A stretch of DNA of 64,000 nucleotides from Bacteroidota bacterium (lineage in GTDB: Bacteria; Bacteroidota; Ignavibacteria; Ignavibacteriales; Ignavibacteriaceae). Shown here one piece after another: positions 1 to 64,000 of this stretch (position 1 is the first letter of the stretch; every line of letters begins with the position of its first letter). The position numbers and the translations under genes were made by a program. A model generated the notes under the pieces. The model saw only the letters and a list, made by a program, of their open reading frames with translations. It searched no databases and was not told where the DNA came from. The stretch spans positions 310,001 to 374,000 of the forward strand of contig JAIUOE010000001.1 of the NCBI GenBank assembly GCA_020161395.1. Reading direction: 5' to 3'.

Positions 1-693
1 AAAGTAGGCTTAGCTGTTTGGGATGATAAATTTAATAAAGAAATGCAGTTTGTGAGCAACATAATAAGTATTGTTCGAAATTCAGGTATAACAGAATTTC
101 AACGCGTTTTACTTAAAGTCAATTTGCTCCCTAAAGATTTTGGAATTCCTAAACCTTACAAAAAAGAAGAAATCCTTGAGATTTTAGAGAAGTTTCCCCA
201 TATTATTCGCGTTGAAAATAATGAAATTAGAATTCACGATATAAATAAACACATGAACATCATAAGTTTTGAAAAGACTCCAATTAAGAAGTTCAAAAAG
301 CATTTCGATGTCCCAGGTTTAATCATTGTGTCCTTCACTGGTCAAACCTTTCCAATTGCTGAAGCTAATGATTATATTAATTTGAGACCGGCCATATATT
401 TTCATGTTGTTAATAATCTTAATAGAGAATATGATGACATACTTTACAAAAAAGAGTCCCAATTTAACAAAATATTTAGGTCGATTTTAAACAACGATGA
501 TATTCGAGACTGGATGGAAGTTAATCTATCAATCTCTTTTGTCCTAGAAGATTACGATTACCTGAAACAAAACTTCGACAAACTGATGCAGGAATACTCA
601 CCAGTGCTAAACCTCGAAAAAAACCCGGGGAATCTGTTTCGCACAATTATTGAAGAAAAAATAAGGGAACACGAGAGTGGAAAAGAATCTTGA
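1..693 (+). CDS. Unknown protein, 5' end outside the window
   Basis: The reading frame is open from base 1, so the first in-frame ATG at 43 is probably internal and the true start lies upstream of the window. The visible 230 residues show no motif that I recognise: mixed charged helical segments, a stretch of hydrophobic strands around the middle (VPGLIIVSF), and a lysine/glutamate-rich C-terminus. Its stop overlaps the start of the kinase-like gene by 17 bases, so the two are almost certainly co-translated. By position it may be the sensor or adaptor of the kinase/receiver cassette that follows, but that is inference. Codon use is AT-rich, like the next two genes. Confidence 0.6.
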   Translation, partial: KVGLAVWDDKFNKEMQFVSNIISIVRNSGITEFQRVLLKVNLLPKDFGIPKPYKKEEILEILEKFPHIIRVENNEIRIHDINKHMNIISFEKTPIKKFKKHFDVPGLIIVSFTGQTFPIAEANDYINLRPAIYFHVVNNLNREYDDILYKKESQFNKIFRSILNNDDIRDWMEVNLSISFVLEDYDYLKQNFDKLMQEYSPVLNLEKNPGNLFRTIIEEKIREHESGKES

Positions 694-1579
694 AGACAAA
701 ATAAAAGAGCTTGAACGGGAAATCTTACTCCTTAAAATTGAACTTCAAAATACCCGTTTAAGGGAAATAGAAAAAGAAAAAAATCTAAACAGTTATGTCA
801 GGGACCTTGACAAGGCAAAAGAATTAAACCTGAATTCCGTTTTCAGAGAACAGGAACTAAAAAACCTGGCCACCTCCTGGGAACGCATAGTTGATGAACT
901 CGCCCACTCAATAAACACGGATGTATTCGTAGCTGTATCTGCAATGTCAAAATTTCTCGACAACCCAAAAATAAAAAAAGCGAATTATCACACCCGCCAG
1001 ATTCGTGACCTTACAAATCTCCTGCTTCTTTACCTCAAACGGAATGAAATTGATTACAGTAATGAATTTGCTGATATCGATATAAAAGAGGTAATCCAAA
1101 AACAGGTAGATTTAATTAAAGATGGCATTAGTACACTGCGAATTTCTTCAGACGAGCATGAAGAATCTCTCCTAAAAATGGAAATCCCTGTAACAGTCTC
1201 CGGAGAAACCAAAATTGCCGTTATGGAAGAGTTCGCCGATGCAATTCCGTTGTTGATCAAAGACCTTGTTCGAAATGCGATGAAGCATACAACAGAGGAA
1301 AATCCAAAAGTTGAAGTTAAAATAGAAGAATTTGAATCGTTTGTTGAGTTGACAATATTTAACAATGGAGCAATTTCTGAAAAACTTGCTGACTGGTTCA
1401 ATAAAAGTTCACTTGAAGACCCCGAAAACATGTCAAAATCATCAAAGGTAGGGTTGCGTGTGGTTAAAAAGTGGGTCGATCTGTTAAAGATAGATACCCG
1501 GTACCTTCGTGACGAGAAAAATGACACAACAACAGTCAGGCTTCAATTTCCAAAGAGGATAAGTTATGAAAAAAATTAG
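677..1579 (+). CDS. Cytoplasmic histidine-kinase-like ATPase (coiled coil, DHp-like helix, HATPase_c)
   Basis: The protein has 300 residues and a GTG start. Residues 1-65 are strongly charged and heptad-like, probably a coiled coil. A dimerisation/phosphoacceptor-like helix follows with His78 in 'DELAHSINTDV'. The C-terminal third is a GHKL ATPase fold: the N-box has Asn200 within 'LIKDLVRNAMKHT', an 'NNG' turn at 228-230 stands where DxG is usual, and the glycine box is reduced ('SKVGLRVVKKWV'). There is no membrane segment and no PAS or GAF domain, so input must come from a partner. It overlaps the upstream gene by 17 bases and the downstream receiver gene by 14, which suggests a dedicated signalling unit. 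Phosphotransfer is inferred; the protein could instead be an ATPase without kinase activity. Confidence 0.8.
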   Translation: MEKNLEDKIKELEREILLLKIELQNTRLREIEKEKNLNSYVRDLDKAKELNLNSVFREQELKNLATSWERIVDELAHSINTDVFVAVSAMSKFLDNPKIKKANYHTRQIRDLTNLLLLYLKRNEIDYSNEFADIDIKEVIQKQVDLIKDGISTLRISSDEHEESLLKMEIPVTVSGETKIAVMEEFADAIPLLIKDLVRNAMKHTTEENPKVEVKIEEFESFVELTIFNNGAISEKLADWFNKSSLEDPENMSKSSKVGLRVVKKWVDLLKIDTRYLRDEKNDTTTVRLQFPKRISYEKN

Positions 1580-2630
1580 AATACTTGTGGCAGAAGACAC
1601 CAAAGAAGCAAGAGACATTCTTATTGATAATTTAAAAGAATATGAACTTGATAAATACGGGAGTAGTGATGTTTTCGAGATCACTAAGGCTGAATCCTTC
1701 GTAAAGGCTTCTCAATTGATCACAGAATCAGGAAAAGCCGAAACCCCTTTTGAGGTTTTCTTCTGCGATATCGACTTTACAGAAGATAACAAAGGTGGGA
1801 AGCGAGATTCGGGATTTGAGCTGATCCGCCTCGCATTTGAAGTTTCAAATATTACAAATATCTATACATACTCCGGACAGTTCAAGGCAGCCGACCTTTG
1901 GGATGATTATGAACCTCTGGTCTCAAAGGGACTTGTAATCAAGACTTTCGACAAGTCACACACCGAAGGAGGAGAGGTTGAATGGGTAAGGAAGAATTTC
2001 GATGAACTTTTTAACAGACTCACAGCAGAAAAAATCCTTTGGGACATCTGGCACAATCATGAACTGATTAAGAAGACAATTAAATCCACATTGTTTTCTC
2101 CGGATCCGGTACAAAATCTGCTTTCTCAGAATGAAATCATTTCCAATCTTGATACAATTTTATTCCTTATGAAAAAAATGCCCGATTTTGATGCGGAAAA
2201 GGTATTTTACAAATTGATTATCCAACTCTATCACAGATGTCTGGAATCATTCTGCAAAGGGATTAAATCAGATGACGAGATAGAAAAAAGCGCAGAAGCA
2301 AACAGGAAGATGGTTGCGAAATTGATTAAAAGACAAGGTGAATGGGACCTTGGCAAGGGTATTAACGCACTCAAAACAATAATCGGCTACACATCAGCAC
2401 TTCACTCCAAATACGGGTACAAAGTTAATTTTTACCGAAACAACTCCGTTCATCCGAAGGAAAATTTTGATGCAGGTTTGAGTAATGTTTTGCTTTGCGG
2501 GATAACTCTTGCTCTTTACTGCTCGAACGGTGATAAAAAGGATATCAAGACTTCTGAGATAGAGGAAAGATTAAAAAGTCTAAAAGACCGGGGTAAAACG
2601 GACCTTGAAGAGTTACTGAAACTTTTTTAA
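1566..2630 (+). CDS. Receiver domain fused to a helical HEPN-like domain with an RNxxxH motif
   Basis: The protein has 354 residues and its ATG is preceded by GAGGA. Residues 1-150 read as a CheY-like receiver: acidic pair Glu10/Asp11, phosphoacceptor Asp68 in 'FFCDIDF', a Thr/Ser switch near 101-103, and Lys126 in 'VIKTF'. The loop after Asp68 is long and carries 'DNKGGKRDSG'. Residues 160-330 are all-helical with no DNA-binding helix-turn-helix; they contain 'FYRNNSVHP', that is Arg291-Asn292-x3-His296, the RNxxxH arrangement typical of HEPN ribonucleases, followed by a hydrophobic helix as in that superfamily. I infer a phosphorylation-controlled RNA-cleaving or RNA-binding effector. The receiver call is firm; the HEPN call rests on the motif and helical context only. 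Confidence 0.75.
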   Translation: MKKIRILVAEDTKEARDILIDNLKEYELDKYGSSDVFEITKAESFVKASQLITESGKAETPFEVFFCDIDFTEDNKGGKRDSGFELIRLAFEVSNITNIYTYSGQFKAADLWDDYEPLVSKGLVIKTFDKSHTEGGEVEWVRKNFDELFNRLTAEKILWDIWHNHELIKKTIKSTLFSPDPVQNLLSQNEIISNLDTILFLMKKMPDFDAEKVFYKLIIQLYHRCLESFCKGIKSDDEIEKSAEANRKMVAKLIKRQGEWDLGKGINALKTIIGYTSALHSKYGYKVNFYRNNSVHPKENFDAGLSNVLLCGITLALYCSNGDKKDIKTSEIEERLKSLKDRGKTDLEELLKLF

Positions 2631-2751
2631 TTAATCCTTTGTATAATAAATAATATTTCGCAGCATTTCCAAATTTCTTTTGCTAAAATTTGATTTATTT
2701 TAATCATATTTGGGTATTACTTTAATTTTTTTCAATCCCCATATAATTTTT

Positions 2752-2785
2752 CGGGGAAGCAGCCTTTTTAATTTCCCCGTCTTTT
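2752..2785 (+). terminator. Candidate Rho-independent terminator
   Basis: A perfect 7-bp stem (CGGGGAA at 2752-2758, TTCCCCG at 2773-2779) is followed by TCTTTT. It lies about 120 bases after the receiver-HEPN gene and just ahead of the next gene's ribosome binding site, so it could end the first cassette or act in the leader of the next gene. The surrounding 182 bases are AT-rich and otherwise featureless. Confidence 0.45.
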
Positions 2786-2812
2786 AATAATTTTTAACCA
2801 AAGGAGTGTCCA

Positions 2813-3676
2813 ATGAGGCTCATCGTATTATTTTTAATCGCAACGGTTTCCGTTTTTTCTCAGGATTTTATTCCTAATTCCGACCAATTTCAGACTTATG
2901 TTATTGATAAAATGCGCGATAACAAAGTTAAAAGAGTCGATATTACGACTTATGAAACAGATGCTTATTTCAAACCCCTCTCTGACAAAGCCAAATATGT
3001 TTACAGTTACGACTACGACCGGAATGGTATGCTCGTTTTGGCTGATTACTACAACATTTCGCAAGACATCAGAGTTGAGACCTCTTTCGCTTACACAGAT
3101 GGAGGCACACTCGAAAGTATCGTCTCCATCCAGACCGAATATGGCTCTTCAGGGAATCCGTTTGTTACAACAACAACCTGGTGGGCTACAATTACTAACG
3201 GCAGAATTGAATATATCACCAAATATGTTTCGAGCGGTTCAGACAACAATGCTAATTCAACAGTTCCCAATAAATACATCTTTACATATGATGCAAACGG
3301 AACACTCCTCACCATTCTCGATTCGGTGACTGATAAACAGTCAGGGGTCCCCAACACACTTTACGAAATGAATGTTCGCGGTGATGTACTTACCAAATCT
3401 TCTGATAACCAGGTGACCAATTATTTCTATGACAATAAAGGCAACCTGTTTCAGGAAATCATGGATATAAATGGTTCCAGATATGTAACCTCATATGACT
3501 ATGACATGGATGGAAATCTTTTATCCATTGGTGTCGATGGCAGTACTGATTCGTTCTACTGGTCAGCTCAGAACGATGCCATAGGCCTTACTGTAAATGC
3601 ATATTCGACATTTACCTCAAAGACAGACAAAAGCAAGATATACGAGTGGAATACATACACCTACACTTTCTATTGA
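2813..3676 (+). CDS. Secreted protein with YD/RHS-like strand repeats
   Basis: The protein has 287 residues and an AAGGAG ribosome binding site just upstream. It begins with a Sec signal peptide (MRLIVLFLIATVSVFSQ) and the mature protein starts 'DFIPNSDQF'. The body carries irregular repeats of the form Y-D-x-x-G-x-L ('FTYDANGTLL', 'YDNKGNLFQ', 'YDMDGNLLS'), as found in YD/RHS-type beta-strand repeats of surface proteins. It ends without a sorting domain. Its stop overlaps the start of the next gene, which encodes a paralogue with the same 'QDFIP' motif after the signal peptide. A periplasmic or outer-membrane-associated role is inferred; the function is unknown. Confidence 0.75.
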   Translation: MRLIVLFLIATVSVFSQDFIPNSDQFQTYVIDKMRDNKVKRVDITTYETDAYFKPLSDKAKYVYSYDYDRNGMLVLADYYNISQDIRVETSFAYTDGGTLESIVSIQTEYGSSGNPFVTTTTWWATITNGRIEYITKYVSSGSDNNANSTVPNKYIFTYDANGTLLTILDSVTDKQSGVPNTLYEMNVRGDVLTKSSDNQVTNYFYDNKGNLFQEIMDINGSRYVTSYDYDMDGNLLSIGVDGSTDSFYWSAQNDAIGLTVNAYSTFTSKTDKSKIYEWNTYTYTFY

Positions 3677-4515
3677 AAAAAATCCTCCGGGCTTTAGTTT
3701 TCGCAGCATTTTTTATTCCCTCTCTCACGGGTCAGGATTTCATTCCTTATGATATGAAATACTCACAGAAGGAGTGGGATTATTATGCTTCAAATAAAAT
3801 AGTTACAGAAAAGATTACCCGATATTCAACAGGGAAAAATTTTATTCCCGACGGCAAACCGGTGGACAGGAAGATTTTCACCTGTTCACCGGATGGCAGG
3901 CTGGTATCTGCTGTTACCATCGATTCCACAGGCGAGAGAGTGGATTCTTTTTTCTACTATGCAAAAGGGAATTTCAGAAGAATCACCACACACAAAAAAG
4001 GCACCAAAGGATTTGTCCCAACCCGGACCCTTCAGTTTATCAATCAGTCAGGCAAATCGCCGTCAGAAGTGCTGGTATTCACTCATCCCTCTGCGGATGG
4101 TCTTCCAACAGCTACTTACCTTTATGATTACAGTGAAGATAAAAGGAAGGTGAAAATCCTGACTCTCAATCTGGCAGACAGTTCTGTAACTGATACGGCA
4201 TACATTGAGTTTGATAATTCGGGAAGAAAAACAAAGAAGTGGAATCGACAGGAAAGTACAGAATTCAGATATGACGCTGCCGGCAACCTGATTGAGAAAA
4301 AGGTTTTTACAAAAGCGGGAACCTCAATCACAAAATATACGCTCAACAACTCCGGAAGACCCGTGAAGACTACAGAATCATCTCCGGGACAAACCTCCAC
4401 ATCCGAACTCCTCTACAACATGAACGGAATCCTGATCCTGACAAAAACCAGAATTGATTCAGGGAAAAACCAACCCGAAAAATTTGAAGTCGAAATCAGG
4501 GAGATTAGCTATTAA
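3673..4515 (+). CDS. Secreted paralogue of the preceding YD-repeat-like protein
   Basis: I place the start at TTG 3673, inside TTGA, so that it overlaps the previous stop by the usual coupled arrangement. This gives a clean signal peptide (MKKILRALVFAAFFIPSLTG) followed by 'QDFIPYDMKYSQ', matching the mature start of the preceding protein. A GTG at 3646 would add nine residues ahead of the positive n-region and is less likely. The body has YD-like units ('FRYDAAGNLIEKK', 'YNMNGILILTK'). The two genes look like a tandem duplication acting at the cell surface; I recognise no named family. Confidence 0.7.
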   Translation: MKKILRALVFAAFFIPSLTGQDFIPYDMKYSQKEWDYYASNKIVTEKITRYSTGKNFIPDGKPVDRKIFTCSPDGRLVSAVTIDSTGERVDSFFYYAKGNFRRITTHKKGTKGFVPTRTLQFINQSGKSPSEVLVFTHPSADGLPTATYLYDYSEDKRKVKILTLNLADSSVTDTAYIEFDNSGRKTKKWNRQESTEFRYDAAGNLIEKKVFTKAGTSITKYTLNNSGRPVKTTESSPGQTSTSELLYNMNGILILTKTRIDSGKNQPEKFEVEIREISY

Positions 4516-4595
4516 CTATGAGGTATTAACTATGAGGTATTAGCTATGAGGTATTAGCTATGAGGTATTAGCTATGAGGTATTAGCTATGAGCTT
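4512..4595. repeat. 14-bp tandem repeat (six units) with a flanking inverted copy
   Basis: Six head-to-tail units of TTARCTATGAGGTA run from 4512 (units start at 4512, 4526, 4540, 4554, 4568 and 4582); the first two have A and the rest G at the fourth position, and the last unit ends in CTT. Immediately after, 'AGCTCATAGATCATAG' is the inverted form, so the last unit can pair with it as a hairpin. The array fills the gap between convergent genes. The 'AGCTCATAGATCATAG' string recurs at about 36791-36806. Confidence 0.85.
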
Positions 4596-4629
4596 TCAGC
4601 TCATAGATCATAGCTACTACTTCATAGCT

Positions 4630-6183
4630 CTATTCGTTCCACAATTCTCTGTCCAATGTTCTGTATTGAATCGCTTCCGAAACATGCGATGCGGTAATAT
4701 GTGGTTCCGCTTCGAGGTCTGCGATGGTACGACTCACTTTCAGGATTCTGTCATAAGCCCGCGCCGATAGCCCAAGACGCGTCATTGCGGTTTTCAGCAG
4801 ACCGGCTCCTGCTTCGTCAAGGTGGCAGAAATGCCTCACTTCCCGGCTTCCCATATCGGCATTATTGAAAATGTGTTTGTAATCCTTGAATCTCTCCTGC
4901 TGAATGGCTCTTGCCCCAATAACCCTGTCCCTTATCGCATCGGAACTTTCTCCCTTGTGTACTGAAGTCAGGTCTTTGTATTTTACAGCAGGTACCTCAA
5001 TGTGGATGTCGATTCTGTCGAGAAGGGGTCCCGAAATTTTGCTCATGTACTTTTGAATCTGGTTTCCGTTGCAATGGCAGTCACGGGAAGGGTCGGTATA
5101 ATATCCACATGGACAGGGGTTCATGGCTGCAGCAAGCATAAAGTTCGCAGGAAACGAAAGGGTCATCTTTGATCTGCTAACGGTAACGACGGAGTCTTCA
5201 AGCGGTTGTCGCAGCACTTCGATTACATTTTTACGAAACTCGGGAAATTCATCGAGAAACAAAACGCCAAAGTGAGAAAAAGAGACTTCGCCCGGTCTGG
5301 GCACAGATCCGCCTCCGACCATCGCAGCATCTGACACAGTATGATGCGGATTACGGAAGGGTCTTTCGGTAATCAGAGCGGTTCCTTTTGGGAGTATCCC
5401 GGCGATGGAGTAAATTTTGGTGGTCTCAAGCGCTTCATCGAATGACAGAGGGGGAAGAATTGAGGGAAGCCGCTTGGCAAGCATCGTTTTCCCGCTTCCG
5501 GGAGGTCCGATCATCAGGATATTGTGTCCTCCTGCAGCTGCTACTTCGAGTGCCCGCTTTACATTTTCCTGTCCTTTTACATCCGCAAAATCAAGATTGT
5601 ATTTGTTGAGAAATCCAAAAAGTTCGGAAGTGTCGGTCACAACGGGTGTCTGCGAAAGAGAACCTGTCAGAAACCTGAAGATGTCGATAAAATTCCTGAA
5701 GCCGTAAACCTCCACCCCCTCCACAATTGAGGCTTCCTTAGCAGAGTCTTCCGGCAGGATGATTCGTGTAATTCCCTTTTGGCGGGCACAAACCGCAAGA
5801 GGTAATGCCCCCTTGACTGCTCTAAGGGTGCCGTCAAGCGACAATTCTCCGAGGAAAATGGTGTTTTGAAGCTGTTGTTCAGGTACCAGTCCATCAGCGG
5901 CGAGAATACCGATGCCTATGGGCAGATCGAATGAACTCCCTTCTTTTTTGATATCGGCGGGAGCCATGTTTATGGTTATTTTTTTGCCGGGGAATTTAAT
6001 TCCGCTGTTTTTGATCGCAGCGGTTACCCTCTCTCTGCTCTCCTTCACGGCATTGTCGGGCAAGCCAACAATAGTGAATGCCAGCATCGCCTTTTCAAGA
6101 TGTGTCTCAATTTCAACAATAAAAGCATCGATGCCGAATGTGGCTCCCGATAATACTTTCGAAAAATTTATCCTGTCTTTCAT
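4630..6183 (-). CDS. comM: YifB/ComM family Mg-chelatase-like AAA+ ATPase
   Basis: About 517 residues from the ATG at 6183; an in-frame TTG 33 bases upstream is a poor alternative. The N-terminal domain has the family's 'TIVGLPDNAVKESRERV' and 'GELSLDG' signatures. Walker A is GPPGSGKT at about 226-233, Walker B lies in 'VLFLDEFPEF', and a cysteine cluster (NPCPCGYYTDPSRDCHC) follows, then the Mg-chelatase C-terminal helical domain. ComM is a hexameric helicase that drives branch migration when foreign DNA is integrated during natural transformation. The length is normal for the family and the gene appears intact. It stands alone, convergent with the secreted pair and divergent from the hydrolase. 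Confidence 0.93.
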   Translation of the reverse strand: MKDRINFSKVLSGATFGIDAFIVEIETHLEKAMLAFTIVGLPDNAVKESRERVTAAIKNSGIKFPGKKITINMAPADIKKEGSSFDLPIGIGILAADGLVPEQQLQNTIFLGELSLDGTLRAVKGALPLAVCARQKGITRIILPEDSAKEASIVEGVEVYGFRNFIDIFRFLTGSLSQTPVVTDTSELFGFLNKYNLDFADVKGQENVKRALEVAAAGGHNILMIGPPGSGKTMLAKRLPSILPPLSFDEALETTKIYSIAGILPKGTALITERPFRNPHHTVSDAAMVGGGSVPRPGEVSFSHFGVLFLDEFPEFRKNVIEVLRQPLEDSVVTVSRSKMTLSFPANFMLAAAMNPCPCGYYTDPSRDCHCNGNQIQKYMSKISGPLLDRIDIHIEVPAVKYKDLTSVHKGESSDAIRDRVIGARAIQQERFKDYKHIFNNADMGSREVRHFCHLDEAGAGLLKTAMTRLGLSARAYDRILKVSRTIADLEAEPHITASHVSEAIQYRTLDRELWNE

Positions 6184-6321
6184 CAGTAATTTATTCCGGA
6201 ATTGTCGTCTGAACAAAAATATTCAGCCTGAGTGAACAAACAATATCTATTTTAATGTTATCTAAAATAAGTAACTATCGTTAATTTTGAAGCGACATTT
6301 CAAAAAAAAGTGAGAAATTTT

Positions 6322-7113
6322 ATGTACCGGTTATCAGCTTCGGGAATCGCATATACCAAAACAGGCAACGGCAGGCAGACTGTCGTTTTCATTCATGGAT
6401 TCATTTTCGATTCCTCTCTTTGGGACAGGCAGGTCGCGGAGTTCCAAAATGGTTATACAATCATTAACCTTGACCTCAGGGGCTTCGGTCGTTCCACCGA
6501 CTGTGACGGAATGATAACCCTCGAAAACTATGTTGATGACCTCCTCGATCTGATAAAGGAACTCGGGATCAAAAAACCCGTACTCGCAGGTCTCTCTATG
6601 GGAGGGTACATCGCTCTCAGAGCAGCCGAAAGAGATCCCGGAAATGTAGCAGGACTGATTCTCTTTGATACCCGTGCCACTGCCGACAGCGATGAAGCAA
6701 AGCTAAAAAGAGCCGCCGGAATCCGGATTCTAAAGCAGGGCGGCATCAGAGTCTATGCGACAGCCCTTATGGAATCGATCTTTTCGAAATCCTTTAAGGA
6801 AAACGAGCCGGACGAATACAAAGGATTTATCGACAGGGGGGCTGCAGTAAAACCTGAAGGAGCCATTGGTGCCCTTCTTGCGATGATGGGAAGAACCAAC
6901 ACAACTTCATTCCTTGAATCCACAGACTTGCCTGTACTGGCAGTGTGTGGTGAATCAGACACACTTACTCCTCCCGCAGAGATGGAAGGGATGATGAAAA
7001 ATGTGAAAAATGGTGAATTTCACATCGTTAAAAATGCCGGACACGGTACTCCTTTTGAAAATCCGGCAGCGTCAAATGAGCTTATCAGAGCTTTTATGAA
7101 GAGGTTTGATTGA
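6322..7113 (+). CDS. Alpha/beta hydrolase
   Basis: A single-domain cytosolic alpha/beta hydrolase of about 263 residues. The oxyanion region is 'VVFIHGFIFD', the nucleophile elbow is 'GLSMGG', the acid is Asp in 'CGESDTLTPP', and the histidine is in 'NAGHGTPFENP', so the triad is complete. I prefer ATG 6322 (MYRLSASGIAY) to the GTG at 6310, since the conserved fold starts directly after it. Closest in style to 3-oxoadipate enol-lactonase-like hydrolases, but the substrate cannot be read from sequence. The next gene overlaps its stop as TTGA. Confidence 0.85.
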   Translation: MYRLSASGIAYTKTGNGRQTVVFIHGFIFDSSLWDRQVAEFQNGYTIINLDLRGFGRSTDCDGMITLENYVDDLLDLIKELGIKKPVLAGLSMGGYIALRAAERDPGNVAGLILFDTRATADSDEAKLKRAAGIRILKQGGIRVYATALMESIFSKSFKENEPDEYKGFIDRGAAVKPEGAIGALLAMMGRTNTTSFLESTDLPVLAVCGESDTLTPPAEMEGMMKNVKNGEFHIVKNAGHGTPFENPAASNELIRAFMKRFD

Positions 7114-7340
7114 GCATAAATAACGGCTCTGAAATTCCCGTACCTCACCCTTCAAGACTCGATCCCGAAAGATACGATTATCAAAGGATACTGGAGATAC
7201 ATGAAGAGGCGTGCAGAAAGGGAGAACCTGTTTATCGTGATCCTGCAACAGGTTACTCGGTGTTCACTGCTTTTTATCATTTAAAGAGGGGCACCTGCTG
7301 CAACAGTGGATGCCGGCATTGCCCCTACTTTAAAGGATGA
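7110..7340 (+). CDS. DUF5522 small cysteine-rich protein
   Basis: 76 residues, starting at TTG 7110 within TTGA, overlapping the upstream hydrolase stop. The C-terminus is cysteine-rich: 'GTCCNSGCRHCPYFKG', which matches the conserved end of DUF5522 and suggests metal or iron-sulfur binding. The preceding 'YDYQRILEIHEEACRKGE' and 'YRDPATGYSVFTAFYHLKRG' are also typical of the family. Its role is unknown. It is probably translationally coupled to the hydrolase. Confidence 0.85.
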   Translation: MSINNGSEIPVPHPSRLDPERYDYQRILEIHEEACRKGEPVYRDPATGYSVFTAFYHLKRGTCCNSGCRHCPYFKG

Positions 7341-7404
7341 CACGATGGTTGTCCCGGAAATAAAGCAGCTTCCTGAAACCCGGATTACTGGTTTGTCATC
7401 CTTT
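7332..7404. terminator. Long-loop inverted repeat, probable bidirectional terminator
   Basis: AAAGGATGACA at 7332-7342 and its exact complement TGTCATCCTTT at 7394-7404 form an 11-bp stem around a 51-base loop, followed on the plus strand by further T residues. It lies between convergent genes and overlaps the DUF5522 stop codon. Confidence 0.5.
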
Positions 7405-7405
7405 T

Positions 7406-8125
7406 TTAATTTTTATTATAAATGACGGGCATCTGAAACTTCCATCTCTCCCACAGTTTTTCGTCGAAAAGCAGACTGACCATAAACGAACTCACATTTA
7501 TCCGGCTGGTCTTCCCGGCTCTGAAAACAGGGCTCTGAACTGGTGACCTGTGGATTTCGAACCCGCTCTCATTCTCATCATCCACCAAAGTGTCGGGTCT
7601 GACCACTGTCCACTCAAATTTGGGATTCTCTGACCCGATTTCATTAACCAGAAATGACGCAGCTTCCACATTGTCTCTTTGGGGAGGGAGGAACCTGTAA
7701 AGCAGGGAAAGCACAACCCTGTCAGGCATGCCATATTTTTCACCAATACCACTGTTTCTGTTTGCGGTGGTGTTCATCAGAATCAGCTTTGTCTTCTCCT
7801 GTCCATTAGTCATTATGGCTTCACTGATCTTTTTCAGGGTGTCTGTCACAAGCATTTTAGGTTCTCCGAACACCCCTTTCAGAGTGATATTGTGCCCCAG
7901 ACAGGAAATGACGGCATCACAGCCGGTGAAGAGGGAAATGTACCCGTCAGTTTCAAGCCCGGTTATATTGCCTGTTATACATTCGAGAAAACTGCTGTTG
8001 CGATAATTGTCAGGAATTTTTGAAGGGTCTCTTACCATTATTTTTGTTTCAATTCTTTTGTCCAGCAGTCGCTTTAAGACAAGTCTGCCTGTCGCTCCGG
8101 ATGCACCTAAAACCAGAACTTTCAT
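7406..8125 (-). CDS. NAD(P)-binding Rossmann protein (atypical SDR)
   Basis: 239 residues. The N-terminus has the dinucleotide-binding signature 'VLVLGASGATGRLV' and then 'VRDPSKIP', typical of the NmrA/HSCARG-like and biliverdin-reductase-like atypical short-chain dehydrogenases. 'CDAVISCLGHN' marks the fourth strand. The classical YxxxK catalytic pair is not evident, as is usual for this group, so it may be a redox sensor or an NAD(P)H-dependent reductase of unknown substrate. It stands just downstream of the T9SS cargo gene (11-base gap) and may share its transcript. Confidence 0.85.
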   Translation of the reverse strand: MKVLVLGASGATGRLVLKRLLDKRIETKIMVRDPSKIPDNYRNSSFLECITGNITGLETDGYISLFTGCDAVISCLGHNITLKGVFGEPKMLVTDTLKKISEAIMTNGQEKTKLILMNTTANRNSGIGEKYGMPDRVVLSLLYRFLPPQRDNVEAASFLVNEIGSENPKFEWTVVRPDTLVDDENESGFEIHRSPVQSPVFRAGKTSRINVSSFMVSLLFDEKLWERWKFQMPVIYNKN

Positions 8126-8136
8126 TTTTTACCTCA

Positions 8137-9603
8137 TCACTGCAGAATCGTTAATTTGCGGGCAATTTTCACATCATCTCCGTTGAGCACATATATATAA
8201 ACTCCGCTTGAAAGTCCTTTGGAATTGAGCACTTCCTCGTGAAAACCGGGGTCATAATATCTGTCTGAAATAACTTTTACATTTTCTCCGAGGGTACTTA
8301 GTAGACTGAGTTTGTATCTGCCGGCAACAGGGATCGAAAACTTTATTGTTGTTGAAGGATTAAACGGATTTGGATAGTTTTGATAAACATCAAATGTCCC
8401 GGGGGCTGTTTTCTCCTTTTCCTCAAGACCCGTCAAAACGACATTTAGACCGAAAAGAGTGGAAACCGATGCATTTGAATTGTCTGTAGCAGTTACTTTA
8501 ATCGACAGGTTGACTGCATCGGGCGGCGTGCCTGAAAAAGTCCGTGTGAGAGGATTGAAAGACAGCCAGGAAGGGAGTGGACTGCCATTAGAGAGAGTGG
8601 CTGAAAAGGTAAGACTGCCGTTTCCGTCATCGTCCACAAATATTGAATCCGGAATTGTGAAGGAGTAACTCTCTCCCGGGACTCCGGATTGAGCAGGAAT
8701 CGGGTTGTTCAGGTATGGTGCGAAGTTTGTATTCCTCAGACTGTCAATCAGATTGTCGATCCTTACCCAGTAAGTGTAGTACGAACCCCAGCTTGTACCC
8801 CCTGAAGTGAAAAAGAGATACTTCCCGTCATTTGAGATGAATTGCCCGTATTCCCAGTATGCTCCGGGTTTGTTGACAGTTGCCCCCAGGGATTTGGGAT
8901 TGGTCCATTTGCCGTTTTCCTTTTTGAAGCTGATATACATATCGCTTGCACTCCCTGTCTGGGCTCTGGAGAAAATCAGATACGACTCATCATTGGCAAT
9001 CCAGAAGTCATTCTCCTGCAAACTGCTGTTCAACGGAATACCCAAATCCACCAGAACCGGGTTACCGGAAATGTTTTCGACCTTGCAGATGTCGCCCACA
9101 CCACCGGAATTCTCGTTATACGAAGAGGCATAGAAATTATTCAGACCGGTCTTCTGCAAATAGTGAGTGCGTAGATTTGATGAGATCATTCTGACCGGAG
9201 TACTCCATCCTGAATTTTCCCGGTGAGAGACATATGTATAAATATGATTGTCCTGTAAAAAAAGTGTACTGTCATTATCAGCAAACCGGGGAGCCATAAA
9301 TCCTTCAAAGACCACAGAAGGTCCATTCCATCTGTTGTTCTCATATTTATAACACTTCAATCTAAGAGCCGTTGGTGGATATGTGTTTATTTCACCGTAA
9401 TAGATTTCCTTGCCGTCCCTGCTGATTGCTATTCTTTCACAGGCTCTGTATCCGGCAGTAACCTGCAAATTGAAAACCTTTGCAATATTTCCGGGTTGAG
9501 TGTTCCCAAGGTACAGGCTGTCATTGGGAATCGACTGTGAATAAATGGTATAAACAGGTAAAAATGAAAATGCCAGGACCACGATTTTTTTAAGTGTCCG
9601 CAT
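8137..9603 (-). CDS. Secreted beta-propeller/Ig-fold protein with T9SS sorting domain
   Basis: 488 residues. A signal peptide (MRTLKKIVVLAFSFLPVYTIYS) is followed by about 270 residues resembling PD40/WD40-like propeller blades ('ISRDGKEIYYGE', 'NDESYLIFSRA', 'SNDGKYLFFTSGG'). A putative Ig-like He_PIG domain at about 300-385 contains 'PSWLSFNPLTRTFSGTPP'. The C-terminal ~85 residues are a type IX secretion sorting domain, with 'NYPNPFNPSTTIKFSIP' and 'GLSSGVYIYVLN'. The protein is therefore probably exported across the outer membrane and attached to the surface or released. Its upstream region contains direct repeats that might bind the LytTR regulator encoded next door. Confidence 0.9.
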   Translation of the reverse strand: MRTLKKIVVLAFSFLPVYTIYSQSIPNDSLYLGNTQPGNIAKVFNLQVTAGYRACERIAISRDGKEIYYGEINTYPPTALRLKCYKYENNRWNGPSVVFEGFMAPRFADNDSTLFLQDNHIYTYVSHRENSGWSTPVRMISSNLRTHYLQKTGLNNFYASSYNENSGGVGDICKVENISGNPVLVDLGIPLNSSLQENDFWIANDESYLIFSRAQTGSASDMYISFKKENGKWTNPKSLGATVNKPGAYWEYGQFISNDGKYLFFTSGGTSWGSYYTYWVRIDNLIDSLRNTNFAPYLNNPIPAQSGVPGESYSFTIPDSIFVDDDGNGSLTFSATLSNGSPLPSWLSFNPLTRTFSGTPPDAVNLSIKVTATDNSNASVSTLFGLNVVLTGLEEKEKTAPGTFDVYQNYPNPFNPSTTIKFSIPVAGRYKLSLLSTLGENVKVISDRYYDPGFHEEVLNSKGLSSGVYIYVLNGDDVKIARKLTILQ

Positions 9604-9815
9604 ATACTGTCCTCCGTCGATTGTTGTTTTTCAGTTTGCCAATTCTGTAAATCAGCACAACGAAAAATAACCTGCCACATATGAGTACGGCTCTCTATTC
9701 TTGTGAAGTGCATCAGGGTTTAGTGAAGCGCACCAGACCGCCTGAAATGCATCAATACGAAAGTTATGATAAGCAGTTATTCAACCAGTCAGGTTCAGAC
9801 TTTGGTACCCGGGAA

Positions 9816-10523
9816 TTAAACTCCAAATCCAAGCGAGATTTTCAATTGTTTAACAACTTTTCGACTGACGGGCAGATTTTCCCCGGTTTGCAGGAGCACA
9901 TTGTTTTTACCTCCACCGGATGTTTGCAGTGCACTTATTTTGCTTAAATCGACCAGAAATGATTTGTGAATTCGAAACCAGGTGGCGGGTAAGAGAGGTA
10001 CAAGTTGCTTAATTGACTTGTCGTGAATTACACTATGTCCATCATTCAAATGAATCTCTGTGTAAATGTTTGCAGATTTGAAGTAGCTGATTTCCTCAAC
10101 AGGAATGACTCTGATCCCGGTGGCGGTTTTTACCGAGAGGAATTTTACGGCATGACCATCTGCGGCATGAGACGATTTTAATCTGTCAAATGCCATTCGC
10201 AGTCTTTCTTCATTGTAAGGTTTTGGAATGAAATCGAGTACGCCATACTCGAAAGCTTCAATTGCCCTGTTCACATTTGCAGATATCACTATGGTATGAA
10301 ATGACTTGCTTACAACCTGTTGAAGCAATTGAAATCCATCTCTTGAGTTTAGGTTTAAATCAAGAAGCAAAAGGTCAACCGGCTTCTCTTTCAGATAAAA
10401 CAGTGCACTGTCGAGGCTGGTTTCTATGTGGATGGATGTGATTTCCTTTTTTAACATACTGTTGACAAGCAGTTGTATGTCCTCAGCGGTGGGTCGTTCA
10501 TCCTCAACTATAAGAATTTTCAT
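9816..10523 (-). CDS. LytTR family response regulator
   Basis: 235 residues from ATG 10523, which overlaps the kinase stop as TGATG. The receiver domain (about 1-120) has 'VEDERPT', phosphoacceptor Asp in 'LLLLDLNLNSRDG', 'VISANV' and Lys in 'FIPKPY'. The C-terminal LytTR DNA-binding domain (about 135-235) has 'EISYFKSANIYTEIHL', 'WFRIHKSFLVDLSKI' and 'LPVSRKVVKQLK'. It is the cognate partner of the 7TMR-DISM/LytS-like kinase directly upstream. LytTR proteins bind pairs of direct repeats; one such pair lies at about 9703-9736. Confidence 0.93.
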   Translation of the reverse strand: MKILIVEDERPTAEDIQLLVNSMLKKEITSIHIETSLDSALFYLKEKPVDLLLLDLNLNSRDGFQLLQQVVSKSFHTIVISANVNRAIEAFEYGVLDFIPKPYNEERLRMAFDRLKSSHAADGHAVKFLSVKTATGIRVIPVEEISYFKSANIYTEIHLNDGHSVIHDKSIKQLVPLLPATWFRIHKSFLVDLSKISALQTSGGGKNNVLLQTGENLPVSRKVVKQLKISLGFGV

Positions 10524-12250
10524 CAATAGCCTCTGATTACAATTTTTGTTTCCCAGCCTCCATCTGTTTGTTCAGATGAAATACTCCACTTGCCGGGATA
10601 ACTTTCCTCAAGCCGGCTTTTTACATAGCGCATCCCGAATCCGGTGGAACCCTTTGTATCCTCCGTATTAAATTCGCCATCATTTGAAAGGATGAATTCG
10701 GTCGAGTCAGTCTGTTTTGTTTTTTGCAGAATAAAAGTGCCGTTGATTTTTTTCTCGAAACCATGTGTCAAGCCGTTTTCGACAAGTGTATGGAAAATCA
10801 TTGGTGGCACGGTTTCAGTCCCGTCGATATTAACAGTCTCGAATTTATATTCTGCGCCCCTCCGGTAGCCCATTATTTTCAGATGTGCTTTGCATAAATC
10901 GATCTCCTGCGTCACCGGAATTTGTTTTAATGCTGAGACCTGATTGATAATCCTGAACTCCTCGGCAAGTGCTTCAATCAATTTAACTGCAGAAGCGGAA
11001 TCCCGTCTTAGCCAGACAATTATTGATGTAAGCGTATTCAACACAAAATGAGGGTTGATGTTCTTTTTGAGGAGTTCGAGTTCGAGAAGTGTTGATTTTA
11101 GTTTGGCTTCCTTCTCTTCCTTTTCTTTTATTGCAAATTGCCGTGCAATTGAAAAACTGCTGCAAATCACCATGACTGATGCCAGTCCGGCAAAAGCAAA
11201 GCCAAGGAAATAGGCTCCCCACGAGAGTAAAATACCTGCGGCGATTACGACGCTTCCCTCCCTCTTCAGTATTAGTGCCCTGCCCGATATGATGCTCGCA
11301 ATTGCAAGTACCGTAAATGAAAGCACAGTGAACATATTCCTCATCTCCGCAATAAAAACATATACCAGCAGAATCGCAGAAACTGTGGCTATGATTGTCC
11401 GTTTGGGAAGTGAAAATGAATAAATCAAAAATGCGGGAAAGAGGGTTGTGAACAGGAGAGTATTTACCTGATAAAACCAGTACTCAAAATGGATAAACGA
11501 AACAGACAGATCAAATAAAAACGCTGCCTGAGATACGAGATAATCAAAAATTACGGTCAGACAGAACAAACTAAAAAGGAGGTGCTCTGTTCTGCGATGC
11601 CGGGTGATGAAAAGGAACAGATTAAAGAGAAATGCTATCAGAAGTATTCCGGTCATGAAAGATGCTGTTCTGCCGGAAGTAAAAAGTGAATCCAGTACCG
11701 CCTTATACTTGCCGACCACCACATCCCCGTACAAAAATCTCCACGGCGAGACGGTATCATAATTCGATATGCGAAGAAGAACAGTATGACTTCCCGGTGT
11801 GACAAACCTGTTTGGCACGATGACATTAAAATTTGCCCTGCCTGCTGTTTCCTCCTGCCTGCTCTTTCCCCTTGTCCCATTTTGTGCCAAAAGGTCACCG
11901 TCCCAGTAAATCTCGTATGCCGTTATAATATTGAAAGAAAATATCCCAATGACATCCTGTTCGCGGAGCGTATCTGGTATGTAAAGGTTGGTTTTCAAGA
12001 GCCAGTTACCTGTCGAGTATCTCTCTGTCTCTTTTAATTCTTTTACAGATTGCCAAACCAGAGCAGGAAGGCGGGTGACCGGAGTGGAGGGGTCTTTATC
12101 TTCAGCTATTTGCCATTCCTGGAGCCGGAGAGCTGTGGTCGAAACACCAAAAATATTGAAAGTATCTCGGACAGTTGGATCATCACTACCGAATAAGGCT
12201 GATGAAGCCAAAGATAAGATGAAAAAAACCGAAATGAATGCGATTTTCAC
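10523..12250 (-). CDS. Membrane sensor histidine kinase (7TMR-DISM type, LytS-like catalytic part)
   Basis: 575 residues, GTG start. Signal peptide, then an extracytoplasmic beta-rich domain (about 25-180, 7TMR-DISM extracellular-like, 'PALVWQSVKELKETERYSTGNWLLKTNLYIP'-type region), seven hydrophobic helices (about 185-385), a short coiled coil, and the LytS-type phosphoacceptor motif 'KNINPHFVLNTL'. The HATPase carries 'TLVENGLTHGFE' and 'GFGMRYVKSRL'. It senses an unknown ligand in the periplasm and phosphorylates the overlapping LytTR regulator. The stop/start overlap with the regulator (TGATG) fixes them as a pair. Confidence 0.9.
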   Translation of the reverse strand: MKIAFISVFFILSLASSALFGSDDPTVRDTFNIFGVSTTALRLQEWQIAEDKDPSTPVTRLPALVWQSVKELKETERYSTGNWLLKTNLYIPDTLREQDVIGIFSFNIITAYEIYWDGDLLAQNGTRGKSRQEETAGRANFNVIVPNRFVTPGSHTVLLRISNYDTVSPWRFLYGDVVVGKYKAVLDSLFTSGRTASFMTGILLIAFLFNLFLFITRHRRTEHLLFSLFCLTVIFDYLVSQAAFLFDLSVSFIHFEYWFYQVNTLLFTTLFPAFLIYSFSLPKRTIIATVSAILLVYVFIAEMRNMFTVLSFTVLAIASIISGRALILKREGSVVIAAGILLSWGAYFLGFAFAGLASVMVICSSFSIARQFAIKEKEEKEAKLKSTLLELELLKKNINPHFVLNTLTSIIVWLRRDSASAVKLIEALAEEFRIINQVSALKQIPVTQEIDLCKAHLKIMGYRRGAEYKFETVNIDGTETVPPMIFHTLVENGLTHGFEKKINGTFILQKTKQTDSTEFILSNDGEFNTEDTKGSTGFGMRYVKSRLEESYPGKWSISSEQTDGGWETKIVIRGY

Positions 12251-12262
12251 AATTCGAATGAA

Positions 12263-14257
12263 TTAAACGGAAGATGCTGCAGCTAATTTGACAATAAATT
12301 TTGTCCCTTGATTCTTCTCACTCTCGAAGGTTACTTCCGCCGAATTGATATCACAGTATTTCTTTACGAGTGCGAGGCCAAGTCCGTTCCCTTCGAAATT
12401 TCTTCCGTAACCCTGATCTTCCTGCCTGAAAGGTGAAAACACTGTTTCACGAAATTCATTGGAGATGCCAATTCCCGAATCCGCCACTTCAACAACCAGC
12501 CTGCCATCCGGGGCAAGCGAAGAAGAAACCTTGACGGTTCCTTTGTTTGTGTATTTAATCGCATTGTCCATCAGATTGCCGAATATCTGTGTCAGGCTGT
12601 ATTCATCACCAATGACATGGTGGTCACCTTCACCGAGACTGATTGCAAAATCCAGTCCTTTAAACTTGCATTTCATAAGATACTCACCGGCAAGTTTTTT
12701 AAGAACCTGTTTCAGGTCGACTTGTGTTATGTGTGGCATAAAATTCCCTGTCTGCAACTCAGCCATGTTGAGAATCAGATTCAGGGTTCTCACGATTCGT
12801 TGCCCCGAATTTTCAATGGCTGTGAATGTTGTATCCAAATTCAAGCCGCCGATTTCCTCAATCTCGTCACGGATTATATCCATGGAACCAAGAATTACAT
12901 TCATCGGAGATCTTATTTCATGGGACATTTGTAAGAGGAAATCTGATTTTAACTGTGCAGCTTTCTCAGCAAGTTCCCGTGCTTTTTTCAATTCATCGAT
13001 GAGTCTTTTCTTTGTAATAACTTTCCACAATTCAGTGGAATAAATCTGAAGGTCTCTTGTATCCTCAATAGTGTATTCAGTTCTTTTATTACCTACACCT
13101 ACAATAAGTTTTGGGGCTCCATCCTCAAAGACAGGAACACTAAGGTGCCTTTCAACCGGGAAATGTCCCTCGGGATAACCATGTTTACCCTCCATGGTTT
13201 GATAATGGTTGTGAATTGCCGGTTTGCCTGTTCTGATGCAATCCGCCCAGACACCTGCATCTTTCATCGGGTATTTGGTCACATCGGGAATCAAACACTT
13301 CCCCTCAACACTACCGGACCAGGTGAAAAGATTTAATGCAATTTCTCCTTCAGTTTGTGTTTCAGCAAAGTGAATATAACCCACCTCACTTTTAGTCAGC
13401 CTTACCACTTCCTCCATGGCAAATTGAACAATTTCTCTTTCAGTAAGATCCTGAATATTCATCAATTCATGGAGTGAATTAAGCCTGTCGTTCTGAAGTC
13501 TGAGATTTTCTCTTGCCTCAACCACTTCCGTAATGTTGGCTGCTGTGAATGCAACATATCTTATTTCACCGGAATCCAATATAATCGGTCTGTAAGCAAC
13601 CCTCCACCACATGCTTGTTCCATTAATATATTTTATTTCCACTTCCTTGCTTAGCGGGATTCCATTAAAGGCATCGTTCACATTTCTTTTAAACTCTTCG
13701 ATGGAATCGATTGTAGAATAGTCGAGGATCGATTCTCCTTTTTGAGGACTCCTCCGGTAGATGCTTTCGATAATCGTTTTTACCGATTTATTAAAATATT
13801 TCATCCTGAAGTCGCGGTCAATTAGAATGACAGACTCTGCGGTATTTTCATACAATGCAATCAGAGTATGCGACAGGTCATCCAAAACCGCCTGAGCAGC
13901 CTTTTCTGCTGTGATATCTTTCACTATAACAAGGGTAGCTGTTCTGTCCTCAAAAGAGATTGTGGATGCCGAGACAGTTGCCGGAAACAAAGAACCGTCC
14001 ATCCTCTTACCTGTTATTTCGTATGAGGAAGGTATAAGATCCCCGCTTTCTCTCATCTTGTTTTTAACAATTGGAAGGGTTTCAGCGGGATTGGCAGAGA
14101 AAGCCTCCAACGGTTTTCCGACTATTTCCGATTTATCTGTAATTCCGGTGAGACTGTAAAATGCCTCGTTGGCATATACAAATTTCTGTTCCTGCGTAAC
14201 ACAAACTGCGCTTAGGGAGTGGTCAAAAAGTTGACTCAGTGTTTCGGTGGTTATCAA
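12263..14257 (-). CDS. PAS-PAS-GAF sensor histidine kinase
   Basis: 664 residues, TTG start (no better start exists before residue 68). Two PAS domains (about 5-115 and 125-245; 'MKYFNKSVKTIIESIYR' marks the second), a GAF-like domain (about 260-415, 'SEVGYIHFAETQTEGEIAL'), then HisKA with 'LQMSHEIRSPMNVIL' and HATPase with 'NLMDNAIKYTNKG', 'DSGIGI' and 'GNGLGLALVKKY'. There is no membrane segment, so it senses a cytoplasmic signal. No receiver is fused. It ends 13 bases before the LytS-like kinase start, so all three minus-strand signalling genes may share a transcript. Confidence 0.92.
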   Translation of the reverse strand: MITTETLSQLFDHSLSAVCVTQEQKFVYANEAFYSLTGITDKSEIVGKPLEAFSANPAETLPIVKNKMRESGDLIPSSYEITGKRMDGSLFPATVSASTISFEDRTATLVIVKDITAEKAAQAVLDDLSHTLIALYENTAESVILIDRDFRMKYFNKSVKTIIESIYRRSPQKGESILDYSTIDSIEEFKRNVNDAFNGIPLSKEVEIKYINGTSMWWRVAYRPIILDSGEIRYVAFTAANITEVVEARENLRLQNDRLNSLHELMNIQDLTEREIVQFAMEEVVRLTKSEVGYIHFAETQTEGEIALNLFTWSGSVEGKCLIPDVTKYPMKDAGVWADCIRTGKPAIHNHYQTMEGKHGYPEGHFPVERHLSVPVFEDGAPKLIVGVGNKRTEYTIEDTRDLQIYSTELWKVITKKRLIDELKKARELAEKAAQLKSDFLLQMSHEIRSPMNVILGSMDIIRDEIEEIGGLNLDTTFTAIENSGQRIVRTLNLILNMAELQTGNFMPHITQVDLKQVLKKLAGEYLMKCKFKGLDFAISLGEGDHHVIGDEYSLTQIFGNLMDNAIKYTNKGTVKVSSSLAPDGRLVVEVADSGIGISNEFRETVFSPFRQEDQGYGRNFEGNGLGLALVKKYCDINSAEVTFESEKNQGTKFIVKLAAASSV

Positions 14258-14497
14258 TTTAGATCATACTGTTCATGTTTAAGAAACTGACGAAGGTGTA
14301 AGAAATTTTCTACAATAAAAGTTCAAATTAACTAAGTTGTATAAAAAAATTATTACAGTTCTCACAACTTCTGAAAATTTTTATTTCTGATTCATTAAAA
14401 TTCCACGCAACGGGTCGTTCCCGGCTCCACTTCACCACTTCTAAATGCACTCTCCTCGAAAATCGTTATATTTGCAGTTCTATTTTACAAGGAATCC

Positions 14498-15574
14498 ATG
14501 AACTTTTTTGAAAAGCTTGCAAAAATAAAGGATAAATTCGACCGCATTAATGAACAACTTGCGGACGAAGCTGTCCTCTCTGATACCGATAAACTGATCT
14601 CTCTCAGCAAGGAGAGAAGCGACCTTATTCCAATGATGGAAGCTTTCGATAAATATTCCCGCGTAATTTCCGACCTTGCCGAATCGAAAGACATCCTTGA
14701 AAATTCGACTGACAAGGAACTCATCGAGATTGCCCAAATGGAACTCGAGGGCTTGAAGGAACAGAAAGAACTTTTGGAGGAAGAAATAAAAGTTCTTCTC
14801 CTGCCAAAAGACCCCAACGACGATAAAAGTATCATTCTCGAAATTCGTGCCGGTACAGGCGGTGACGAAGCCGGACTTTTCGCAGGTGACCTCCTCAGAA
14901 TGTATATGCGTTATGCCGAGCTAAAAGGCTGGAAAACCGAGTACATCGATTTCAGCGAAGCAGGTGGTCTCGGTGGTGTAAAAGAAGCTGTTGTATCTAT
15001 TTCGGGAACGGGTGTGTATGGCGAACTGAAGTGGGAGAGCGGAGTGCATCGTGTACAGAGAGTCCCTCAAACCGAAGCTCAGGGAAGGGTTCATACATCT
15101 GCGGCTTCAGTGGCAGTACTCCCTGAGGTGGAGGATGTTGCAGTCGATATCAACATGAACGATGTAAAGATTGATGTGTTCCGAAGTGGTGGCGCCGGTG
15201 GTCAGAATGTGAACAAAGTGGAGACCGCAATCCGGATGACCCACATCCCGACAGGTATTGTTGTTCAGTGCCAGGATGAAAGATCGCAGTTGAAAAACCG
15301 TGAGAAAGCCCTCAAGGTTTTGATGGCAAGACTTTATGACCTTAAAAGCAGCGAACAAAATTCCGAAATTGCCGCTCAAAGAAAACTTATGGTTAAAAGC
15401 GGCGACAGAAGCGACAAAATCCGCACCTACAATTTCCCGCAAAACCGCGTAACCGACCACAGAATCGGCTTAACTCTTTATAATCTGAGCGATGTTATTA
15501 ACGGTGATTTGTTTAATTTGATTGAGCAGCTAAAAATTGCCGACCGTGCTGAAAAACTGCAGGCGGAGGTTTAG
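14498..15574 (+). CDS. prfA: Peptide chain release factor 1
   Basis: 358 residues, normal length for bacterial RF1. The GGQ catalytic motif is in 'RSGGAGGQNVNKVETA'. The stop-codon recognition loop has 'RVPQTEAQGRVHTSA', with the P-x-T tripeptide of RF1 (reading UAA/UAG) rather than the SPF of RF2. The N-terminal coiled coil and 'EIRAGTGGDEAGLFA' are also characteristic. The start at ATG 14498 is preceded by AAGGA. It releases completed polypeptides on the ribosome. The 240-base divergent region upstream probably carries its promoter. Confidence 0.97.
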   Translation: MNFFEKLAKIKDKFDRINEQLADEAVLSDTDKLISLSKERSDLIPMMEAFDKYSRVISDLAESKDILENSTDKELIEIAQMELEGLKEQKELLEEEIKVLLLPKDPNDDKSIILEIRAGTGGDEAGLFAGDLLRMYMRYAELKGWKTEYIDFSEAGGLGGVKEAVVSISGTGVYGELKWESGVHRVQRVPQTEAQGRVHTSAASVAVLPEVEDVAVDINMNDVKIDVFRSGGAGGQNVNKVETAIRMTHIPTGIVVQCQDERSQLKNREKALKVLMARLYDLKSSEQNSEIAAQRKLMVKSGDRSDKIRTYNFPQNRVTDHRIGLTLYNLSDVINGDLFNLIEQLKIADRAEKLQAEV

Positions 15575-15638
15575 GAGAGCACAATTTTTTTGCTGAAAAG
15601 AAATTTCTTTATTAAGAATCAGATTTTATAAAACAGAT

Positions 15639-17186
15639 ATGAAAAAACTGCCCTTAGGAATCCAAACATTTTCTCAGATTATCGAAGATGATTTGGTGTA
15701 TGTCGATAAAACCGGATATATAGTGGAACTTGTGGATTCCATGAAGTATGTTTTTCTGTCTCGTCCGCGAAGATTTGGTAAATCACTTCTGCTTTCCACT
15801 ATCGAAGAATTTTTTACCGGAAAAAGGGAATTGTTTGCAGGTCTGAAGATTTACGATTATCCCGAATGGAAATCCCATCCCATCATCCACCTGGATTTCT
15901 CAAATATGGAAACGGGGAGTGAGGAAACCTTCCGTGAAACTTTTTTTGACAGATTAAATGAAATAGCCGGTTTTTACGGCATAGAGATTAAATCACAAAT
16001 CGTTTCTCATTATTTTGGAAGATTAATAAAAGAATTATCTGAGAAGTATGGAGAAAAAACGGTCATTCTCATCGATGAATATGACAAGCCCATTACGGAT
16101 CACCTTGATAATCCTGAAATTGCAGGTCGGATAAGGGAGTTTCTAAAGTCTGTTTTTGTTCGTATGAAGGGAAATGATGCGCATATCAGGTTTGCTTTGC
16201 TAACAGGTGTTAGTAAATTTTCCAAAGTTTCACTTTTTTCCGGCATGAATCAGATTACCGATATATCAATGAATGAAAACTACGCATCACTTCTGGGTTA
16301 TACTCATGAGGAGTTGCAATTTTATTTTTCGGATTTCATCAATAATCTGGCAGAAAAAAAAGGCATCTCCGGGGATGAGCTGCTGCAGGAAATAAAAAGG
16401 TGGTATAATGGCTACAGTTGGGATGCAATGACCCGTCTATACAACCCATTTTCCATATTGAGTCTTTTCTCTACCCAAAGATTTGATAATTACTGGTTTA
16501 GCAGTGGTACTCCATCGTATCTTGTTAAGTTGATGAGAGAGAAGAAATACGATGTAACTATTTTAAAGAATGCAGAAGCAAATATTCTCACTTTTGATTC
16601 CGGTACTCTTGATAAAATCGACCCGATCAATCTTTTGTTCCAGACGGGTTACCTGACAGTCAGTGAAAAAAGAGATTTGTATCAAATTGAAGAGTATCTC
16701 CTGAATTTCCCGAATTTTGAAGTCGAAACTTCTTTCTACAGTCATTTAATCGGAGATATAGCAAGTACTCAACCTTATGAGGCTCTAACGCTTGCTCTGA
16801 AGTTAAGGCAGTCATTGGAAAATGGAAAAATCGAGCAGTTCGAATCAATTCTAAAAACTCTGTTTGCACAAATTCCTTCAAATTTACTTATTAAGGAGGA
16901 GAGATTCTTTCATTCACTCTTTATCATGATATCATATTTGTCGGGAATCGAAACGGATGCCGAAGTAAACACTAATATCGGCAGAATCGACGGAGTGATT
17001 GAATTCAGGAATAAAATCTACATCGTTGAATTTAAATACAATCATCCTGCATTGGAGGGTTTGGAGCAGATACTTCAGAAGAAGTACTATGAGAAGTATC
17101 TCGCAAAAGGTAAGGAGATTATTTTGTTGGGGGTAAGCTTTTCAGCGAATGAGATAAATACTATAAATATGACATTCGAACATTAA
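15639..17186 (+). CDS. AAA-ATPase-like protein with C-terminal PD-(D/E)XK nuclease-like domain
   Basis: 515 residues of the PF09820/PF08011 type that is expanded in Bacteroidota and anaerobes. The N-terminus has the family start 'LPLGIQTFSQIIEDDLVYVDKT', a Walker A-like 'SRPRRFGKSLLL', and Walker B 'TVILIDEYDKPI'. The C-terminus has 'GRIDGVIEFRNKIYIVEFKY', a PD-(D/E)XK-type core (Asp ... Glu-x-Lys). The biological role of the family is not established; such genes often occur in many copies and behave as accessory genes. It is flanked by prfA and a GNAT gene with no obvious operon partner. Confidence 0.9.
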   Translation: MKKLPLGIQTFSQIIEDDLVYVDKTGYIVELVDSMKYVFLSRPRRFGKSLLLSTIEEFFTGKRELFAGLKIYDYPEWKSHPIIHLDFSNMETGSEETFRETFFDRLNEIAGFYGIEIKSQIVSHYFGRLIKELSEKYGEKTVILIDEYDKPITDHLDNPEIAGRIREFLKSVFVRMKGNDAHIRFALLTGVSKFSKVSLFSGMNQITDISMNENYASLLGYTHEELQFYFSDFINNLAEKKGISGDELLQEIKRWYNGYSWDAMTRLYNPFSILSLFSTQRFDNYWFSSGTPSYLVKLMREKKYDVTILKNAEANILTFDSGTLDKIDPINLLFQTGYLTVSEKRDLYQIEEYLLNFPNFEVETSFYSHLIGDIASTQPYEALTLALKLRQSLENGKIEQFESILKTLFAQIPSNLLIKEERFFHSLFIMISYLSGIETDAEVNTNIGRIDGVIEFRNKIYIVEFKYNHPALEGLEQILQKKYYEKYLAKGKEIILLGVSFSANEINTINMTFEH

Positions 17187-17212
17187 ACTGTGAACAAACA
17201 GCAATTCTGAGT

Positions 17213-17755
17213 TTAAAGATATGTCTGCCTCTCCTCAAGTTCCTCTTTCAGCAGACCATAGACGAGGAGATCCCAGTCCTGGTCGTTTTTGTGGAAGGAT
17301 TTACGGAGGGTGCCCTCCAGTTTGAATCCGTTTTTCTCGAGGACACGGGCTGAAGCTGTGTTGGGTGACGCCACTTCCGCCTGAATCTTTATAATATCGA
17401 AATATGTGAAAGCGAATGTTGTTATCTGCCGGCAAACTTCAGTTGCAATCCCTCTGTTCCAGAATTTCTCACCAAACCAGAACCCGATCTCAGCGGTCTT
17501 CTTTTGTACATCTGTTAGAAGGTGTGCACCTGCAATTCCGGCTATCTCACCGTAATATCTTACTGCGAATACTGACTGAATATTCCCCGCATTCATAAGT
17601 TTGATGAATTCTATCGCGTGCTCGACTGTATAAGGTTGCGGGAAGGAATCACGAAGGTAGAGGGCAACTTTGGGATTGTTAGCCACCTCGGCAAGCCCGT
17701 GAGCATCTTCAGGGAAAAGGGAAGTAAGTTCGATGATTTTTGATTCTGTCAGCAA
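17213..17755 (-). CDS. GNAT family acetyltransferase (RimJ/RimL-like)
   Basis: 180 residues, TTG start. The acetyl-CoA-binding fold is visible: 'AEIGFWFGEKFWNRGIATEV' contains the RimJ/RimL-type strand and the degenerate R/Q-x-x-G-x-G/A loop, followed by 'ASPNTASARVLEKNGFKLEGTLRKSF'. Proteins of this type acetylate protein N-termini, amino acids or small molecules; the substrate cannot be inferred here. It lies 12 bases downstream of the TonB receptor gene and may be co-transcribed with it. Confidence 0.9.
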   Translation of the reverse strand: MLTESKIIELTSLFPEDAHGLAEVANNPKVALYLRDSFPQPYTVEHAIEFIKLMNAGNIQSVFAVRYYGEIAGIAGAHLLTDVQKKTAEIGFWFGEKFWNRGIATEVCRQITTFAFTYFDIIKIQAEVASPNTASARVLEKNGFKLEGTLRKSFHKNDQDWDLLVYGLLKEELEERQTYL

Positions 17756-17767
17756 TCTGATTTCAAT

Positions 17768-20101
17768 TTAAAAAGAAAACTCGAGTGCTAAGTTAAAGAA
17801 TCTTTCTGTGAAAATCTGTGGCACCCGTAACGGAGAACGAATCCCGGGTATCACCTGATACCATGAATAACCCGCTATGTTGTAGTTATTAAACACATTT
17901 AGCACTTCTGCAACCACGGTAAGAAATTTTTCTTCTCCAAGCTGAAATTTTGCGGAAAGCCCCATATCCGCCCTCATGTAGAAGGGGAGCTCCCATCTTT
18001 TGTTGTAGTCGACAACCAGATAATTCTTTCCGTCCGTTCCAACTTCAACCCTTCTTGGGTGGTAGAGTGTGCCGGTAGCCACTGAAAAACGAAGGTGTGA
18101 CTGCCAGTTCGGGTGTTTTTTGATTTTGTCCTGAAGAAATATCTGCAGATTGTGCGTCTGATCGAGAAGCCTCCGTTCGTACCCGCCACCGCTTCCTTTC
18201 AGCCTCTCCCCGCTGTCGAGGTATCCATAAACGAACCAACTGTTCAGCCCCTGCTGAATTTCACCCCTGAGCATAATATCGAAGCCCCGGGCATATCCTT
18301 CAAGCGAATTTGATTTCCCGTAAGACATTCTCATTCCGTCAAAATCCACAGGAATGAGGTCGTCAAGTGACTTATAAAAGAATTCCGCCCTCATCTCAAG
18401 TCCCTTTTTGAAGACATAGTGAAGTGCGGCAATGTAATGGATCGATTTTTGCGACTTAAGTGCCTGTGTTTCTTCCGGAGAAAGGTCTCGAAGCTCATAA
18501 AAGAAGGGTGGCTGATTGTAAACCCCCGCCCTTAAACTCACACTGAATTTTTCGGTAAATTTGTACTCGATACTGACTCTTGGCGACCAGAAAGTTTCGC
18601 CGTTATACCCTGTGGAGGTAAACCTTAAGCCCGCATTGATATCGAGTCTTTCATTCAGAGACATCTCATCATTCAGATAAACCGAGTAGCTGTTCAGAGT
18701 CTGTCCGATCGTGTATCTGATAATCTCAGGTGCTGCAGGAATGGATATGCCCCCCTGTTCTTTTCTCTCTTCATAGACCGAGTTGTCGAGATTGGCAAAT
18801 TTGAGTTCGGCACCCGCCTTAACTTTATGAACTCCCTTTGTCCATATCAGCTCGGGTGAGAAACTGACAACAGCCAGATCGAGTGTGTTTTCCCCCTTTT
18901 CGATGGCTGATTTGAGGTATTCTCTAGTGTCGGGGTCGTACGCATCGGGAATAAGGTAGATATCCGAAGTCAGATTTCTGGTTTCCGTTTCCTTGATATT
19001 GAACCAGGATAGCGAGGCACCAAAAACGAGATCATTACCAAGTCTTATTCTCGAATTTACCCCCGCAAGTGAAGTGTTGTAGCCATAGTTCGTGGCACCC
19101 GAATAGTCTGCAGCAATTCCCTGAATCACTCCATCCAGCCGGAAGTGCCCCGTCCAGTTGGAGGGAGTGAGATCGTAATTGTTGATTGCTTTAAGGAGGA
19201 AAAAACGGGTTGAGATGTTCCTGTCGGGAACCCAGTTCACCATCAGTTGAAGGTCTTTGAAGTCGGGTCTGTAGTCTCCCGAGGTGTGCTGTTTGCTCGA
19301 GAAAATTTTGGGATAGCTCCACCGCCCCGCAAGAGATGCCGAGAGCCCCTCCGAAACATGGTGAAGTGCAAGTCCGGCTGAGAGGAGTCCAGCCCTGAGT
19401 ATGCCGCTGAAAGAGGGTCCCGCACCCCTTCCGTAATTAATCTGAAGCGCAGAAGCCATTTTATCGCCAAAAACCGCCGGGAATGCACCCCCGAAAAAGG
19501 AGAGGTCTTTCACCAGATCCTGATTTACAAGCGACTGGTTTTCCTCGATTCCCTGCCTCAAAAGAAAGGGTCTGTAAATTTCAAAACCGTTCAGGTAGAT
19601 GAGATTCTCATCAAAACTTCCCCCTCTGACATTGTAACCTGAGGTCATTTCGTTGTTCATCTTCACACCCGGAAGAATCCTTACAGTCTGCAGCACTTCC
19701 CCGTTCAAAGTGGGAATGTTTGCTATTGTCTCGGCTTCCAGGGTCTCCTTCTCCATCCCCTTTCTTTCACCAACTACTACAAATTCCTCCTCCTGATATG
19801 AGGTATGCGAAAGAACAACAAGTATGGAATCATTCCTTTTCGAAGAAATTTCCACCTGTATGGATGTGTCGGTATATGCGATGTGTCTTGCTCGAAGAGT
19901 ATAGGTGCCGGGAAGAAGATCGAAACTGAATTTACCGTCTGTTGATGTGATTACACCAAGGGGTGTCTTTTGAATGAACACGGCACAGCCGGGCAACGGC
20001 TCACCGGTGGGGGTTACAACTTTCCCGGACAATGTGACTTGTGTGAAAATCGGCACTGTAACGAGGACTAAAACCAATAATATATACTTCAGACAGCTCA
20101 C
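17768..20101 (-). CDS. TonB-dependent outer-membrane receptor with carboxypeptidase-like domain
   Basis: 777 residues, GTG start. Signal peptide, then a carboxypeptidase-regulatory-like Ig domain (about 22-115, 'GKVVTPTGEPLPGCAVFI', 'DGKFSFDLLPGTYTLRA'), a plug domain (about 125-225, 'ILPGVKMNNEMTSGYNVRGG', 'NLIYLNGFEIY'), and a beta-barrel ending in an aromatic strand 'FFNLALEFSF'. It lacks the SusC signature and no SusD gene adjoins it, so it is more like a generic TonB receptor for siderophores, metals or oligomers. The ligand is unknown. Confidence 0.92.
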   Translation of the reverse strand: MSCLKYILLVLVLVTVPIFTQVTLSGKVVTPTGEPLPGCAVFIQKTPLGVITSTDGKFSFDLLPGTYTLRARHIAYTDTSIQVEISSKRNDSILVVLSHTSYQEEEFVVVGERKGMEKETLEAETIANIPTLNGEVLQTVRILPGVKMNNEMTSGYNVRGGSFDENLIYLNGFEIYRPFLLRQGIEENQSLVNQDLVKDLSFFGGAFPAVFGDKMASALQINYGRGAGPSFSGILRAGLLSAGLALHHVSEGLSASLAGRWSYPKIFSSKQHTSGDYRPDFKDLQLMVNWVPDRNISTRFFLLKAINNYDLTPSNWTGHFRLDGVIQGIAADYSGATNYGYNTSLAGVNSRIRLGNDLVFGASLSWFNIKETETRNLTSDIYLIPDAYDPDTREYLKSAIEKGENTLDLAVVSFSPELIWTKGVHKVKAGAELKFANLDNSVYEERKEQGGISIPAAPEIIRYTIGQTLNSYSVYLNDEMSLNERLDINAGLRFTSTGYNGETFWSPRVSIEYKFTEKFSVSLRAGVYNQPPFFYELRDLSPEETQALKSQKSIHYIAALHYVFKKGLEMRAEFFYKSLDDLIPVDFDGMRMSYGKSNSLEGYARGFDIMLRGEIQQGLNSWFVYGYLDSGERLKGSGGGYERRLLDQTHNLQIFLQDKIKKHPNWQSHLRFSVATGTLYHPRRVEVGTDGKNYLVVDYNKRWELPFYMRADMGLSAKFQLGEEKFLTVVAEVLNVFNNYNIAGYSWYQVIPGIRSPLRVPQIFTERFFNLALEFSF

Positions 20102-20270
20102 GGCATTCTTTGTGAAATTGCAAAATGGTAAAAAAGTTACGCCGCCGAATCCTCCGGGTTTTTAATAAAATGACCAGTCAATATACCCTTCTCGAACTTT
20201 TTTAACAATTGCAAAGTTTATCTCTATGCAGGGTAAAAGATTTTAAATCACTTCCAAGGAACATATCAAC

Positions 20271-21158
20271 ATGAGAAAACTTTTTGTCATTCTGACATTC
20301 GCCATCCTGACCACGGGTGCCTATGCTCAGGAAAGCTGTTGCAGCCCGTCAGGGAAACAGGATAAAGCCACCACTTCAACTAAAACAGGCGATGCTGTGG
20401 CAATGTTTGCAAGCAATGCAGACGATCCAAATTTCGTAGCTGCCCACCTCGCTCCAAAACCGGTAGCTCCTGTTAACGGTCGCGGTGCAATGATCGAACT
20501 TACTCTTGCAGACAGATCAAAAGCACAGGCTTATTTCGTGAGAGCAAATTCAAAATCGAATAAATGGCTGATCGTTTTTCACGAATGGTGGGGATTGAAT
20601 GACTATATTAAAAATGAAGCGGAAAAATATGCCGATGCCTTCCCGAATTTGAATGTACTCGCTCTCGATTTGTATGACGGACAGGTTACAGCCAGCCCCG
20701 ATACGGCTGCAATGCTGATAAAAGAAGTAAAAACTGAAAGGTCGATGAAAATAATAGAAGCCGCAAAGAAACATGTGGGTGGTGCCGCTGAAGTGGCAAC
20801 CCTGGGATGGTGTTTCGGTGGCGCAATGTCGATGCAGGCAGCCATAATTTTTGGGAAACAGGCTAAAGCCTGCGTAATGTATTACGGTATGCCGGAGATG
20901 GACGCAAAGAAATTAAAAAATCTGACCGCACCGCTTCTTGGTATCTTTGCGGAGAAAGATACATGGATCAACAGGGATGTGATCAACGGATTCGACAAGG
21001 TTTACAGAACATTCAAACGCAAATATGAAATTAAATGGTTTGATGCAGTTCATGCATTTGCCAATCCGAGCAATCCCGAGCACAACAGTGCCATGGCTGC
21101 GGAAGCAGAAGAATTAACCATGAAGTTTATCAATACCCATTTAATGGGTAAAAAGTAA
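20271..21158 (+). CDS. Secreted dienelactone hydrolase family protein
   Basis: 295 residues with a signal peptide (MRKLFVILTFAILTTGAYAQ) and then a CC pair. The dienelactone hydrolase fold has nucleophile Cys in 'LGWCFGGAM', Asp in 'IFAEKDTWI' and His in 'DAVHAFANP', so the Cys-Asp-His triad is complete. 'HEWWGLNDYIK' is the oxyanion segment. Export suggests action on periplasmic or extracellular esters or lactones; the true substrate is unknown. It is transcribed divergently from the TonB receptor. Confidence 0.9.
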   Translation: MRKLFVILTFAILTTGAYAQESCCSPSGKQDKATTSTKTGDAVAMFASNADDPNFVAAHLAPKPVAPVNGRGAMIELTLADRSKAQAYFVRANSKSNKWLIVFHEWWGLNDYIKNEAEKYADAFPNLNVLALDLYDGQVTASPDTAAMLIKEVKTERSMKIIEAAKKHVGGAAEVATLGWCFGGAMSMQAAIIFGKQAKACVMYYGMPEMDAKKLKNLTAPLLGIFAEKDTWINRDVINGFDKVYRTFKRKYEIKWFDAVHAFANPSNPEHNSAMAAEAEELTMKFINTHLMGKK

Positions 21159-21167
21159 ACTCCATCT

Positions 21168-21292
21168 TAAACACGAAGTTAAGAAGGAAAGAAGCAGGAA
21201 AAGACCGGTTAAGCCAACGATTTGTGCCGGGGCACCGGTATGAGGCTCATACCATCAGGCTTGAATCTTCTTCGCTTCTTTTCTTCGTGTTA
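21168..21292. other. Nested multi-stem inverted-repeat element between convergent genes
   Basis: Outer arms of about 25 bases (21168-21194 and 21267-21292, 'AACACGAAG...AAGAAG' and its near-complement) enclose AAGCC 21211-21215 / GGCTT 21258-21262, a tight hairpin GTGCC-GG-GGCAC at 21224-21235, and a second hairpin GGTATGA-GGC-TCATACC at 21237-21253. No coding frame is supported. It may be a bidirectional terminator, a mobile miniature element or a structured RNA. Confidence 0.6.
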
Positions 21293-21315
21293 AAATTTCT
21301 TTTGGGGAATTTTAA

Positions 21316-23505
21316 TTAGTCGACTAAACTAAGTGAAATTCTTTTCCTGTCAAGATCAACTTCAGTGATTGTTACATCAAGTACATCACCTGCATTGACA
21401 ACTTCACTTGGATTTTTAACAAATCCTTTTTTCATTTTCGAAATATGAAGAAGACCATCCTGCTTTACGCCGATGTCAACAAAAGCACCGAAATCAACTA
21501 CATTTCTTACGGTTCCTTTGACTTTCATTCCTGGTCTGAGTTCTTCCATTTTCATAATGTTGCTCCTTAGTATTGGTGGGGGTAATTCTTCTCTCGGATC
21601 ACGCCCCGGTTTTTTGATGTTTTCGATTATATCCTGAAGAGTAATTTCACCGACATTTATTTCCTGCGAAATTTTCTTCAAGCCAATCTTGTTTAAATAA
21701 AAATCTATTACTCCACCCGTCTCCTTAATCTCTTCAGGCTTTATATTCACCATCTGAAGCAGTTTTTTAGCTGCATCGTAAGATTCAGGGTGGATCGATG
21801 TATTGTCAAGCGGTTCTTCACCATCGGGAATCTTTAGAAACCCGGCACATTGTTCATAAACTTTGTCTCCAACACCACGCACACCGAGCAGTTCGCTTCT
21901 TCTTTTGAATTTGCCTTTGCTTTCTCTGTGTTTCACTATCCCCTCGGCGAGTCTTTTATTGAGTCCCGATACATAAGTAAGAAGTGAAGTGGATGCGGTA
22001 TTGAGATCGACTCCCACATAGTTAACGCAACTGACGACAACATCGTCAAGCTTCTTTGCGAGGAGTTTTTGATCGACATCGTGCTGATACAGACCAACAC
22101 CTATCGATTTGGGATCTATTTTCACGAGTTCGGCAAGCGGGTCAAGCAATCTTCTTGCTATCGAAATGTTGCCTCTCTGTGATGCTTCGAGATCCGGAAA
22201 TTCTCTTTTTGCCACCTCTGACGCGGAATAAACCGATGCACCCGCCTCGTTCACAACGATATATTTGCAATCGAGCGAGTTTTTGTTGATCAGTTCCGAA
22301 ACAAATATTTCAGTTTCGAGACTTGCAGTACCGTTGCCGATGGCGATTACATCAACTTCGAATTTTTTGATCAAAGCGGTGATTATCTTTTCAGCTTCTG
22401 CGGTTCTGTTCTGCGGTGGATGCGGGTAGATTGTAGCCCCGTCGATATACTTCCCTGTTTCATCAATTATCGCCACTTTGGTGCCTGAGGCAAAACCGGG
22501 ATCAAGTCCCATTATTATCTTGCCGGCAAGTGGTGGTTGAAGGAGAATGTTGTGGAGGTTTTCGGCAAATACTTCGATTGCGTGCAAGCCTGCCTGGTAA
22601 ACCAGTTCGTTGCGGACTTCCCGGTCGATCGAAGGGAAAATCAGTCTCTTGAATGAATCTTCAACTGTTTTATCAAAAAACTCTTCAAAATTTGAGGTTT
22701 TGAATTTGAAGAAACTCTCTTTAATCTTTAAGTTGGCTGCAGCAGGTTCCACGGTGAAGTGGACTTTAAGGAATTTCTCCCTTTCGCCTCTGTCCAAAGC
22801 CATAACCTGATAAGGTTTTAATTTTGTAATGTCTATCTGAAAATCGTAGTAGGTTCTGTAAACATCCTGCTCACCTTTTGCACGGAGTTTAAGGTTTTTC
22901 TCATCCTGCTCGGGTGCATCTGAAGATTTTTCAGATTTAACAAGTGCCTCGTTGGAAACATGTTCACGGACAACTTTTCTTACTTCCGCATCCTCGCTGA
23001 TCATCTCGGCTATTATATCGCTTGCGCCTTTTATAGCCTCTTCTACAGTAAGAACACCCAGCTCCTCGTTGATAAACGGGGTTGCGAGCTCTTCAAGTGA
23101 TTGAATTTCATCGGGGTTCGAGAGAAGGTGAAGTGCCAGCGGCTCAAGACCCTTTGCCTTGGCTACAGTTCCGCGGGTTTTTCTCTTTGGTTTGTAGGGA
23201 AGATATAAATCTTCAAGTTCCTGAAGTTTAAGCGAGCCCTCAATCTTAATTCGAAGTTCATCCGTCAGCTTCCCCTGTTCCTCAATACTGTTCAGAATAA
23301 CAGCTTTTCTCTCCTCAAGCATATTGAGGTATGAAAGCCTGTCTTCAATGGTTCTGAGCTGATCCTCATCGAGTCCGCCTGTCCGCTCTTTTCTGTACCG
23401 GGCAATAAAGGGAATTGTAGCTCCCTCTGCCAGAAGTGCCAGAACGGTATTTACCTGATCTCTGCGTAAGCCAAGCTCTTTTGTAATTTGATCGGGTATA
23501 TTCAT
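21316..23505 (-). CDS. tex: Tex family RNA-binding transcriptional accessory protein
   Basis: 729 residues. The order is the Tex N-terminal helical domain ('IPFIARYRKERTGGLDEDQLR'), the YqgF/RNase-H-like domain ('IIMGLDPGFASGTKVAIID'), helix-hairpin-helix motifs ('LNTASTSLLTYVSGLNKRLAE', 'LLGVRGVGDKVYEQCAGFL'), and a C-terminal S1 domain ('GMKVKGTVRNVVDFGAFVDIG'). Tex binds nucleic acids and influences transcription elongation and stress survival. The length is normal. The gene stands alone, convergent with the dienelactone hydrolase. Confidence 0.96.
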   Translation of the reverse strand: MNIPDQITKELGLRRDQVNTVLALLAEGATIPFIARYRKERTGGLDEDQLRTIEDRLSYLNMLEERKAVILNSIEEQGKLTDELRIKIEGSLKLQELEDLYLPYKPKRKTRGTVAKAKGLEPLALHLLSNPDEIQSLEELATPFINEELGVLTVEEAIKGASDIIAEMISEDAEVRKVVREHVSNEALVKSEKSSDAPEQDEKNLKLRAKGEQDVYRTYYDFQIDITKLKPYQVMALDRGEREKFLKVHFTVEPAAANLKIKESFFKFKTSNFEEFFDKTVEDSFKRLIFPSIDREVRNELVYQAGLHAIEVFAENLHNILLQPPLAGKIIMGLDPGFASGTKVAIIDETGKYIDGATIYPHPPQNRTAEAEKIITALIKKFEVDVIAIGNGTASLETEIFVSELINKNSLDCKYIVVNEAGASVYSASEVAKREFPDLEASQRGNISIARRLLDPLAELVKIDPKSIGVGLYQHDVDQKLLAKKLDDVVVSCVNYVGVDLNTASTSLLTYVSGLNKRLAEGIVKHRESKGKFKRRSELLGVRGVGDKVYEQCAGFLKIPDGEEPLDNTSIHPESYDAAKKLLQMVNIKPEEIKETGGVIDFYLNKIGLKKISQEINVGEITLQDIIENIKKPGRDPREELPPPILRSNIMKMEELRPGMKVKGTVRNVVDFGAFVDIGVKQDGLLHISKMKKGFVKNPSEVVNAGDVLDVTITEVDLDRKRISLSLVD

Positions 23506-23707
23506 GCTAATTCGATTGGATTAATTCTTCTAATTCGGTTGGAATACTTCTTAGGCGTGGAATAACTTTATGGAATAAACTAAAATAAATGTCAACAATT
23601 CGGGGGACTACTACTGCTTCTGCTTAAAAAATTGATTTCAATGGGTCAATGTAAGCAATTAATTTAATATGCAAGCGAAAAATTTCATTTTTCTTCTTTT
23701 TTTTCAA

Positions 23708-24811
23708 TTATTTTTTCTCAAATTTGATTATTTCACCCGGATTGGGGATTAATAGCCTGAATTTGTACTTCCTTTTGTTGTATTCTCTGATTATCGTCCG
23801 TTGAGGATCACCAATCGGTTCATCCCCCATTGCGAAGGTTCCGTAGTGCATCGGGATTAAATTTTTGGTTTTCATCTCCCTTGCACCCCTCAGTGCCTGA
23901 AGTGGTGAAGTGTGATTTGGATGCATAAACCATCTCGGTTTGTATGCCCCGATTCCTATCATCGCGATATCCACCTCGCCGAAGAGCTCGCCGACCTCCT
24001 TAAAATGACTTCCGTATCCTGAATCGCCGCCGAAGTAAATCTTTGTCTCTCCCGATTTTATCAGATATGCACCCCAAAGCCGGAGGTTTCTGTCGAATGG
24101 TCCCCTTTGGCTCCAGTGCCTCGAAGGGAGAAAAATTACCGACAACTCCTTCAAACCGAGTGAATATTCCTGATACCAGCCCGCTTCCATCACCCTCACT
24201 CCGGGAAGCCATTCAAGCAACAGGGGAGTTGTACGAAGTCCGGTAAGTATGGTCACATCCGGATTTTGTTTGTAGATCAGTTTCAGGCTCTCCTCATCCA
24301 TGTGGTCACGATGGTCGTGCGAAAGGAAGATGTAATCAATCCCGCGCAGATCTTCTGTTTTAAACGGGAGGGGGCTGTATCTGATGTGAAAAGCAGTCGG
24401 TGCTGTAAGTACAGGATCTGTCAAAATTGTTTTACCGCCAATCCTTATCAAAAATGATGCATGCCCGACCAGAACCACCCCCTCTTCCCTGTTTTTCAGG
24501 AACTGTGTGGCATCCACCGTTTTCATCCTGAATGTATCTTTTTTCTTTGCTTCAGCTTCGGGATTTCCCCATGCCTGCCAGAGGAAAAATCTGTTGAAAT
24601 CCTGATCAGCCGGAAACTCATGATTCTGAAATCTGCCGCTTTCATCCACGGGTGTACCCTTCCAGCCCGGCTTTACCGTTTTAAGGGTGTCAATCTTCAT
24701 CGTCATTGTCGTTCGGTCGAAATCATTCAGGGATACACATCCGCTGAAAACAATTGCAGGAACGATTGTCAGAATCAGGCTTAATGCGAGTTTCGGGTGG
24801 AGTTTATTCAT
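23708..24811 (-). CDS. Metallo-beta-lactamase-fold lipoprotein (NAPE-PLD/UlaG-like)
   Basis: 367 residues. The N-terminus is a lipoprotein signal with lipobox 'VFSGC' (Cys25). The MBL signature HxHxDH is 'LSHDHRDHMD', with further ligands in 'FGGDSGYG' and 'PMHYGTF'. 'VGHASFLIRIGGKTILTDPV' is typical of the group that includes N-acyl-phosphatidylethanolamine phospholipase D and UlaG-type proteins. It is therefore a membrane-anchored periplasmic metal-dependent hydrolase, possibly acting on phospholipids; the substrate is inferred only from the subfamily. It is divergent from the sigma factor gene. Confidence 0.9.
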   Translation of the reverse strand: MNKLHPKLALSLILTIVPAIVFSGCVSLNDFDRTTMTMKIDTLKTVKPGWKGTPVDESGRFQNHEFPADQDFNRFFLWQAWGNPEAEAKKKDTFRMKTVDATQFLKNREEGVVLVGHASFLIRIGGKTILTDPVLTAPTAFHIRYSPLPFKTEDLRGIDYIFLSHDHRDHMDEESLKLIYKQNPDVTILTGLRTTPLLLEWLPGVRVMEAGWYQEYSLGLKELSVIFLPSRHWSQRGPFDRNLRLWGAYLIKSGETKIYFGGDSGYGSHFKEVGELFGEVDIAMIGIGAYKPRWFMHPNHTSPLQALRGAREMKTKNLIPMHYGTFAMGDEPIGDPQRTIIREYNKRKYKFRLLIPNPGEIIKFEKK

Positions 24812-25001
24812 ATTGGTTTAAATCTGATTGCGGGGTGAAAAGGTTCCAAAAACCCAAAGTGTGATTTTTATTCAACTCATGCGAATAATGTAACAGTAAA
24901 TATCTAAATTTTGGAAATGAATTCAATGAATATAAATCCGTGCACCTGTTTGCACTTCAATTCCTTTGGCTACAGTGCAACAGCAGCAAAGAAAATAACA
25001 A

Positions 25002-25505
25002 ATGATTAAGAACGAATCAGCTTTTGAAAAGTTACTCGAACAAAATTACGGCATCATCCGGAAGATTTCCAATCTCTATGGACAATCACCCGATGACAAG
25101 GCTGATCTGTCCCAGGAGATTTCGATTCAACTTTGGCATGCGTTTCCAAAGTTCGACGAAAATCAAAAATTTTCAACATGGATGTACAGAATAGCTCTTA
25201 ATGTCGCCATTTCACATTACAGGAAAAACCGGACGAAGGGAAATTTCTTCACACAATACGATGAAAATCTTCACAATATCCCGGCTTCCGGAGAAGAAAA
25301 CCGCGAAAACAAACTGGCTCTGCTCGAAAAGTTTATTTCCGAACTAAAGGAACTCGACAAGGCTTTGATGCTGCTTTACCTTGAAAAAAAGAAGCACGAG
25401 GAGATTGCCGATATACTTGGTATTTCTGTCTCAAATGCCGGCACAAAAATCGGCAGAATAAAACAACTATTAAAACAAAAATTCGACAGCTATAAAGGAG
25501 AATAA
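25002..25505 (+). CDS. RNA polymerase sigma factor, ECF-like
   Basis: 167 residues. Region 2 has 'DLSQEISIQLWHAFPKFDENQKFSTWMYRIALNVA'-type sequence (D-x-x-Q-E and the F-x-T-W-M/L-Y-R-I-A-x-N signature); region 4 has 'HEEIADILGISVSNAGTKIGRIKQ'. There is no region 1 or 3, as expected for ECF sigma factors. The gene directly downstream (1-base gap) encodes a membrane protein in the position normally held by an anti-sigma factor. Confidence 0.92.
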   Translation: MIKNESAFEKLLEQNYGIIRKISNLYGQSPDDKADLSQEISIQLWHAFPKFDENQKFSTWMYRIALNVAISHYRKNRTKGNFFTQYDENLHNIPASGEENRENKLALLEKFISELKELDKALMLLYLEKKKHEEIADILGISVSNAGTKIGRIKQLLKQKFDSYKGE

Positions 25506-25506
25506 T

Positions 25507-26163
25507 ATGGAAGACAAGGCACTCAACGAACTGATGGCGGAATTCGACAAACAACTTGATTCGGGTGGAAATCCTGCAATAACCGGGAAAGTTAAAGGAA
25601 TAAATCGAAAAAACGGCATGCGTTACTACTTCATTCGCACATGCTTCGAACTTTTTATCGGACTGATTACCCTGAACTTCCTGGTGAGCTTTCTGTTAAA
25701 CAATCTGTCTTCTCCTTCTATCGTAATATCAGCCTCATTGATTGCGGTTTTTTCCGTAGCGATTATTTTCGCATCAGTGCGACAGTTGCTCCTCATTCTG
25801 AAATTTGATTTCAACAGGGATGTTGTAACCAATCAGAGCATTCTCACGGAACTGCAGACCCGCTTTCTCTTTTGGCTGAGAATTTCAATTCTGCAGATCC
25901 CCTTTTTCCTGGTTTACATCATTCTCGGATTTGCTCTCTTTTTTAATGTGGACATCTGGGTACACGGCGACAAAACCTGGCTTTACTGCAATATCATTCT
26001 CGGAGCAGTCCTTCTAATACCTGTAGTCTGGCTCTTCACAAAACTCACACCGGAAAATGTCGAAGTGCCATGGGTAAGAAAAGTGGTTATGCTGGCAGGC
26101 GGAGACCACCTGATTCAGTCGATGGAATACCTGGAACAGTTGAAATCGTTCAAAAACAGCTAA
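25507..26163 (+). CDS. Four-helix membrane protein paired with the ECF sigma factor
   Basis: 218 residues. A cytoplasmic N-terminus of about 40 residues precedes four hydrophobic segments at roughly 42-65, 68-90, 120-145 and 155-177; the C-terminal tail is short and charged. There is no zinc-binding ZAS motif (H-x3-C-x2-C) and no large periplasmic domain. The gene begins one base after the sigma stop, within a clear GGAG ribosome binding site (AAAGGAGAATA). It is probably a membrane anti-sigma factor or regulator of that sigma, by position only. No family name can be assigned. Confidence 0.75.
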   Translation: MEDKALNELMAEFDKQLDSGGNPAITGKVKGINRKNGMRYYFIRTCFELFIGLITLNFLVSFLLNNLSSPSIVISASLIAVFSVAIIFASVRQLLLILKFDFNRDVVTNQSILTELQTRFLFWLRISILQIPFFLVYIILGFALFFNVDIWVHGDKTWLYCNIILGAVLLIPVVWLFTKLTPENVEVPWVRKVVMLAGGDHLIQSMEYLEQLKSFKNS

Positions 26164-26219
26164 CCGTCCGTCCCCGGTATCCATCAAGTCCGGGTTATAA
26201 TGCTCAGTTGTTCGCGGGA

Positions 26220-27047
26220 TTATCCGATCATCAACGACGACATCGATATGGAGCCGAGAACCAGTTTGTCGTTAAACCATGAGATTTTTTCTTCCTCTTC
26301 CTTTAAGCCAAGAGTGTAGAGGAGAGGAAGGAAATGCTCCGGTGTCGGAACTGCGAGATTCATCTCTCTCCCAAATTTTGAATAATCGAAGAGGCTTTTG
26401 TAATCACCGTTTCCGATTGTTTTTTTCAACTGAGAATCAGCTTCATATGCCCAGTCGTAGCCATACTCACTTTCGTTCATCCTGTCCCATGCAATTACAC
26501 GAAGATTGTGAACCATGTTGCCGCTCCCGACAATCAGAACCCCTTTACGACGCAGAAATGAGAGCTCCTTTGCAAGTTCATAATGATATTCGGGACCCTG
26601 CCGCCGGTCGAGACTGAGCTGAACCACCGGCACATCCGCATTCGGGTACATATGTTTTATCACGCTCCACGCACCATGATCCAGACCCCACTTCTCATCG
26701 AGCCCCACTTCCGTGGATTTTACCCCGTCTTTTATTTCATTTGCCAGCTCGGGACTTCCCGGAGCCGGATACTGAACCGCAAACAGCTCCTTCGGGAATC
26801 CGTAAAAATCATGGATTGTTTCCGGCTTCGGTACCGCAGTCACATATGTGCCGTAAGTCTCCCAGTGCGCCGACACACAAAGGATCATCGAGGGTTTCGG
26901 AAGTGTCTCTCCCGCCTTTCTCCACCCTGCTGAAAACTCATTCTCCTCTATCGCATTCATCGGGCTCCCGTGTCCCACAAACAATACAGGCATCTTATCC
27001 GTCGACTTGTGCGTGTTTTGGATGTTCTTGATGTCATTCAGGTTCAT
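26220..27047 (-). CDS. 4,5-DOPA extradiol dioxygenase family protein (YgiD/LigB type)
   Basis: 275 residues, normal for the family. The conserved histidines are in 'FVGHGSPMNAI', 'SAHWET', 'HDFYGFP' and 'DHGAWSVIKHMYP'. The LigB-type fold opens the ring of catechols such as DOPA using a divalent metal. The physiological substrate in non-plant bacteria is usually unknown. An 18-bp perfect palindrome lies 22 bases upstream of the ATG and may be its operator. Confidence 0.92.
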   Translation of the reverse strand: MNLNDIKNIQNTHKSTDKMPVLFVGHGSPMNAIEENEFSAGWRKAGETLPKPSMILCVSAHWETYGTYVTAVPKPETIHDFYGFPKELFAVQYPAPGSPELANEIKDGVKSTEVGLDEKWGLDHGAWSVIKHMYPNADVPVVQLSLDRRQGPEYHYELAKELSFLRRKGVLIVGSGNMVHNLRVIAWDRMNESEYGYDWAYEADSQLKKTIGNGDYKSLFDYSKFGREMNLAVPTPEHFLPLLYTLGLKEEEEKISWFNDKLVLGSISMSSLMIG

Positions 27048-27068
27048 TTTTCTCTCCGTGTTAGTAAT

Positions 27069-27086
27069 TATATGTTATAACATATA
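27069..27086. promoter_or_regulatory. 18-bp perfect palindrome upstream of the dioxygenase gene
   Basis: TATATGTTATAACATATA reads identically on both strands and sits 22 bases before the dioxygenase start, where a repressor site or the core promoter would lie. No regulator gene adjoins it. Confidence 0.5.
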
Positions 27087-27190
27087 TTTTTGGAGGATGG
27101 TTCAATTTGGGGGGGAGGATTGAAAATGGTAAGGAAGTTAATCTCAGTGTTTTCCAAATTTCACTCTGATCAGACAACATAATTCACTTT

Positions 27191-27206
27191 CCGACATTAA
27201 TGTCGG
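27191..27206. promoter_or_regulatory. 16-bp perfect palindrome in the dioxygenase-YoeB gap
   Basis: CCGACATTAATGTCGG is a perfect palindrome in the 265-base space between the dioxygenase start and the YoeB stop. On the minus strand it lies about 110 bases beyond the YoeB stop, so it could be a terminator stem (few following T residues) or a protein-binding site. Confidence 0.35.
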
Positions 27207-27312
27207 GAACATGCCTGTTTTTCGGACTAACTGATTAAAATTCAATTAAATGCAGGTAGAACATCTTCGCAACAACTTTATTAACTCGTTTTGTATAAAC
27301 AAAAACTAGGAT

Positions 27313-27576
27313 CTATAATAAATCGTAGTGAAACTTACAGGCCAAAATAAATATCTTATCATCCACGACTTTATATACAAGTCTGTGTTCTTGAGTAATC
27401 CTTCGCGACCACAAACCCGCCAATTCATAACGAAGAGCCTCAGGTTTTCCGGTTCCCTCATAAGGTGTTCGTTGAATTTCTCTAATCAGATCATTTATTT
27501 TTTTGAGTACTTTTCTATCTTCTGTCTGCCAATCGGTGTAATCTTCCCAGGCTTTTTTAGAAAAGACTATTTCCAT
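27313..27576 (-). CDS. yoeB: YoeB/Txe family toxin (ribosome-dependent mRNA endonuclease)
   Basis: 87 residues. It aligns by eye with E. coli YoeB: the catalytic residues Glu46 ('GKPEAL'), Arg65 ('EHRLVYKV') and His83 ('KFHYDLL') fall at exactly the same positions. 'LAGLWSRRITQEHRLVYKV' is the family core. YoeB cleaves mRNA in the ribosomal A site and is neutralised by YefM. The start overlaps the antitoxin stop as TAATG, the normal antitoxin-first order. Confidence 0.96.
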   Translation of the reverse strand: MEIVFSKKAWEDYTDWQTEDRKVLKKINDLIREIQRTPYEGTGKPEALRYELAGLWSRRITQEHRLVYKVVDDKIFILACKFHYDLL

Positions 27577-27830
27577 TAATCAATTAACTCCGTTACAGTC
27601 ACAACATCACCAGATTCAATTTGAGCCAAAGACTCCAGAATTCGAGCAGTAGTCTTTCTCGATTTTAATAAATGGAGCGTTTCCATAATTGAATTATATT
27701 CCTCTATGGACATGACAACCGATCCTTTACCTGTTGCTCTCTTAAGGAATAAAATTTCGTTGTCGTTCTCAACACTGTCCAGGTAGTTTTTCAGGTTGGA
27801 CCTGAACTCACTAAAATTTGCAAGTATCAT
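27576..27830 (-). CDS. yefM: YefM/Phd family antitoxin
   Basis: 84 residues. The N-terminal DNA-binding Phd/YefM fold has 'FSEFRSNLKNYLDSVENDNEI' and 'VVMSIEEYNSIMETLHLL'. It represses its own operon and blocks YoeB through its flexible C-terminus. It overlaps the toxin start by one base. The AT-rich stretch at 27831-27898 should hold the promoter. Confidence 0.95.
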   Translation of the reverse strand: MILANFSEFRSNLKNYLDSVENDNEILFLKRATGKGSVVMSIEEYNSIMETLHLLKSRKTTARILESLAQIESGDVVTVTELID

Positions 27831-27898
27831 TGTTTTCTCATTTATTTACATTAATAAGTACAAATATAAGTACTTTTTTGAGAATATCAAATGTATTT

Positions 27899-29191
27899 TT
27901 AACGACTATGTTTGCCAAAAAAATCGCTCATTTCTGCCAAATACGGGATTGCACCATATCGCCCTTCCAGATACTCCTTTTCGAACCTGTCGTTCTTGCG
28001 AACCTGTATATCTGAAAGCGAATACAATTTTGCCGCTCCGAAAAGATCTTTTTCTATGAACCAAACCTGATCCCGTCTTAAAAGTTTTGAACTGAGAATG
28101 TTACTGCCATGAGTATTAAATATTAATTGTGCTCCGGTGACATTTCCAATCGAATTAAATAGTTCAACGATTTTTTCAGTTAAATTGGGGTGTAAACCGG
28201 AGTCAAGTTCATCCACCACCAGAGTGTTTCCGTCTGCCAATGCCTCAACAATCGGATAGGCGAGAGAGAAAAATTTCCTGGTACCACCCGACTCGTCATT
28301 TATCATTGAGAATTCTATCTCCTCTGCAGAACCATTCTTCTCATCGAACTTCAGGTGAGTTGTAGTTACCCCTTCCAAAACTGAAGGAAGGCTATTCACT
28401 TTTACAAAACCGGACGGCTCAATTGTCGGGTCGAAATCATCAGTTTTATCCAGCGACAAATTCTTTATATTGAAATTCACGATACCGATGTCTGCTGATA
28501 TCAGAAATTGAAGTATCTTCTTTTTAACTTCGGGATTCATTGAATTAGAAACAGTCATTTTCTCCTGGAAACTTGAATCAATACCGGACAGAATCCTCAA
28601 CTTTCTAAACCACTGCATTATTTTTTCGACATTAACATCATTCGCTTGCGCAGCGCTGGAAAGCAGAAGACAATTTGAACGGATTAATGGCTTAAAAAAT
28701 TCATTCCTGAATATCTTAAACAAGGCCGGATGAGCATTAACCTCTTCACCATCACGGTTAAATATCATAACCTCTTTCCGATTCTCTCTTTTCCACAACC
28801 ATTCTTTAACAACTCTAACCGTATCGACTTCAAATCCATATCGATAAATCGTATCATCCTGGAGGAAAACCAACTCAAATCCGGATGGCTTTTTTGAGGT
28901 CTCCTTACTAAGCAGATGCTGATTTACTTGTATCGGGTCACCATTCTTTAGCGACTGGAACGAATTCAAAGCAAACCAACGAACAAACGACAGTGCTTCA
29001 ACAAACTTGCTCTTACCAGAGGCATTAGCACCAAATATCGCTGCACTCTTTAGTATCCTAAGTTTGAACTTGTCGTCATATCGGACATTCTCCGATTCTC
29101 TTTCTGACTTATCGTAATTGGAGGCTATCATACTAAAAACAACCTCATCCTTAAAAGTACGATAGTTCCTGACTCTAAACTCAAGCAACAT
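27899..29191 (-). CDS. COG1106-type AAA/ABC-like ATPase (AAA_15/AAA_21), orphan
   Basis: 430 residues. N-terminal 'LEFRVRNYRTFKDEVVFSMIAS', Walker A 'FGANASGKSKF', an ABC-type insertion, a 'DESGGTRKFFSLAY' signature-like loop, Walker B 'TLVVDELDSGLHP', and 'IFNTHGSNILSS' as the switch histidine. The C-terminus 'EYLEGRYGAIPYL' is typical of the ATPases that pair with RloB-like proteins in defence loci, but no RloB gene adjoins it; the next gene is the YefM antitoxin. An ATP-driven sensor or regulator of an antiphage system is likely from the family and context, but not shown. Confidence 0.88.
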   Translation of the reverse strand: MLLEFRVRNYRTFKDEVVFSMIASNYDKSERESENVRYDDKFKLRILKSAAIFGANASGKSKFVEALSFVRWFALNSFQSLKNGDPIQVNQHLLSKETSKKPSGFELVFLQDDTIYRYGFEVDTVRVVKEWLWKRENRKEVMIFNRDGEEVNAHPALFKIFRNEFFKPLIRSNCLLLSSAAQANDVNVEKIMQWFRKLRILSGIDSSFQEKMTVSNSMNPEVKKKILQFLISADIGIVNFNIKNLSLDKTDDFDPTIEPSGFVKVNSLPSVLEGVTTTHLKFDEKNGSAEEIEFSMINDESGGTRKFFSLAYPIVEALADGNTLVVDELDSGLHPNLTEKIVELFNSIGNVTGAQLIFNTHGSNILSSKLLRRDQVWFIEKDLFGAAKLYSLSDIQVRKNDRFEKEYLEGRYGAIPYLAEMSDFFGKHSR

Positions 29192-29378
29192 AAATAATAA
29201 AACCTGTTTTTGTAAGTAATATGCAAAAATGTATTTTATTTTTGAAAAACCAAATTATTTTTTACATTTTTTGGGAATTGTTTGCAATAGAGTGATGTTT
29301 TAGGTATTTAGAGGTAACTTTGGTGTCTGGACAAGAAGCTCTAAGTGTTGAAGTAAATTAGAAGATAAAACCGATAGA

Positions 29379-30389
29379 TTAGTTGAATGTTGTTTCGGCG
29401 ACATAATTTTGAAGGTATGCAATTGCTTTGCCCAGGTCATCAAATGATTGGCATAGAGCTAAAATTCGGCGATTATTTTTTTTAATTTGTACTGTATATT
29501 GACACCCAGTCTGAATTACTTCCGCAGTGATTAATCCTTTTTCAGGAAGTTCACCTGTCCATTTATCAATGGTGATTCTATGCCATTCGATATCGGGTTT
29601 AAGCGATTCAAGAGCATTTCTGAATTGAGAGGCAGATAAAAATCTCTTATTCACCTCAAGATTTGTTGCCTTTCGAATAATGGCCTTCATTTTCTTTGGA
29701 ATGTAACTTTCGTATCCCAATGTTTCTAATAGAGTTCCGCTTTTTAACCTTTCTCCTATATCACCAATTTGATTTATTCTTTCTCTCCAATTCGCAATAT
29801 TATTCAGCGCTCGAAATAATGATACTCCCACAGCATAAATATCTGACTGAAGAGTCGTTGTTCCATTAACTATTATTTCAGGAGCTAGATGGGTGGTGTA
29901 ACCAACTATTGAATTTAAAGTTTTAGTAGCTAGAATAGTTGCTAATCCAAAATCCGATAGCTTGGCGTAGTTCTTATCTATCATTATATTGGCAGGTTTA
30001 ACATCGCGGTGCAATATACTTTTTGAATGAGCGAACTCAAGGCCGAATAGTATATCTATGAATATTTTCCTGACCTCTTTAATCGAAACAAACGTATTTG
30101 CTAATTGACATTCTAAGGAACCACCCCCTATGAATTCCATATCAATAATTACTACCTTTCGACCTTCCGATTCATATACATCTGCTTCATTTATCTTAAC
30201 AATATGTTTATGTTTGCACTTGTTCAGCAATCTTGCTTCATTCAAGACCGATGTTATTTGTTCATCAGAATCGATGTTTATCACTTTTATTGCTTTTTCT
30301 TGCTCGATTGCACGATCGAATGCTTTGAATACTTGGCCGAACTGCCCTTCTCCAAGCGAACAGATTATCTGATACTTACCAATTTCCAT
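29379..30389 (-). CDS. Soluble Hanks-type Ser/Thr protein kinase
   Basis: 336 residues, no membrane helix or PASTA domains. All catalytic elements are present: glycine loop GEGQFGQV 13-20, Lys35 (AIKVI), Glu51 of the alphaC helix, HRDVKPAN at 127-134, DFG 146-148, and APE-like 'LAPEI'. After the kinase lobe ends near 265, about 70 residues form a small additional beta-rich domain ('TAEVIQTGCQYTVQIKKNNR'). It starts 17 bases after the small RNase-H-like gene, so the two are probably co-transcribed. A stand-alone kinase inside a restriction/toxin island suggests defence or stress signalling. Confidence 0.93.
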   Translation of the reverse strand: MEIGKYQIICSLGEGQFGQVFKAFDRAIEQEKAIKVINIDSDEQITSVLNEARLLNKCKHKHIVKINEADVYESEGRKVVIIDMEFIGGGSLECQLANTFVSIKEVRKIFIDILFGLEFAHSKSILHRDVKPANIMIDKNYAKLSDFGLATILATKTLNSIVGYTTHLAPEIIVNGTTTLQSDIYAVGVSLFRALNNIANWRERINQIGDIGERLKSGTLLETLGYESYIPKKMKAIIRKATNLEVNKRFLSASQFRNALESLKPDIEWHRITIDKWTGELPEKGLITAEVIQTGCQYTVQIKKNNRRILALCQSFDDLGKAIAYLQNYVAETTFN

Positions 30390-30406
30390 TTAATCAACCC
30401 TCAATT

Positions 30407-30856
30407 TTATAGGCACAACCATGCAGATAGTAAAGCGTTTTTTTGATTATCGTCCCAATACGGTGGATGACATCCAAAATGATCATCGCAATAATCGAAC
30501 ATATTTAGTCCCTTTGGTAACCCAAATTTCGTTGAGGTGAAATTCTGTTTTACATACTCTATACAACTGATCCCTTCCTGATAGCTGATGTTATTAAGAA
30601 GTGCTGCAGGAAAAATTAGATTGTGAATTTGCTCTTTGTTTGGTCCTAACGAAAGGCGATATCCAATCTTTGAAGGTGAGTGAGCCTTTATTATCTGTCT
30701 AAATATCGAATCAAATCTGTCCATGTATTCAGGAATACAAGGAGTTGGATTTATTATCACTCTTTCTTTTAAGACAAGTTTTGGACTTGATTTAGAACCT
30801 TCAAGAAGACAAAACCTAATGTTGCCTTTTTGAAAATCGAATCCTAATGATCTCAC
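30407..30856 (-). CDS. Small RNase-H/actin-fold-like protein
   Basis: About 149 residues from GTG 30856, chosen because GGAGG stands five bases upstream; the ATG at 30868 would place that ribosome binding site inside the gene. The first strand 'SLGFDFQKGNIRFCLLEG' resembles the opening strand of RNase-H-fold proteins, with an Asp (residue 7) in place. The end 'YWDDNQKNALLSAWLCL' resembles the last Asp-bearing helix of RuvC-like enzymes. I infer an RNase-H-like fold, perhaps an inactive or nuclease adaptor. It lies between the HExxH gene and the kinase in an apparent operon. No named family is certain. Confidence 0.6.
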   Translation of the reverse strand: MRSLGFDFQKGNIRFCLLEGSKSSPKLVLKERVIINPTPCIPEYMDRFDSIFRQIIKAHSPSKIGYRLSLGPNKEQIHNLIFPAALLNNISYQEGISCIEYVKQNFTSTKFGLPKGLNMFDYCDDHFGCHPPYWDDNQKNALLSAWLCL

Positions 30857-30927
30857 AAATACCTCCATAATAGTGTTTTTGATGTAAGTTTTTTGTCTGC
30901 TATTTTTTCCGTTTGTAAATAGCTGGT

Positions 30928-32298
30928 TTAAGTACCCTCTAAGTTTTGTTGTTTAGGCATATTATCATATAATTTTAATAATCCCAATTCATTCAGAGCT
31001 GAATGGAAAATATTCTTTGGTGGAAAAGAAATTGAATTATAATCATCACAGTCACTATTGCAGTCTGGATAAGTATATATATCTAAAAAATTCTTATCAC
31101 GTTTGGCGATTCTTTCCACATCCAGACTCTCCAAAATTTCATATGTTGCCAATAGTAAACAGGTAAATTCTAATGAATTACTCTTTCGATTAAAATCTGA
31201 AAGTGATTTATTCATTAATATTATTGGAAGAGGAAATTTTTCAAGGATATCAAAAAAAGACTTGTTAAAATTATCGATATCTATATGATTTTGAGAATTC
31301 GTTTCAAGAAATGGACGAATAAAATAGAAAGGGTCTGTTTGTCTCAATAAAAGTGCCTTCTCGAAAATGTCACAAAAGTAACCCGTAGCCTCCACGATTT
31401 TAGACCTCCCTTGTGATTTTGCTTCATTCTTAAATCTTTTAATATAGTTCACTATTTCGATACTGACAAGTTTCAAGCTTGCATCTTTTCTTAAAAAAAT
31501 TTCTGGGTCTTTCCTGAACACATTCTCTCCAACCGTTTTTATTCCTTCAAGTATACTTATAAAAGAATCTGCGGGATTCTTAGAATTTAGTGCAGTATAT
31601 GTTATTAATATTTTTTCTATTATAGTGGGTCGGAATTCGAGATAATAATTTAGGAAAGCTTCAAGACATCTATACGGATAGTATGGTCGATTTAAAAGGA
31701 ATTCAGAGGTAAGAGTTGATAGATCTTGACTAAAAAAATACTCATCAATTGCAGTACAAAAGAATTCATCTAATGCTCCAAATGTCAAATAAAATGAATC
31801 ACGCTCGTAACAATCAGAAATGTGAACTTTTATCCTAGTTGTTGTCCCAATTCTCTTTATGCCATTTATTTTGAATTTGTTATCTTTTCGAATTCGCTCG
31901 ATTTTTGTTATTTTAAAGCTTGGAAAGTTTTTCCCGAATCTTTTCGCAAGATCCCTATCAATATCATCCTCTTTCAAAAATTTACAAACATCTTTCCAAT
32001 AGCGAACATCATCGTAGGTTAATTTATGTTTGTTGCTATTTATTGGGAAAGCGTTAATACCCAGAACTGAGGCCATTCGAGTAATTATTCTAAACCTGTC
32101 AAAAAAGTTAATGCTAAATTGTCGAACTCCGGCACAAGTTGAAAGATTAATCAAATAATGATAATACTCATGAAAGATTGGGGCATGTTTCTTCTTGAAT
32201 CCAATATCCCGATTTAATGATCGAATATCTTTTGTTTTCACCCCATCAAGACCTGCGTAAAACCGATCAGGAAAATATCTAATTTCATTGTAATTCAT
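30928..32298 (-). CDS. Unknown protein with an HExxH motif, predicted zinc metalloprotease
   Basis: 456 residues, AT-rich codon use. Near the N-terminus 'PIFHEYYHYLINLS' contains His43-Glu44-Tyr-Tyr-His47, the zincin HExxH core in a hydrophobic helix. A candidate third ligand is Glu178 or Glu186 in 'FGALDEFFCTAIDEYFF', which has the acidic-helix look of gluzincins. The remaining 270 residues are helical without a recognised domain, and no signal peptide is seen, so the protein should be cytoplasmic. It is the first gene of a three-gene unit (protease-like, RNase-H-like, kinase). Enzymatic activity is inferred from the motif only. Confidence 0.65.
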   Translation of the reverse strand: MNYNEIRYFPDRFYAGLDGVKTKDIRSLNRDIGFKKKHAPIFHEYYHYLINLSTCAGVRQFSINFFDRFRIITRMASVLGINAFPINSNKHKLTYDDVRYWKDVCKFLKEDDIDRDLAKRFGKNFPSFKITKIERIRKDNKFKINGIKRIGTTTRIKVHISDCYERDSFYLTFGALDEFFCTAIDEYFFSQDLSTLTSEFLLNRPYYPYRCLEAFLNYYLEFRPTIIEKILITYTALNSKNPADSFISILEGIKTVGENVFRKDPEIFLRKDASLKLVSIEIVNYIKRFKNEAKSQGRSKIVEATGYFCDIFEKALLLRQTDPFYFIRPFLETNSQNHIDIDNFNKSFFDILEKFPLPIILMNKSLSDFNRKSNSLEFTCLLLATYEILESLDVERIAKRDKNFLDIYTYPDCNSDCDDYNSISFPPKNIFHSALNELGLLKLYDNMPKQQNLEGT

Positions 32299-32453
32299 AA
32301 AACTTCCTTTTTTTATAAATAATACCTAATCATATCTGAAAATACTATTAAACTTCATCCTTTTAGCTAAAGAGCATGCAAAGTCTAGCATTCCGTGTGA
32401 ATCTACTTTACAATCTTAATACAAAAACAATATCGCAAATAAAGTCAAAGTTT

Positions 32454-35400
32454 CTAAACCTCAAACACTTCATCTATCTCCTTCATAAGTCTGTCTGTCT
32501 CTGTCAAGGCGACTATAATTTTCTGATAGTGAAAGATATCTTCAAAGTTTAGAATTCTGCTCTTCCGGTCTTTTAGCCATTTTTGAGCAGGCTGATATCC
32601 ACCGATATAAAATTCCCAGGCTGTTTGTGGCACACCCTCAAAATATTGAGTTTTATTAATAAAAACCTTTTGATCCTGATAAGTTATCTTTTCGACTTCG
32701 TTGTCTCCCTCAATAGGATAACGGGTGATATATTGACTGACTGTTGGACTCTCAAGCAGATGAATCTGTCTCAGTTCGCCGCCAAGTTTAACCATTTCCC
32801 AAAATGATTCCGCATCGGTCGGATAGGGCACTCTTGGGAAATCTATTCTTAAAAATTCTTTGTATTTTGTTCTGTATTTTGGAGAGTGCAAAACTGCGTA
32901 TATATAATCAAGTATGTCGATCGGGGCAAAGGTACCTTCGGTTTCCTCTTTCTCCGGAGTGAAGGTTAGTCTAAGTTTGTCCGCAATTTGTGAAACGATT
33001 ACCAAATTTAGATTCGGTTGTCTATAGCACCTCTCTGTTTCATTGAATTTAATTTTTGTAGTTGAATCGGTATGGTTATCATAAATGTAAAGTGGGAAAA
33101 CATATCCCGTCTCTTTAGTCTGAAGGGAAACTGTACATCTTTCCGTAATTGTATTACTAACCAGAATATGTTGAAAATCAAAAGTGCTTTGCTGCCTACA
33201 TGAAGTCAGAGCCAAATTATTCTCTTCAAAATGTTTCATAGTCGCAAAACTGGGACGCCTTAGAACAGTAGGATTATAGTACAGACTCCTCAAGTCGAAT
33301 GGCCGATAGAGTACCCTTTTAATGTGTTCTTTCCCAAAATTTGTTTTTTTTATATTTTCAATCATTGGGAAATTACTATTGTTCTTTATATCATATTTTT
33401 GTATCAATTTTGGGTCGTCCAGATTTCGATAAACAAATTCCACTCTTTCAGCTAATTCCTTTTTGTCAAAATCAATAAAAAGGGAATCCCTGCCGGACTC
33501 AATCCCGGTATTGTAATTTTCAAATATCTTGTTTAAGGGAAAAAATAACTGGTAATCTGACATCTCCATATAGTTTACTGGCGTGAAAAAATGGTTACTA
33601 TCACCTATTGGGATGAGTTGCCAATTTAGCTCAGGAAGACTGATACCCAATAGTTGAGCATATTTAATATCCCTAATACCGAAAATTTCAGAATGCAAAA
33701 TTTGCCCATATTTCCCTATTTTCTTACCTGTTTTAATAAAAAGATTGATGCTAACGCCCTGCATAATATCAAAAACATTTTCATCCTTTGAACCGTCAGG
33801 AGCTTTTTCTTTTTTCTTGGCATTGCCGTGAAGATCGAGAATGTAAATCTTGTCAAAACTTTGAAGTAGCGATTCTCTCATTTTTCTGTGGATTAGTCCA
33901 TCTATAAAACTGTTGTTGGTGATGAACGCTAAAATCCCTTCCCCGTTCTTGTCGATCAGATGTTGACCAAATCTAATGAACTTGATATAATCATCGGAAA
34001 GCGGTTGAATATTTCTTTCATTCAGTTCTCTTTTGTAATCAGCAACGAGCCGTTCTATCCATGCTCCCTTGTTACTACTGCTTACGGAATATGGAGGATT
34101 TCCGATAACCACCATAACGGGAGTGTCTCTTTTGATGAAGTTTGCTTCATTTGCTTCACTGCTCAACCATTTTGCAAAAAGAGTCCCTGTGTCGGGGTGA
34201 TACTCCTCGAGGCTGTTCGTGAGATAGACACGATACCTTTGCTCTTTTGTTGGCTTGAAACCTGTTTCCTTTAGTAGAATATCCAGTTTCAGATGTGCCA
34301 TGGCATAACTTGCCATCAAAATTTCGAAGCCGTTTAATCTGGGAATAAGATGATTCTCGACATAGTTGCTCCATACTCCCTTTTGCCCTTCAAATTTTTT
34401 ATGAATGTGCTTAATCACTTCAGCGAGAAATGTAACCGTGCCGGCAGCAGGATCGAGAATTTGAACTTTGTGAACCTCCTGTTCAACTTTTTTCCCTTGA
34501 AAATCCACTTTAATCTTTGTTTTGGATGTATCTGAAAGCCCTTCATTAAGTCCAAATTCTGTTTTAAGGATATCATCAACCGCACGAACAATAAAGTTGA
34601 CCACGGGAGCAGGTGTGTACCAGACTCCTCTGGCTTTCCGAAGTGAGGGATCATATTCCGCAAGAAAATTCTCGTAAAAATGGATAACGGGGTCTTCTTT
34701 TTTATCAACTTTACCAAAATCTTTCATGAGCTCCTGTACATCGGTGGCTCGAAAAACATCGGCGAGAGATTCCACTATCCATTTAATTCTGTCATCTATA
34801 TCAGGTCCCGCAATATAATTGAACAGTTTTCTAAGAAACGGGTTGGTTTTAGGGATAAGTTCAGCAGCTTCCTGCCGTGAAAAATTTTCAAGGGTGGGGT
34901 CGTGATATCGTGCAGCAAACATACCATACGCAATGGTCTGAGCATAAATATCGGCAAATTCCTTGTTCCCAATATCATGAATCAACACTTCCTTAAAACC
35001 GTTCATTTGATCTTTGAGGGATGAGTCCTCATTTTCCAGATCATCATTTTCAAGAGACCTTTCCAGAACATCTGATAACATCCTTGCTTTTGATGCCATC
35101 ATTTCAGCAAGTTGTTTGGAACTGGTGATTGTCTGGCCTGTTTTCAGGCAGAAATTGGTGATCAAGTCGGTAAACCGGGAGAAGTTTTCTCTCAGAACAA
35201 CAATTTTCCCGTCGTGCAAATCGGCAAGTTTAACCGAACTGACAAATTTTCCATTTATATAATAATGAAAGTCGAGGTAGTCAGTGAAAATGAGATTATT
35301 GAGTGAGTTGCGATATCTGTCGAATTGTTCTTTAAGATTTTTGTGGGAGAGATCAATACCAATATCCTTTGCTTCAATGAAACCAACAGGGATATTTTCT

Positions 35401-35603
35401 CTTGTGATGATGTAATCAGGTGCACCACATTTAATTCTTGCAGGTTCATTTGTCACGAGTACATCAGGCACCATGCTCTCAAGAAGCAGTTGAAGATCAC
35501 CACGATAGGCATGCTCTCGTGAGATACCGGTTTTATAACGCTTTGAGATGTTTTCCAGATACTCTTTAATCGTCATTTTGTATAATTTTTCAGTATTAAA
35601 CAT
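32454..35603 (-). CDS. Type IIG/ISP-like fused restriction endonuclease and N6-adenine methyltransferase
   Basis: 1049 residues. The N-terminal PD-(D/E)XK nuclease has Asp63 ('GAPDYII') and Glu77-Ala-Lys79 ('GFIEAK'). A helical linker leads to the gamma-class N6 methyltransferase: motif X 'GVWYTP', motif I 'DPAAGT' at 384-389, and catalytic 'NPPY' at 502-505. The C-terminal ~450 residues resemble the type ISP specificity domain ('RPFDLRSLYYNPTVLRRP', 'PLYIYDNH', 'LDYIYAVLHSPKYRTKYKEFL'). There is no helicase domain, so it is a type IIG-like single-chain enzyme that both methylates and cuts. An alternative start is the ATG at 35576. Confidence 0.92.
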   Translation of the reverse strand: MFNTEKLYKMTIKEYLENISKRYKTGISREHAYRGDLQLLLESMVPDVLVTNEPARIKCGAPDYIITRENIPVGFIEAKDIGIDLSHKNLKEQFDRYRNSLNNLIFTDYLDFHYYINGKFVSSVKLADLHDGKIVVLRENFSRFTDLITNFCLKTGQTITSSKQLAEMMASKARMLSDVLERSLENDDLENEDSSLKDQMNGFKEVLIHDIGNKEFADIYAQTIAYGMFAARYHDPTLENFSRQEAAELIPKTNPFLRKLFNYIAGPDIDDRIKWIVESLADVFRATDVQELMKDFGKVDKKEDPVIHFYENFLAEYDPSLRKARGVWYTPAPVVNFIVRAVDDILKTEFGLNEGLSDTSKTKIKVDFQGKKVEQEVHKVQILDPAAGTVTFLAEVIKHIHKKFEGQKGVWSNYVENHLIPRLNGFEILMASYAMAHLKLDILLKETGFKPTKEQRYRVYLTNSLEEYHPDTGTLFAKWLSSEANEANFIKRDTPVMVVIGNPPYSVSSSNKGAWIERLVADYKRELNERNIQPLSDDYIKFIRFGQHLIDKNGEGILAFITNNSFIDGLIHRKMRESLLQSFDKIYILDLHGNAKKKEKAPDGSKDENVFDIMQGVSINLFIKTGKKIGKYGQILHSEIFGIRDIKYAQLLGISLPELNWQLIPIGDSNHFFTPVNYMEMSDYQLFFPLNKIFENYNTGIESGRDSLFIDFDKKELAERVEFVYRNLDDPKLIQKYDIKNNSNFPMIENIKKTNFGKEHIKRVLYRPFDLRSLYYNPTVLRRPSFATMKHFEENNLALTSCRQQSTFDFQHILVSNTITERCTVSLQTKETGYVFPLYIYDNHTDSTTKIKFNETERCYRQPNLNLVIVSQIADKLRLTFTPEKEETEGTFAPIDILDYIYAVLHSPKYRTKYKEFLRIDFPRVPYPTDAESFWEMVKLGGELRQIHLLESPTVSQYITRYPIEGDNEVEKITYQDQKVFINKTQYFEGVPQTAWEFYIGGYQPAQKWLKDRKSRILNFEDIFHYQKIIVALTETDRLMKEIDEVFEV

Positions 35604-36015
35604 TGAAAAGAAAAAAATAAGGAAATCATCATTTTAATGATTTTTCCCTCCGGTAAATTTACAAAAGATATTCGTTTTAACAAAAAACGGTTGCTTTACC
35701 TGCCCATATGTCGCCCGGAGGGCTTTCTTGGGATTTGGTCGCTGTTTTTCTACCCATATGTCGCCCGAAGGGCTTTCTTGGGAGTAGTCGCTGTTGTTTC
35801 TACCAACATTCATCCCTCTTCGAGGGAAGCGGTGTGGGGGGGTATGCATTATTTCTACCAACATTCATCCCTCTTCGAGGGAAGCGGTATGGAGGGCATG
35901 GATTATATCTACCAACATTCATCCCTCTTCGAGGGAAGCGGTGGTGGTGTGGGATGTTTCATCTATTTTACGAACATGGCACTCGCCCGGGCGAGTTTTC
36001 CCATTTTATAAATTT

Positions 36016-36110
36016 GTCGGCAGGACAATCGAGACGATTGTCGCTCCTTTTCCGAAATCATAATATCTTATCTGCGAAAATCCGTCTAATCCGCGTGTAT
36101 CTGCGTCCCC
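36016..36110. repeat. 95-base dispersed element, copy 1
   Basis: It starts GTCGGCAGGACAATCGAGAC with the stem GACAATC-GA-GACGATTGTC-type hairpin, continues through 'CTGCGAAAATCCGTC' and ends 'CTGCGTCCCC'. Copy 2 is at 36427-36521, a truncated copy lies at about 36736-36775, and a nearly identical copy stands beside nfo at 59426-59520. Confidence 0.85.
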
Positions 36111-36426
36111 TGCCCATATGTCGCCCGAAGGGCTTTCTTGGGATTTGGTCGCTGTGTTCTACCCATATGTCGCCCGGAGGGCTATTTGGGGAATTTGCGC
36201 TCCGTTTCTCTACCAACATTCATCCCTCTTCGAGGGAAGCGGTGTGTGGGGGGGTATGCATTATTTCTACCAACATTCATCCCTCTTCGAGGGAAAAGGT
36301 GTGGGGGTATGCATTATTTCTACAAACATTTATCCCTCTTCGAGGGAAGCGGTGGTAGTGTGGGATGTTTCATCTATTTAACGAACATGGCACTTGAGCG
36401 GGCGAGTTTTCCCATATTATAAATTT

Positions 36427-36521
36427 GTCGGCAGGACAATCGAGACGATTGTCGCTCCTTTTCCGAAATCATAATATCTCATCTGCGAAAATCCGTCCAT
36501 TCCGCGCGTATCTGCGTCCCC
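36427..36521. repeat. 95-base dispersed element, copy 2
   Basis: Same length and same internal order as the copy at 36016-36110, with a handful of substitutions in the second half. The hairpin at its left end is fully conserved. Confidence 0.85.
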
Positions 36522-36914
36522 TGCCCATATGTCGCCCGAAGGGCTATTTGGGGAATTTGCGCTCCGTTTCTCTACCAACATTCATCCCTCTTCGAGGGAA
36601 GCGGTGTGGGGGGGGTATGCATTATTTCTACAAACATTTATCCCTCTTCGAGGGAAGCGGTGTGGGGGGGGATGTTTCATCTATTTTACGAACATGGCAC
36701 TTGACCGGGCGAGTTTTCCCATATTATAAATTTGTTGGCAGGACAATCGGGACGATTGTCGCTCCTTTTCCGAAACTGGAGGTTTCAACCAGCTCATAGA
36801 TCATAGATAGTAGTTCATAACTATTTCTCCGCTCCTCCTGAAAATTATTACAATTCATAAAAATTTTGTTATTTAGAGGTTCCATTAATATATTTTTTAA
36901 AGGAGTTATACGAA

Positions 36915-38177
36915 ATGGCGGTCATAAGACCATTCAGGGCATTGAGACCCGAAAAAGGAGTAGCCGAGCAGGTAGCAAGCGTACCTTACGATGTAGTAAG
37001 CACTGACGAAGCAAGGAACCTTGCGGAAGGAAATCCACTCAGTTTTTTGAGAATTACACGGTCGGAACTTGAATTCCCGAATTCACAGGATCCGTATGCA
37101 ACAGAGATATACACAAAAGCAAAAGAAAATCTTGCAAACATAACAGCTTCCGCCCCTCTGATTGAGGAGAAGGACGCTTCGTTTTATCTCTATCGCCTGA
37201 CGATGGATGGACGGAGCCAGACGGGAATTGCAGCTACATTTTCTGTTGATGACTATGACAACGACATAATCCTGAAGCATGAAAAAACACGCAAGGTTAA
37301 AGAAGACGACAGAACGAACCACATTATTACCACCGGTGCCCAAACCGGAGTGGTTTTCCTTACCTGCAAAGGTGTGCAAAGCGTCAATTCACTTGTGGCT
37401 GATATCATCAGATTGACCGCACCGCTGTATGATTTTACCGCTCCCGATGGAATCCGTCATGAAGTGTGGCAGATACCCCTTGAAAACAACGGAAAGATCG
37501 TCGAAGAGATAAGAAAAGTAAAAAATCTCTACATTGCCGACGGTCACCACAGAGCCGCGTCAGCTTCGAGAGCAAGAGCGGTTGCGAAAGAGAACAATCC
37601 CGCTCACAGAGGTTCGGAAGATTATAACTTCTTTATTGCCGTCCTTTTCCCTGCTGAGGAATTGAAAATACTCCCTTACAACCGTGTCGTGATTGATTTG
37701 AATGGCAACTCCGTTTCAGATTTCTTCACAAAAATCCAGCAGAATTTTGAAGTGACGGATAACGGTATCCCTTCACCTGCGAAAAAAGGTGAATTCAGCA
37801 TGTACCTCGACGGAAAGTGGTACGGACTCAAACTTACCGGTGACCATTATGCTGATGGAGTGCTGAAGGGCGCAACTTCAGTGGGTGATACACTCGATGT
37901 AAGCATCCTGCAAAACTTTCTTCTCGAACCCGTGCTTGGAGTGGATGACCCGAGAACGAGCAAAAGAATCGATTTTATCGGCGGCATCCGTGGAACTGCA
38001 GAACTTGAAAAATTAGTGGACTCGGGTAAATTCGGCGTGGCTTTCTCTCTCTACCCTGTAACCGTTGAAGATTTGATGAAAATCTCCGATGCAGGCGAAG
38101 TGATGCCCCCTAAATCAACCTGGTTCGAACCAAAATTGAGAGACGGACTCCTTACCCACCTCATCGAAGTGGAATAG
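36915..38177 (+). CDS. DUF1015 family protein
   Basis: 420 residues, start preceded by AAAGGAG. 'FRALRPEKGVAEQVASVPYDVV' and 'YIADGHHRAASASRARA' are the two conserved DUF1015 segments. The biochemical role is unknown; the family is often encoded beside serC, as here (34-base gap), and has been linked by genome context to serine or phosphoserine metabolism. The gene is intact and of normal length. Confidence 0.93.
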   Translation: MAVIRPFRALRPEKGVAEQVASVPYDVVSTDEARNLAEGNPLSFLRITRSELEFPNSQDPYATEIYTKAKENLANITASAPLIEEKDASFYLYRLTMDGRSQTGIAATFSVDDYDNDIILKHEKTRKVKEDDRTNHIITTGAQTGVVFLTCKGVQSVNSLVADIIRLTAPLYDFTAPDGIRHEVWQIPLENNGKIVEEIRKVKNLYIADGHHRAASASRARAVAKENNPAHRGSEDYNFFIAVLFPAEELKILPYNRVVIDLNGNSVSDFFTKIQQNFEVTDNGIPSPAKKGEFSMYLDGKWYGLKLTGDHYADGVLKGATSVGDTLDVSILQNFLLEPVLGVDDPRTSKRIDFIGGIRGTAELEKLVDSGKFGVAFSLYPVTVEDLMKISDAGEVMPPKSTWFEPKLRDGLLTHLIEVE

Positions 38178-38211
38178 GAACGGATTAAAAAAACAACAAA
38201 GGAATACGGAT

Positions 38212-39300
38212 ATGGAAAAAAGAATATATAACTTCAGTGCAGGTCCCGCAATTCTGCCAGAGCCTGTAATTAAAAAAGCCCAGGAAGACCTCTTTATGCT
38301 TCCCGGAGTTGGCATGTCCATTCTCGAGATCAGCCACAGATCAAAAACTTTTGAAGCCATTCTTGCATCTGCAAAGGACGGTTTGCGAAAACTACTCGAT
38401 ATACCCGAAAATTATGATATTCTCTTCCTCCAAGGGGGTGCAAGCCTTCAGTTTTCGATGGTACCAATGAACTTAATGCCCCCTGTAAACAAGGCTGATT
38501 ACATTGTGACCGGTGTTTGGGCTAAAAAAGCCGTGAAAGAAGCCAAAAGAGTGGGAACCGTTAATATATCCTATACTGCCGAGGCTTCAAACTTTAATCA
38601 TGTCCCGAAACAATCCGACATCGTGCTCGATCCTGAGGCAGCTTTCGTTCACTACACTTCCAACAATACCATTTACGGTACCCAGTTCGATTATATCCCC
38701 GAAACCGGGGGTGTACCTCTGGTTTGCGACATGTCTTCGGATATCCTGTATAAAAAAATCGATGTAAGTAAATTCGCTCTCATTTATGCGGGTGCACAGA
38801 AAAATATCGGACCTTCGGGCGTTACCCTGGTAATCATCAGAAAAGACCTGCTCGAAAGATCACAGGACTCTCTGCCAACCATGCTGAATTATAAGACACA
38901 CACCGAAAACGACTCGATGTTTAACACTCCGAACACCTTCGGAATTTACATTATCGACCTGGTTGCAAAATATCTCCTGGAAAATGGCGGACTCGATGCA
39001 ATGTATGAGACCAACAAGAAAAAAGCTGCATTGCTTTATGATTGTTTCGACAGCAGCAATGGGTTTTACAGGGCTCACGCTCTCCCCGGCAGCAGATCGT
39101 TAATGAATGTCACCTTTAATCTTCCGACCCCCGAACTCGAGAAACAGCTTATCGCTGAGGCTACTGCTGCGGGATTCGACGGACTTAAAGGTCACCGTTC
39201 GGTTGGCGGTTTAAGAGCTTCCATTTACAACGCATTCCCGTTACAGGGTGTTGTGGATCTGGTCGCTTTCCTCAACGATTACAAGAAAAAAAACGCATAA
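38212..39300 (+). CDS. serC: Phosphoserine aminotransferase
   Basis: 362 residues. Opens with 'YNFSAGPAILPEPVIKKAQ', the conserved family start; 'LQGGASLQFSMVPMNL' and the PLP-binding lysine in 'IYAGAQKNIGPSGVT' are present, as is 'GHRSVGGLRASIYNAF' near the end. It is a class-V aminotransferase converting 3-phosphohydroxypyruvate to phosphoserine with glutamate, for serine and (in some organisms) pyridoxine synthesis. It probably shares a transcript with the DUF1015 gene and ends at the terminator at 39325. Confidence 0.97.
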   Translation: MEKRIYNFSAGPAILPEPVIKKAQEDLFMLPGVGMSILEISHRSKTFEAILASAKDGLRKLLDIPENYDILFLQGGASLQFSMVPMNLMPPVNKADYIVTGVWAKKAVKEAKRVGTVNISYTAEASNFNHVPKQSDIVLDPEAAFVHYTSNNTIYGTQFDYIPETGGVPLVCDMSSDILYKKIDVSKFALIYAGAQKNIGPSGVTLVIIRKDLLERSQDSLPTMLNYKTHTENDSMFNTPNTFGIYIIDLVAKYLLENGGLDAMYETNKKKAALLYDCFDSSNGFYRAHALPGSRSLMNVTFNLPTPELEKQLIAEATAAGFDGLKGHRSVGGLRASIYNAFPLQGVVDLVAFLNDYKKKNA

Positions 39301-39324
39301 AAAGCCGTTTTAATCATTTTAATG

Positions 39325-39366
39325 AACGGAATGTGAGAAACTTTATTTTTCTCCATTCCGTTTGTT
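39325..39366 (+). terminator. Terminator after serC
   Basis: A 9-bp stem (AACGGAATG 39325-39333, CATTCCGTT 39354-39362) is followed by a TGTTTA stretch. It lies 25 bases after the serC stop. Confidence 0.55.
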
Positions 39367-39387
39367 TATAAAAAAGGATGTGTCAGA

Positions 39388-39816
39388 ATGAAAAAACTTC
39401 ATTTTATTATTCCGTTGTTTGCCTCTTTAATTCTGATTTCAGGGTGCAAAAGTGAAGAAAGGGTTTTTGCCATTGTAAAAACCGAAGTGTATCCGATGCT
39501 TATTGACAGCACTGCCCAGCAATGGGAGATCAATATCCCCGTGATAGTGAAGGGACATACAGAAAATCCCGATGGAGAGAAATTCAAACGGGAAGTTCTG
39601 TTCTCGGTTGACCTTATCGCTCCCGATGGTAAAAAACTGGATACCTTCGAAGAACTCGATTTCGGTACCGAGGACGAAAGCAAACCCGACACCAAAATGG
39701 ATGTGCAGTTTTACATTCAACCTGCTGATTCGGGTGAGTACACGGCAAAAATCAGAATAACAGACAAATTCACTAAGAAGACAATTACAAAAGACCAGAA
39801 ATTTAAACTTAAATAA
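39388..39816 (+). CDS. Small lipoprotein of unknown function
   Basis: 142 residues. A lipoprotein signal ends in the lipobox 'LISGC' with Cys20. The mature part is a single beta-rich domain (alternating hydrophobic strands such as 'WEINIPVIVKGH', 'KREVLFSVDLIAPDGK', 'GEYTAKIRITDKF') that looks Ig-like or GldH-like, but identity to GldH is not convincing. It is a probable outer- or inner-membrane-anchored periplasmic protein. It lies six bases ahead of alaS, so it may share its transcript. Confidence 0.7.
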   Translation: MKKLHFIIPLFASLILISGCKSEERVFAIVKTEVYPMLIDSTAQQWEINIPVIVKGHTENPDGEKFKREVLFSVDLIAPDGKKLDTFEELDFGTEDESKPDTKMDVQFYIQPADSGEYTAKIRITDKFTKKTITKDQKFKLK

Positions 39817-39822
39817 AGAAAT

Positions 39823-42414
39823 ATGACATCTCAAGAGATCAGACAGCAGTTTTTAGACTTTTTCGCTTCAAAACAACACAGAATCGTTTCGGGCGCCCCA
39901 GTGGTTCCTTACGATGACCCGACACTTCTTTTCGCCAACGCAGGTATGAACCAGTTTAAGGATGTTTTCCTCGGAACAGGTAAAAGGGAATATACCCGTG
40001 CTGCTGATACTCAGAAGTGTATCCGCGTTTCGGGCAAGCACAACGACCTCGAAGAAGTGGGGCACGACACCTATCACCACACCCTCTTTGAAATGCTCGG
40101 CAACTGGTCATTTGGCGACTATTACAAAAAAGAAGCGATCGCCTGGGCTTGGGAACTTCTGACCGATGTCTGGAAACTCCCGAAAGAAAGACTTTATGCG
40201 ACAGTTTACAGAACTGATGACGAGGCTCTTGAGATATGGAAAACAGTGACTGACATTAACCCCTCCCACATCCTGAAATTTGACGAAAAAGACAATTTCT
40301 GGGAGATGGGTGAAACGGGTCCGTGCGGTCCCTGTTCCGAAATCCACATTAACCTGAGTGACAACTATGAAGATGCCTCCCTGGTTAATGCGGGTTCACC
40401 GGAATGTATTGAAATCTGGAACCTCGTGTTTATTCAGTTTAACAGGGATGAAAACGGTGTCCTGCACGAACTCCCCGCAAAACATGTGGATACAGGTATG
40501 GGTTTTGAGCGACTTGTAGCTGTAATTCAGGGGAAGAGATCAAACTACGACTCCGATGTTTTCCAGCCACTCATTAAAGAGATCGAAAATATTTCCGGCG
40601 CAAGCTATGCGTCCAAAGATGACATTGTACCGATCAGAGTAATAGCTGACCACATCAGAACCCTTTCATTTGCGATAGCAGACGGCGCCGTCCCCAGCAA
40701 CGAGGGAAGAGGTTATGTTCTTAGGAGGATCCTCAGAAGAGCCGCAAGGTATGGAAGAAAAATTAATCTTAACAACCCCTTCCTTTTCAAACTTGTGGAT
40801 ACACTTGCCGCACAGATGGGGCACCAGTTTCCTGAAATCGTGGAAAACAAAGAGTTTGTTAAGAAAATCATAAAAAGCGAAGAGGAAAGTTTCAACAAAA
40901 CCCTCGACAGAGGCATCCATCACTTTGAGGAAATCGCTGCACATCTTTCGAAACAGGGAATCAAAGAGATCCCCGGTGCTGATGCCTTCAAACTTTATGA
41001 CACTTACGGCTTCCCAGTCGATCTCACAAGAGTAATCGCTTCGGAGCAGGGTTTTACGGTAGATGAAGCAGGTTTCGAGAAGCACATGGCTGAGCAGAGG
41101 GAAAGAGCCCGTGAAGCAACAAAAACCAAAATCGGCACTGTAAACATCATCGCAGGCGGACTCGACAACTTCGAGACCATCAGTAACGACAACACAGCTT
41201 TTACAGGTTACGAATCGCTGTCGGATATTGCTACCATTACGGGATTAAAACGGGAAGGCGATGCTGAACTGGTAATCCTCGACAAAACACCGTTTTATGT
41301 GGAAGCCGGTGGTCAGATTGATGACACGGGTATCATTCGCATTGGAGAGAACAGCCTTGCAGTGGAGGATGTCCTCAAAAACGAAGGAAAAGTTATTCAT
41401 GTGGTTGACAACAAATCGGGTGTTCTCGTTGATACAGGAATGGAAGTAATCGCTGAAGTTGACCGCAAAAGAAGATGGGATATCATGCGTAATCACTCTG
41501 CAACCCACTTCATGCACTCGGCTCTCAGGAAAACGCTCGGCTCACATGTCCAGCAGGCGGGTTCCTATGTGGGTCCCGACAGACTAAGATTCGATTTCTC
41601 CCATTTTGGGAAGGTAACCAAAGAAGAGCTCGCCGACATCGAAGCACAGGTAAATGAAGTTTTGAGGGAGAACATCCCTCTGACACACCACAGAAACATG
41701 CCTATAGAGAAAGCAAAAGGAATGGGTGCTCTCATGTTCTTCGGCGACAAATATGGCGATCTGGTGAATGTGGTTCAGTTTGGTGACAAATCAATTGAAT
41801 TCTGCGGCGGAACACATGTTCGGAATTCATCCGAAATTGGAATTTTCAAAATCATCTCCGAGTCCTCCATATCAAGCGGTGTAAGAAGAATCGAAGCTGT
41901 AACCGGTGCGGGAGTTGAACGGTTCATCAACTCGCAATTCGAGAAAATTCACGAGGCAAACGATTCGATCGCCAAACTTCTTGATGAGAAACGAAAACTT
42001 GAAAAAGAAATAGCTGATTTCAAACTCTCACTCAAGAAACAGCAGATTTCAAAAGTTGTTGCCAATCCTGTAAGTTTTGAGGGAATAAGCCTTTACAGTG
42101 CGAAGATAGAAGCTGAGAGCAACGAGGAATTGAAGCAGCTCGGTGACGATCTGAGAGACCATATGAAATCGGGTGTCGGGCTACTCCTCTCGGTGTTCGA
42201 TGGTAAAGTCGGACTCGTTTGTGTGGTTACCGATGACCTTGTGAAAGGAAAAAACCTCTCCGCCGGTAAGATTGTCGGCGATGTAGCGCGGATTCTCGGT
42301 GGCGGAGGAGGCGGAAGACCCCAGTCAGCCACAGCAGGCGGAAAGGATATCGAAAAAGTGGATGAGGCTCTGAAAGAGTTCAGGAACATCACCGGCAAAT
42401 ATCTGTCGAACTGA
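39823..42414 (+). CDS. alaS: Alanine-tRNA ligase
   Basis: 863 residues, typical length. The class II catalytic core opens 'MTSQEIRQQFLDFFASKQHRIV' and has 'ANAGMNQFKDVFLG'. The editing domain has 'NHSATHFMHSAL' and 'FCGGTHVRNSSEIG', supplying the zinc-binding HxxxH and CxxxH residues. A C-terminal coiled coil and C-Ala domain end with 'GGGGGGRPQSATAGG'. It charges tRNA-Ala and clears mischarged Ser/Gly. Intact. Confidence 0.98.
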   Translation: MTSQEIRQQFLDFFASKQHRIVSGAPVVPYDDPTLLFANAGMNQFKDVFLGTGKREYTRAADTQKCIRVSGKHNDLEEVGHDTYHHTLFEMLGNWSFGDYYKKEAIAWAWELLTDVWKLPKERLYATVYRTDDEALEIWKTVTDINPSHILKFDEKDNFWEMGETGPCGPCSEIHINLSDNYEDASLVNAGSPECIEIWNLVFIQFNRDENGVLHELPAKHVDTGMGFERLVAVIQGKRSNYDSDVFQPLIKEIENISGASYASKDDIVPIRVIADHIRTLSFAIADGAVPSNEGRGYVLRRILRRAARYGRKINLNNPFLFKLVDTLAAQMGHQFPEIVENKEFVKKIIKSEEESFNKTLDRGIHHFEEIAAHLSKQGIKEIPGADAFKLYDTYGFPVDLTRVIASEQGFTVDEAGFEKHMAEQRERAREATKTKIGTVNIIAGGLDNFETISNDNTAFTGYESLSDIATITGLKREGDAELVILDKTPFYVEAGGQIDDTGIIRIGENSLAVEDVLKNEGKVIHVVDNKSGVLVDTGMEVIAEVDRKRRWDIMRNHSATHFMHSALRKTLGSHVQQAGSYVGPDRLRFDFSHFGKVTKEELADIEAQVNEVLRENIPLTHHRNMPIEKAKGMGALMFFGDKYGDLVNVVQFGDKSIEFCGGTHVRNSSEIGIFKIISESSISSGVRRIEAVTGAGVERFINSQFEKIHEANDSIAKLLDEKRKLEKEIADFKLSLKKQQISKVVANPVSFEGISLYSAKIEAESNEELKQLGDDLRDHMKSGVGLLLSVFDGKVGLVCVVTDDLVKGKNLSAGKIVGDVARILGGGGGGRPQSATAGGKDIEKVDEALKEFRNITGKYLSN

Positions 42415-42555
42415 TAAATCGCTTGGTTTATAGCCGGTATTCAGAATTAAAAATGAAAATTTCACAATTATTTAATTTTTTTCTTTGAAATAAGAACAGA
42501 TTTCGTATTTTGCAGGGAGGAAAATCGATAAACTTAATTACATTATTTTATATTA

Positions 42556-42647
42556 ATGCGGCATGGTTTATCGGTTGTTAAATGTGTCTTGAGAGAGTGT
42601 TCGAATCGAGGAACATCCGTGAAACGGGGACAGTTCTTTTGCCGCAT
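42556..42647 (+). ncRNA. Candidate structured leader upstream of the SpoVG-like gene
   Basis: ATGCGGCA (42556-42563) and TGCCGCAT (42640-42647) are exact complements enclosing 76 bases that contain smaller stems (GTTC/GAAC, CCGT/ACGG). It ends 41 bases before the SpoVG-like ATG. It is not a tRNA and lacks the SRP RNA core; it may be a 5' leader element. The rest of the 274-base gap is AT-rich. Confidence 0.3.
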
Positions 42648-42688
42648 ACATCTCCGGGTATTTATCAAGTTATCAAGGAAGAAGTGCA

Positions 42689-42940
42689 ATGAAAATAACA
42701 AGGTTTTCACTGACAAACGGATCAACCAACACCAAAGCTCATTTTGACATTGAGACTTCTGATGGCATCATACTAAAAGGTTTTCAGGTTGTTGAAGGAA
42801 GAGAAAGTCTTTTTGTAAGGCCTCCAAAAGAAAGAGGAAAAGACAATCAGTGGTATGACAGAGTTATTCTGCCTGAACCCATGAAAAGTGACCTGGAAGA
42901 GATGGCTGTCAACGAGTATAACAACAGACGCGATCAATAA
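42689..42940 (+). CDS. SpoVG-like small nucleic-acid-binding protein
   Basis: 83 residues. The central 'IILKGFQVVEGRESLFVRPPKERG' and 'DLEEMAVNEY' match the order of SpoVG ('hdIrVidGnnGLFVamPskr ... avlNEY'). SpoVG-type proteins bind DNA or RNA and act as global regulators in Firmicutes and spirochaetes. The length fits. It is a single-gene transcript bounded by a leader with an inverted repeat and a strong terminator at 42964. The family call is by eye and moderately firm. Confidence 0.7.
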   Translation: MKITRFSLTNGSTNTKAHFDIETSDGIILKGFQVVEGRESLFVRPPKERGKDNQWYDRVILPEPMKSDLEEMAVNEYNNRRDQ

Positions 42941-42963
42941 CTAAATTCAAACAGGTTTTTTTG

Positions 42964-42992
42964 CCCCTCAGGGCAACTCTTGAGGGGTTTTA
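42964..42992 (+). terminator. Rho-independent terminator after the SpoVG-like gene
   Basis: CCCCTCA (42964-42970) pairs with TGAGGGG (42981-42987) around a 10-base loop, followed directly by TTTTA. This is the cleanest intrinsic terminator in the window. Confidence 0.8.
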
Positions 42993-43067
42993 CTTTCAAA
43001 ACCCGATTCAAATCACTTTCGTGATTTTACATGGTTGGCGCTTTGCACACGCTGCCAGAAAATAAAA

Positions 43068-45215
43068 ATGACGCAACCGGAGAATTCTGCATTATTGTTG
43101 CAAGTTAAGCGTTCGAGCTTTCGGACTGCGTTGACTATTGTCCTCGCCGGATTGGTGATCACCACGGCAATTGCCCTCTATATAAATCACTCCAACAATT
43201 TGAGTCTTGCAACCCGGTTCCATGATGCTGCTCGTGACAGGGTGGAGAGAATCACCGAAAAACTTCTGATTGACATCGATGAACTGAACGATATCAGGAA
43301 ATTTTTTGAGGCAAGTGATAAAATTACGCAGTCGGAATTCACTAAATATACCTCTTCCATAATACAAAACAATCACTTTTGGATCATCTCATGGGCGGAT
43401 ATGCTCAACCAGGATGAACTTGGAAATGCCGCTCCTAAAAGATTTCAGAAAGATTCCCTTGTTACTTCCAACGAAAAGAAAAAGTCTTATTTCCTTATAA
43501 AAACCATTGAGCCTTATTCTCAGTTTCTCCACTTTATCGACTGGGATGTTTCAACCGACAATTTTATTAAAAGTTCAATCGACAGTTCCCTCTCCGATCA
43601 GTCGCTTTACATCTCCGAACCACCTTCGACACATTTCAGTGATACCACTGCCAATTTCCGGCTTATTCTCACACCTGTATTCAAAAATAAGTCGGGCAGG
43701 AACGAGCTCGATGGAGTACTCGTGGCTGTTTACCCGATCGATTCAATTGTTCGCGCTCTTTCAATTGCCGAGCAACCGAAAGGACTAAGTTTCACCCTTT
43801 TCGAAGGGGATACAACGGGAAAAATGAGGAAAATATACCATCTCCCTCCAAGGGTTGGAGCAGAGGAAGTGGTGAATGACCCCGACCTTCTCTACACTTC
43901 ATATTTCTCAATCGCCGGCAAGAGTTTTATGGTTGAAGTCAAACCTAATGATTATTTTATCAGGAATAACCATGTTGCGAGTCTCTTCGGAGTTTTATTT
44001 TCCGGGTATTTGTTAACATTTTCCCTCGGTTTTTTCATTTACCGGTATTTGACAGGCAGACGGTTTAAGAAACTGGTAGCGGGAATAGCCGAAGAAGCCC
44101 GAAAGAAAAATTTCTCCATTATAACAGAGTTCCTGAACAGTTCTGTCGACATGATTGGATTGAAAACGACGAGAGGCACTCCGGTTTCGTTCAACAAAGT
44201 TTTTGCCGAGTTTGCCTCGGGTCAGAAATTCGACAAACTCCCGGCAGCAGGTGATTTGAATATCATTCCCGAATTGAATGTACATTTGAGCACTCTTGAC
44301 GATAAAATTCTGCCTGACTCCGAAGTAGTGCTCTATCAATTTGAATTCAAGGATTTTGTATATGATGTACGGAAATTCCCCGTCATACTGGATGATGACG
44401 AGTATTATATCGGTTTCATAATCCGGGATATAACCACGGAGATAAACCAGCTAAACGAGATTCTAGGTTATTCAAAAAAACTCGAAGACAACAACAGAAC
44501 CAAAAATAAGTTCTTCTCAATCATTGCTCACGATCTTAGAAGTCCATTTCAGGGAATACTCGGTTTTTTGGAAGTCATTCTGGATGAATTTGAGGAGATC
44601 GATGATTCTGAGAAGAAGAAACTGCTCACACAGATTTTTGCCAGTACACAAAACATCTACGACCTGCTCGACAACCTGCTGGAATGGTCACGAACACAAA
44701 CCGACCGCATCCCCTGCCAGCCGGAAAAAGTCGTGATAACTGATGTATTGGATGTGATTACCGGATTGTACGGCACCGCCGCAGAGAAAAAGAAAATTAA
44801 ATTAGAAAACAAAATTACTGAACCTGTGTCGGTTTTTGCAGACAGAAACATGGTTCGTACCATTTTCCGTAATCTGGTTTCAAACGCGATAAAATTCACA
44901 CCCGCAGGTGGAAAGATAACACTTGATGCCCGTTTCGTTCCCGCGGCAGCACATTCACTGCCTCATATCGTCTTTAGTGTCTCGGATACAGGAGTGGGTA
45001 TCGACGCCGGGACGATTGACAAGATTTTCAGGCTTGATGAAAAAACCGTGACCCGCGGGACCGACAACGAAAAAGGGACAGGTCTGGGCTTGATCCTATG
45101 CAAGGAATTCGTCGAGAAGAACGGGGGCGAAATCTGGATAGAAAGCACCCCCGGCAAAGGCAGTTCGTTCTACTTTACATTGCCGGTCGGCGAATGTGAA
45201 CTTGTAGTTTCCTAA
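43068..45215 (+). CDS. CHASE-domain membrane sensor histidine kinase
   Basis: About 715 residues from ATG 43068; a TTG 33 bases earlier adds an unlikely cysteine-rich leader. TM1 at about 17-38, then an extracytoplasmic CHASE-type domain ('RFHDAARDRVERITEKLL', 'IRKFFEAS', 'WISWADML'-like segment), TM2 near 310-330, a PAS-like cytoplasmic region, HisKA with 'FSIIAHDLRSPFQGILGF', and HATPase with 'NLVSNAIKFTPAGG', 'DTGVGI' and 'GTGLGLILCKEF'. No fused receiver and no adjacent regulator. The stop overlaps the convergent yitT-like gene by four bases. Confidence 0.92.
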   Translation: MTQPENSALLLQVKRSSFRTALTIVLAGLVITTAIALYINHSNNLSLATRFHDAARDRVERITEKLLIDIDELNDIRKFFEASDKITQSEFTKYTSSIIQNNHFWIISWADMLNQDELGNAAPKRFQKDSLVTSNEKKKSYFLIKTIEPYSQFLHFIDWDVSTDNFIKSSIDSSLSDQSLYISEPPSTHFSDTTANFRLILTPVFKNKSGRNELDGVLVAVYPIDSIVRALSIAEQPKGLSFTLFEGDTTGKMRKIYHLPPRVGAEEVVNDPDLLYTSYFSIAGKSFMVEVKPNDYFIRNNHVASLFGVLFSGYLLTFSLGFFIYRYLTGRRFKKLVAGIAEEARKKNFSIITEFLNSSVDMIGLKTTRGTPVSFNKVFAEFASGQKFDKLPAAGDLNIIPELNVHLSTLDDKILPDSEVVLYQFEFKDFVYDVRKFPVILDDDEYYIGFIIRDITTEINQLNEILGYSKKLEDNNRTKNKFFSIIAHDLRSPFQGILGFLEVILDEFEEIDDSEKKKLLTQIFASTQNIYDLLDNLLEWSRTQTDRIPCQPEKVVITDVLDVITGLYGTAAEKKKIKLENKITEPVSVFADRNMVRTIFRNLVSNAIKFTPAGGKITLDARFVPAAAHSLPHIVFSVSDTGVGIDAGTIDKIFRLDEKTVTRGTDNEKGTGLGLILCKEFVEKNGGEIWIESTPGKGSSFYFTLPVGECELVVS

Positions 45216-46147
45216 ATCCTCCTCCTGAAGCCATCTCCGAGAATCTCATGTACATTATTGATAATCATAAATGCCGTTGGATCGACTTTATGCACTATTT
45301 CGGTCAGGACGGGCAATTCCTTGTTTGTTACCACGGTATAAATGACTTCCCGATCCACATTTCTGTAGAGACCCCTCGACTTTAGAGCTGTTGCGCCACG
45401 GCTCAGTTCATTCATTATCGCTTCACCCACTTCATTGTGTTTATCGGTTATTATCAAAGCGGCTTTTGCATAATCAAACCCGTCGATGATAAAATCGATC
45501 AACTGTGACGAAACGAACAGAAGAAAAATTGCATAAAGTGTGAGAGAAAGAGCAGGTTTTTCGGGACTGAGACCCTTCTGGTCGATGATAAACCCCGCAA
45601 GAAGTATCACAAAAATGTCGATCATTATGATGGCGGTTCCGGGCTTGATTCCGTATTTCTTTTTCAGAATTGCAGCCACTATATCAGATCCCGCTGTTGT
45701 TCCTCCAAACTTAAAGATTATCCCGAGCCCCGTTCCAAGAAGAACTGAACCGATTAGTATCAGAAAGAGGAAGTCGTTTTGGAGCAGATCCTTCACTGTT
45801 TGCGTATCCTGAAGTCTGATAAACGGGACTCCGGGGAAATCGCCCCGTAACAGATCGATAAAGAATGAGTTTAGTGTAAATCCATAAAAAGTCCTGATTC
45901 CGAACGATTTTCCAAGTTCTTTCAGTCCCCATATGTAAAGCGGCACATTCAATATCCAGATAGCCACACCAACTGGCAATGCCCCGTTCGTAAAATAGTA
46001 AAGCGCCATCGAAAGTCCGCTGACTCCACCCGGCACCACCTTTGCATCTATAAGGAAGATGCTGATTCCGAGTGCCATCACAAAAGCACCAAAAGCAATC
46101 AGTATATATTCAAGAATTATTTTTTTCTTCGATTTAAGTATTTCCAT
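45212..46147 (-). CDS. YitT family membrane protein
   Basis: 311 residues. Five to six hydrophobic helices in the first 200 residues with the conserved 'DAKVVPGGVSGLSMALYYF' and 'FKFGGTTAGSDIVAAIL' segments of the YitT/DUF161 family, then a soluble C-terminal DUF2179 domain ('YTVVTNKELPVLTEIVHKVD'). The function is unknown, perhaps transport or cyclic-nucleotide-linked sensing. It is monocistronic and converges on the CHASE kinase. Confidence 0.93.
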   Translation of the reverse strand: MEILKSKKKIILEYILIAFGAFVMALGISIFLIDAKVVPGGVSGLSMALYYFTNGALPVGVAIWILNVPLYIWGLKELGKSFGIRTFYGFTLNSFFIDLLRGDFPGVPFIRLQDTQTVKDLLQNDFLFLILIGSVLLGTGLGIIFKFGGTTAGSDIVAAILKKKYGIKPGTAIIMIDIFVILLAGFIIDQKGLSPEKPALSLTLYAIFLLFVSSQLIDFIIDGFDYAKAALIITDKHNEVGEAIMNELSRGATALKSRGLYRNVDREVIYTVVTNKELPVLTEIVHKVDPTAFMIINNVHEILGDGFRRRI

Positions 46148-46224
46148 GGTTTCTCTTTTTTCAAAAATTCAAACCGTAAAAATACCCAATATATGGATGG
46201 GAATAAAATTGATTTAAATGGAAA

Positions 46225-46255
46225 CCGGCAGACCCCCGTGAGAGCAGTCTGCCGG
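46225..46255 (-). terminator. Terminator after the YCF48-repeat gene
   Basis: CCGGCAGAC (46225-46233) pairs exactly with GTCTGCCGG (46247-46255) around a 13-base loop, followed on the minus strand by TTTCCATTT. It lies 22 bases beyond the stop of the minus-strand gene at 46278. Confidence 0.7.
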
Positions 46256-46277
46256 AACAACCCAAAAACGCCGGTCG

Positions 46278-47546
46278 TTATTTTAGAAGTGTAAGTTTTT
46301 TTGAAGCTGAAATGTTTTTGCCGTCAGCGCCCGTATAGTTCAGTCTGTACAGATAAACTCCGGAACTGAGACCCATTTTGGTAAAATCGACAATTCTGGA
46401 GTGATTTCCTGCTGTGAGGTACTCAGAGATGAGTGTGGCGATCTTTTCTCCCTGCATGTTGTAGAGCACCAGTTCGGTTTGACCGTCACTCTGCAGAGTA
46501 AATGAAAAGGTTGTCGAGGGGTTGAAGGGATTGGGGAAGTTCTGATTCAGAGCAAAATCAACCGGGATTCCGTTTTCTTCCTCTACCGAAGTTGTGCCCG
46601 ATAATTTGTAGATCGCGCTTTTATCGCCAACTGCCCAGCCGGTTCCGTTTGGAGTGAACATAACCGATCGGAAGTTTTCAAACATCGGTACAGGGTTTGT
46701 TGTCTGAGCAGTCCAGGTTGTGCCACCATCTGTTGTCTTGTAAATTCCATGATTACCGAGAAAAAACATCGTTCTGCCAACAACATAACCCGTGTTAACA
46801 TCGGTAAAATGAACGCCATGGAAGTAGTAGGGCCCCGTTGTAATTGTGGTTGTGGCTTGCCAGGTTGCACCCCCGTCGGTGGTTTTATGAACGAGATTGT
46901 CCTGTCCCCAGGTATCCGAGACAAATCCTGTATTGGCATCAAGAAAATGGATGTCGCGAACCTCTGCAAAATGGTTTACCTGTGTCCAGGTTGTGCCACC
47001 ATCTGTCGTCCTTAAGAATTTGGAACCACCACCAATCCAGCCGATATTGCTGTTATAAAATTTAATTGATTCAAAACCCGAAGTTACATTCGTGGGTACT
47101 GTCTGCCAGTTCGTTCCTCCGTTGGTGGTCTTCAACAAGAGTCCGTCAGTTCCGGCAGCCCAACCGTTATTTTGATCATGGAAAAATACGGCGTCAATGC
47201 TCGAGAGGTTTGGTGCCCCGGTGGTCTGGGCAACCCATGTAGTCCCGCCGTCTGTTGTCTTACTTATCTTTCCGAAGGTGCCGCAAATCCAGGCGGTAGT
47301 GGTTGAGATTGCATAAAATCCCCTGGTATCGTTAATATTGGTGTTTGCCTGACTCCATGTATTGCCTGCGTCAGAGGTACGAAGCACTTTTGATTCAGCA
47401 GCGATCCATCCATTTGAGTCGTCGAGGAACTGCACCTTTACGAATTTCATATCAGAAACAGGTGAAGAGACCGCTGTCCATTGGGCTGAAACAGTGAGGG
47501 TAATAAAGAAGCCGAGCAGCGTTATATTAAATAGAATTTTTATCAT
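46278..47546 (-). CDS. Secreted YCF48/BNR-repeat propeller protein with T9SS sorting domain
   Basis: 422 residues. A signal peptide is followed by at least six blades of the form T-T-D-G-G-x-T-W ('TTDGGTTWVAQTT', 'TTNGGTNWQTV', 'TTDGGATWQAT') and 'GWIAAESKVLRTSD'-like strands, giving a YCF48/HCF136-like propeller. The last ~85 residues are a T9SS C-terminal sorting domain ('QNFPNPFNPSTTFSFTL', 'GLSSGVYLYRLNY'). It should be exported to the cell surface. It follows the NarL-type regulator on the same strand, 76 bases away, and may be one of its targets. Confidence 0.92.
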   Translation of the reverse strand: MIKILFNITLLGFFITLTVSAQWTAVSSPVSDMKFVKVQFLDDSNGWIAAESKVLRTSDAGNTWSQANTNINDTRGFYAISTTTAWICGTFGKISKTTDGGTTWVAQTTGAPNLSSIDAVFFHDQNNGWAAGTDGLLLKTTNGGTNWQTVPTNVTSGFESIKFYNSNIGWIGGGSKFLRTTDGGTTWTQVNHFAEVRDIHFLDANTGFVSDTWGQDNLVHKTTDGGATWQATTTITTGPYYFHGVHFTDVNTGYVVGRTMFFLGNHGIYKTTDGGTTWTAQTTNPVPMFENFRSVMFTPNGTGWAVGDKSAIYKLSGTTSVEEENGIPVDFALNQNFPNPFNPSTTFSFTLQSDGQTELVLYNMQGEKIATLISEYLTAGNHSRIVDFTKMGLSSGVYLYRLNYTGADGKNISASKKLTLLK

Positions 47547-47622
47547 TTCGATTACCTTAAATTGTTAATTGTTTAATCGCAATTTAAGGTGGGCCCACAT
47601 CAGGGTCAATAACGCAAATGCG

Positions 47623-48261
47623 TCATTTTACAAGGTTTTCCCGCAATGCTTTTGCAACTGCCTGAGCTTTGGAGGTGACCTGAAGTTTGCCGTAAATGTT
47701 ACGGAGGTGGTTCCTCACAGTTTCGTAACTGATGAAAAGATTGTTCGCTATCGTATGAGAATCCGTGCCGTCAACCAGACAGACAAGAATTTCATTCTCT
47801 CTTTGGGTCAGTTTATAATCATTGTTTGCAGGACTTCCCGTTTTGAAGAAATCCACAACCTTCCGTGCGATGTAAGGTGACATCGGGGCACCACCTGATA
47901 CCACTTCTTCTATAGACGATATTATCCTGCCCGGTGGGGTATTTTTCAGAAGATATCCATCGGCTCCTGCCTGCATTGCATTAAATATGTTTTCGGAATC
48001 GTCGAAAATCGTCATCATGATTATTTTCAGGTCGGGATTCAGGTCTTTCAGAAGTGGAATTGCCTCGATACCCGATTTCCCGGGGAGGTTAATATCCAGC
48101 AGCACCACTTCAAACCCTGTCGGCGACTCAAGTGCACTTTCGACAGAGGGAAATGCAGCAACACACCTGAAGCCGGGTGAAAAACCGAGAAAACTCACTA
48201 ATCCTTCGCGGAAGTCACGGTGGTCTTCGACTATGGCGATTTTTATTTCGTGCTTTTCCAT
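47623..48261 (-). CDS. NarL/FixJ (LuxR-type) response regulator
   Basis: 212 residues. Receiver domain with 'AIVEDHRDFREGL', phosphoacceptor Asp in 'VVLLDINLPGKSG', 'MMTIFDD' and 'GYLLKNTPPG'. The C-terminal LuxR helix-turn-helix has 'LTQRENEILVCLVDGTDSH' and 'SYETVRNHLRNIYGKLQV'. It lies 47 bases downstream of the propeller kinase on the same strand and is almost certainly its partner. Confidence 0.95.
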   Translation of the reverse strand: MEKHEIKIAIVEDHRDFREGLVSFLGFSPGFRCVAAFPSVESALESPTGFEVVLLDINLPGKSGIEAIPLLKDLNPDLKIIMMTIFDDSENIFNAMQAGADGYLLKNTPPGRIISSIEEVVSGGAPMSPYIARKVVDFFKTGSPANNDYKLTQRENEILVCLVDGTDSHTIANNLFISYETVRNHLRNIYGKLQVTSKAQAVAKALRENLVK

Positions 48262-48308
48262 GTGCTAAAATCGTGAAATTTTGCCGTTGATGAAATAGTC
48301 CAAACGGG

Positions 48309-51300
48309 TCATTTCTTCATCTCCCGATGGATCTCGATTATAGTGCCTTTTCCCTCCCCGGTTGAAATTTTTACTTCCGCACCGATCTCTTCACACCGCT
48401 TTCGGATATTTTTAATACCGTTTCCGCCGAGTTTTTCAGCCTGCGACTCCATCCTGAAACCCCTGCCGTTGTCACAAATTACAATCGAAATACCGGTTGC
48501 CTCACCACTGATCGAAATCGAGATGAGGTCAGCCCCCGAGTGTTTTACTGAATTGATCACTGCCTCTTTTACTGACAGGTACATGTTTCGTCTGATTTCG
48601 TCCTGCAGTATCATGGATGTGTTGCCCATTTTTGAAAATTCGAATCTTATTCCGGCTGCCTCACACAATTCACCCGCCAGCAACCTTATTCTAAGCACAA
48701 GATTATCGACCGAATCGTTCTCGGGAGAAACCGACCATACAATATCCCTCATTGCCTGCTCTGCCTCCTGAATAAGAGAAGCCGACTTCCCGATCATTGT
48801 TTTTGCTGCCTCTTTATTCTCTCCCAGTATGCCGTTTGCCGACTGAATGTAGAGCCCGGCACTGCTAACAGTGGAAGCGAGATCGTCATGAAGATCACGG
48901 GCGATTCTGTCGCGTGTCTTTGCCCTCTCCTCCATTATCAGATTCTGCTTCTCCAGAGTTTCAATCTTTTTTCTCATTTTTCTTCTGACGATCGAGACCG
49001 GAATCGATACGGCAATCGAAAGTGCAATGATTGATGCGAGAACCGTAAACCAGACTGTTTTCCAGAACGGCGGGACTACAACAATCTTTGCAAGAAGGGT
49101 TTCCTCGCTCCACACCCCTTCCCGGTTTGAAGCTTTTACTTTTAACCTGTACTTGCCGGGAGGAATGTTTGAGAGATCAACTGTCCTCCTGTTTCCTGAA
49201 CTCACCCACTCATCCGTCAGGCCTTCAAGTTTCCACATATATCCGTTGTAAGCGGGATTCTCAAAATTCAGTGCCGCCATTTCAAAAGAAAAGAAGTTCT
49301 CGTCATAATTTAACTCCACTTCACCGTTGATTATTCGGTCAAGAGAAGGTTTATTAAATATTCTGAAATCGGTCAATGCCACCTTTGGTTTTAGAGTGTC
49401 GGGAATCATCTCCCCGGGATTGAATACGGTGATGCCATCTGTCCCGCCAAAATAGAATTTCCCGTCACTTCCCATTAAATATGAATTCTGATTGAAACCG
49501 CTTGAAGCCAGTCCGTCACTTTTTGTGTAATTTCTTGATTTGAGAGTAAGGGGGTTTATTTTGGAGATTCCATTGTTTGACGAAACCCAAATGTTGCCTG
49601 AAGAGTCTTCGAGAATCCCGTAAATTGTGTTATTGGCGAGCCCGCCGGCGGTCGTAATTGTTCTTACAGATTTCAGGTCAGCCCCAAGGATATTCACACC
49701 ACCCCCCATTGTGGCTAACCAGATGTTTCCATTTATGTCTTTATGAATCGCCATTATCTTGTCATTGTTCAGCTTGAGAGGGCTGGGTGCCTGTGTGCTG
49801 TAGCGGGTGTGGGTCATGTCCCGGGTATTTATTCTGAGCAACCCTTCGGAATTTGTACCCGCCCAAAGATATCCATTGTCATGGGACAGTGAAAGGATGT
49901 AGGTGTCTCCCTCCTGTCCAAAGTCAGCATGGTAATTGAATATTTTGTAGTCGCCTGAAACTGGGCTGTATCTGATTATCCCGTGGGTACTCCCGATCCA
50001 GAGATGTCCTTCTGTGTCTCCGGTTATTGAAATAATTTTGTTGATCCACTCATCGACCGACGGATTTGACTTGAAAAGAATTGTGGATGAACTCAAGTAG
50101 TCACCTGTAAACCGCAGTTTCAGCAGTCCCTTTTTGGTACCAGCCCAAATATCCTCCTTACTGTCTCTGAACAACCGGTACACCGGCACATTCTCAAAAC
50201 CGTCAGGTAAATTTTGATTTTTAGTGAATTTCCCTGTTTTCAGGTCCAGTGTGTAAAGTCCACCGGTGGTACCTGTCAGGATTTTGGAACCGGGTAGCTC
50301 AATCATTGAAGTTATCCGGTCAGCCTGCGGGTTGATTCCTGAATTACCATCCCCGGGGTAATTCATAAACCTGCCACCCCGTTTCTCCAACTTGATCAAT
50401 CCTGAGTGGGTACCCGTCCAGATATTGCCCGCGTAATCTTCCGAGATGGTATAAACACGCCCGTCAATCTTTATTTTCTCTTCATTTTCTCCCGGTATAA
50501 GCTCTCTGGAAACCCTCCTTTCTTTATCCAGACTGAAAAATCCTTCCGAAGTGGCAATTCTGATCACACCCTTGCCATCGATGTGAAGTTTGTACCCGTC
50601 AAAGGATGCCGGAGAGGCTACATTCAACAGTCTGACCACTTTCTTAAACTCTCCCTTGAGAACATTGTATTCGTGCAATTCTCCATATTTCGAGAGAAGC
50701 AGCATTGCGCCGTCTTTCATTTCAGAAATCATAACCACATCGAAACCCGCCGATACTCTTGTTACCCTTTGTAACCTGTCCACTAGAAGAAGGTCTTTTC
50801 CGGAATAAAAAACAGCCGCCACTTCAGCCTTTTGAGACTTTGGCTCATTATTCCTTACCTCCACCGGCTTTACAGAATTGAGATCGGAAATCCGGGTCAG
50901 AATTATCCCGTCCGGAGAAAGGAAGACCATGTGGTCACGATCGAATTTAACAGGGAACCCGTTGTAAACAGCGGTAAGAGGCTTCCCTTTGCTGTCCCTG
51001 AGCAACGAAAATTTATTTGTCCTCCTGTCCAGAAGATTGATTTCACCACTCACCGCAGTAACCCAGGGTCTGTCATTACCGTCAATTGCAACATTCACAA
51101 GGTTGTTGTTGGAGAGGGAATTTTTGTCACCGGGAGAGTGATTGAAGTTTCTGAATTCGTGTCCGTCATACCGGTAAAGACCGTCCCAGGTCGCAATCCA
51201 CAGGAAACCTGCCGGGTCCTGTTGAATTGATCTGACAGCAGACGACGACAGACCCTGCTCAACTCCGATGAAAACAGGTCTGTACTGGCAGAAAATGTTT

Positions 51301-51341
51301 TGCCAAAGAATAAAGGTCAGGATCAGATAAAGAAACCGCAT
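48309..51341 (-). CDS. Two-component regulator propeller sensor kinase (HisKA_3)
   Basis: 1010 residues. Signal peptide, then about 700 residues of Reg_prop repeats forming two seven-bladed propellers ('DPAGFLWIATWDGLYRYDGHEF'-type units, 'NIWVSSNNGISKINP'), a Y_Y_Y domain ('NGYMWKLEGLTDEW', 'PGKYRLKVKASNREG'), one transmembrane helix near 745-770, HisKA_3 with 'RDRIARDLHDDLASTVSS', and HATPase ('SVKEAVINSVKHSGAD', 'DNGRGF'). In Bacteroidota this architecture senses glycans or other periplasmic ligands. Unlike the HTCS of Bacteroides, the receiver and DNA-binding parts are encoded separately in the next gene. Confidence 0.94.
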   Translation of the reverse strand: MRFLYLILTFILWQNIFCQYRPVFIGVEQGLSSSAVRSIQQDPAGFLWIATWDGLYRYDGHEFRNFNHSPGDKNSLSNNNLVNVAIDGNDRPWVTAVSGEINLLDRRTNKFSLLRDSKGKPLTAVYNGFPVKFDRDHMVFLSPDGIILTRISDLNSVKPVEVRNNEPKSQKAEVAAVFYSGKDLLLVDRLQRVTRVSAGFDVVMISEMKDGAMLLLSKYGELHEYNVLKGEFKKVVRLLNVASPASFDGYKLHIDGKGVIRIATSEGFFSLDKERRVSRELIPGENEEKIKIDGRVYTISEDYAGNIWTGTHSGLIKLEKRGGRFMNYPGDGNSGINPQADRITSMIELPGSKILTGTTGGLYTLDLKTGKFTKNQNLPDGFENVPVYRLFRDSKEDIWAGTKKGLLKLRFTGDYLSSSTILFKSNPSVDEWINKIISITGDTEGHLWIGSTHGIIRYSPVSGDYKIFNYHADFGQEGDTYILSLSHDNGYLWAGTNSEGLLRINTRDMTHTRYSTQAPSPLKLNNDKIMAIHKDINGNIWLATMGGGVNILGADLKSVRTITTAGGLANNTIYGILEDSSGNIWVSSNNGISKINPLTLKSRNYTKSDGLASSGFNQNSYLMGSDGKFYFGGTDGITVFNPGEMIPDTLKPKVALTDFRIFNKPSLDRIINGEVELNYDENFFSFEMAALNFENPAYNGYMWKLEGLTDEWVSSGNRRTVDLSNIPPGKYRLKVKASNREGVWSEETLLAKIVVVPPFWKTVWFTVLASIIALSIAVSIPVSIVRRKMRKKIETLEKQNLIMEERAKTRDRIARDLHDDLASTVSSAGLYIQSANGILGENKEAAKTMIGKSASLIQEAEQAMRDIVWSVSPENDSVDNLVLRIRLLAGELCEAAGIRFEFSKMGNTSMILQDEIRRNMYLSVKEAVINSVKHSGADLISISISGEATGISIVICDNGRGFRMESQAEKLGGNGIKNIRKRCEEIGAEVKISTGEGKGTIIEIHREMKK

Positions 51342-51595
51342 CTTTTCTCCTTGTCTTTACGGTAATTTCCATGGTTAATTCCGGGAACTGTGGATTCCTT
51401 CATGTCTGTTTGGTGATTTTTCAAATTTTTGAACGGGAAACTGCAAAGATACCCAATAGTAAAATTCTATAAAATCGATAAAAAACATCATTTATGAGTC
51501 AAAATTCATTTTAAATTTTGTTTTTAACTTTTAAACTGTATATTAGTATTCGTTCACTGTCATCTTTTTTATTAACTATACGCATAGGTACATGT

Positions 51596-52312
51596 TTGGA
51601 TGAAATTTTTACCCGGGACGAGCTTGCTGAAAAGCTCGACATCTCGAAAAGAATTCTGGCAGAGTGGGAAAAAGAAGAGCTTGTAAAGCATTCCGGTATC
51701 TCCGACGACGGCACTGAACTCTATTTCCTCTATCAGCTTGAAAGATGCCGCCACCTTAAAAAACTGCACGATGTCGGCTATGGTATCGAGGCGATCAAAA
51801 AGATCATCAAGAAAGTCGGGCTTCCCAAATTGCCCGTTGACAGCGAGAGATACGGACTGAATGTCACTTTTCTGACCGTTGGTCAACTCGCTGAAAATGT
51901 AAAAGTGAGCCCCAGAACAATTAAACACTGGGAGGAGATGGGAATAATAGAGCCCGAGATGCGAAGTGAAGGAGGATACAGACTGTATGCCCCCAATTAT
52001 ATTTTCATTTGCAATCTCATAAAGGATCTGCAGTTGTTCGGTTACTCACTTGAGGAGATAAAAAGGGTGGCTGACAAATTCAAGGTTTTTCTTGGCTTGA
52101 ATCAAAATCTCGAATCCCGTCCCTTTGAAGAAGCAGAGGAACAACTTGAAGACCTGCTTTCCGCTGTCGATGGACTTTTTGCAAAAATGGAACTCTTCAA
52201 AGAAGGCATTACCCGCTGGGAGGACATTTTACGCAAAAAAAGAAAAGAGATAGTCGCATTGAAGCAAAGAAATTCAAAAAGAGCAGCAGGATCAAAAGGG
52301 AAAACACCATGA
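51596..52312 (+). CDS. Double MerR-type helix-turn-helix regulator
   Basis: I place the start at TTG 51596 (MDEIFTRDELAEKL), since the frame upstream of it encodes no domain. Two MerR-type helix-turn-helix units occur in tandem: 'FTRDELAEKLDISKRILAEW' to about residue 75, and 'FLTVGQLAENVKVSPRTIKHW' with 'GGYRLYAPNY', about 90-160. A coiled-coil C-terminus follows, rich in lysine at the end. Normal MerR proteins have one HTH and dimerise; here each chain carries two. The gene overlaps the downstream hydrolase as ATGA, so it probably controls it. Confidence 0.85.
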   Translation: MDEIFTRDELAEKLDISKRILAEWEKEELVKHSGISDDGTELYFLYQLERCRHLKKLHDVGYGIEAIKKIIKKVGLPKLPVDSERYGLNVTFLTVGQLAENVKVSPRTIKHWEEMGIIEPEMRSEGGYRLYAPNYIFICNLIKDLQLFGYSLEEIKRVADKFKVFLGLNQNLESRPFEEAEEQLEDLLSAVDGLFAKMELFKEGITRWEDILRKKRKEIVALKQRNSKRAAGSKGKTP

Positions 52313-53541
52313 GATACTCAAAATTGTACCCTGTCATCAAAGAGAAATATTCGCTGGATTATGATTCGCTGACCGTCGACGAACTTGATATTAAAATCTC
52401 CAATCTTGAGTTCAACAGTGATATAACAGGTCTTTATCCCGAGGGTGATGAATATTCTGAAATCAATCCTTTGGTGAAGGCTCTTATGAAATATTATCTG
52501 TCGCAGAATCAGTTTTCCGACCGTTACCTCCTCAAAATGCTCGATGTTCCTGACAGTGAAGTAGAGGAAAACAACCGATTTCGTTATTCGATCCTGTCGG
52601 ATTCAAAATCTGCAAATGCCGGTTCCGCCATAATTCTTTTGCACGGACTCAATGAAAGAGGCTGGGAAAAATACCTGACATGGGCATCGTCCCTGCTGAA
52701 AAAGACAGGGAAACCTGTGATACTCTTTCCCAATGCCTTCCACATGAACAGGGCTCCAAAAAACTGGTCCAACTTCCGTCTGATGAACGAGATTTCGAGC
52801 GAACGAAAAAATCTGCTTCCGGGAGTTGCACTCTCAAGTCCGGTAAATGCCGCCATTTCCACACGACTTCAATTCGTTCCACAAAGATTCGTCTATTCAG
52901 GTATTCAGACTATTCGAGATATAATATCCCTTGCAACAGAAATTAGAGAAGGATTAGTCAGCGGACTTGCAAAAGGCACAACAGTCGATTTCTTTGGTTA
53001 CTCAATCGGGGCGTTTATATCTGAGATTTTAATGATGAGTAATCCCTACGGGCTTTTCAACAATTCGAGATGTGTACTTTTTTGCGGCGGGACAACCCTG
53101 AACAAAATGGCACCCGTCAATAAATATATCCTCGACAGTGAAGCTGCCGATGCCATACAAAATTTTTATGTCCATAAATTTGAACAAAACCTTACTGTGG
53201 ACGACAGGCTCCGGTCCCTCTTCGGTTCGGAATCGGAGGAGGCATTTTTGTTCAAGGCAATGCTCGGACACGATGAAAACCTTCCCGTCAGAAAACGCTA
53301 TCTTGCAAAAATCAGAGACAGGGTATTTGCCATGGGTATGGCGAAGGATACAGTCATTCCTGCCGCATCGATTCAAGAGGCTTTGATTTCGGATCACCCT
53401 AAAAAAATCAGATTCGAACTGATCGATCCGGGTTACAATTATACACATGAGAATCCATTCCCCCTCCTCTTAAAAACAGAAAATGAGGTTGAAGAGTGTT
53501 TCGACCGGGTTTTTTCGAAAGCAGCAACCTTTTTGAATTAA
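52309..53541 (+). CDS. DUF6051-like alpha/beta hydrolase
   Basis: 410 residues. 'SAIILLHGLNERGWEKYLTWA'-type oxyanion strand (residues about 100-125), a nucleophile elbow 'FFGYSIGAFISEI', an acid in 'GMAKDTVIPAASI' and His in 'YNYTHENPFP' near the C-terminus make a plausible triad. The long N-terminal region (about 100 residues) is atypical of lipases. The protein matches the general layout of DUF6051, whose substrate is unknown. It is translationally coupled to the double-MerR regulator. Confidence 0.8.
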   Translation: MRYSKLYPVIKEKYSLDYDSLTVDELDIKISNLEFNSDITGLYPEGDEYSEINPLVKALMKYYLSQNQFSDRYLLKMLDVPDSEVEENNRFRYSILSDSKSANAGSAIILLHGLNERGWEKYLTWASSLLKKTGKPVILFPNAFHMNRAPKNWSNFRLMNEISSERKNLLPGVALSSPVNAAISTRLQFVPQRFVYSGIQTIRDIISLATEIREGLVSGLAKGTTVDFFGYSIGAFISEILMMSNPYGLFNNSRCVLFCGGTTLNKMAPVNKYILDSEAADAIQNFYVHKFEQNLTVDDRLRSLFGSESEEAFLFKAMLGHDENLPVRKRYLAKIRDRVFAMGMAKDTVIPAASIQEALISDHPKKIRFELIDPGYNYTHENPFPLLLKTENEVEECFDRVFSKAATFLN

Positions 53542-53710
53542 CCGGGGAAGAACAGTTTTGTAATCCCGGTCTCAAGGTGACGCCTTCGGAATGCACCTTT
53601 GGACGGGTGGTGCCGACCCGGTTTTGGATTATTACAATAATTTGGAATAATTATCGAATTACATTATTATACGAAACTATTTTATAAATATTGACATTTT
53701 TTCTTGTTTG

Positions 53711-53763
53711 TAATTCAGAAGAAATTTATTTTAGGGTATAAAGTAATTTTAAATTCTGAATTA
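53711..53763 (+). promoter_or_regulatory. Inverted repeat in the octaheme operon leader
   Basis: TAATTCAGAA (53711-53720) and TTCTGAATTA (53754-53763) are exact complements 33 bases apart, 17 bases before the ATG. A TATAAA at 53737-53742 lies between them. They may be two halves of an operator or a hairpin in the leader. Confidence 0.45.
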
Positions 53764-53779
53764 GAACAAGATACTCAAA

Positions 53780-55357
53780 ATGAAAAAAATAGTCATAATT
53801 CTGCTGGTGTTTTTTCTGACAATCGTGAGTGTGATACTTTTCCTTCGTCCCAAGGAAGTGGCACAGGACATGACTGTCAAACTGAAGGAAAAATACTCCA
53901 AGAAGCATGTCCCGTCGGTGGATCACTCAAAGTTTGCAGTACTTCAAAAGAAATTCAACCGCCCTCAGGAAATAACTGAAGCCTGCATTTCATGCCACAC
54001 CGAAAGACATAAAGAGGTGATGAAATCGAGTCACTGGAACTGGGAGCGGGAAGAGTATGTGAGGGGTCGCGGTATCATTCACATCGGAAAACACAATGCG
54101 ATAAACAACTTCTGTATCGGTGTCGAAGGGAACGAACAAAGTTGTGCAAAATGCCATATCGGATTTGGCATGACGGATGCACTGAAGGGGTACACGGATT
54201 CCACAAACATCGATTGCCTTATCTGCCATGACAATTCGGAGACCTACGCAAAAGGTTCTGAAATGGGTGGAGCCCCCGATCCAAAACTTGATCTGAACAA
54301 GGTGGCTCAAAGTGTGGGTCAACCCAAAAGAACGAACTGTGGAGTATGCCATTTCTTTGGCGGTGGAGGAAACAATGTAAAACATGGCGACCTCGATAAA
54401 GCTATGTTTGACGGTTCAAAAGATATCGATGTTCACATGGGTACCGATGGTGCCAACATGTCGTGCGTCGATTGTCACACCTCACAGAACCACCTGATGA
54501 AGGGAAAGGTTTATTCACTTTCTTCGATGAACCGTGACAGATCAACATGCGAACAGTGCCATACTGAGAACCCGCATGAAGCCGCAATTCTAAACGAACA
54601 CACCCTGAAAGTTGCATGCCAGACCTGCCACATCCCTGTCTATGCCAAAGTAAACGCTACAAAAATGGAGTGGGACTGGTCGACAGCAGGCAAGCTAAAA
54701 GACGGCAAACCTTTTGAAATTGACGATAAAGACGGAAACCACACTTACCTTTCAATTAAAGGCAGCTTCACCTGGGGAACCAATGTAAAGCCTGATTATG
54801 TCTGGTTTAACGGTACTGCCGACCACTATTTGATAGGAGATACAGTATCCGACACAACAAAACCGCTTCAGGTAAACACACTTAACGGCTCCTATTCCGA
54901 TCCCGAGTCGAAAATTACCCCCGTTAAAATTCACAAGGCAAGACAACCATATGATCCTGTCAATAAAATGCTGATCCAGCCTAAACTTTTCGCCGACAAA
55001 AAAGGTGAAGGAGCTCTCTGGAAAGATTTTGACTGGGTGCGCGCCTCGAGGATTGGAATGGAGGAAGTGGGCTTGCCATTCAGCGGTCAGCTCTCATTTA
55101 TAAGAACCGAGATGACATGGCCCGTTAATCACATGGTTTCCACTAAAGAGAAGACGGTTTCGTGCTCAGAGTGCCACAGCCGCAATGAGAGCAGACTCGC
55201 CGGGTTGAACGACTTTTACATGCCTGCCAGAGACCATTCACCCGTGATCGACACAGCCGGTAAATGGATTATTTTCCTGAGCATCCTCGGTATCTTTGCT
55301 CACGGCTCCCTGAGAATATTCTCGAACCGTAAACAGAGAAAGGAAGGCTCAAAATGA
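53780..55357 (+). CDS. Octaheme c-type cytochrome, tetrathionate reductase family
   Basis: 525 residues. An N-terminal signal/anchor helix and eight CxxCH heme-binding sites at about 69-73, 122-126, 146-150, 187-191, 229-233, 257-261, 280-284 and 462-466. The spacing, the 'SSHWNW' segment before the second heme and the large gap before the eighth match the octaheme tetrathionate reductase (OTR) family. A C-terminal helix ('WIIFLSILGIFAHGSLRIF') would anchor it to the inner membrane. OTR-type proteins reduce tetrathionate, nitrite or hydroxylamine in vitro; the natural substrate is uncertain. The downstream cytochrome b supplies electrons. Confidence 0.95.
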   Translation: MKKIVIILLVFFLTIVSVILFLRPKEVAQDMTVKLKEKYSKKHVPSVDHSKFAVLQKKFNRPQEITEACISCHTERHKEVMKSSHWNWEREEYVRGRGIIHIGKHNAINNFCIGVEGNEQSCAKCHIGFGMTDALKGYTDSTNIDCLICHDNSETYAKGSEMGGAPDPKLDLNKVAQSVGQPKRTNCGVCHFFGGGGNNVKHGDLDKAMFDGSKDIDVHMGTDGANMSCVDCHTSQNHLMKGKVYSLSSMNRDRSTCEQCHTENPHEAAILNEHTLKVACQTCHIPVYAKVNATKMEWDWSTAGKLKDGKPFEIDDKDGNHTYLSIKGSFTWGTNVKPDYVWFNGTADHYLIGDTVSDTTKPLQVNTLNGSYSDPESKITPVKIHKARQPYDPVNKMLIQPKLFADKKGEGALWKDFDWVRASRIGMEEVGLPFSGQLSFIRTEMTWPVNHMVSTKEKTVSCSECHSRNESRLAGLNDFYMPARDHSPVIDTAGKWIIFLSILGIFAHGSLRIFSNRKQRKEGSK

Positions 55358-56031
55358 AAAAACAGGTTTATATCTACAGATCATTCGAAAGATTCTGGCA
55401 CTGGACTCAGGCTTTCCTCATATTTTTCCTCGCAGCAACAGGATTTGAGGTGCATGGATCATTCAAGTTCTTCGGGTATCAAAATGCGGTAGAATACCAC
55501 AACATTGCAGCTTATGCTTTCATAATCCTTATTGTCTTCGCTATTTTCTGGCATTTCTCTACAGGTGAGTGGAAACAGTATCTCCCCACCTTCACAAACA
55601 TGAAGGCACAGATCAATTTCTATCTGACCGGTATTTTCAAAAATGCACCGCATCCTACAAAGAAAACGGTTCTCAGCAAACTGAATCCACTCCAGCGACT
55701 GGTTTATCTGGGACTTAAACTTCTCGTCATTCCTGTCATGGTGGCTTCAGGGCTGCTCTATATGTTCTACCGTTACCCGCAAAAAGGGACGATTGTCGGA
55801 TTGAACATCGACACCATTGAGCCAATCGCCCTCTTCCATACAGCCGGAGCTTTCGCTCTGATCGCTTTTATTGTGGTTCACCTTTATCTGATTACCACGG
55901 GTCATAAACCGACTACAAATCTGAAAGCAATGATTACCGGGTATGAAGAACTTGATGACGAAGCCGGGGAAGAAAACAGAAAAAAAGAGGTTGAGCCTGT
56001 CGAAGATTCAGCCGTAAAAATTGAGAATTGA
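55354..56031 (+). CDS. Membrane cytochrome b (cytochrome b561 / FdhC-like)
   Basis: 225 residues, starting in ATGA overlap with the octaheme gene. Four hydrophobic helices carry candidate heme-ligand histidines: 'RFWHWTQAFLIFFL', 'VEYHNIAAYAF', 'FAIFWHFSTGEW' and 'LFHTAGAFALIAFIVVHLYL'. This is the layout of the formate-dehydrogenase gamma-subunit/Ni-Fe hydrogenase-type diheme cytochrome b. It would pass quinol electrons to the octaheme cytochrome across the membrane. The charged C-terminal tail is cytoplasmic. Confidence 0.92.
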   Translation: MKKQVYIYRSFERFWHWTQAFLIFFLAATGFEVHGSFKFFGYQNAVEYHNIAAYAFIILIVFAIFWHFSTGEWKQYLPTFTNMKAQINFYLTGIFKNAPHPTKKTVLSKLNPLQRLVYLGLKLLVIPVMVASGLLYMFYRYPQKGTIVGLNIDTIEPIALFHTAGAFALIAFIVVHLYLITTGHKPTTNLKAMITGYEELDDEAGEENRKKEVEPVEDSAVKIEN

Positions 56032-56039
56032 GGTTTGAC

Positions 56040-56570
56040 ATGAACGAAACAAAATATATGAATCCCTATCTTGCAGGCTTTTTCCTTGGTCTGCTGTTGC
56101 TCGTAACAATTTTTGTGACCGGAAGGGGTCTGGGTGCAAGTGGTGCAGTCAAGAGCGGAGTGGTCGCAACTGTAAGCAGTGTGGCACCCACACATGCTCA
56201 GGAATCGAAATTCTATAAGGAATATCTCGATGAACACGAGAACAACCCTTTAAAAAACTGGCTCGTTTTCGAAGTGCTTGGAGTAATTGTCGGTGCCTTT
56301 ATTTCGGGGCTTGTATCCAACCGGCTAAATTTTACTCTTGAAAAAATCCCGACCGTTACCACCAAAACGAGGGTGATTACCGCATTTATTGGCGGGGCAC
56401 TCTTCGGACTGGGCTCACAACTCGGAAGAGGCTGCACCAGTGGTTCCGCACTTAGCGGTATGGCGGTTATGTCAACAGGCGGGCTGATAACAATGTTCGC
56501 AATTTTTGGAGCTGCTTATGCCTTTGCATGGTTCTTCAGGAAATTGTGGCTTGTGGAAGGAGGTAAATAA
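56040..56570 (+). CDS. YeeE/YedE thiosulfate-transporter family, first half
   Basis: 176 residues from ATG 56040, which has GAGG seven bases upstream; a TTG at 56028 would overlap the previous stop but is less likely. Four hydrophobic segments are seen, with the family motif 'GSQLGRGCTSGSALSG' (Cys132). YeeE imports thiosulfate by relaying it along conserved cysteines. The protein is half the normal length, and the next gene supplies the other half with its own cysteine motif, so the transporter is split into two chains. Confidence 0.9.
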   Translation: MNETKYMNPYLAGFFLGLLLLVTIFVTGRGLGASGAVKSGVVATVSSVAPTHAQESKFYKEYLDEHENNPLKNWLVFEVLGVIVGAFISGLVSNRLNFTLEKIPTVTTKTRVITAFIGGALFGLGSQLGRGCTSGSALSGMAVMSTGGLITMFAIFGAAYAFAWFFRKLWLVEGGK

Positions 56571-57754
56571 TGGGACCTTTAGTACCCGATTTTATCGGAA
56601 ATGAACTGAATTTTGTTGTCGCAATCCTTATTGGCATCGCCTTTGGATATATCCTCGAACAGGCGGGCTTCTCGACTTCCAAGAAGCTGGTAGGCTTGTT
56701 TTATGGATACGATTTTACCGTCTTGCGTGTCTTTTTTACCGCCGGCATTACAGCGATGATTGGAGTTGTCATCCTTGGACATTACGGACTCCTCGACCTT
56801 AGCCTTATCTATGTTAATCCGACTTTTCTTTGGTCAGCGATTGTTGGCGGACTCATCATGGGACTCGGATTTGTTATCGGAGGTTTTTGCCCCGGCACGA
56901 GTGTTTGCGCTGCCGCAATCGGTAAAATTGATGCAATGATCTTTGTGGTCGGCGGTGCCTTTGGTGTACTCTTTTTTGCCGAGGGATACCCCTGGTTTGA
57001 AGAGCTGTACAAAGCCGAAAACTGGGGAAATGTAACCATGTTTGATACACTGGGAATATCTCAGGGCATCTTTGCATTCGGCATGACTGCAATGGCGGTG
57101 GGCGCTTTCTGGTTCACAACATGGGTCGAAAAGAAAGTGAATAAATCTGAGAATCCCGAACTGCAGCCTAAAAAACTCTATCTCGGACTTGGACTCACCC
57201 TATTTGTTCTCGGAATTATTACCTTATTCATGCCGGAAAGAAGGACAGAGCTTCTCGCAGATGCAGCGACAGCCGCCACCTCCGAAAAAATAAACACCGT
57301 ATCAGTGGATGAACTCGCCTTCAGGTTGCTCGACAACGACAAAAAACTTCAGATAATCGACCTTCGTCCCGCAAAAATGTTCGGTCAGTTCAGCCTGCCC
57401 GGCTCCGTAAACATGACATTTGAAGAACTCTTCGGCAAGGATGCATTCAAAATTCTCGCTCTCAAAGAGAAAAAAATCCTCTTCATCGCCAACACCGAAG
57501 CCGATGAAAAGAAAGCAGCATTTATTGCCGATGAACTGGGATACAAAAACTTCTCGATCCTCGAAGGCGGTCTCGACGCATTCAAAAAGGAAATCCTTGA
57601 ATACGCTCCAAAATCCGAACCCGTCACCCGTCAGGAAAAAGACACCCACAGATTTCGCACCAGAGCAGTAAAAGAACTTCCCGTTCTCATCCAGAACGCC
57701 AAGAAAAGCGCCGCTCCGAAGAAGAAATCCACAAGAGTGATAGGGGGATGCTGA
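56570..57754 (+). CDS. YeeE/YedE second half fused to a cysteine-less rhodanese domain
   Basis: 394 residues; the ATG overlaps the previous stop (TAATG) and is preceded by GGAGG. Residues 1-225 are membrane helices with 'IGGFCPGTSVCAAAIG' (Cys107, Cys113). A rhodanese fold follows at about 244-345 ('QIIDLRPAKMFGQFSLPGSV', 'YKNFSILEGGLDAFK'), but the active-site loop reads 'LFIANTEADEKK' with no cysteine, so classic sulfurtransferase activity is not expected. A lysine-rich tail ends in 'RVIGGC', a terminal cysteine (Cys394). The context is sulfur-oxyanion import. Confidence 0.92.
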   Translation: MGPLVPDFIGNELNFVVAILIGIAFGYILEQAGFSTSKKLVGLFYGYDFTVLRVFFTAGITAMIGVVILGHYGLLDLSLIYVNPTFLWSAIVGGLIMGLGFVIGGFCPGTSVCAAAIGKIDAMIFVVGGAFGVLFFAEGYPWFEELYKAENWGNVTMFDTLGISQGIFAFGMTAMAVGAFWFTTWVEKKVNKSENPELQPKKLYLGLGLTLFVLGIITLFMPERRTELLADAATAATSEKINTVSVDELAFRLLDNDKKLQIIDLRPAKMFGQFSLPGSVNMTFEELFGKDAFKILALKEKKILFIANTEADEKKAAFIADELGYKNFSILEGGLDAFKKEILEYAPKSEPVTRQEKDTHRFRTRAVKELPVLIQNAKKSAAPKKKSTRVIGGC

Positions 57755-57756
57755 TT

Positions 57757-57875
57757 AATCCAATAATGCAATAATCCAATAATGCAGTAATATCCTGTAA
57801 AAAAGTTCACTTACAATCAAAAACTGATGGTTGAATAATTATTGGATTATTGCATTACTGCATTATTGCATTATC
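57757..57875. repeat. Direct and inverted AT-rich repeats before dnaB
   Basis: 'AATCCAATAATGCA' units are repeated on the left (57757-57792) and their complements on the right (57838-57875), giving an imperfect long hairpin with a loop of about 45 bases. The same 'AATAATGCA' word recurs several times within each arm. It may terminate the sulfur operon and lies just ahead of the dnaB ribosome binding site. Confidence 0.75.
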
Positions 57876-57915
57876 TCTATCTTTCCATTCCTGATTTTTT
57901 ATTTTTTTGAGAGAA

Positions 57916-59346
57916 ATGAGCAAGCAAGAGATTAAAGAGAATGCTTTAAATATTGCCGGATTTATGCCGGCAACATTGAGACCTCCGCATTCGATCGAGA
58001 TTGAGCAATTTGTTTTGGGTGCACTTCTGATCGACCCTGAATCGATAAACAAAGCGGTTGCTGTTATCGACAAGGATGCATTTTACAAACCCGCACACCA
58101 GATGATATTCACCGCAATGATTTCCCTCTACAACGAGCGGGAACCGGTGGATGTCTCCACCGTTTTTAACGAATTGATGAGGCTTAAAAAACTTGAAGAT
58201 GTGGGTGGTCTCGGTTATCTCTCTGAACTCGGAAACAATATTTCATCCGCTGCAAATGTCGAATATCATCTCAAAATTCTTGTTGAGAAGAAGATTCTCC
58301 GCGACCTTATTTCAGTTTCACACGGAATTGCAGGCAAGGCATATCAGGCGGAAGATACGGCACTTAAAATTCTTGACGATGCAGAATCCAGGATTTTTCA
58401 AATATCTGAAACACGGTCGAGGAAAACCTACATCGACATGAAGCGGGCTGTTACGCAGACGATGGAATATATCGAGATTGTCCATACCCGAAATGCTGCC
58501 GGAGTTGTGGGCGTGCCAACAGGATTCTACGATCTTGATGAAATGCTCGGTGGCTTCCAGAATTCCGATCTCATCATCCTTGCGGCAAGACCCTCGATGG
58601 GAAAAACCGCTCTCGCCCTCTCATTTGCAAGAAATGCGGCTGTTGATTTCAAACTACCCGTGGCAGTATTCTCACTTGAGATGGCGACAACTCAGCTTGT
58701 TACCCGTTTGATCTGCGGTGAAGCAAAAATTTCAGGTCAGGCGATCAGAAAGGGAAGAATGAGTGCGGAAGAGAGTTCCAGACTTGCAAGATATGGTGCC
58801 AAACTCGCTGACGCTCCCATGTATATTGATGACATGCCGGGTCAAACAGTGCTTGAAATTAGAGCGAAATCGAGAAGGTTGAAGGCTGAATACGGAATTA
58901 AACTTATTGTGATCGATTATCTCCAGCTCATGCAGGGACACACAGACACCGAAAGCCGCGAACGGGAAATTTCGATGATCTCCCGCTCTCTTAAAGGACT
59001 GGCAAAAGACCTCGACATTCCCATTATTGCGCTCTCCCAGTTAAACCGTGAATCGGAAAAAAGAGTCGATAAAAAGCCGATGCTCTCCGATCTTCGTGAA
59101 TCGGGTTCGATTGAACAGGATGCGGATGTGGTAATGTTTATCCACAGACCCGAATATTACGGCAAGGAAGTGGACAGCGATGGTAACTCTCTGAAAGGGA
59201 TTGCGGAAGTGATCATCGCCAAACACAGAAACGGTCCCGTGGGAGATGTGAAATTGAAATTTTTACACGAATATACCAAGTTTGAAAACCTTGCACATTT
59301 CAATCCTTATGCAGCACTACCTGAGGATGGAAAAAGCCCGATGTAG
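57916..59346 (+). CDS. dnaB: Replicative DNA helicase
   Basis: About 476 residues from ATG 57916 (GAGAG upstream; the TTG at 57907 is less likely). N-terminal domain with 'PPHSIEIEQFVLGALLIDPE', then the RecA-like core: Walker A 'AARPSMGKTALAL', Walker B 'LIVIDYLQLM', and 'SQLNRESEKR' and 'LSDLRESGSIEQDADVVMFI'. It is the hexameric fork helicase that unwinds DNA 5'-3' on the lagging strand. Intact; no intein. Confidence 0.97.
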   Translation: MSKQEIKENALNIAGFMPATLRPPHSIEIEQFVLGALLIDPESINKAVAVIDKDAFYKPAHQMIFTAMISLYNEREPVDVSTVFNELMRLKKLEDVGGLGYLSELGNNISSAANVEYHLKILVEKKILRDLISVSHGIAGKAYQAEDTALKILDDAESRIFQISETRSRKTYIDMKRAVTQTMEYIEIVHTRNAAGVVGVPTGFYDLDEMLGGFQNSDLIILAARPSMGKTALALSFARNAAVDFKLPVAVFSLEMATTQLVTRLICGEAKISGQAIRKGRMSAEESSRLARYGAKLADAPMYIDDMPGQTVLEIRAKSRRLKAEYGIKLIVIDYLQLMQGHTDTESREREISMISRSLKGLAKDLDIPIIALSQLNRESEKRVDKKPMLSDLRESGSIEQDADVVMFIHRPEYYGKEVDSDGNSLKGIAEVIIAKHRNGPVGDVKLKFLHEYTKFENLAHFNPYAALPEDGKSPM

Positions 59347-59425
59347 ATTGTTCTTAGGTATCAGGTTTTAGGTAGCAGGTATTATTTTTTGATATAAAAT
59401 ATCTTTCGCCACAAAAGTATCTCTG

Positions 59426-59520
59426 GTCGGCAGGACAATCGAGACGATTGTCGCTCCTTTTCCGAAATCAAATTATCCCCTCTGCGAAAATCCGTCAAAC
59501 CTGCGTGTATCTGCGTCCCC
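59426..59520. repeat. 95-base dispersed element, copy beside nfo
   Basis: Nearly identical in length and order to the copies at 36016-36110 and 36427-36521, 23 kb away. It starts GTCGGCAGGACAATCGAGAC with a perfect stem GACAATC/GATTGTC and ends 'CTGCGTCCCC' one base before the nfo stop codon. The 80 bases before it, after the dnaB stop, are featureless. Confidence 0.85.
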
Positions 59521-59521
59521 T

Positions 59522-60385
59522 TCAGCCTTCAATCAAACTTCTGAGTCTGGCGAGGTTTTCCAGGTCTTCCAACTGTTCTTTCCCTTTTGGGGTTTCGAGG
59601 ATTTTGGGGATGTGGAGCAGTCTTTTATCATTCAGCAGATTACGGAAGCCTTCGAGACCGATGAACCCGTCGCCGATGTTTTCGTGGCGGTCGACCCTGC
59701 TGCCGAGGGGTTTTTTGCTGTCGTTGAAGTGGAAAGCCTGCAGGCGGTCGAGTCCGATGATTCTGTCGAATTCTGCGATTACAGCTTCATAGTTTGCGGG
59801 ATCTTTTATGTCGTAGCCTGCAGCGAAGATGTGTGCGGTATCGATGCAAACCGACATTCTGTCCTGTTCCTTAACGAGAGCAATGATATCACGGGCGTGT
59901 TCAAATTTATATCCGATGGCAGTCCCCTGTCCCGCAGTCAGTTCGATCATGCTTTTAACTTTGAAGCCGGGTGTCCGGTCGTGGATAATATCCAGAGCAG
60001 AGGCAATTCTTTTTACGCCGAAGTCCTCACCCTCACCGAGGTGTGCACCCGGATGGAAATTGAGCTGCGGGATACCGAGCATTTCACATCTTTCGAGTTC
60101 ATCGACCATGGCGTCCACCGATTTATTAAACATTTCATCGGCAGGGGCACCGAGATTGATCAGATAGGAATCGTGTGCCATCACAAATTTGATGCTGCTT
60201 TTTGAGATTCCCGACTTAAAAACCTCGGCATCTTCCGGTTTTAGTGGCGGAGCGACCCATCTGTTGTTGTTTTTTGTGAAAATCTGCATTGCAGTAAATC
60301 CGAGATTTTCTGCGAGAGGTATGGCAGCGTTCACTCCACCCTGAATTGAAGTGTGGGCTCCGAGCAACTGATCATGTGGATTCAT
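59522..60385 (-). CDS. nfo: Endonuclease IV (AP endonuclease)
   Basis: 287 residues. Family motifs 'LLGAHTSIQGGVNAA', 'NFHPGAHLGEGEDFG', 'SVCIDTAHIFAAGYD' and 'HFNDSKKPLGSRVDRHENIG' supply the trinuclear zinc ligands. The enzyme cleaves DNA 5' to abasic sites in base-excision repair. Normal length, intact. A dispersed hairpin element ends one base from its stop codon. Confidence 0.97.
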   Translation of the reverse strand: MNPHDQLLGAHTSIQGGVNAAIPLAENLGFTAMQIFTKNNNRWVAPPLKPEDAEVFKSGISKSSIKFVMAHDSYLINLGAPADEMFNKSVDAMVDELERCEMLGIPQLNFHPGAHLGEGEDFGVKRIASALDIIHDRTPGFKVKSMIELTAGQGTAIGYKFEHARDIIALVKEQDRMSVCIDTAHIFAAGYDIKDPANYEAVIAEFDRIIGLDRLQAFHFNDSKKPLGSRVDRHENIGDGFIGLEGFRNLLNDKRLLHIPKILETPKGKEQLEDLENLARLRSLIEG

Positions 60386-60457
60386 TTAATTTCCTTTTAA
60401 GTATCAAATATGGGAACAGCAAAAAGTTTTATTCTGACTCGTGAATGCGGAGAGCGG

Positions 60458-61342
60458 CTAAGGTAATTCTTTCACGATTTCATCTATTGAATCATCAACC
60501 GGCAAAGGGGTAATACCCAGAGACAGAAGCCTTGATATATCCAAAGAAACATCCACCACACGGGGAAGGTTCGGAAAATCATCGAGAGATTTGAAAACGA
60601 GAAATCTTCCATCCAGCCCCGCCTTTTTGGCAAAACGGCTAAAAAGATCAGCCCTTGATGTCCTTTCAGGCGCCCCAAAGTTGAGAAATTTCTCTTCGAT
60701 TTCTTCATTCACAAGATCAGAAAGCATTCTTGCGCCGTCTATTACCGAGAGTGACGATCTGAACTGGTCATGAAACAGCACCACTTCCAGCCCTGACTTC
60801 ACTTTATTGTAAGCTTCCTGAAAAAATGCCTTGAGCTTCCCTTTTGAAAATCCGTACATCAGTGCAACACGGAGAATCAGGAAATCTTCGGTGTTATCAA
60901 TTACTGCCCTTTCCCCTTCCAGTTTTGCTGAGGCATAAAGAGAGAGTGGATTTAGCCTTCCCTCTTCTTTCACCATACCGCCCTCATCTCCCGAATAAAC
61001 CAGATCGGTTGAGGTGTAGATAATCTTTGCCGAATACTCTTTTGCGAGTCGTGCGAGTGTGCCTGAAGCGGTTACATTTATCGCCTTCACATCCTCTTCG
61101 GTGATTGCAAGAGCGTGGGAGACTGCTGTTATTCCCGCAAGATGAACCACAAGTTCCGGTTGGAATTTCTTGAAAAGTGCCAAAAGGGCGTATTCATTCC
61201 TGATGTCTGCAATGGTAAAATCGCAGTCAGGGTTTTGATAAGGAGTGCTGTGAAAAAGGGAGTGTACCTGGTGTTCTCCTGCAAGCAAAGGTACAAGCCT
61301 TTGCCCGAGAAAACCACCGGCACCTGTTACTAAAATTTTGAT
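60458..61342 (-). CDS. NAD-dependent epimerase/dTDP-4-dehydrorhamnose reductase-like SDR with ATC start
   Basis: About 295 residues. The Rossmann start 'KILVTGAGGFLGQRLVP' is encoded upstream of the first ordinary start codon (TTG 61288, which falls after the GxxGxxG loop). Between the in-frame stop at 61357 and the motif there is no ATG, GTG or TTG; the codon in the usual Met position is ATC (61342-61340), one base from ATG. 'YTSTDLVY' and 'YASAKLEGE' give the active-site Thr/Tyr-x3-Lys. It reduces or epimerises a nucleotide sugar. The gene begins four bases after the barrel protein's stop. Confidence 0.88.
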   Translation of the reverse strand: MKILVTGAGGFLGQRLVPLLAGEHQVHSLFHSTPYQNPDCDFTIADIRNEYALLALFKKFQPELVVHLAGITAVSHALAITEEDVKAINVTASGTLARLAKEYSAKIIYTSTDLVYSGDEGGMVKEEGRLNPLSLYASAKLEGERAVIDNTEDFLILRVALMYGFSKGKLKAFFQEAYNKVKSGLEVVLFHDQFRSSLSVIDGARMLSDLVNEEIEEKFLNFGAPERTSRADLFSRFAKKAGLDGRFLVFKSLDDFPNLPRVVDVSLDISRLLSLGITPLPVDDSIDEIVKELP

Positions 61343-61346
61343 TTGG

Positions 61347-62177
61347 CTACCAGCTTATTTTTACACCTGCAATTAAATAATTTACATCGTAACCATCAAA
61401 TTTATTATACTGATAACTGATATTTATAACGGTTCGCCAGGTGGCATACCAGTCTATTCCCGCCGAGAGCATCATTTCCTGATTTTCATCCTGATTGTAA
61501 ATGGTGTAGAGGTCGTTGTCATAGTAGTAAGCCCTCTTCCCGAAAGAACCGCCGAGTTTGCCAACCCATCCGGGAGTAAGGAGATAATTGAATTTTAACG
61601 CAACCGACAGGAGATTTCTCTTGTTTTTACTCCCCATGCTCGAAACGGAATTATCGGTTGTCAGCATCGTATAAACCGGTCTGACGGAGAGGTACCATGT
61701 GTATCCGCCGTAATAGTCAACCCTTGCAGTCACCTGATTAATATTCCTTTTCTCAAAACCGTTCAGGTACATATGGTTGATGCCGGCTCCGAAATAAAAA
61801 GATTTTTCTCTTAACAGAACTTCAGCACTGTAAATATTCAGGTAATCGTACGATATATAGCCGGTAGTATCGTCATATTTCCCGTTGATATGTCCGTACG
61901 AGAATTTTGCATAAAAGGGATCGAAATTCAGCGTGACTCCCGCAGTTCCGAACTGTTGTTTATATCCCCATATGCCGCCATCTTTGTAAAGATAATCATA
62001 CCCGATGGTGAGGTGGTGCCTGTAGTTAAGACCTGTTGTAAGAAAAACGGAACCGCTTTTTGAATTGGTGCCATCTGAATAGGTGCCGTAACTGCCGAAA
62101 ACTGAGGAGTAAACCTGCAAAGAATCCGCCATTACCCCCGTGGAAATGAGAATGACCAGTAACAGAATTTTTCTCAT
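61347..62177 (-). CDS. Outer-membrane beta-barrel protein
   Basis: 276 residues. A signal peptide (MRKILLLVILISTGVMADS) is followed by alternating aromatic/polar strands with frequent Tyr and Gly ('LTTGLNYRHHLTIGYDYLY', 'VNYLIAGVKISW'), ending in an aromatic residue as barrel proteins do. It resembles YaiO-type outer-membrane proteins encoded after TPR proteins. The start overlaps the TPR gene's stop as ATGA, so the two are co-translated. Function unknown; possibly export of a polymer or surface organisation. Confidence 0.8.
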   Translation of the reverse strand: MRKILLLVILISTGVMADSLQVYSSVFGSYGTYSDGTNSKSGSVFLTTGLNYRHHLTIGYDYLYKDGGIWGYKQQFGTAGVTLNFDPFYAKFSYGHINGKYDDTTGYISYDYLNIYSAEVLLREKSFYFGAGINHMYLNGFEKRNINQVTARVDYYGGYTWYLSVRPVYTMLTTDNSVSSMGSKNKRNLLSVALKFNYLLTPGWVGKLGGSFGKRAYYYDNDLYTIYNQDENQEMMLSAGIDWYATWRTVINISYQYNKFDGYDVNYLIAGVKISW

Positions 62178-62848
62178 TTAATAAGTCTCAACCCTTTTAT
62201 GGCGAGTGTGTCTCCCTTGCTGACTAAAAGCACATTGTTAAAGCTTTCTCTTGCTTTGTCGTTGTAGCCGAGGGCAAACATTGTATATCCATAGGCAAGC
62301 CCGGCTTCGTAGTCGCTTGGCCAGGGATTCAGCACTTTTTCGAGATATGCTTTCGACTTCTCCCAGTCAGGTTTGGCTTTTACGAATGATTCGTTGAATT
62401 TGGTGAGGCCCTTGTAGTAATAAATCTGTCCAAGACGAAGATTCGCTTCCTTGTTGTTGGGGTCAAGTTTAATTATCTGGTTGTAAAGTTCTTCAACTTT
62501 TGCCCACTCGTTGTTCTTTGCATAAGGCAGTCTGAGACCAAGCCTGGCTTCTATGCTTGCGGGTTTTAGTTTTACGGCTGTTTCGTAGTAAGCGGTTGAT
62601 TTTGTGAAAGCCGAGTCATAATAATTCAAGTATCCCAACCGGAGATTCAGGAGATAACTGGATTTATTTGCGGCATAAAATTCGTCGAGAACAGCAATCG
62701 CCTCCTTTATTTTCCCCTCTTTTTCGAGGTCTATCGACTGGTTGAAAGCCCAGGTCAGGTCTTTGTTTACCTGAGATGCAATATCGACGGCAAAGAAACC
62801 GATAACAATAACAATTGCCGTGATGCTGAGAGCAGCGAATTTTTTCAT
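62174..62848 (-). CDS. TPR-repeat periplasmic protein
   Basis: 224 residues. N-terminal signal/anchor helix, then at least four tetratricopeptide units ('NLRLGYLNYYDSAFTKSTAYY', 'KLDPNNKEANLRLGQIYYYKG'). It is a periplasmic protein-interaction scaffold. It is translationally coupled on both sides (ATGA overlaps) to the M23 peptidase and the barrel protein, which suggests that the three act together at the envelope. Confidence 0.9.
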   Translation of the reverse strand: MKKFAALSITAIVIVIGFFAVDIASQVNKDLTWAFNQSIDLEKEGKIKEAIAVLDEFYAANKSSYLLNLRLGYLNYYDSAFTKSTAYYETAVKLKPASIEARLGLRLPYAKNNEWAKVEELYNQIIKLDPNNKEANLRLGQIYYYKGLTKFNESFVKAKPDWEKSKAYLEKVLNPWPSDYEAGLAYGYTMFALGYNDKARESFNNVLLVSKGDTLAIKGLRLIK

Positions 62849-64000
62849 TTATCTTCATCCTCATTTATAATACTTTTGACAAAAATCATATCTTTCCCCT
62901 GCTGATCGAAACTGAAAGACTCGATCTGCCCGTCATCATTAATCACCACCTCTGTTTTGTAATGACGGTTAAACCAGGCAAAAAGGAAATTACCCGCAAG
63001 TGATATTTCACCCTTTAGCCTCATCTCTTTTTCATCTTCATTTTTGTGATATTTGAAATTTCCTTTGGAATGGATATAAGTACCAAAAAAGATAAAAAAC
63101 TCGGAAAGGAAGCGGACAAAACCGACAGGGAGTTCGGAAATGCTGTAGGAATCTTCCCAGATCAATCCTTCGTGATAACTTAACGGCGCCTGCATGGCAG
63201 CAAGATAGAACCAGTAGAGCGCAGAGTCGCGGTTACCCGAGAAACTGCTAAAATAGAAAACTTTTCCCGATGTGTAAATATAAGCAACCGCACCGGCAGA
63301 TGATTCAATAAATTTGGTACTGGTGATGTCAATCCCGATTTTCCATTCCTCAACCTTTGTCTCACCTTTATGGTGAAATTCAAATTTAAAAGTTTCACCA
63401 AATCTGAAATCAAAGGCTTTTGCGAGGGTTTTGTGCTTTTCCAGATTCTGAACCATGGAATTAACCTTCGGATAATCGAATGATTTCAGAGCCAGCTCCC
63501 CTTCACTTTTTTCGAGATAAAATGCGAACGGGAACTTGTGCGTGTGTCCTCCGATGGTGTCATCAATCTGGAACTGAAAGTGAAGGTGCGGATAGGGTGA
63601 TCTTCCGCTGTTTCCACATGCAGCGATTATATCCCCTTTATCGACGATTTGACCTTCCTCCACTTTTATCGACCCCGGTTTAAGGTGTGAGAGGGCTGAA
63701 TAAAGGCCTTCGCTGTGGTCGATTACAATGGTGTTTCCCCAGTTTTTTGCAATGTTCGATTCACCAATTACATTATCAGGAATTCCGTCAACCACTTTTA
63801 CAACCTTGCCGTGCAAGGGGGCACATACCGGAAGTCCGTAGCAAAAATAGTCTTCCACCACATCGCCCTCGTTCTCATACTGCTTGCCGTCCTCTGTGAG
63901 AATGAAATCCCATGCATATCTCCATTTGTCCTTGTGGGTATATTCACCAGCGAACGCCTGAGAGACGGTCCACTCACCCCAAACTGGGAGTTCAGGGAAG
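62845..64000 (-). CDS. M23 family metallopeptidase, 5' end outside the window
   Basis: The frame stays open to the window's right edge, so the start lies beyond 64000; the GTG at 63861 is internal. The visible start includes 'GEYTHKDKWRYAWDF', which matches the zinc-ligand region of this M23 subfamily, and 'SPYPHLHFQF' supplies the HxH motif. 'CAPLHGKVVKVVDG' and 'NTIVIDHSEGLYSALSHL' complete the LytM core. The C-terminal ~180 residues are an extra domain without a known name. It probably trims peptidoglycan. It overlaps the TPR gene as ATGA. Confidence 0.9.
   Translation of the reverse strand, partial: FPELPVWGEWTVSQAFAGEYTHKDKWRYAWDFILTEDGKQYENEGDVVEDYFCYGLPVCAPLHGKVVKVVDGIPDNVIGESNIAKNWGNTIVIDHSEGLYSALSHLKPGSIKVEEGQIVDKGDIIAACGNSGRSPYPHLHFQFQIDDTIGGHTHKFPFAFYLEKSEGELALKSFDYPKVNSMVQNLEKHKTLAKAFDFRFGETFKFEFHHKGETKVEEWKIGIDITSTKFIESSAGAVAYIYTSGKVFYFSSFSGNRDSALYWFYLAAMQAPLSYHEGLIWEDSYSISELPVGFVRFLSEFFIFFGTYIHSKGNFKYHKNEDEKEMRLKGEISLAGNFLFAWFNRHYKTEVVINDDGQIESFSFDQQGKDMIFVKSIINEDEDK

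Follow-up and report, generated by a model that had tools for sequence, protein, structure and literature searches.

The window analyzed here (a stretch of 64,000 nucleotides from a Bacteroidota bacterium of the family Ignavibacteriaceae) contains an intergenic array of approximately 1.1 kb in which several different hairpins recur in a fixed order (positions 35699-36775). The question raised by this locus is to which family, or families, of elements these hairpins belong, and whether a transposase encoded elsewhere in the genome serves them.

Structure of the array

The array consisted of five copies of unit a, eight of unit b, three of unit c, three of unit d, and two of a spacer (e), in the order aabbbcde-aabbbcde-abbcd. 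The units, the supermodules that they form, and the neighboring genes were as follows:

32454-35603, minus strand: type IIG/ISP restriction-modification enzyme, left neighbor (not beside the array in the sister genome, G003)
35699-36109, plus strand: supermodule M1 (aabbbcde)
36110-36520, plus strand: supermodule M2 (aabbbcde)
36521-36775, plus strand: supermodule M3 (abbcd, contracted)
35700-35723, plus strand: unit a, CT[AG]CCCATATGTC and a GCCC hairpin (other copies at 35750, 36110, 36159, and 36521)
35800-35828, plus strand: unit b, CTAC[CA]AACATT[CT]A and a TCCCTC/GAGGGA hairpin, head in common with the units flanking transposase B (other copies at 35855, 35909, 36210, 36267, 36320, 36572, and 36628)
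35968-35996, plus strand: unit c, T[AT]ACGAACATGGC and an ACTCGC-type hairpin (other copies at 36379 and 36686)
36007-36057, plus strand: unit d, GCAG foot and an 8-bp palindrome, GACAATCG/CGATTGTC (other copies at 36418 and 36725)
36058-36109, plus strand: spacer e, no hairpin (second copy at 36469-36520)
36915-38177, plus strand: DUF1015 protein, right neighbor and anchor of the orthologous site
59426-59520, plus strand: isolated copy of d and e elsewhere in the window

The preliminary description, made from the sequence of this region, had counted eight copies of b and five of a, repeated in the same order in supermodules of about 400 bases; these counts were exact, and the period was 411 bases. 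TRF and a repeat finder independently returned periods of 50, 54, and 411 bases, and the b core, present eight times in the window, was expected only 0.02 times from shuffles. Identity was 91.9% between M1 and M2 (408 bp), 94.3% between M2 and M3 (over the shared part), and 90.0% between M1 and M3; M3 resembled M2 minus one a and one b, and spacer e was also absent from it. A similar head had been attributed to all four hairpins. This held for a, b, and c, although the B-type head of unit c was followed by a different stem (imperfect in copies 2 and 3), whereas TATAAATTTGT of unit d was not a version of the head and belonged to a separate GTAG-foot type. When folded alone, single hairpins were not unusually stable (z-scores of +0.5 to -1.4), and support for the hairpin units is provided by their repetition and compensating stems, not by the stability of single folds.

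An assembly artefact was unlikely because the array was located in the interior of a 670-kb contig and the supermodule copies differed by 6-10%. A CRISPR-like reading was rejected by eye, the constant repeats having no unique spacers between them. No match was found in an Rfam search of the window and the transposase loci. Spacer e (ATCTGCGAAAATCCGTC...ATCTGCG) was itself dispersed and hairpin-free: many genome BLAST matches to the supermodule query fell at 382-421, and the spacer was also found near one transposase gene of G003 (L191). Arrays of this kind yield spurious open reading frames (e.g., 35708-36358), which is a warning for annotation.

In G003, the LigB gene, the array, and the DUF1015 gene were contiguous, and the ~8.6 kb that separates LigB from the array in the present genome (window 27114-35698) was absent. 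This segment carries genes for an AbiLi-like AAA ATPase, a protein kinase (with matches to the PD-T4-6 model), two unknown proteins, and the type IIG restriction-modification enzyme, and is a defense-like island with the array at its end. Short 'GAACTATTAGCTATGA / ATCATAGATCATAGATAGTAGTTCATA' wordlike repeats adjoined several unit clusters (window 4510-4592 and 36790-36825, and locus L058), and a 14-base tandem, TATTAGCTATGAGG, was repeated 5.9 times at window 4510.

Dispersal of the units

A BLAST search of the 4.07-Mb genome with one supermodule as the query gave matches at 90 places. The head CTACSAACAT (b, c) had 74 genome copies (22 for the reversed-pattern control), the a-like head CTACCCATAY 53 (8 for the control), and the d palindrome 34 (0 for the control), in agreement with the earlier suggestion of a REP-like nature. 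On the other hand, these copy numbers were modest (tens) and below the >100 usual for REPs. Unit copies formed about 48 clusters genome-wide, of which 22 were single and 15 contained more than one family, and the units of arrays were mostly arranged head to tail. Of the 34 d units, 19 had an a- or b-type head no more than 700 bp away; shifting positions within contigs gave an expectation of 0.8 (the lengths of three contigs being approximated). A big cluster containing every unit type was observed at 600-8750 of L058 (contig C3 of this genome, about 368-376 kb), together with interleaved small genes, judged by eye to resemble toxin-antitoxin pairs, and another hairpin repeat, ATGGGGTTGAAACCCCAT.

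Y1 transposases of the genome

A search of the genome with the Y1_Tnp profile revealed three Y1 (HUH) transposase genes, each with its own hairpin type on both sides in inverted orientation; the heads pointed toward the gene in the case of A and B. Transposase A (contig C13, 149 aa) had CTACCCATAC..CCCC..GGGG units on both sides, transposase B (contig C10, 151 aa) was flanked by CTACGAACATATAACCCCGCTTCGGGG units, and transposase C (contig C10, 156 aa from the probable ATG) had d units on both sides, of which the downstream copies have GTAG feet (the d copies of the window read GCAG). The longest frame of C begins upstream, inside its REP units (L055, 705-900), and the ATG at 900 is the likelier start. 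A and B, present in a single copy each and 49% identical to each other, contained the motifs DH[IV]H, WQ, and Y---Q--HH, which are the signature reported for TnpA subclass 1.2; both scored above the NCBIfam cut-off for IS200/IS605, and their PDB matches were ISDra2- and IS608-type transposases. C scored above the NCBIfam cut-off for RAYT (NF047646), and its sole PDB match was a TnpA_REP entry (4er8).

The units were therefore not unique to this locus, nor was the genome devoid of a transposase, and a tyrosine transposase located elsewhere, as previously suspected, was found three times over. A single REP-like family, in contrast, could not be maintained: unit d, which has no CTAC head, is an ordinary GTAG-type REP of the class-2 RAYT C, and unit a belongs to a subclass 1.2 transposase other than the one sharing its head with b and c. 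A transposase with precisely b or c at its flanks was not found. Unit a appears to be orphaned in this genome, where no transposase gene flanked by it was found; genes of this kind were present in the sister species (see below).

Head-to-stem geometry

Head copies from this genome and the sister loci were counted together. A perfect GC-rich stem followed the CTAC[CG]AACAT head in 57 of 72 cases, exactly 3 nt later in 55 of them, and the A-type head in 45 of 60, nearly always at 3 or 4 nt (A-type heads fail the criterion of a 5-bp stem and pass at 4 bp); only 1 and 2% of shuffled segments, respectively, had such a stem. In units a-c, the stem began 13-14 nt past the first base of the CTAC head. 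The common form is thus a CTAC head, about 9-10 nt, and a hairpin of 4-6 bp, with the head 5' of the palindrome. At least five different, still-paired stems were found (TCCCTC/GAGGGA, ACCCC/GGGGT, ACACGC/GCGTGT, ACTCGC/GCGAGT, and ACCTGC/GCAGGT); therefore, the head and spacing were kept while the stem sequence changed, as would be expected if the head and the folded shape are recognized.

Distribution among relatives

An A1-like match was found in 46 of 59 relatives. The only one clearly enriched in the heads was the sister species G003 (CTACSAACAT, 43 vs 20 for the control; CTACCCATAY, 84 vs 9), which has orthologues of A (93%) and B (94%) flanked by the same units as here. The neighbors of A and B on both sides were conserved in G003, consistent with vertical inheritance. 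Two more subclass 1.2 genes of G003 (L190 and L191) were flanked by CTACCCATATGTCGCCCTAAAGGGC, which corresponds to unit a. These two genes were 92% identical, with the downstream DNA matching beyond the units; here an entire tnpA locus was duplicated recently, an event that may illustrate how such loci multiply. In the congener G001, there was no subclass 1.2 match and head counts were low (CTACSAACAT, 9 vs 4; CTACCCATAY, 3 vs 7). G002 carried a diverged transposase surrounded by another head, CTACCGACAT, and the heads of the present genome were not enriched there (CTACSAACAT, 8 vs 20; CTACCCATAY, 10 vs 15).

The orthologous slot of G003, upstream of a DUF1015 gene (96% identical), contained six near-identical b units (five of which had CTACGAACAT heads), a degenerate c, and one d, with neither unit a nor a supermodule, while that of G001 (DUF1015, 81% identical) had no array. 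From this comparison, the supermodules are specific to the lineage of the present genome, or were lost in G003, and the expansion by local duplication proposed earlier gains support. Copies were also homogenized within each array.

Subclass 1.2 genes in other genomes

Subclass 1.2 of TnpA_Y1 has been listed as 'REP: no' (Quentin et al. 2018; PMC6006769), and the literature that we searched, the coverage of which was incomplete, contained no subsequent description of repeats paired with it, so that the absence of such a description is unproven. From public genomes, we took 80 subclass-1.2-like loci (the majority with the Y---Q--HH motif) and measured the coverage by repeated 12-mers according to the distance from the gene, the far bins serving as internal controls; an initial count of CTAC/GTAG tags near hairpins had given mixed results, and this measure was used in its place. 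Coverage was 26.8% in the 250 bp beside the gene and 17.7% in the adjoining 250 bp; at a distance of 1.5-3 kb, it was down to 1.4-1.8%. It exceeded 10% beside the gene in 76% of the loci (1% at 1.5-3 kb). When A and B were included, repeated hairpins were located near the gene in 74 of 82 loci, and on both sides in 42. Transposase identity and head similarity were correlated (Mantel r of 0.31; 0 of 2000 permutations as high), with orthologues included in the comparison. A deep head consensus across phyla was rejected and is not claimed here, because the averaged profile (3.75 bits) did not clearly exceed the opposite-side control (3.47 bits); single loci looked alike by eye.

Concerning the generality of unit dispersal, the results were partly negative. 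In Weeksellaceae MIP2422 (L093), the flanking repeat block was a ~3-kb array solely around the transposase gene: BLAST of the block gave 10 matches (85-100% identity), none of them elsewhere in the genome. Nearly all unit matches in Labilibaculum were the flanking ones, while Brumimicrobium had 29 unit matches on four contigs.

Alternative explanations

A plain tandem (satellite-like) repeat, grown by slippage or recombination with no involvement of a transposase, would explain both the 411-bp supermodules and the missing a and b copies of M3 (one of each) as products of recombination, as well as the homogenization of b copies within each array. It is nevertheless unlikely: the same units occurred in about 48 clusters, transposase genes of both this genome and the sister species were surrounded by these unit types, and heads were clearly enriched only where transposase orthologues occurred, such that this explanation accounts for the last step only. 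It is also distinctly improbable that the array is a BIME-like mosaic consisting entirely of the usual GTAG REPs of a class-2 RAYT. Unit d does fit (a GTAG foot beside RAYT C, an 8-bp palindrome, and G[CT]AG/GTTG variants elsewhere), and CTAC is GTAG on the opposite strand. However, class-2 REPs carry GT[AG]G at the hairpin foot (0-2 nt), whereas CTAC of units a-c is on the same strand, 13-14 nt 5' of the stem; furthermore, the arrays were mostly head to tail, and the genes flanked by the CTAC-headed units were of subclass 1.2 (Y---Q--HH, scoring as IS200) and not of class 2 (Y---NP). Similarly, BIMEs and REPINs are composite intergenic mosaics of palindromic units, as is this array, but the orientation of REPs alternates in BIMEs, while units of at least three transposases were mixed here, mostly in one direction.

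An origin from the orphan ends of IS200/IS605 insertion sequences that have decayed is suggested by the resemblance of A and B, as class-1 transposases, to those of IS608 and ISDra2, and by the conserved head 5' of the hairpin, which looks like an IS end and lies where the guide sequences of IS200/IS605 are found. IS200/IS605 elements usually occur as several near-identical copies, whereas A and B were single-copy and inherited in place, with neighbors unchanged in the sister species, and no multi-copy parent element was found in the genome with the Y1_Tnp profile. In an IS200/IS605 element, both subterminal hairpins are read on one strand; the units flanking A and B were mutually inverted, with their heads toward the gene. 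We consider this origin very unlikely. A regulatory or terminator array acting on the flanking genes might be expected in a divergent intergenic region such as this, and a T-rich tail followed d, with five terminator-like sites against 1.8 expected. Only d and one spacer stretch were terminator-like, however, Rfam gave no match, the left gene differed in G003 although the array persisted, and the right gene stood without an array in G001; a role of this type seems highly implausible.

Proposed origin and implications

We consider it probable that the array is a mosaic in which several different Y1 (HUH) transposases act in trans on non-autonomous, REP-like units: units a-c would be those of TnpA subclass 1.2 (class 1, IS200/IS605-like, Y---Q--HH) and unit d that of a class-2 RAYT. 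At the level of sequence, this reading is based on the pairing of unit types with transposases, their dispersal, the fixed geometry with compensating stems, the co-occurrence of heads and transposases among relatives, and a lineage-specific copy number. As in the class-2 REP/RAYT system (TnpA_REP, REPtron; Nunvar 2010; Di Nocera 2013; Quentin 2018), single-copy Y1 transposases were flanked by inverted hairpins, and copies of several families per genome were dispersed between genes; unit d and RAYT C fit this system, as a GTAG-foot palindrome flanking a class-2 transposase. A and B agreed with subclass 1.2 as published (about 148 aa and low copy) in length, motifs, and copy number, and differed from it in being flanked by hairpin repeats with dispersed relatives. 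Units a-c are REP-like, yet lack two of the features by which class-2 REP/RAYT systems are defined; their anatomy was tested here, and we infer that they work like REPs with another transposase subclass.

Cleavage, mobility, strand preference, and the manner of block duplication are modeled on the IS200/IS605 and RAYT literature. The transposase would bind the folded hairpin in single-stranded DNA (e.g., the lagging-strand template) and nick near the head, guided by the sequence 5' of the palindrome. Units would then be moved or copied to intergenic sites, often next to older units, and slippage and unequal recombination between near-identical copies would expand, contract, and homogenize the arrays, giving rise to the 411-bp supermodules. 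For the duplication of the 411-bp block, ordinary recombination between units may suffice, and the transposase need not be involved. The clustering of units of different transposases may reflect either a preference for landing next to units already present or the tolerance of insertions at the same sites between genes.

A broader proposal, to which we give an even chance of being correct, is that TnpA subclass 1.2 drives its own REP-like class in several phyla, a single-ended, IS200/IS605-style 'CTAC-linker-hairpin' that forms head-to-tail arrays and represents a second REP/RAYT-like domestication, from class 1 and not class 2. The fixed head-stem distance and natural stem variants offer a ready test of DNA recognition by subclass 1.2 enzymes. 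If the pairing is general, these transposases, catalogued without repeats, would gain a likely substrate, Y1 transposases would have been recruited to REP-like systems on at least two separate occasions, and an explanation would be at hand for many of the hairpin repeats between genes in Bacteroidota and other phyla.
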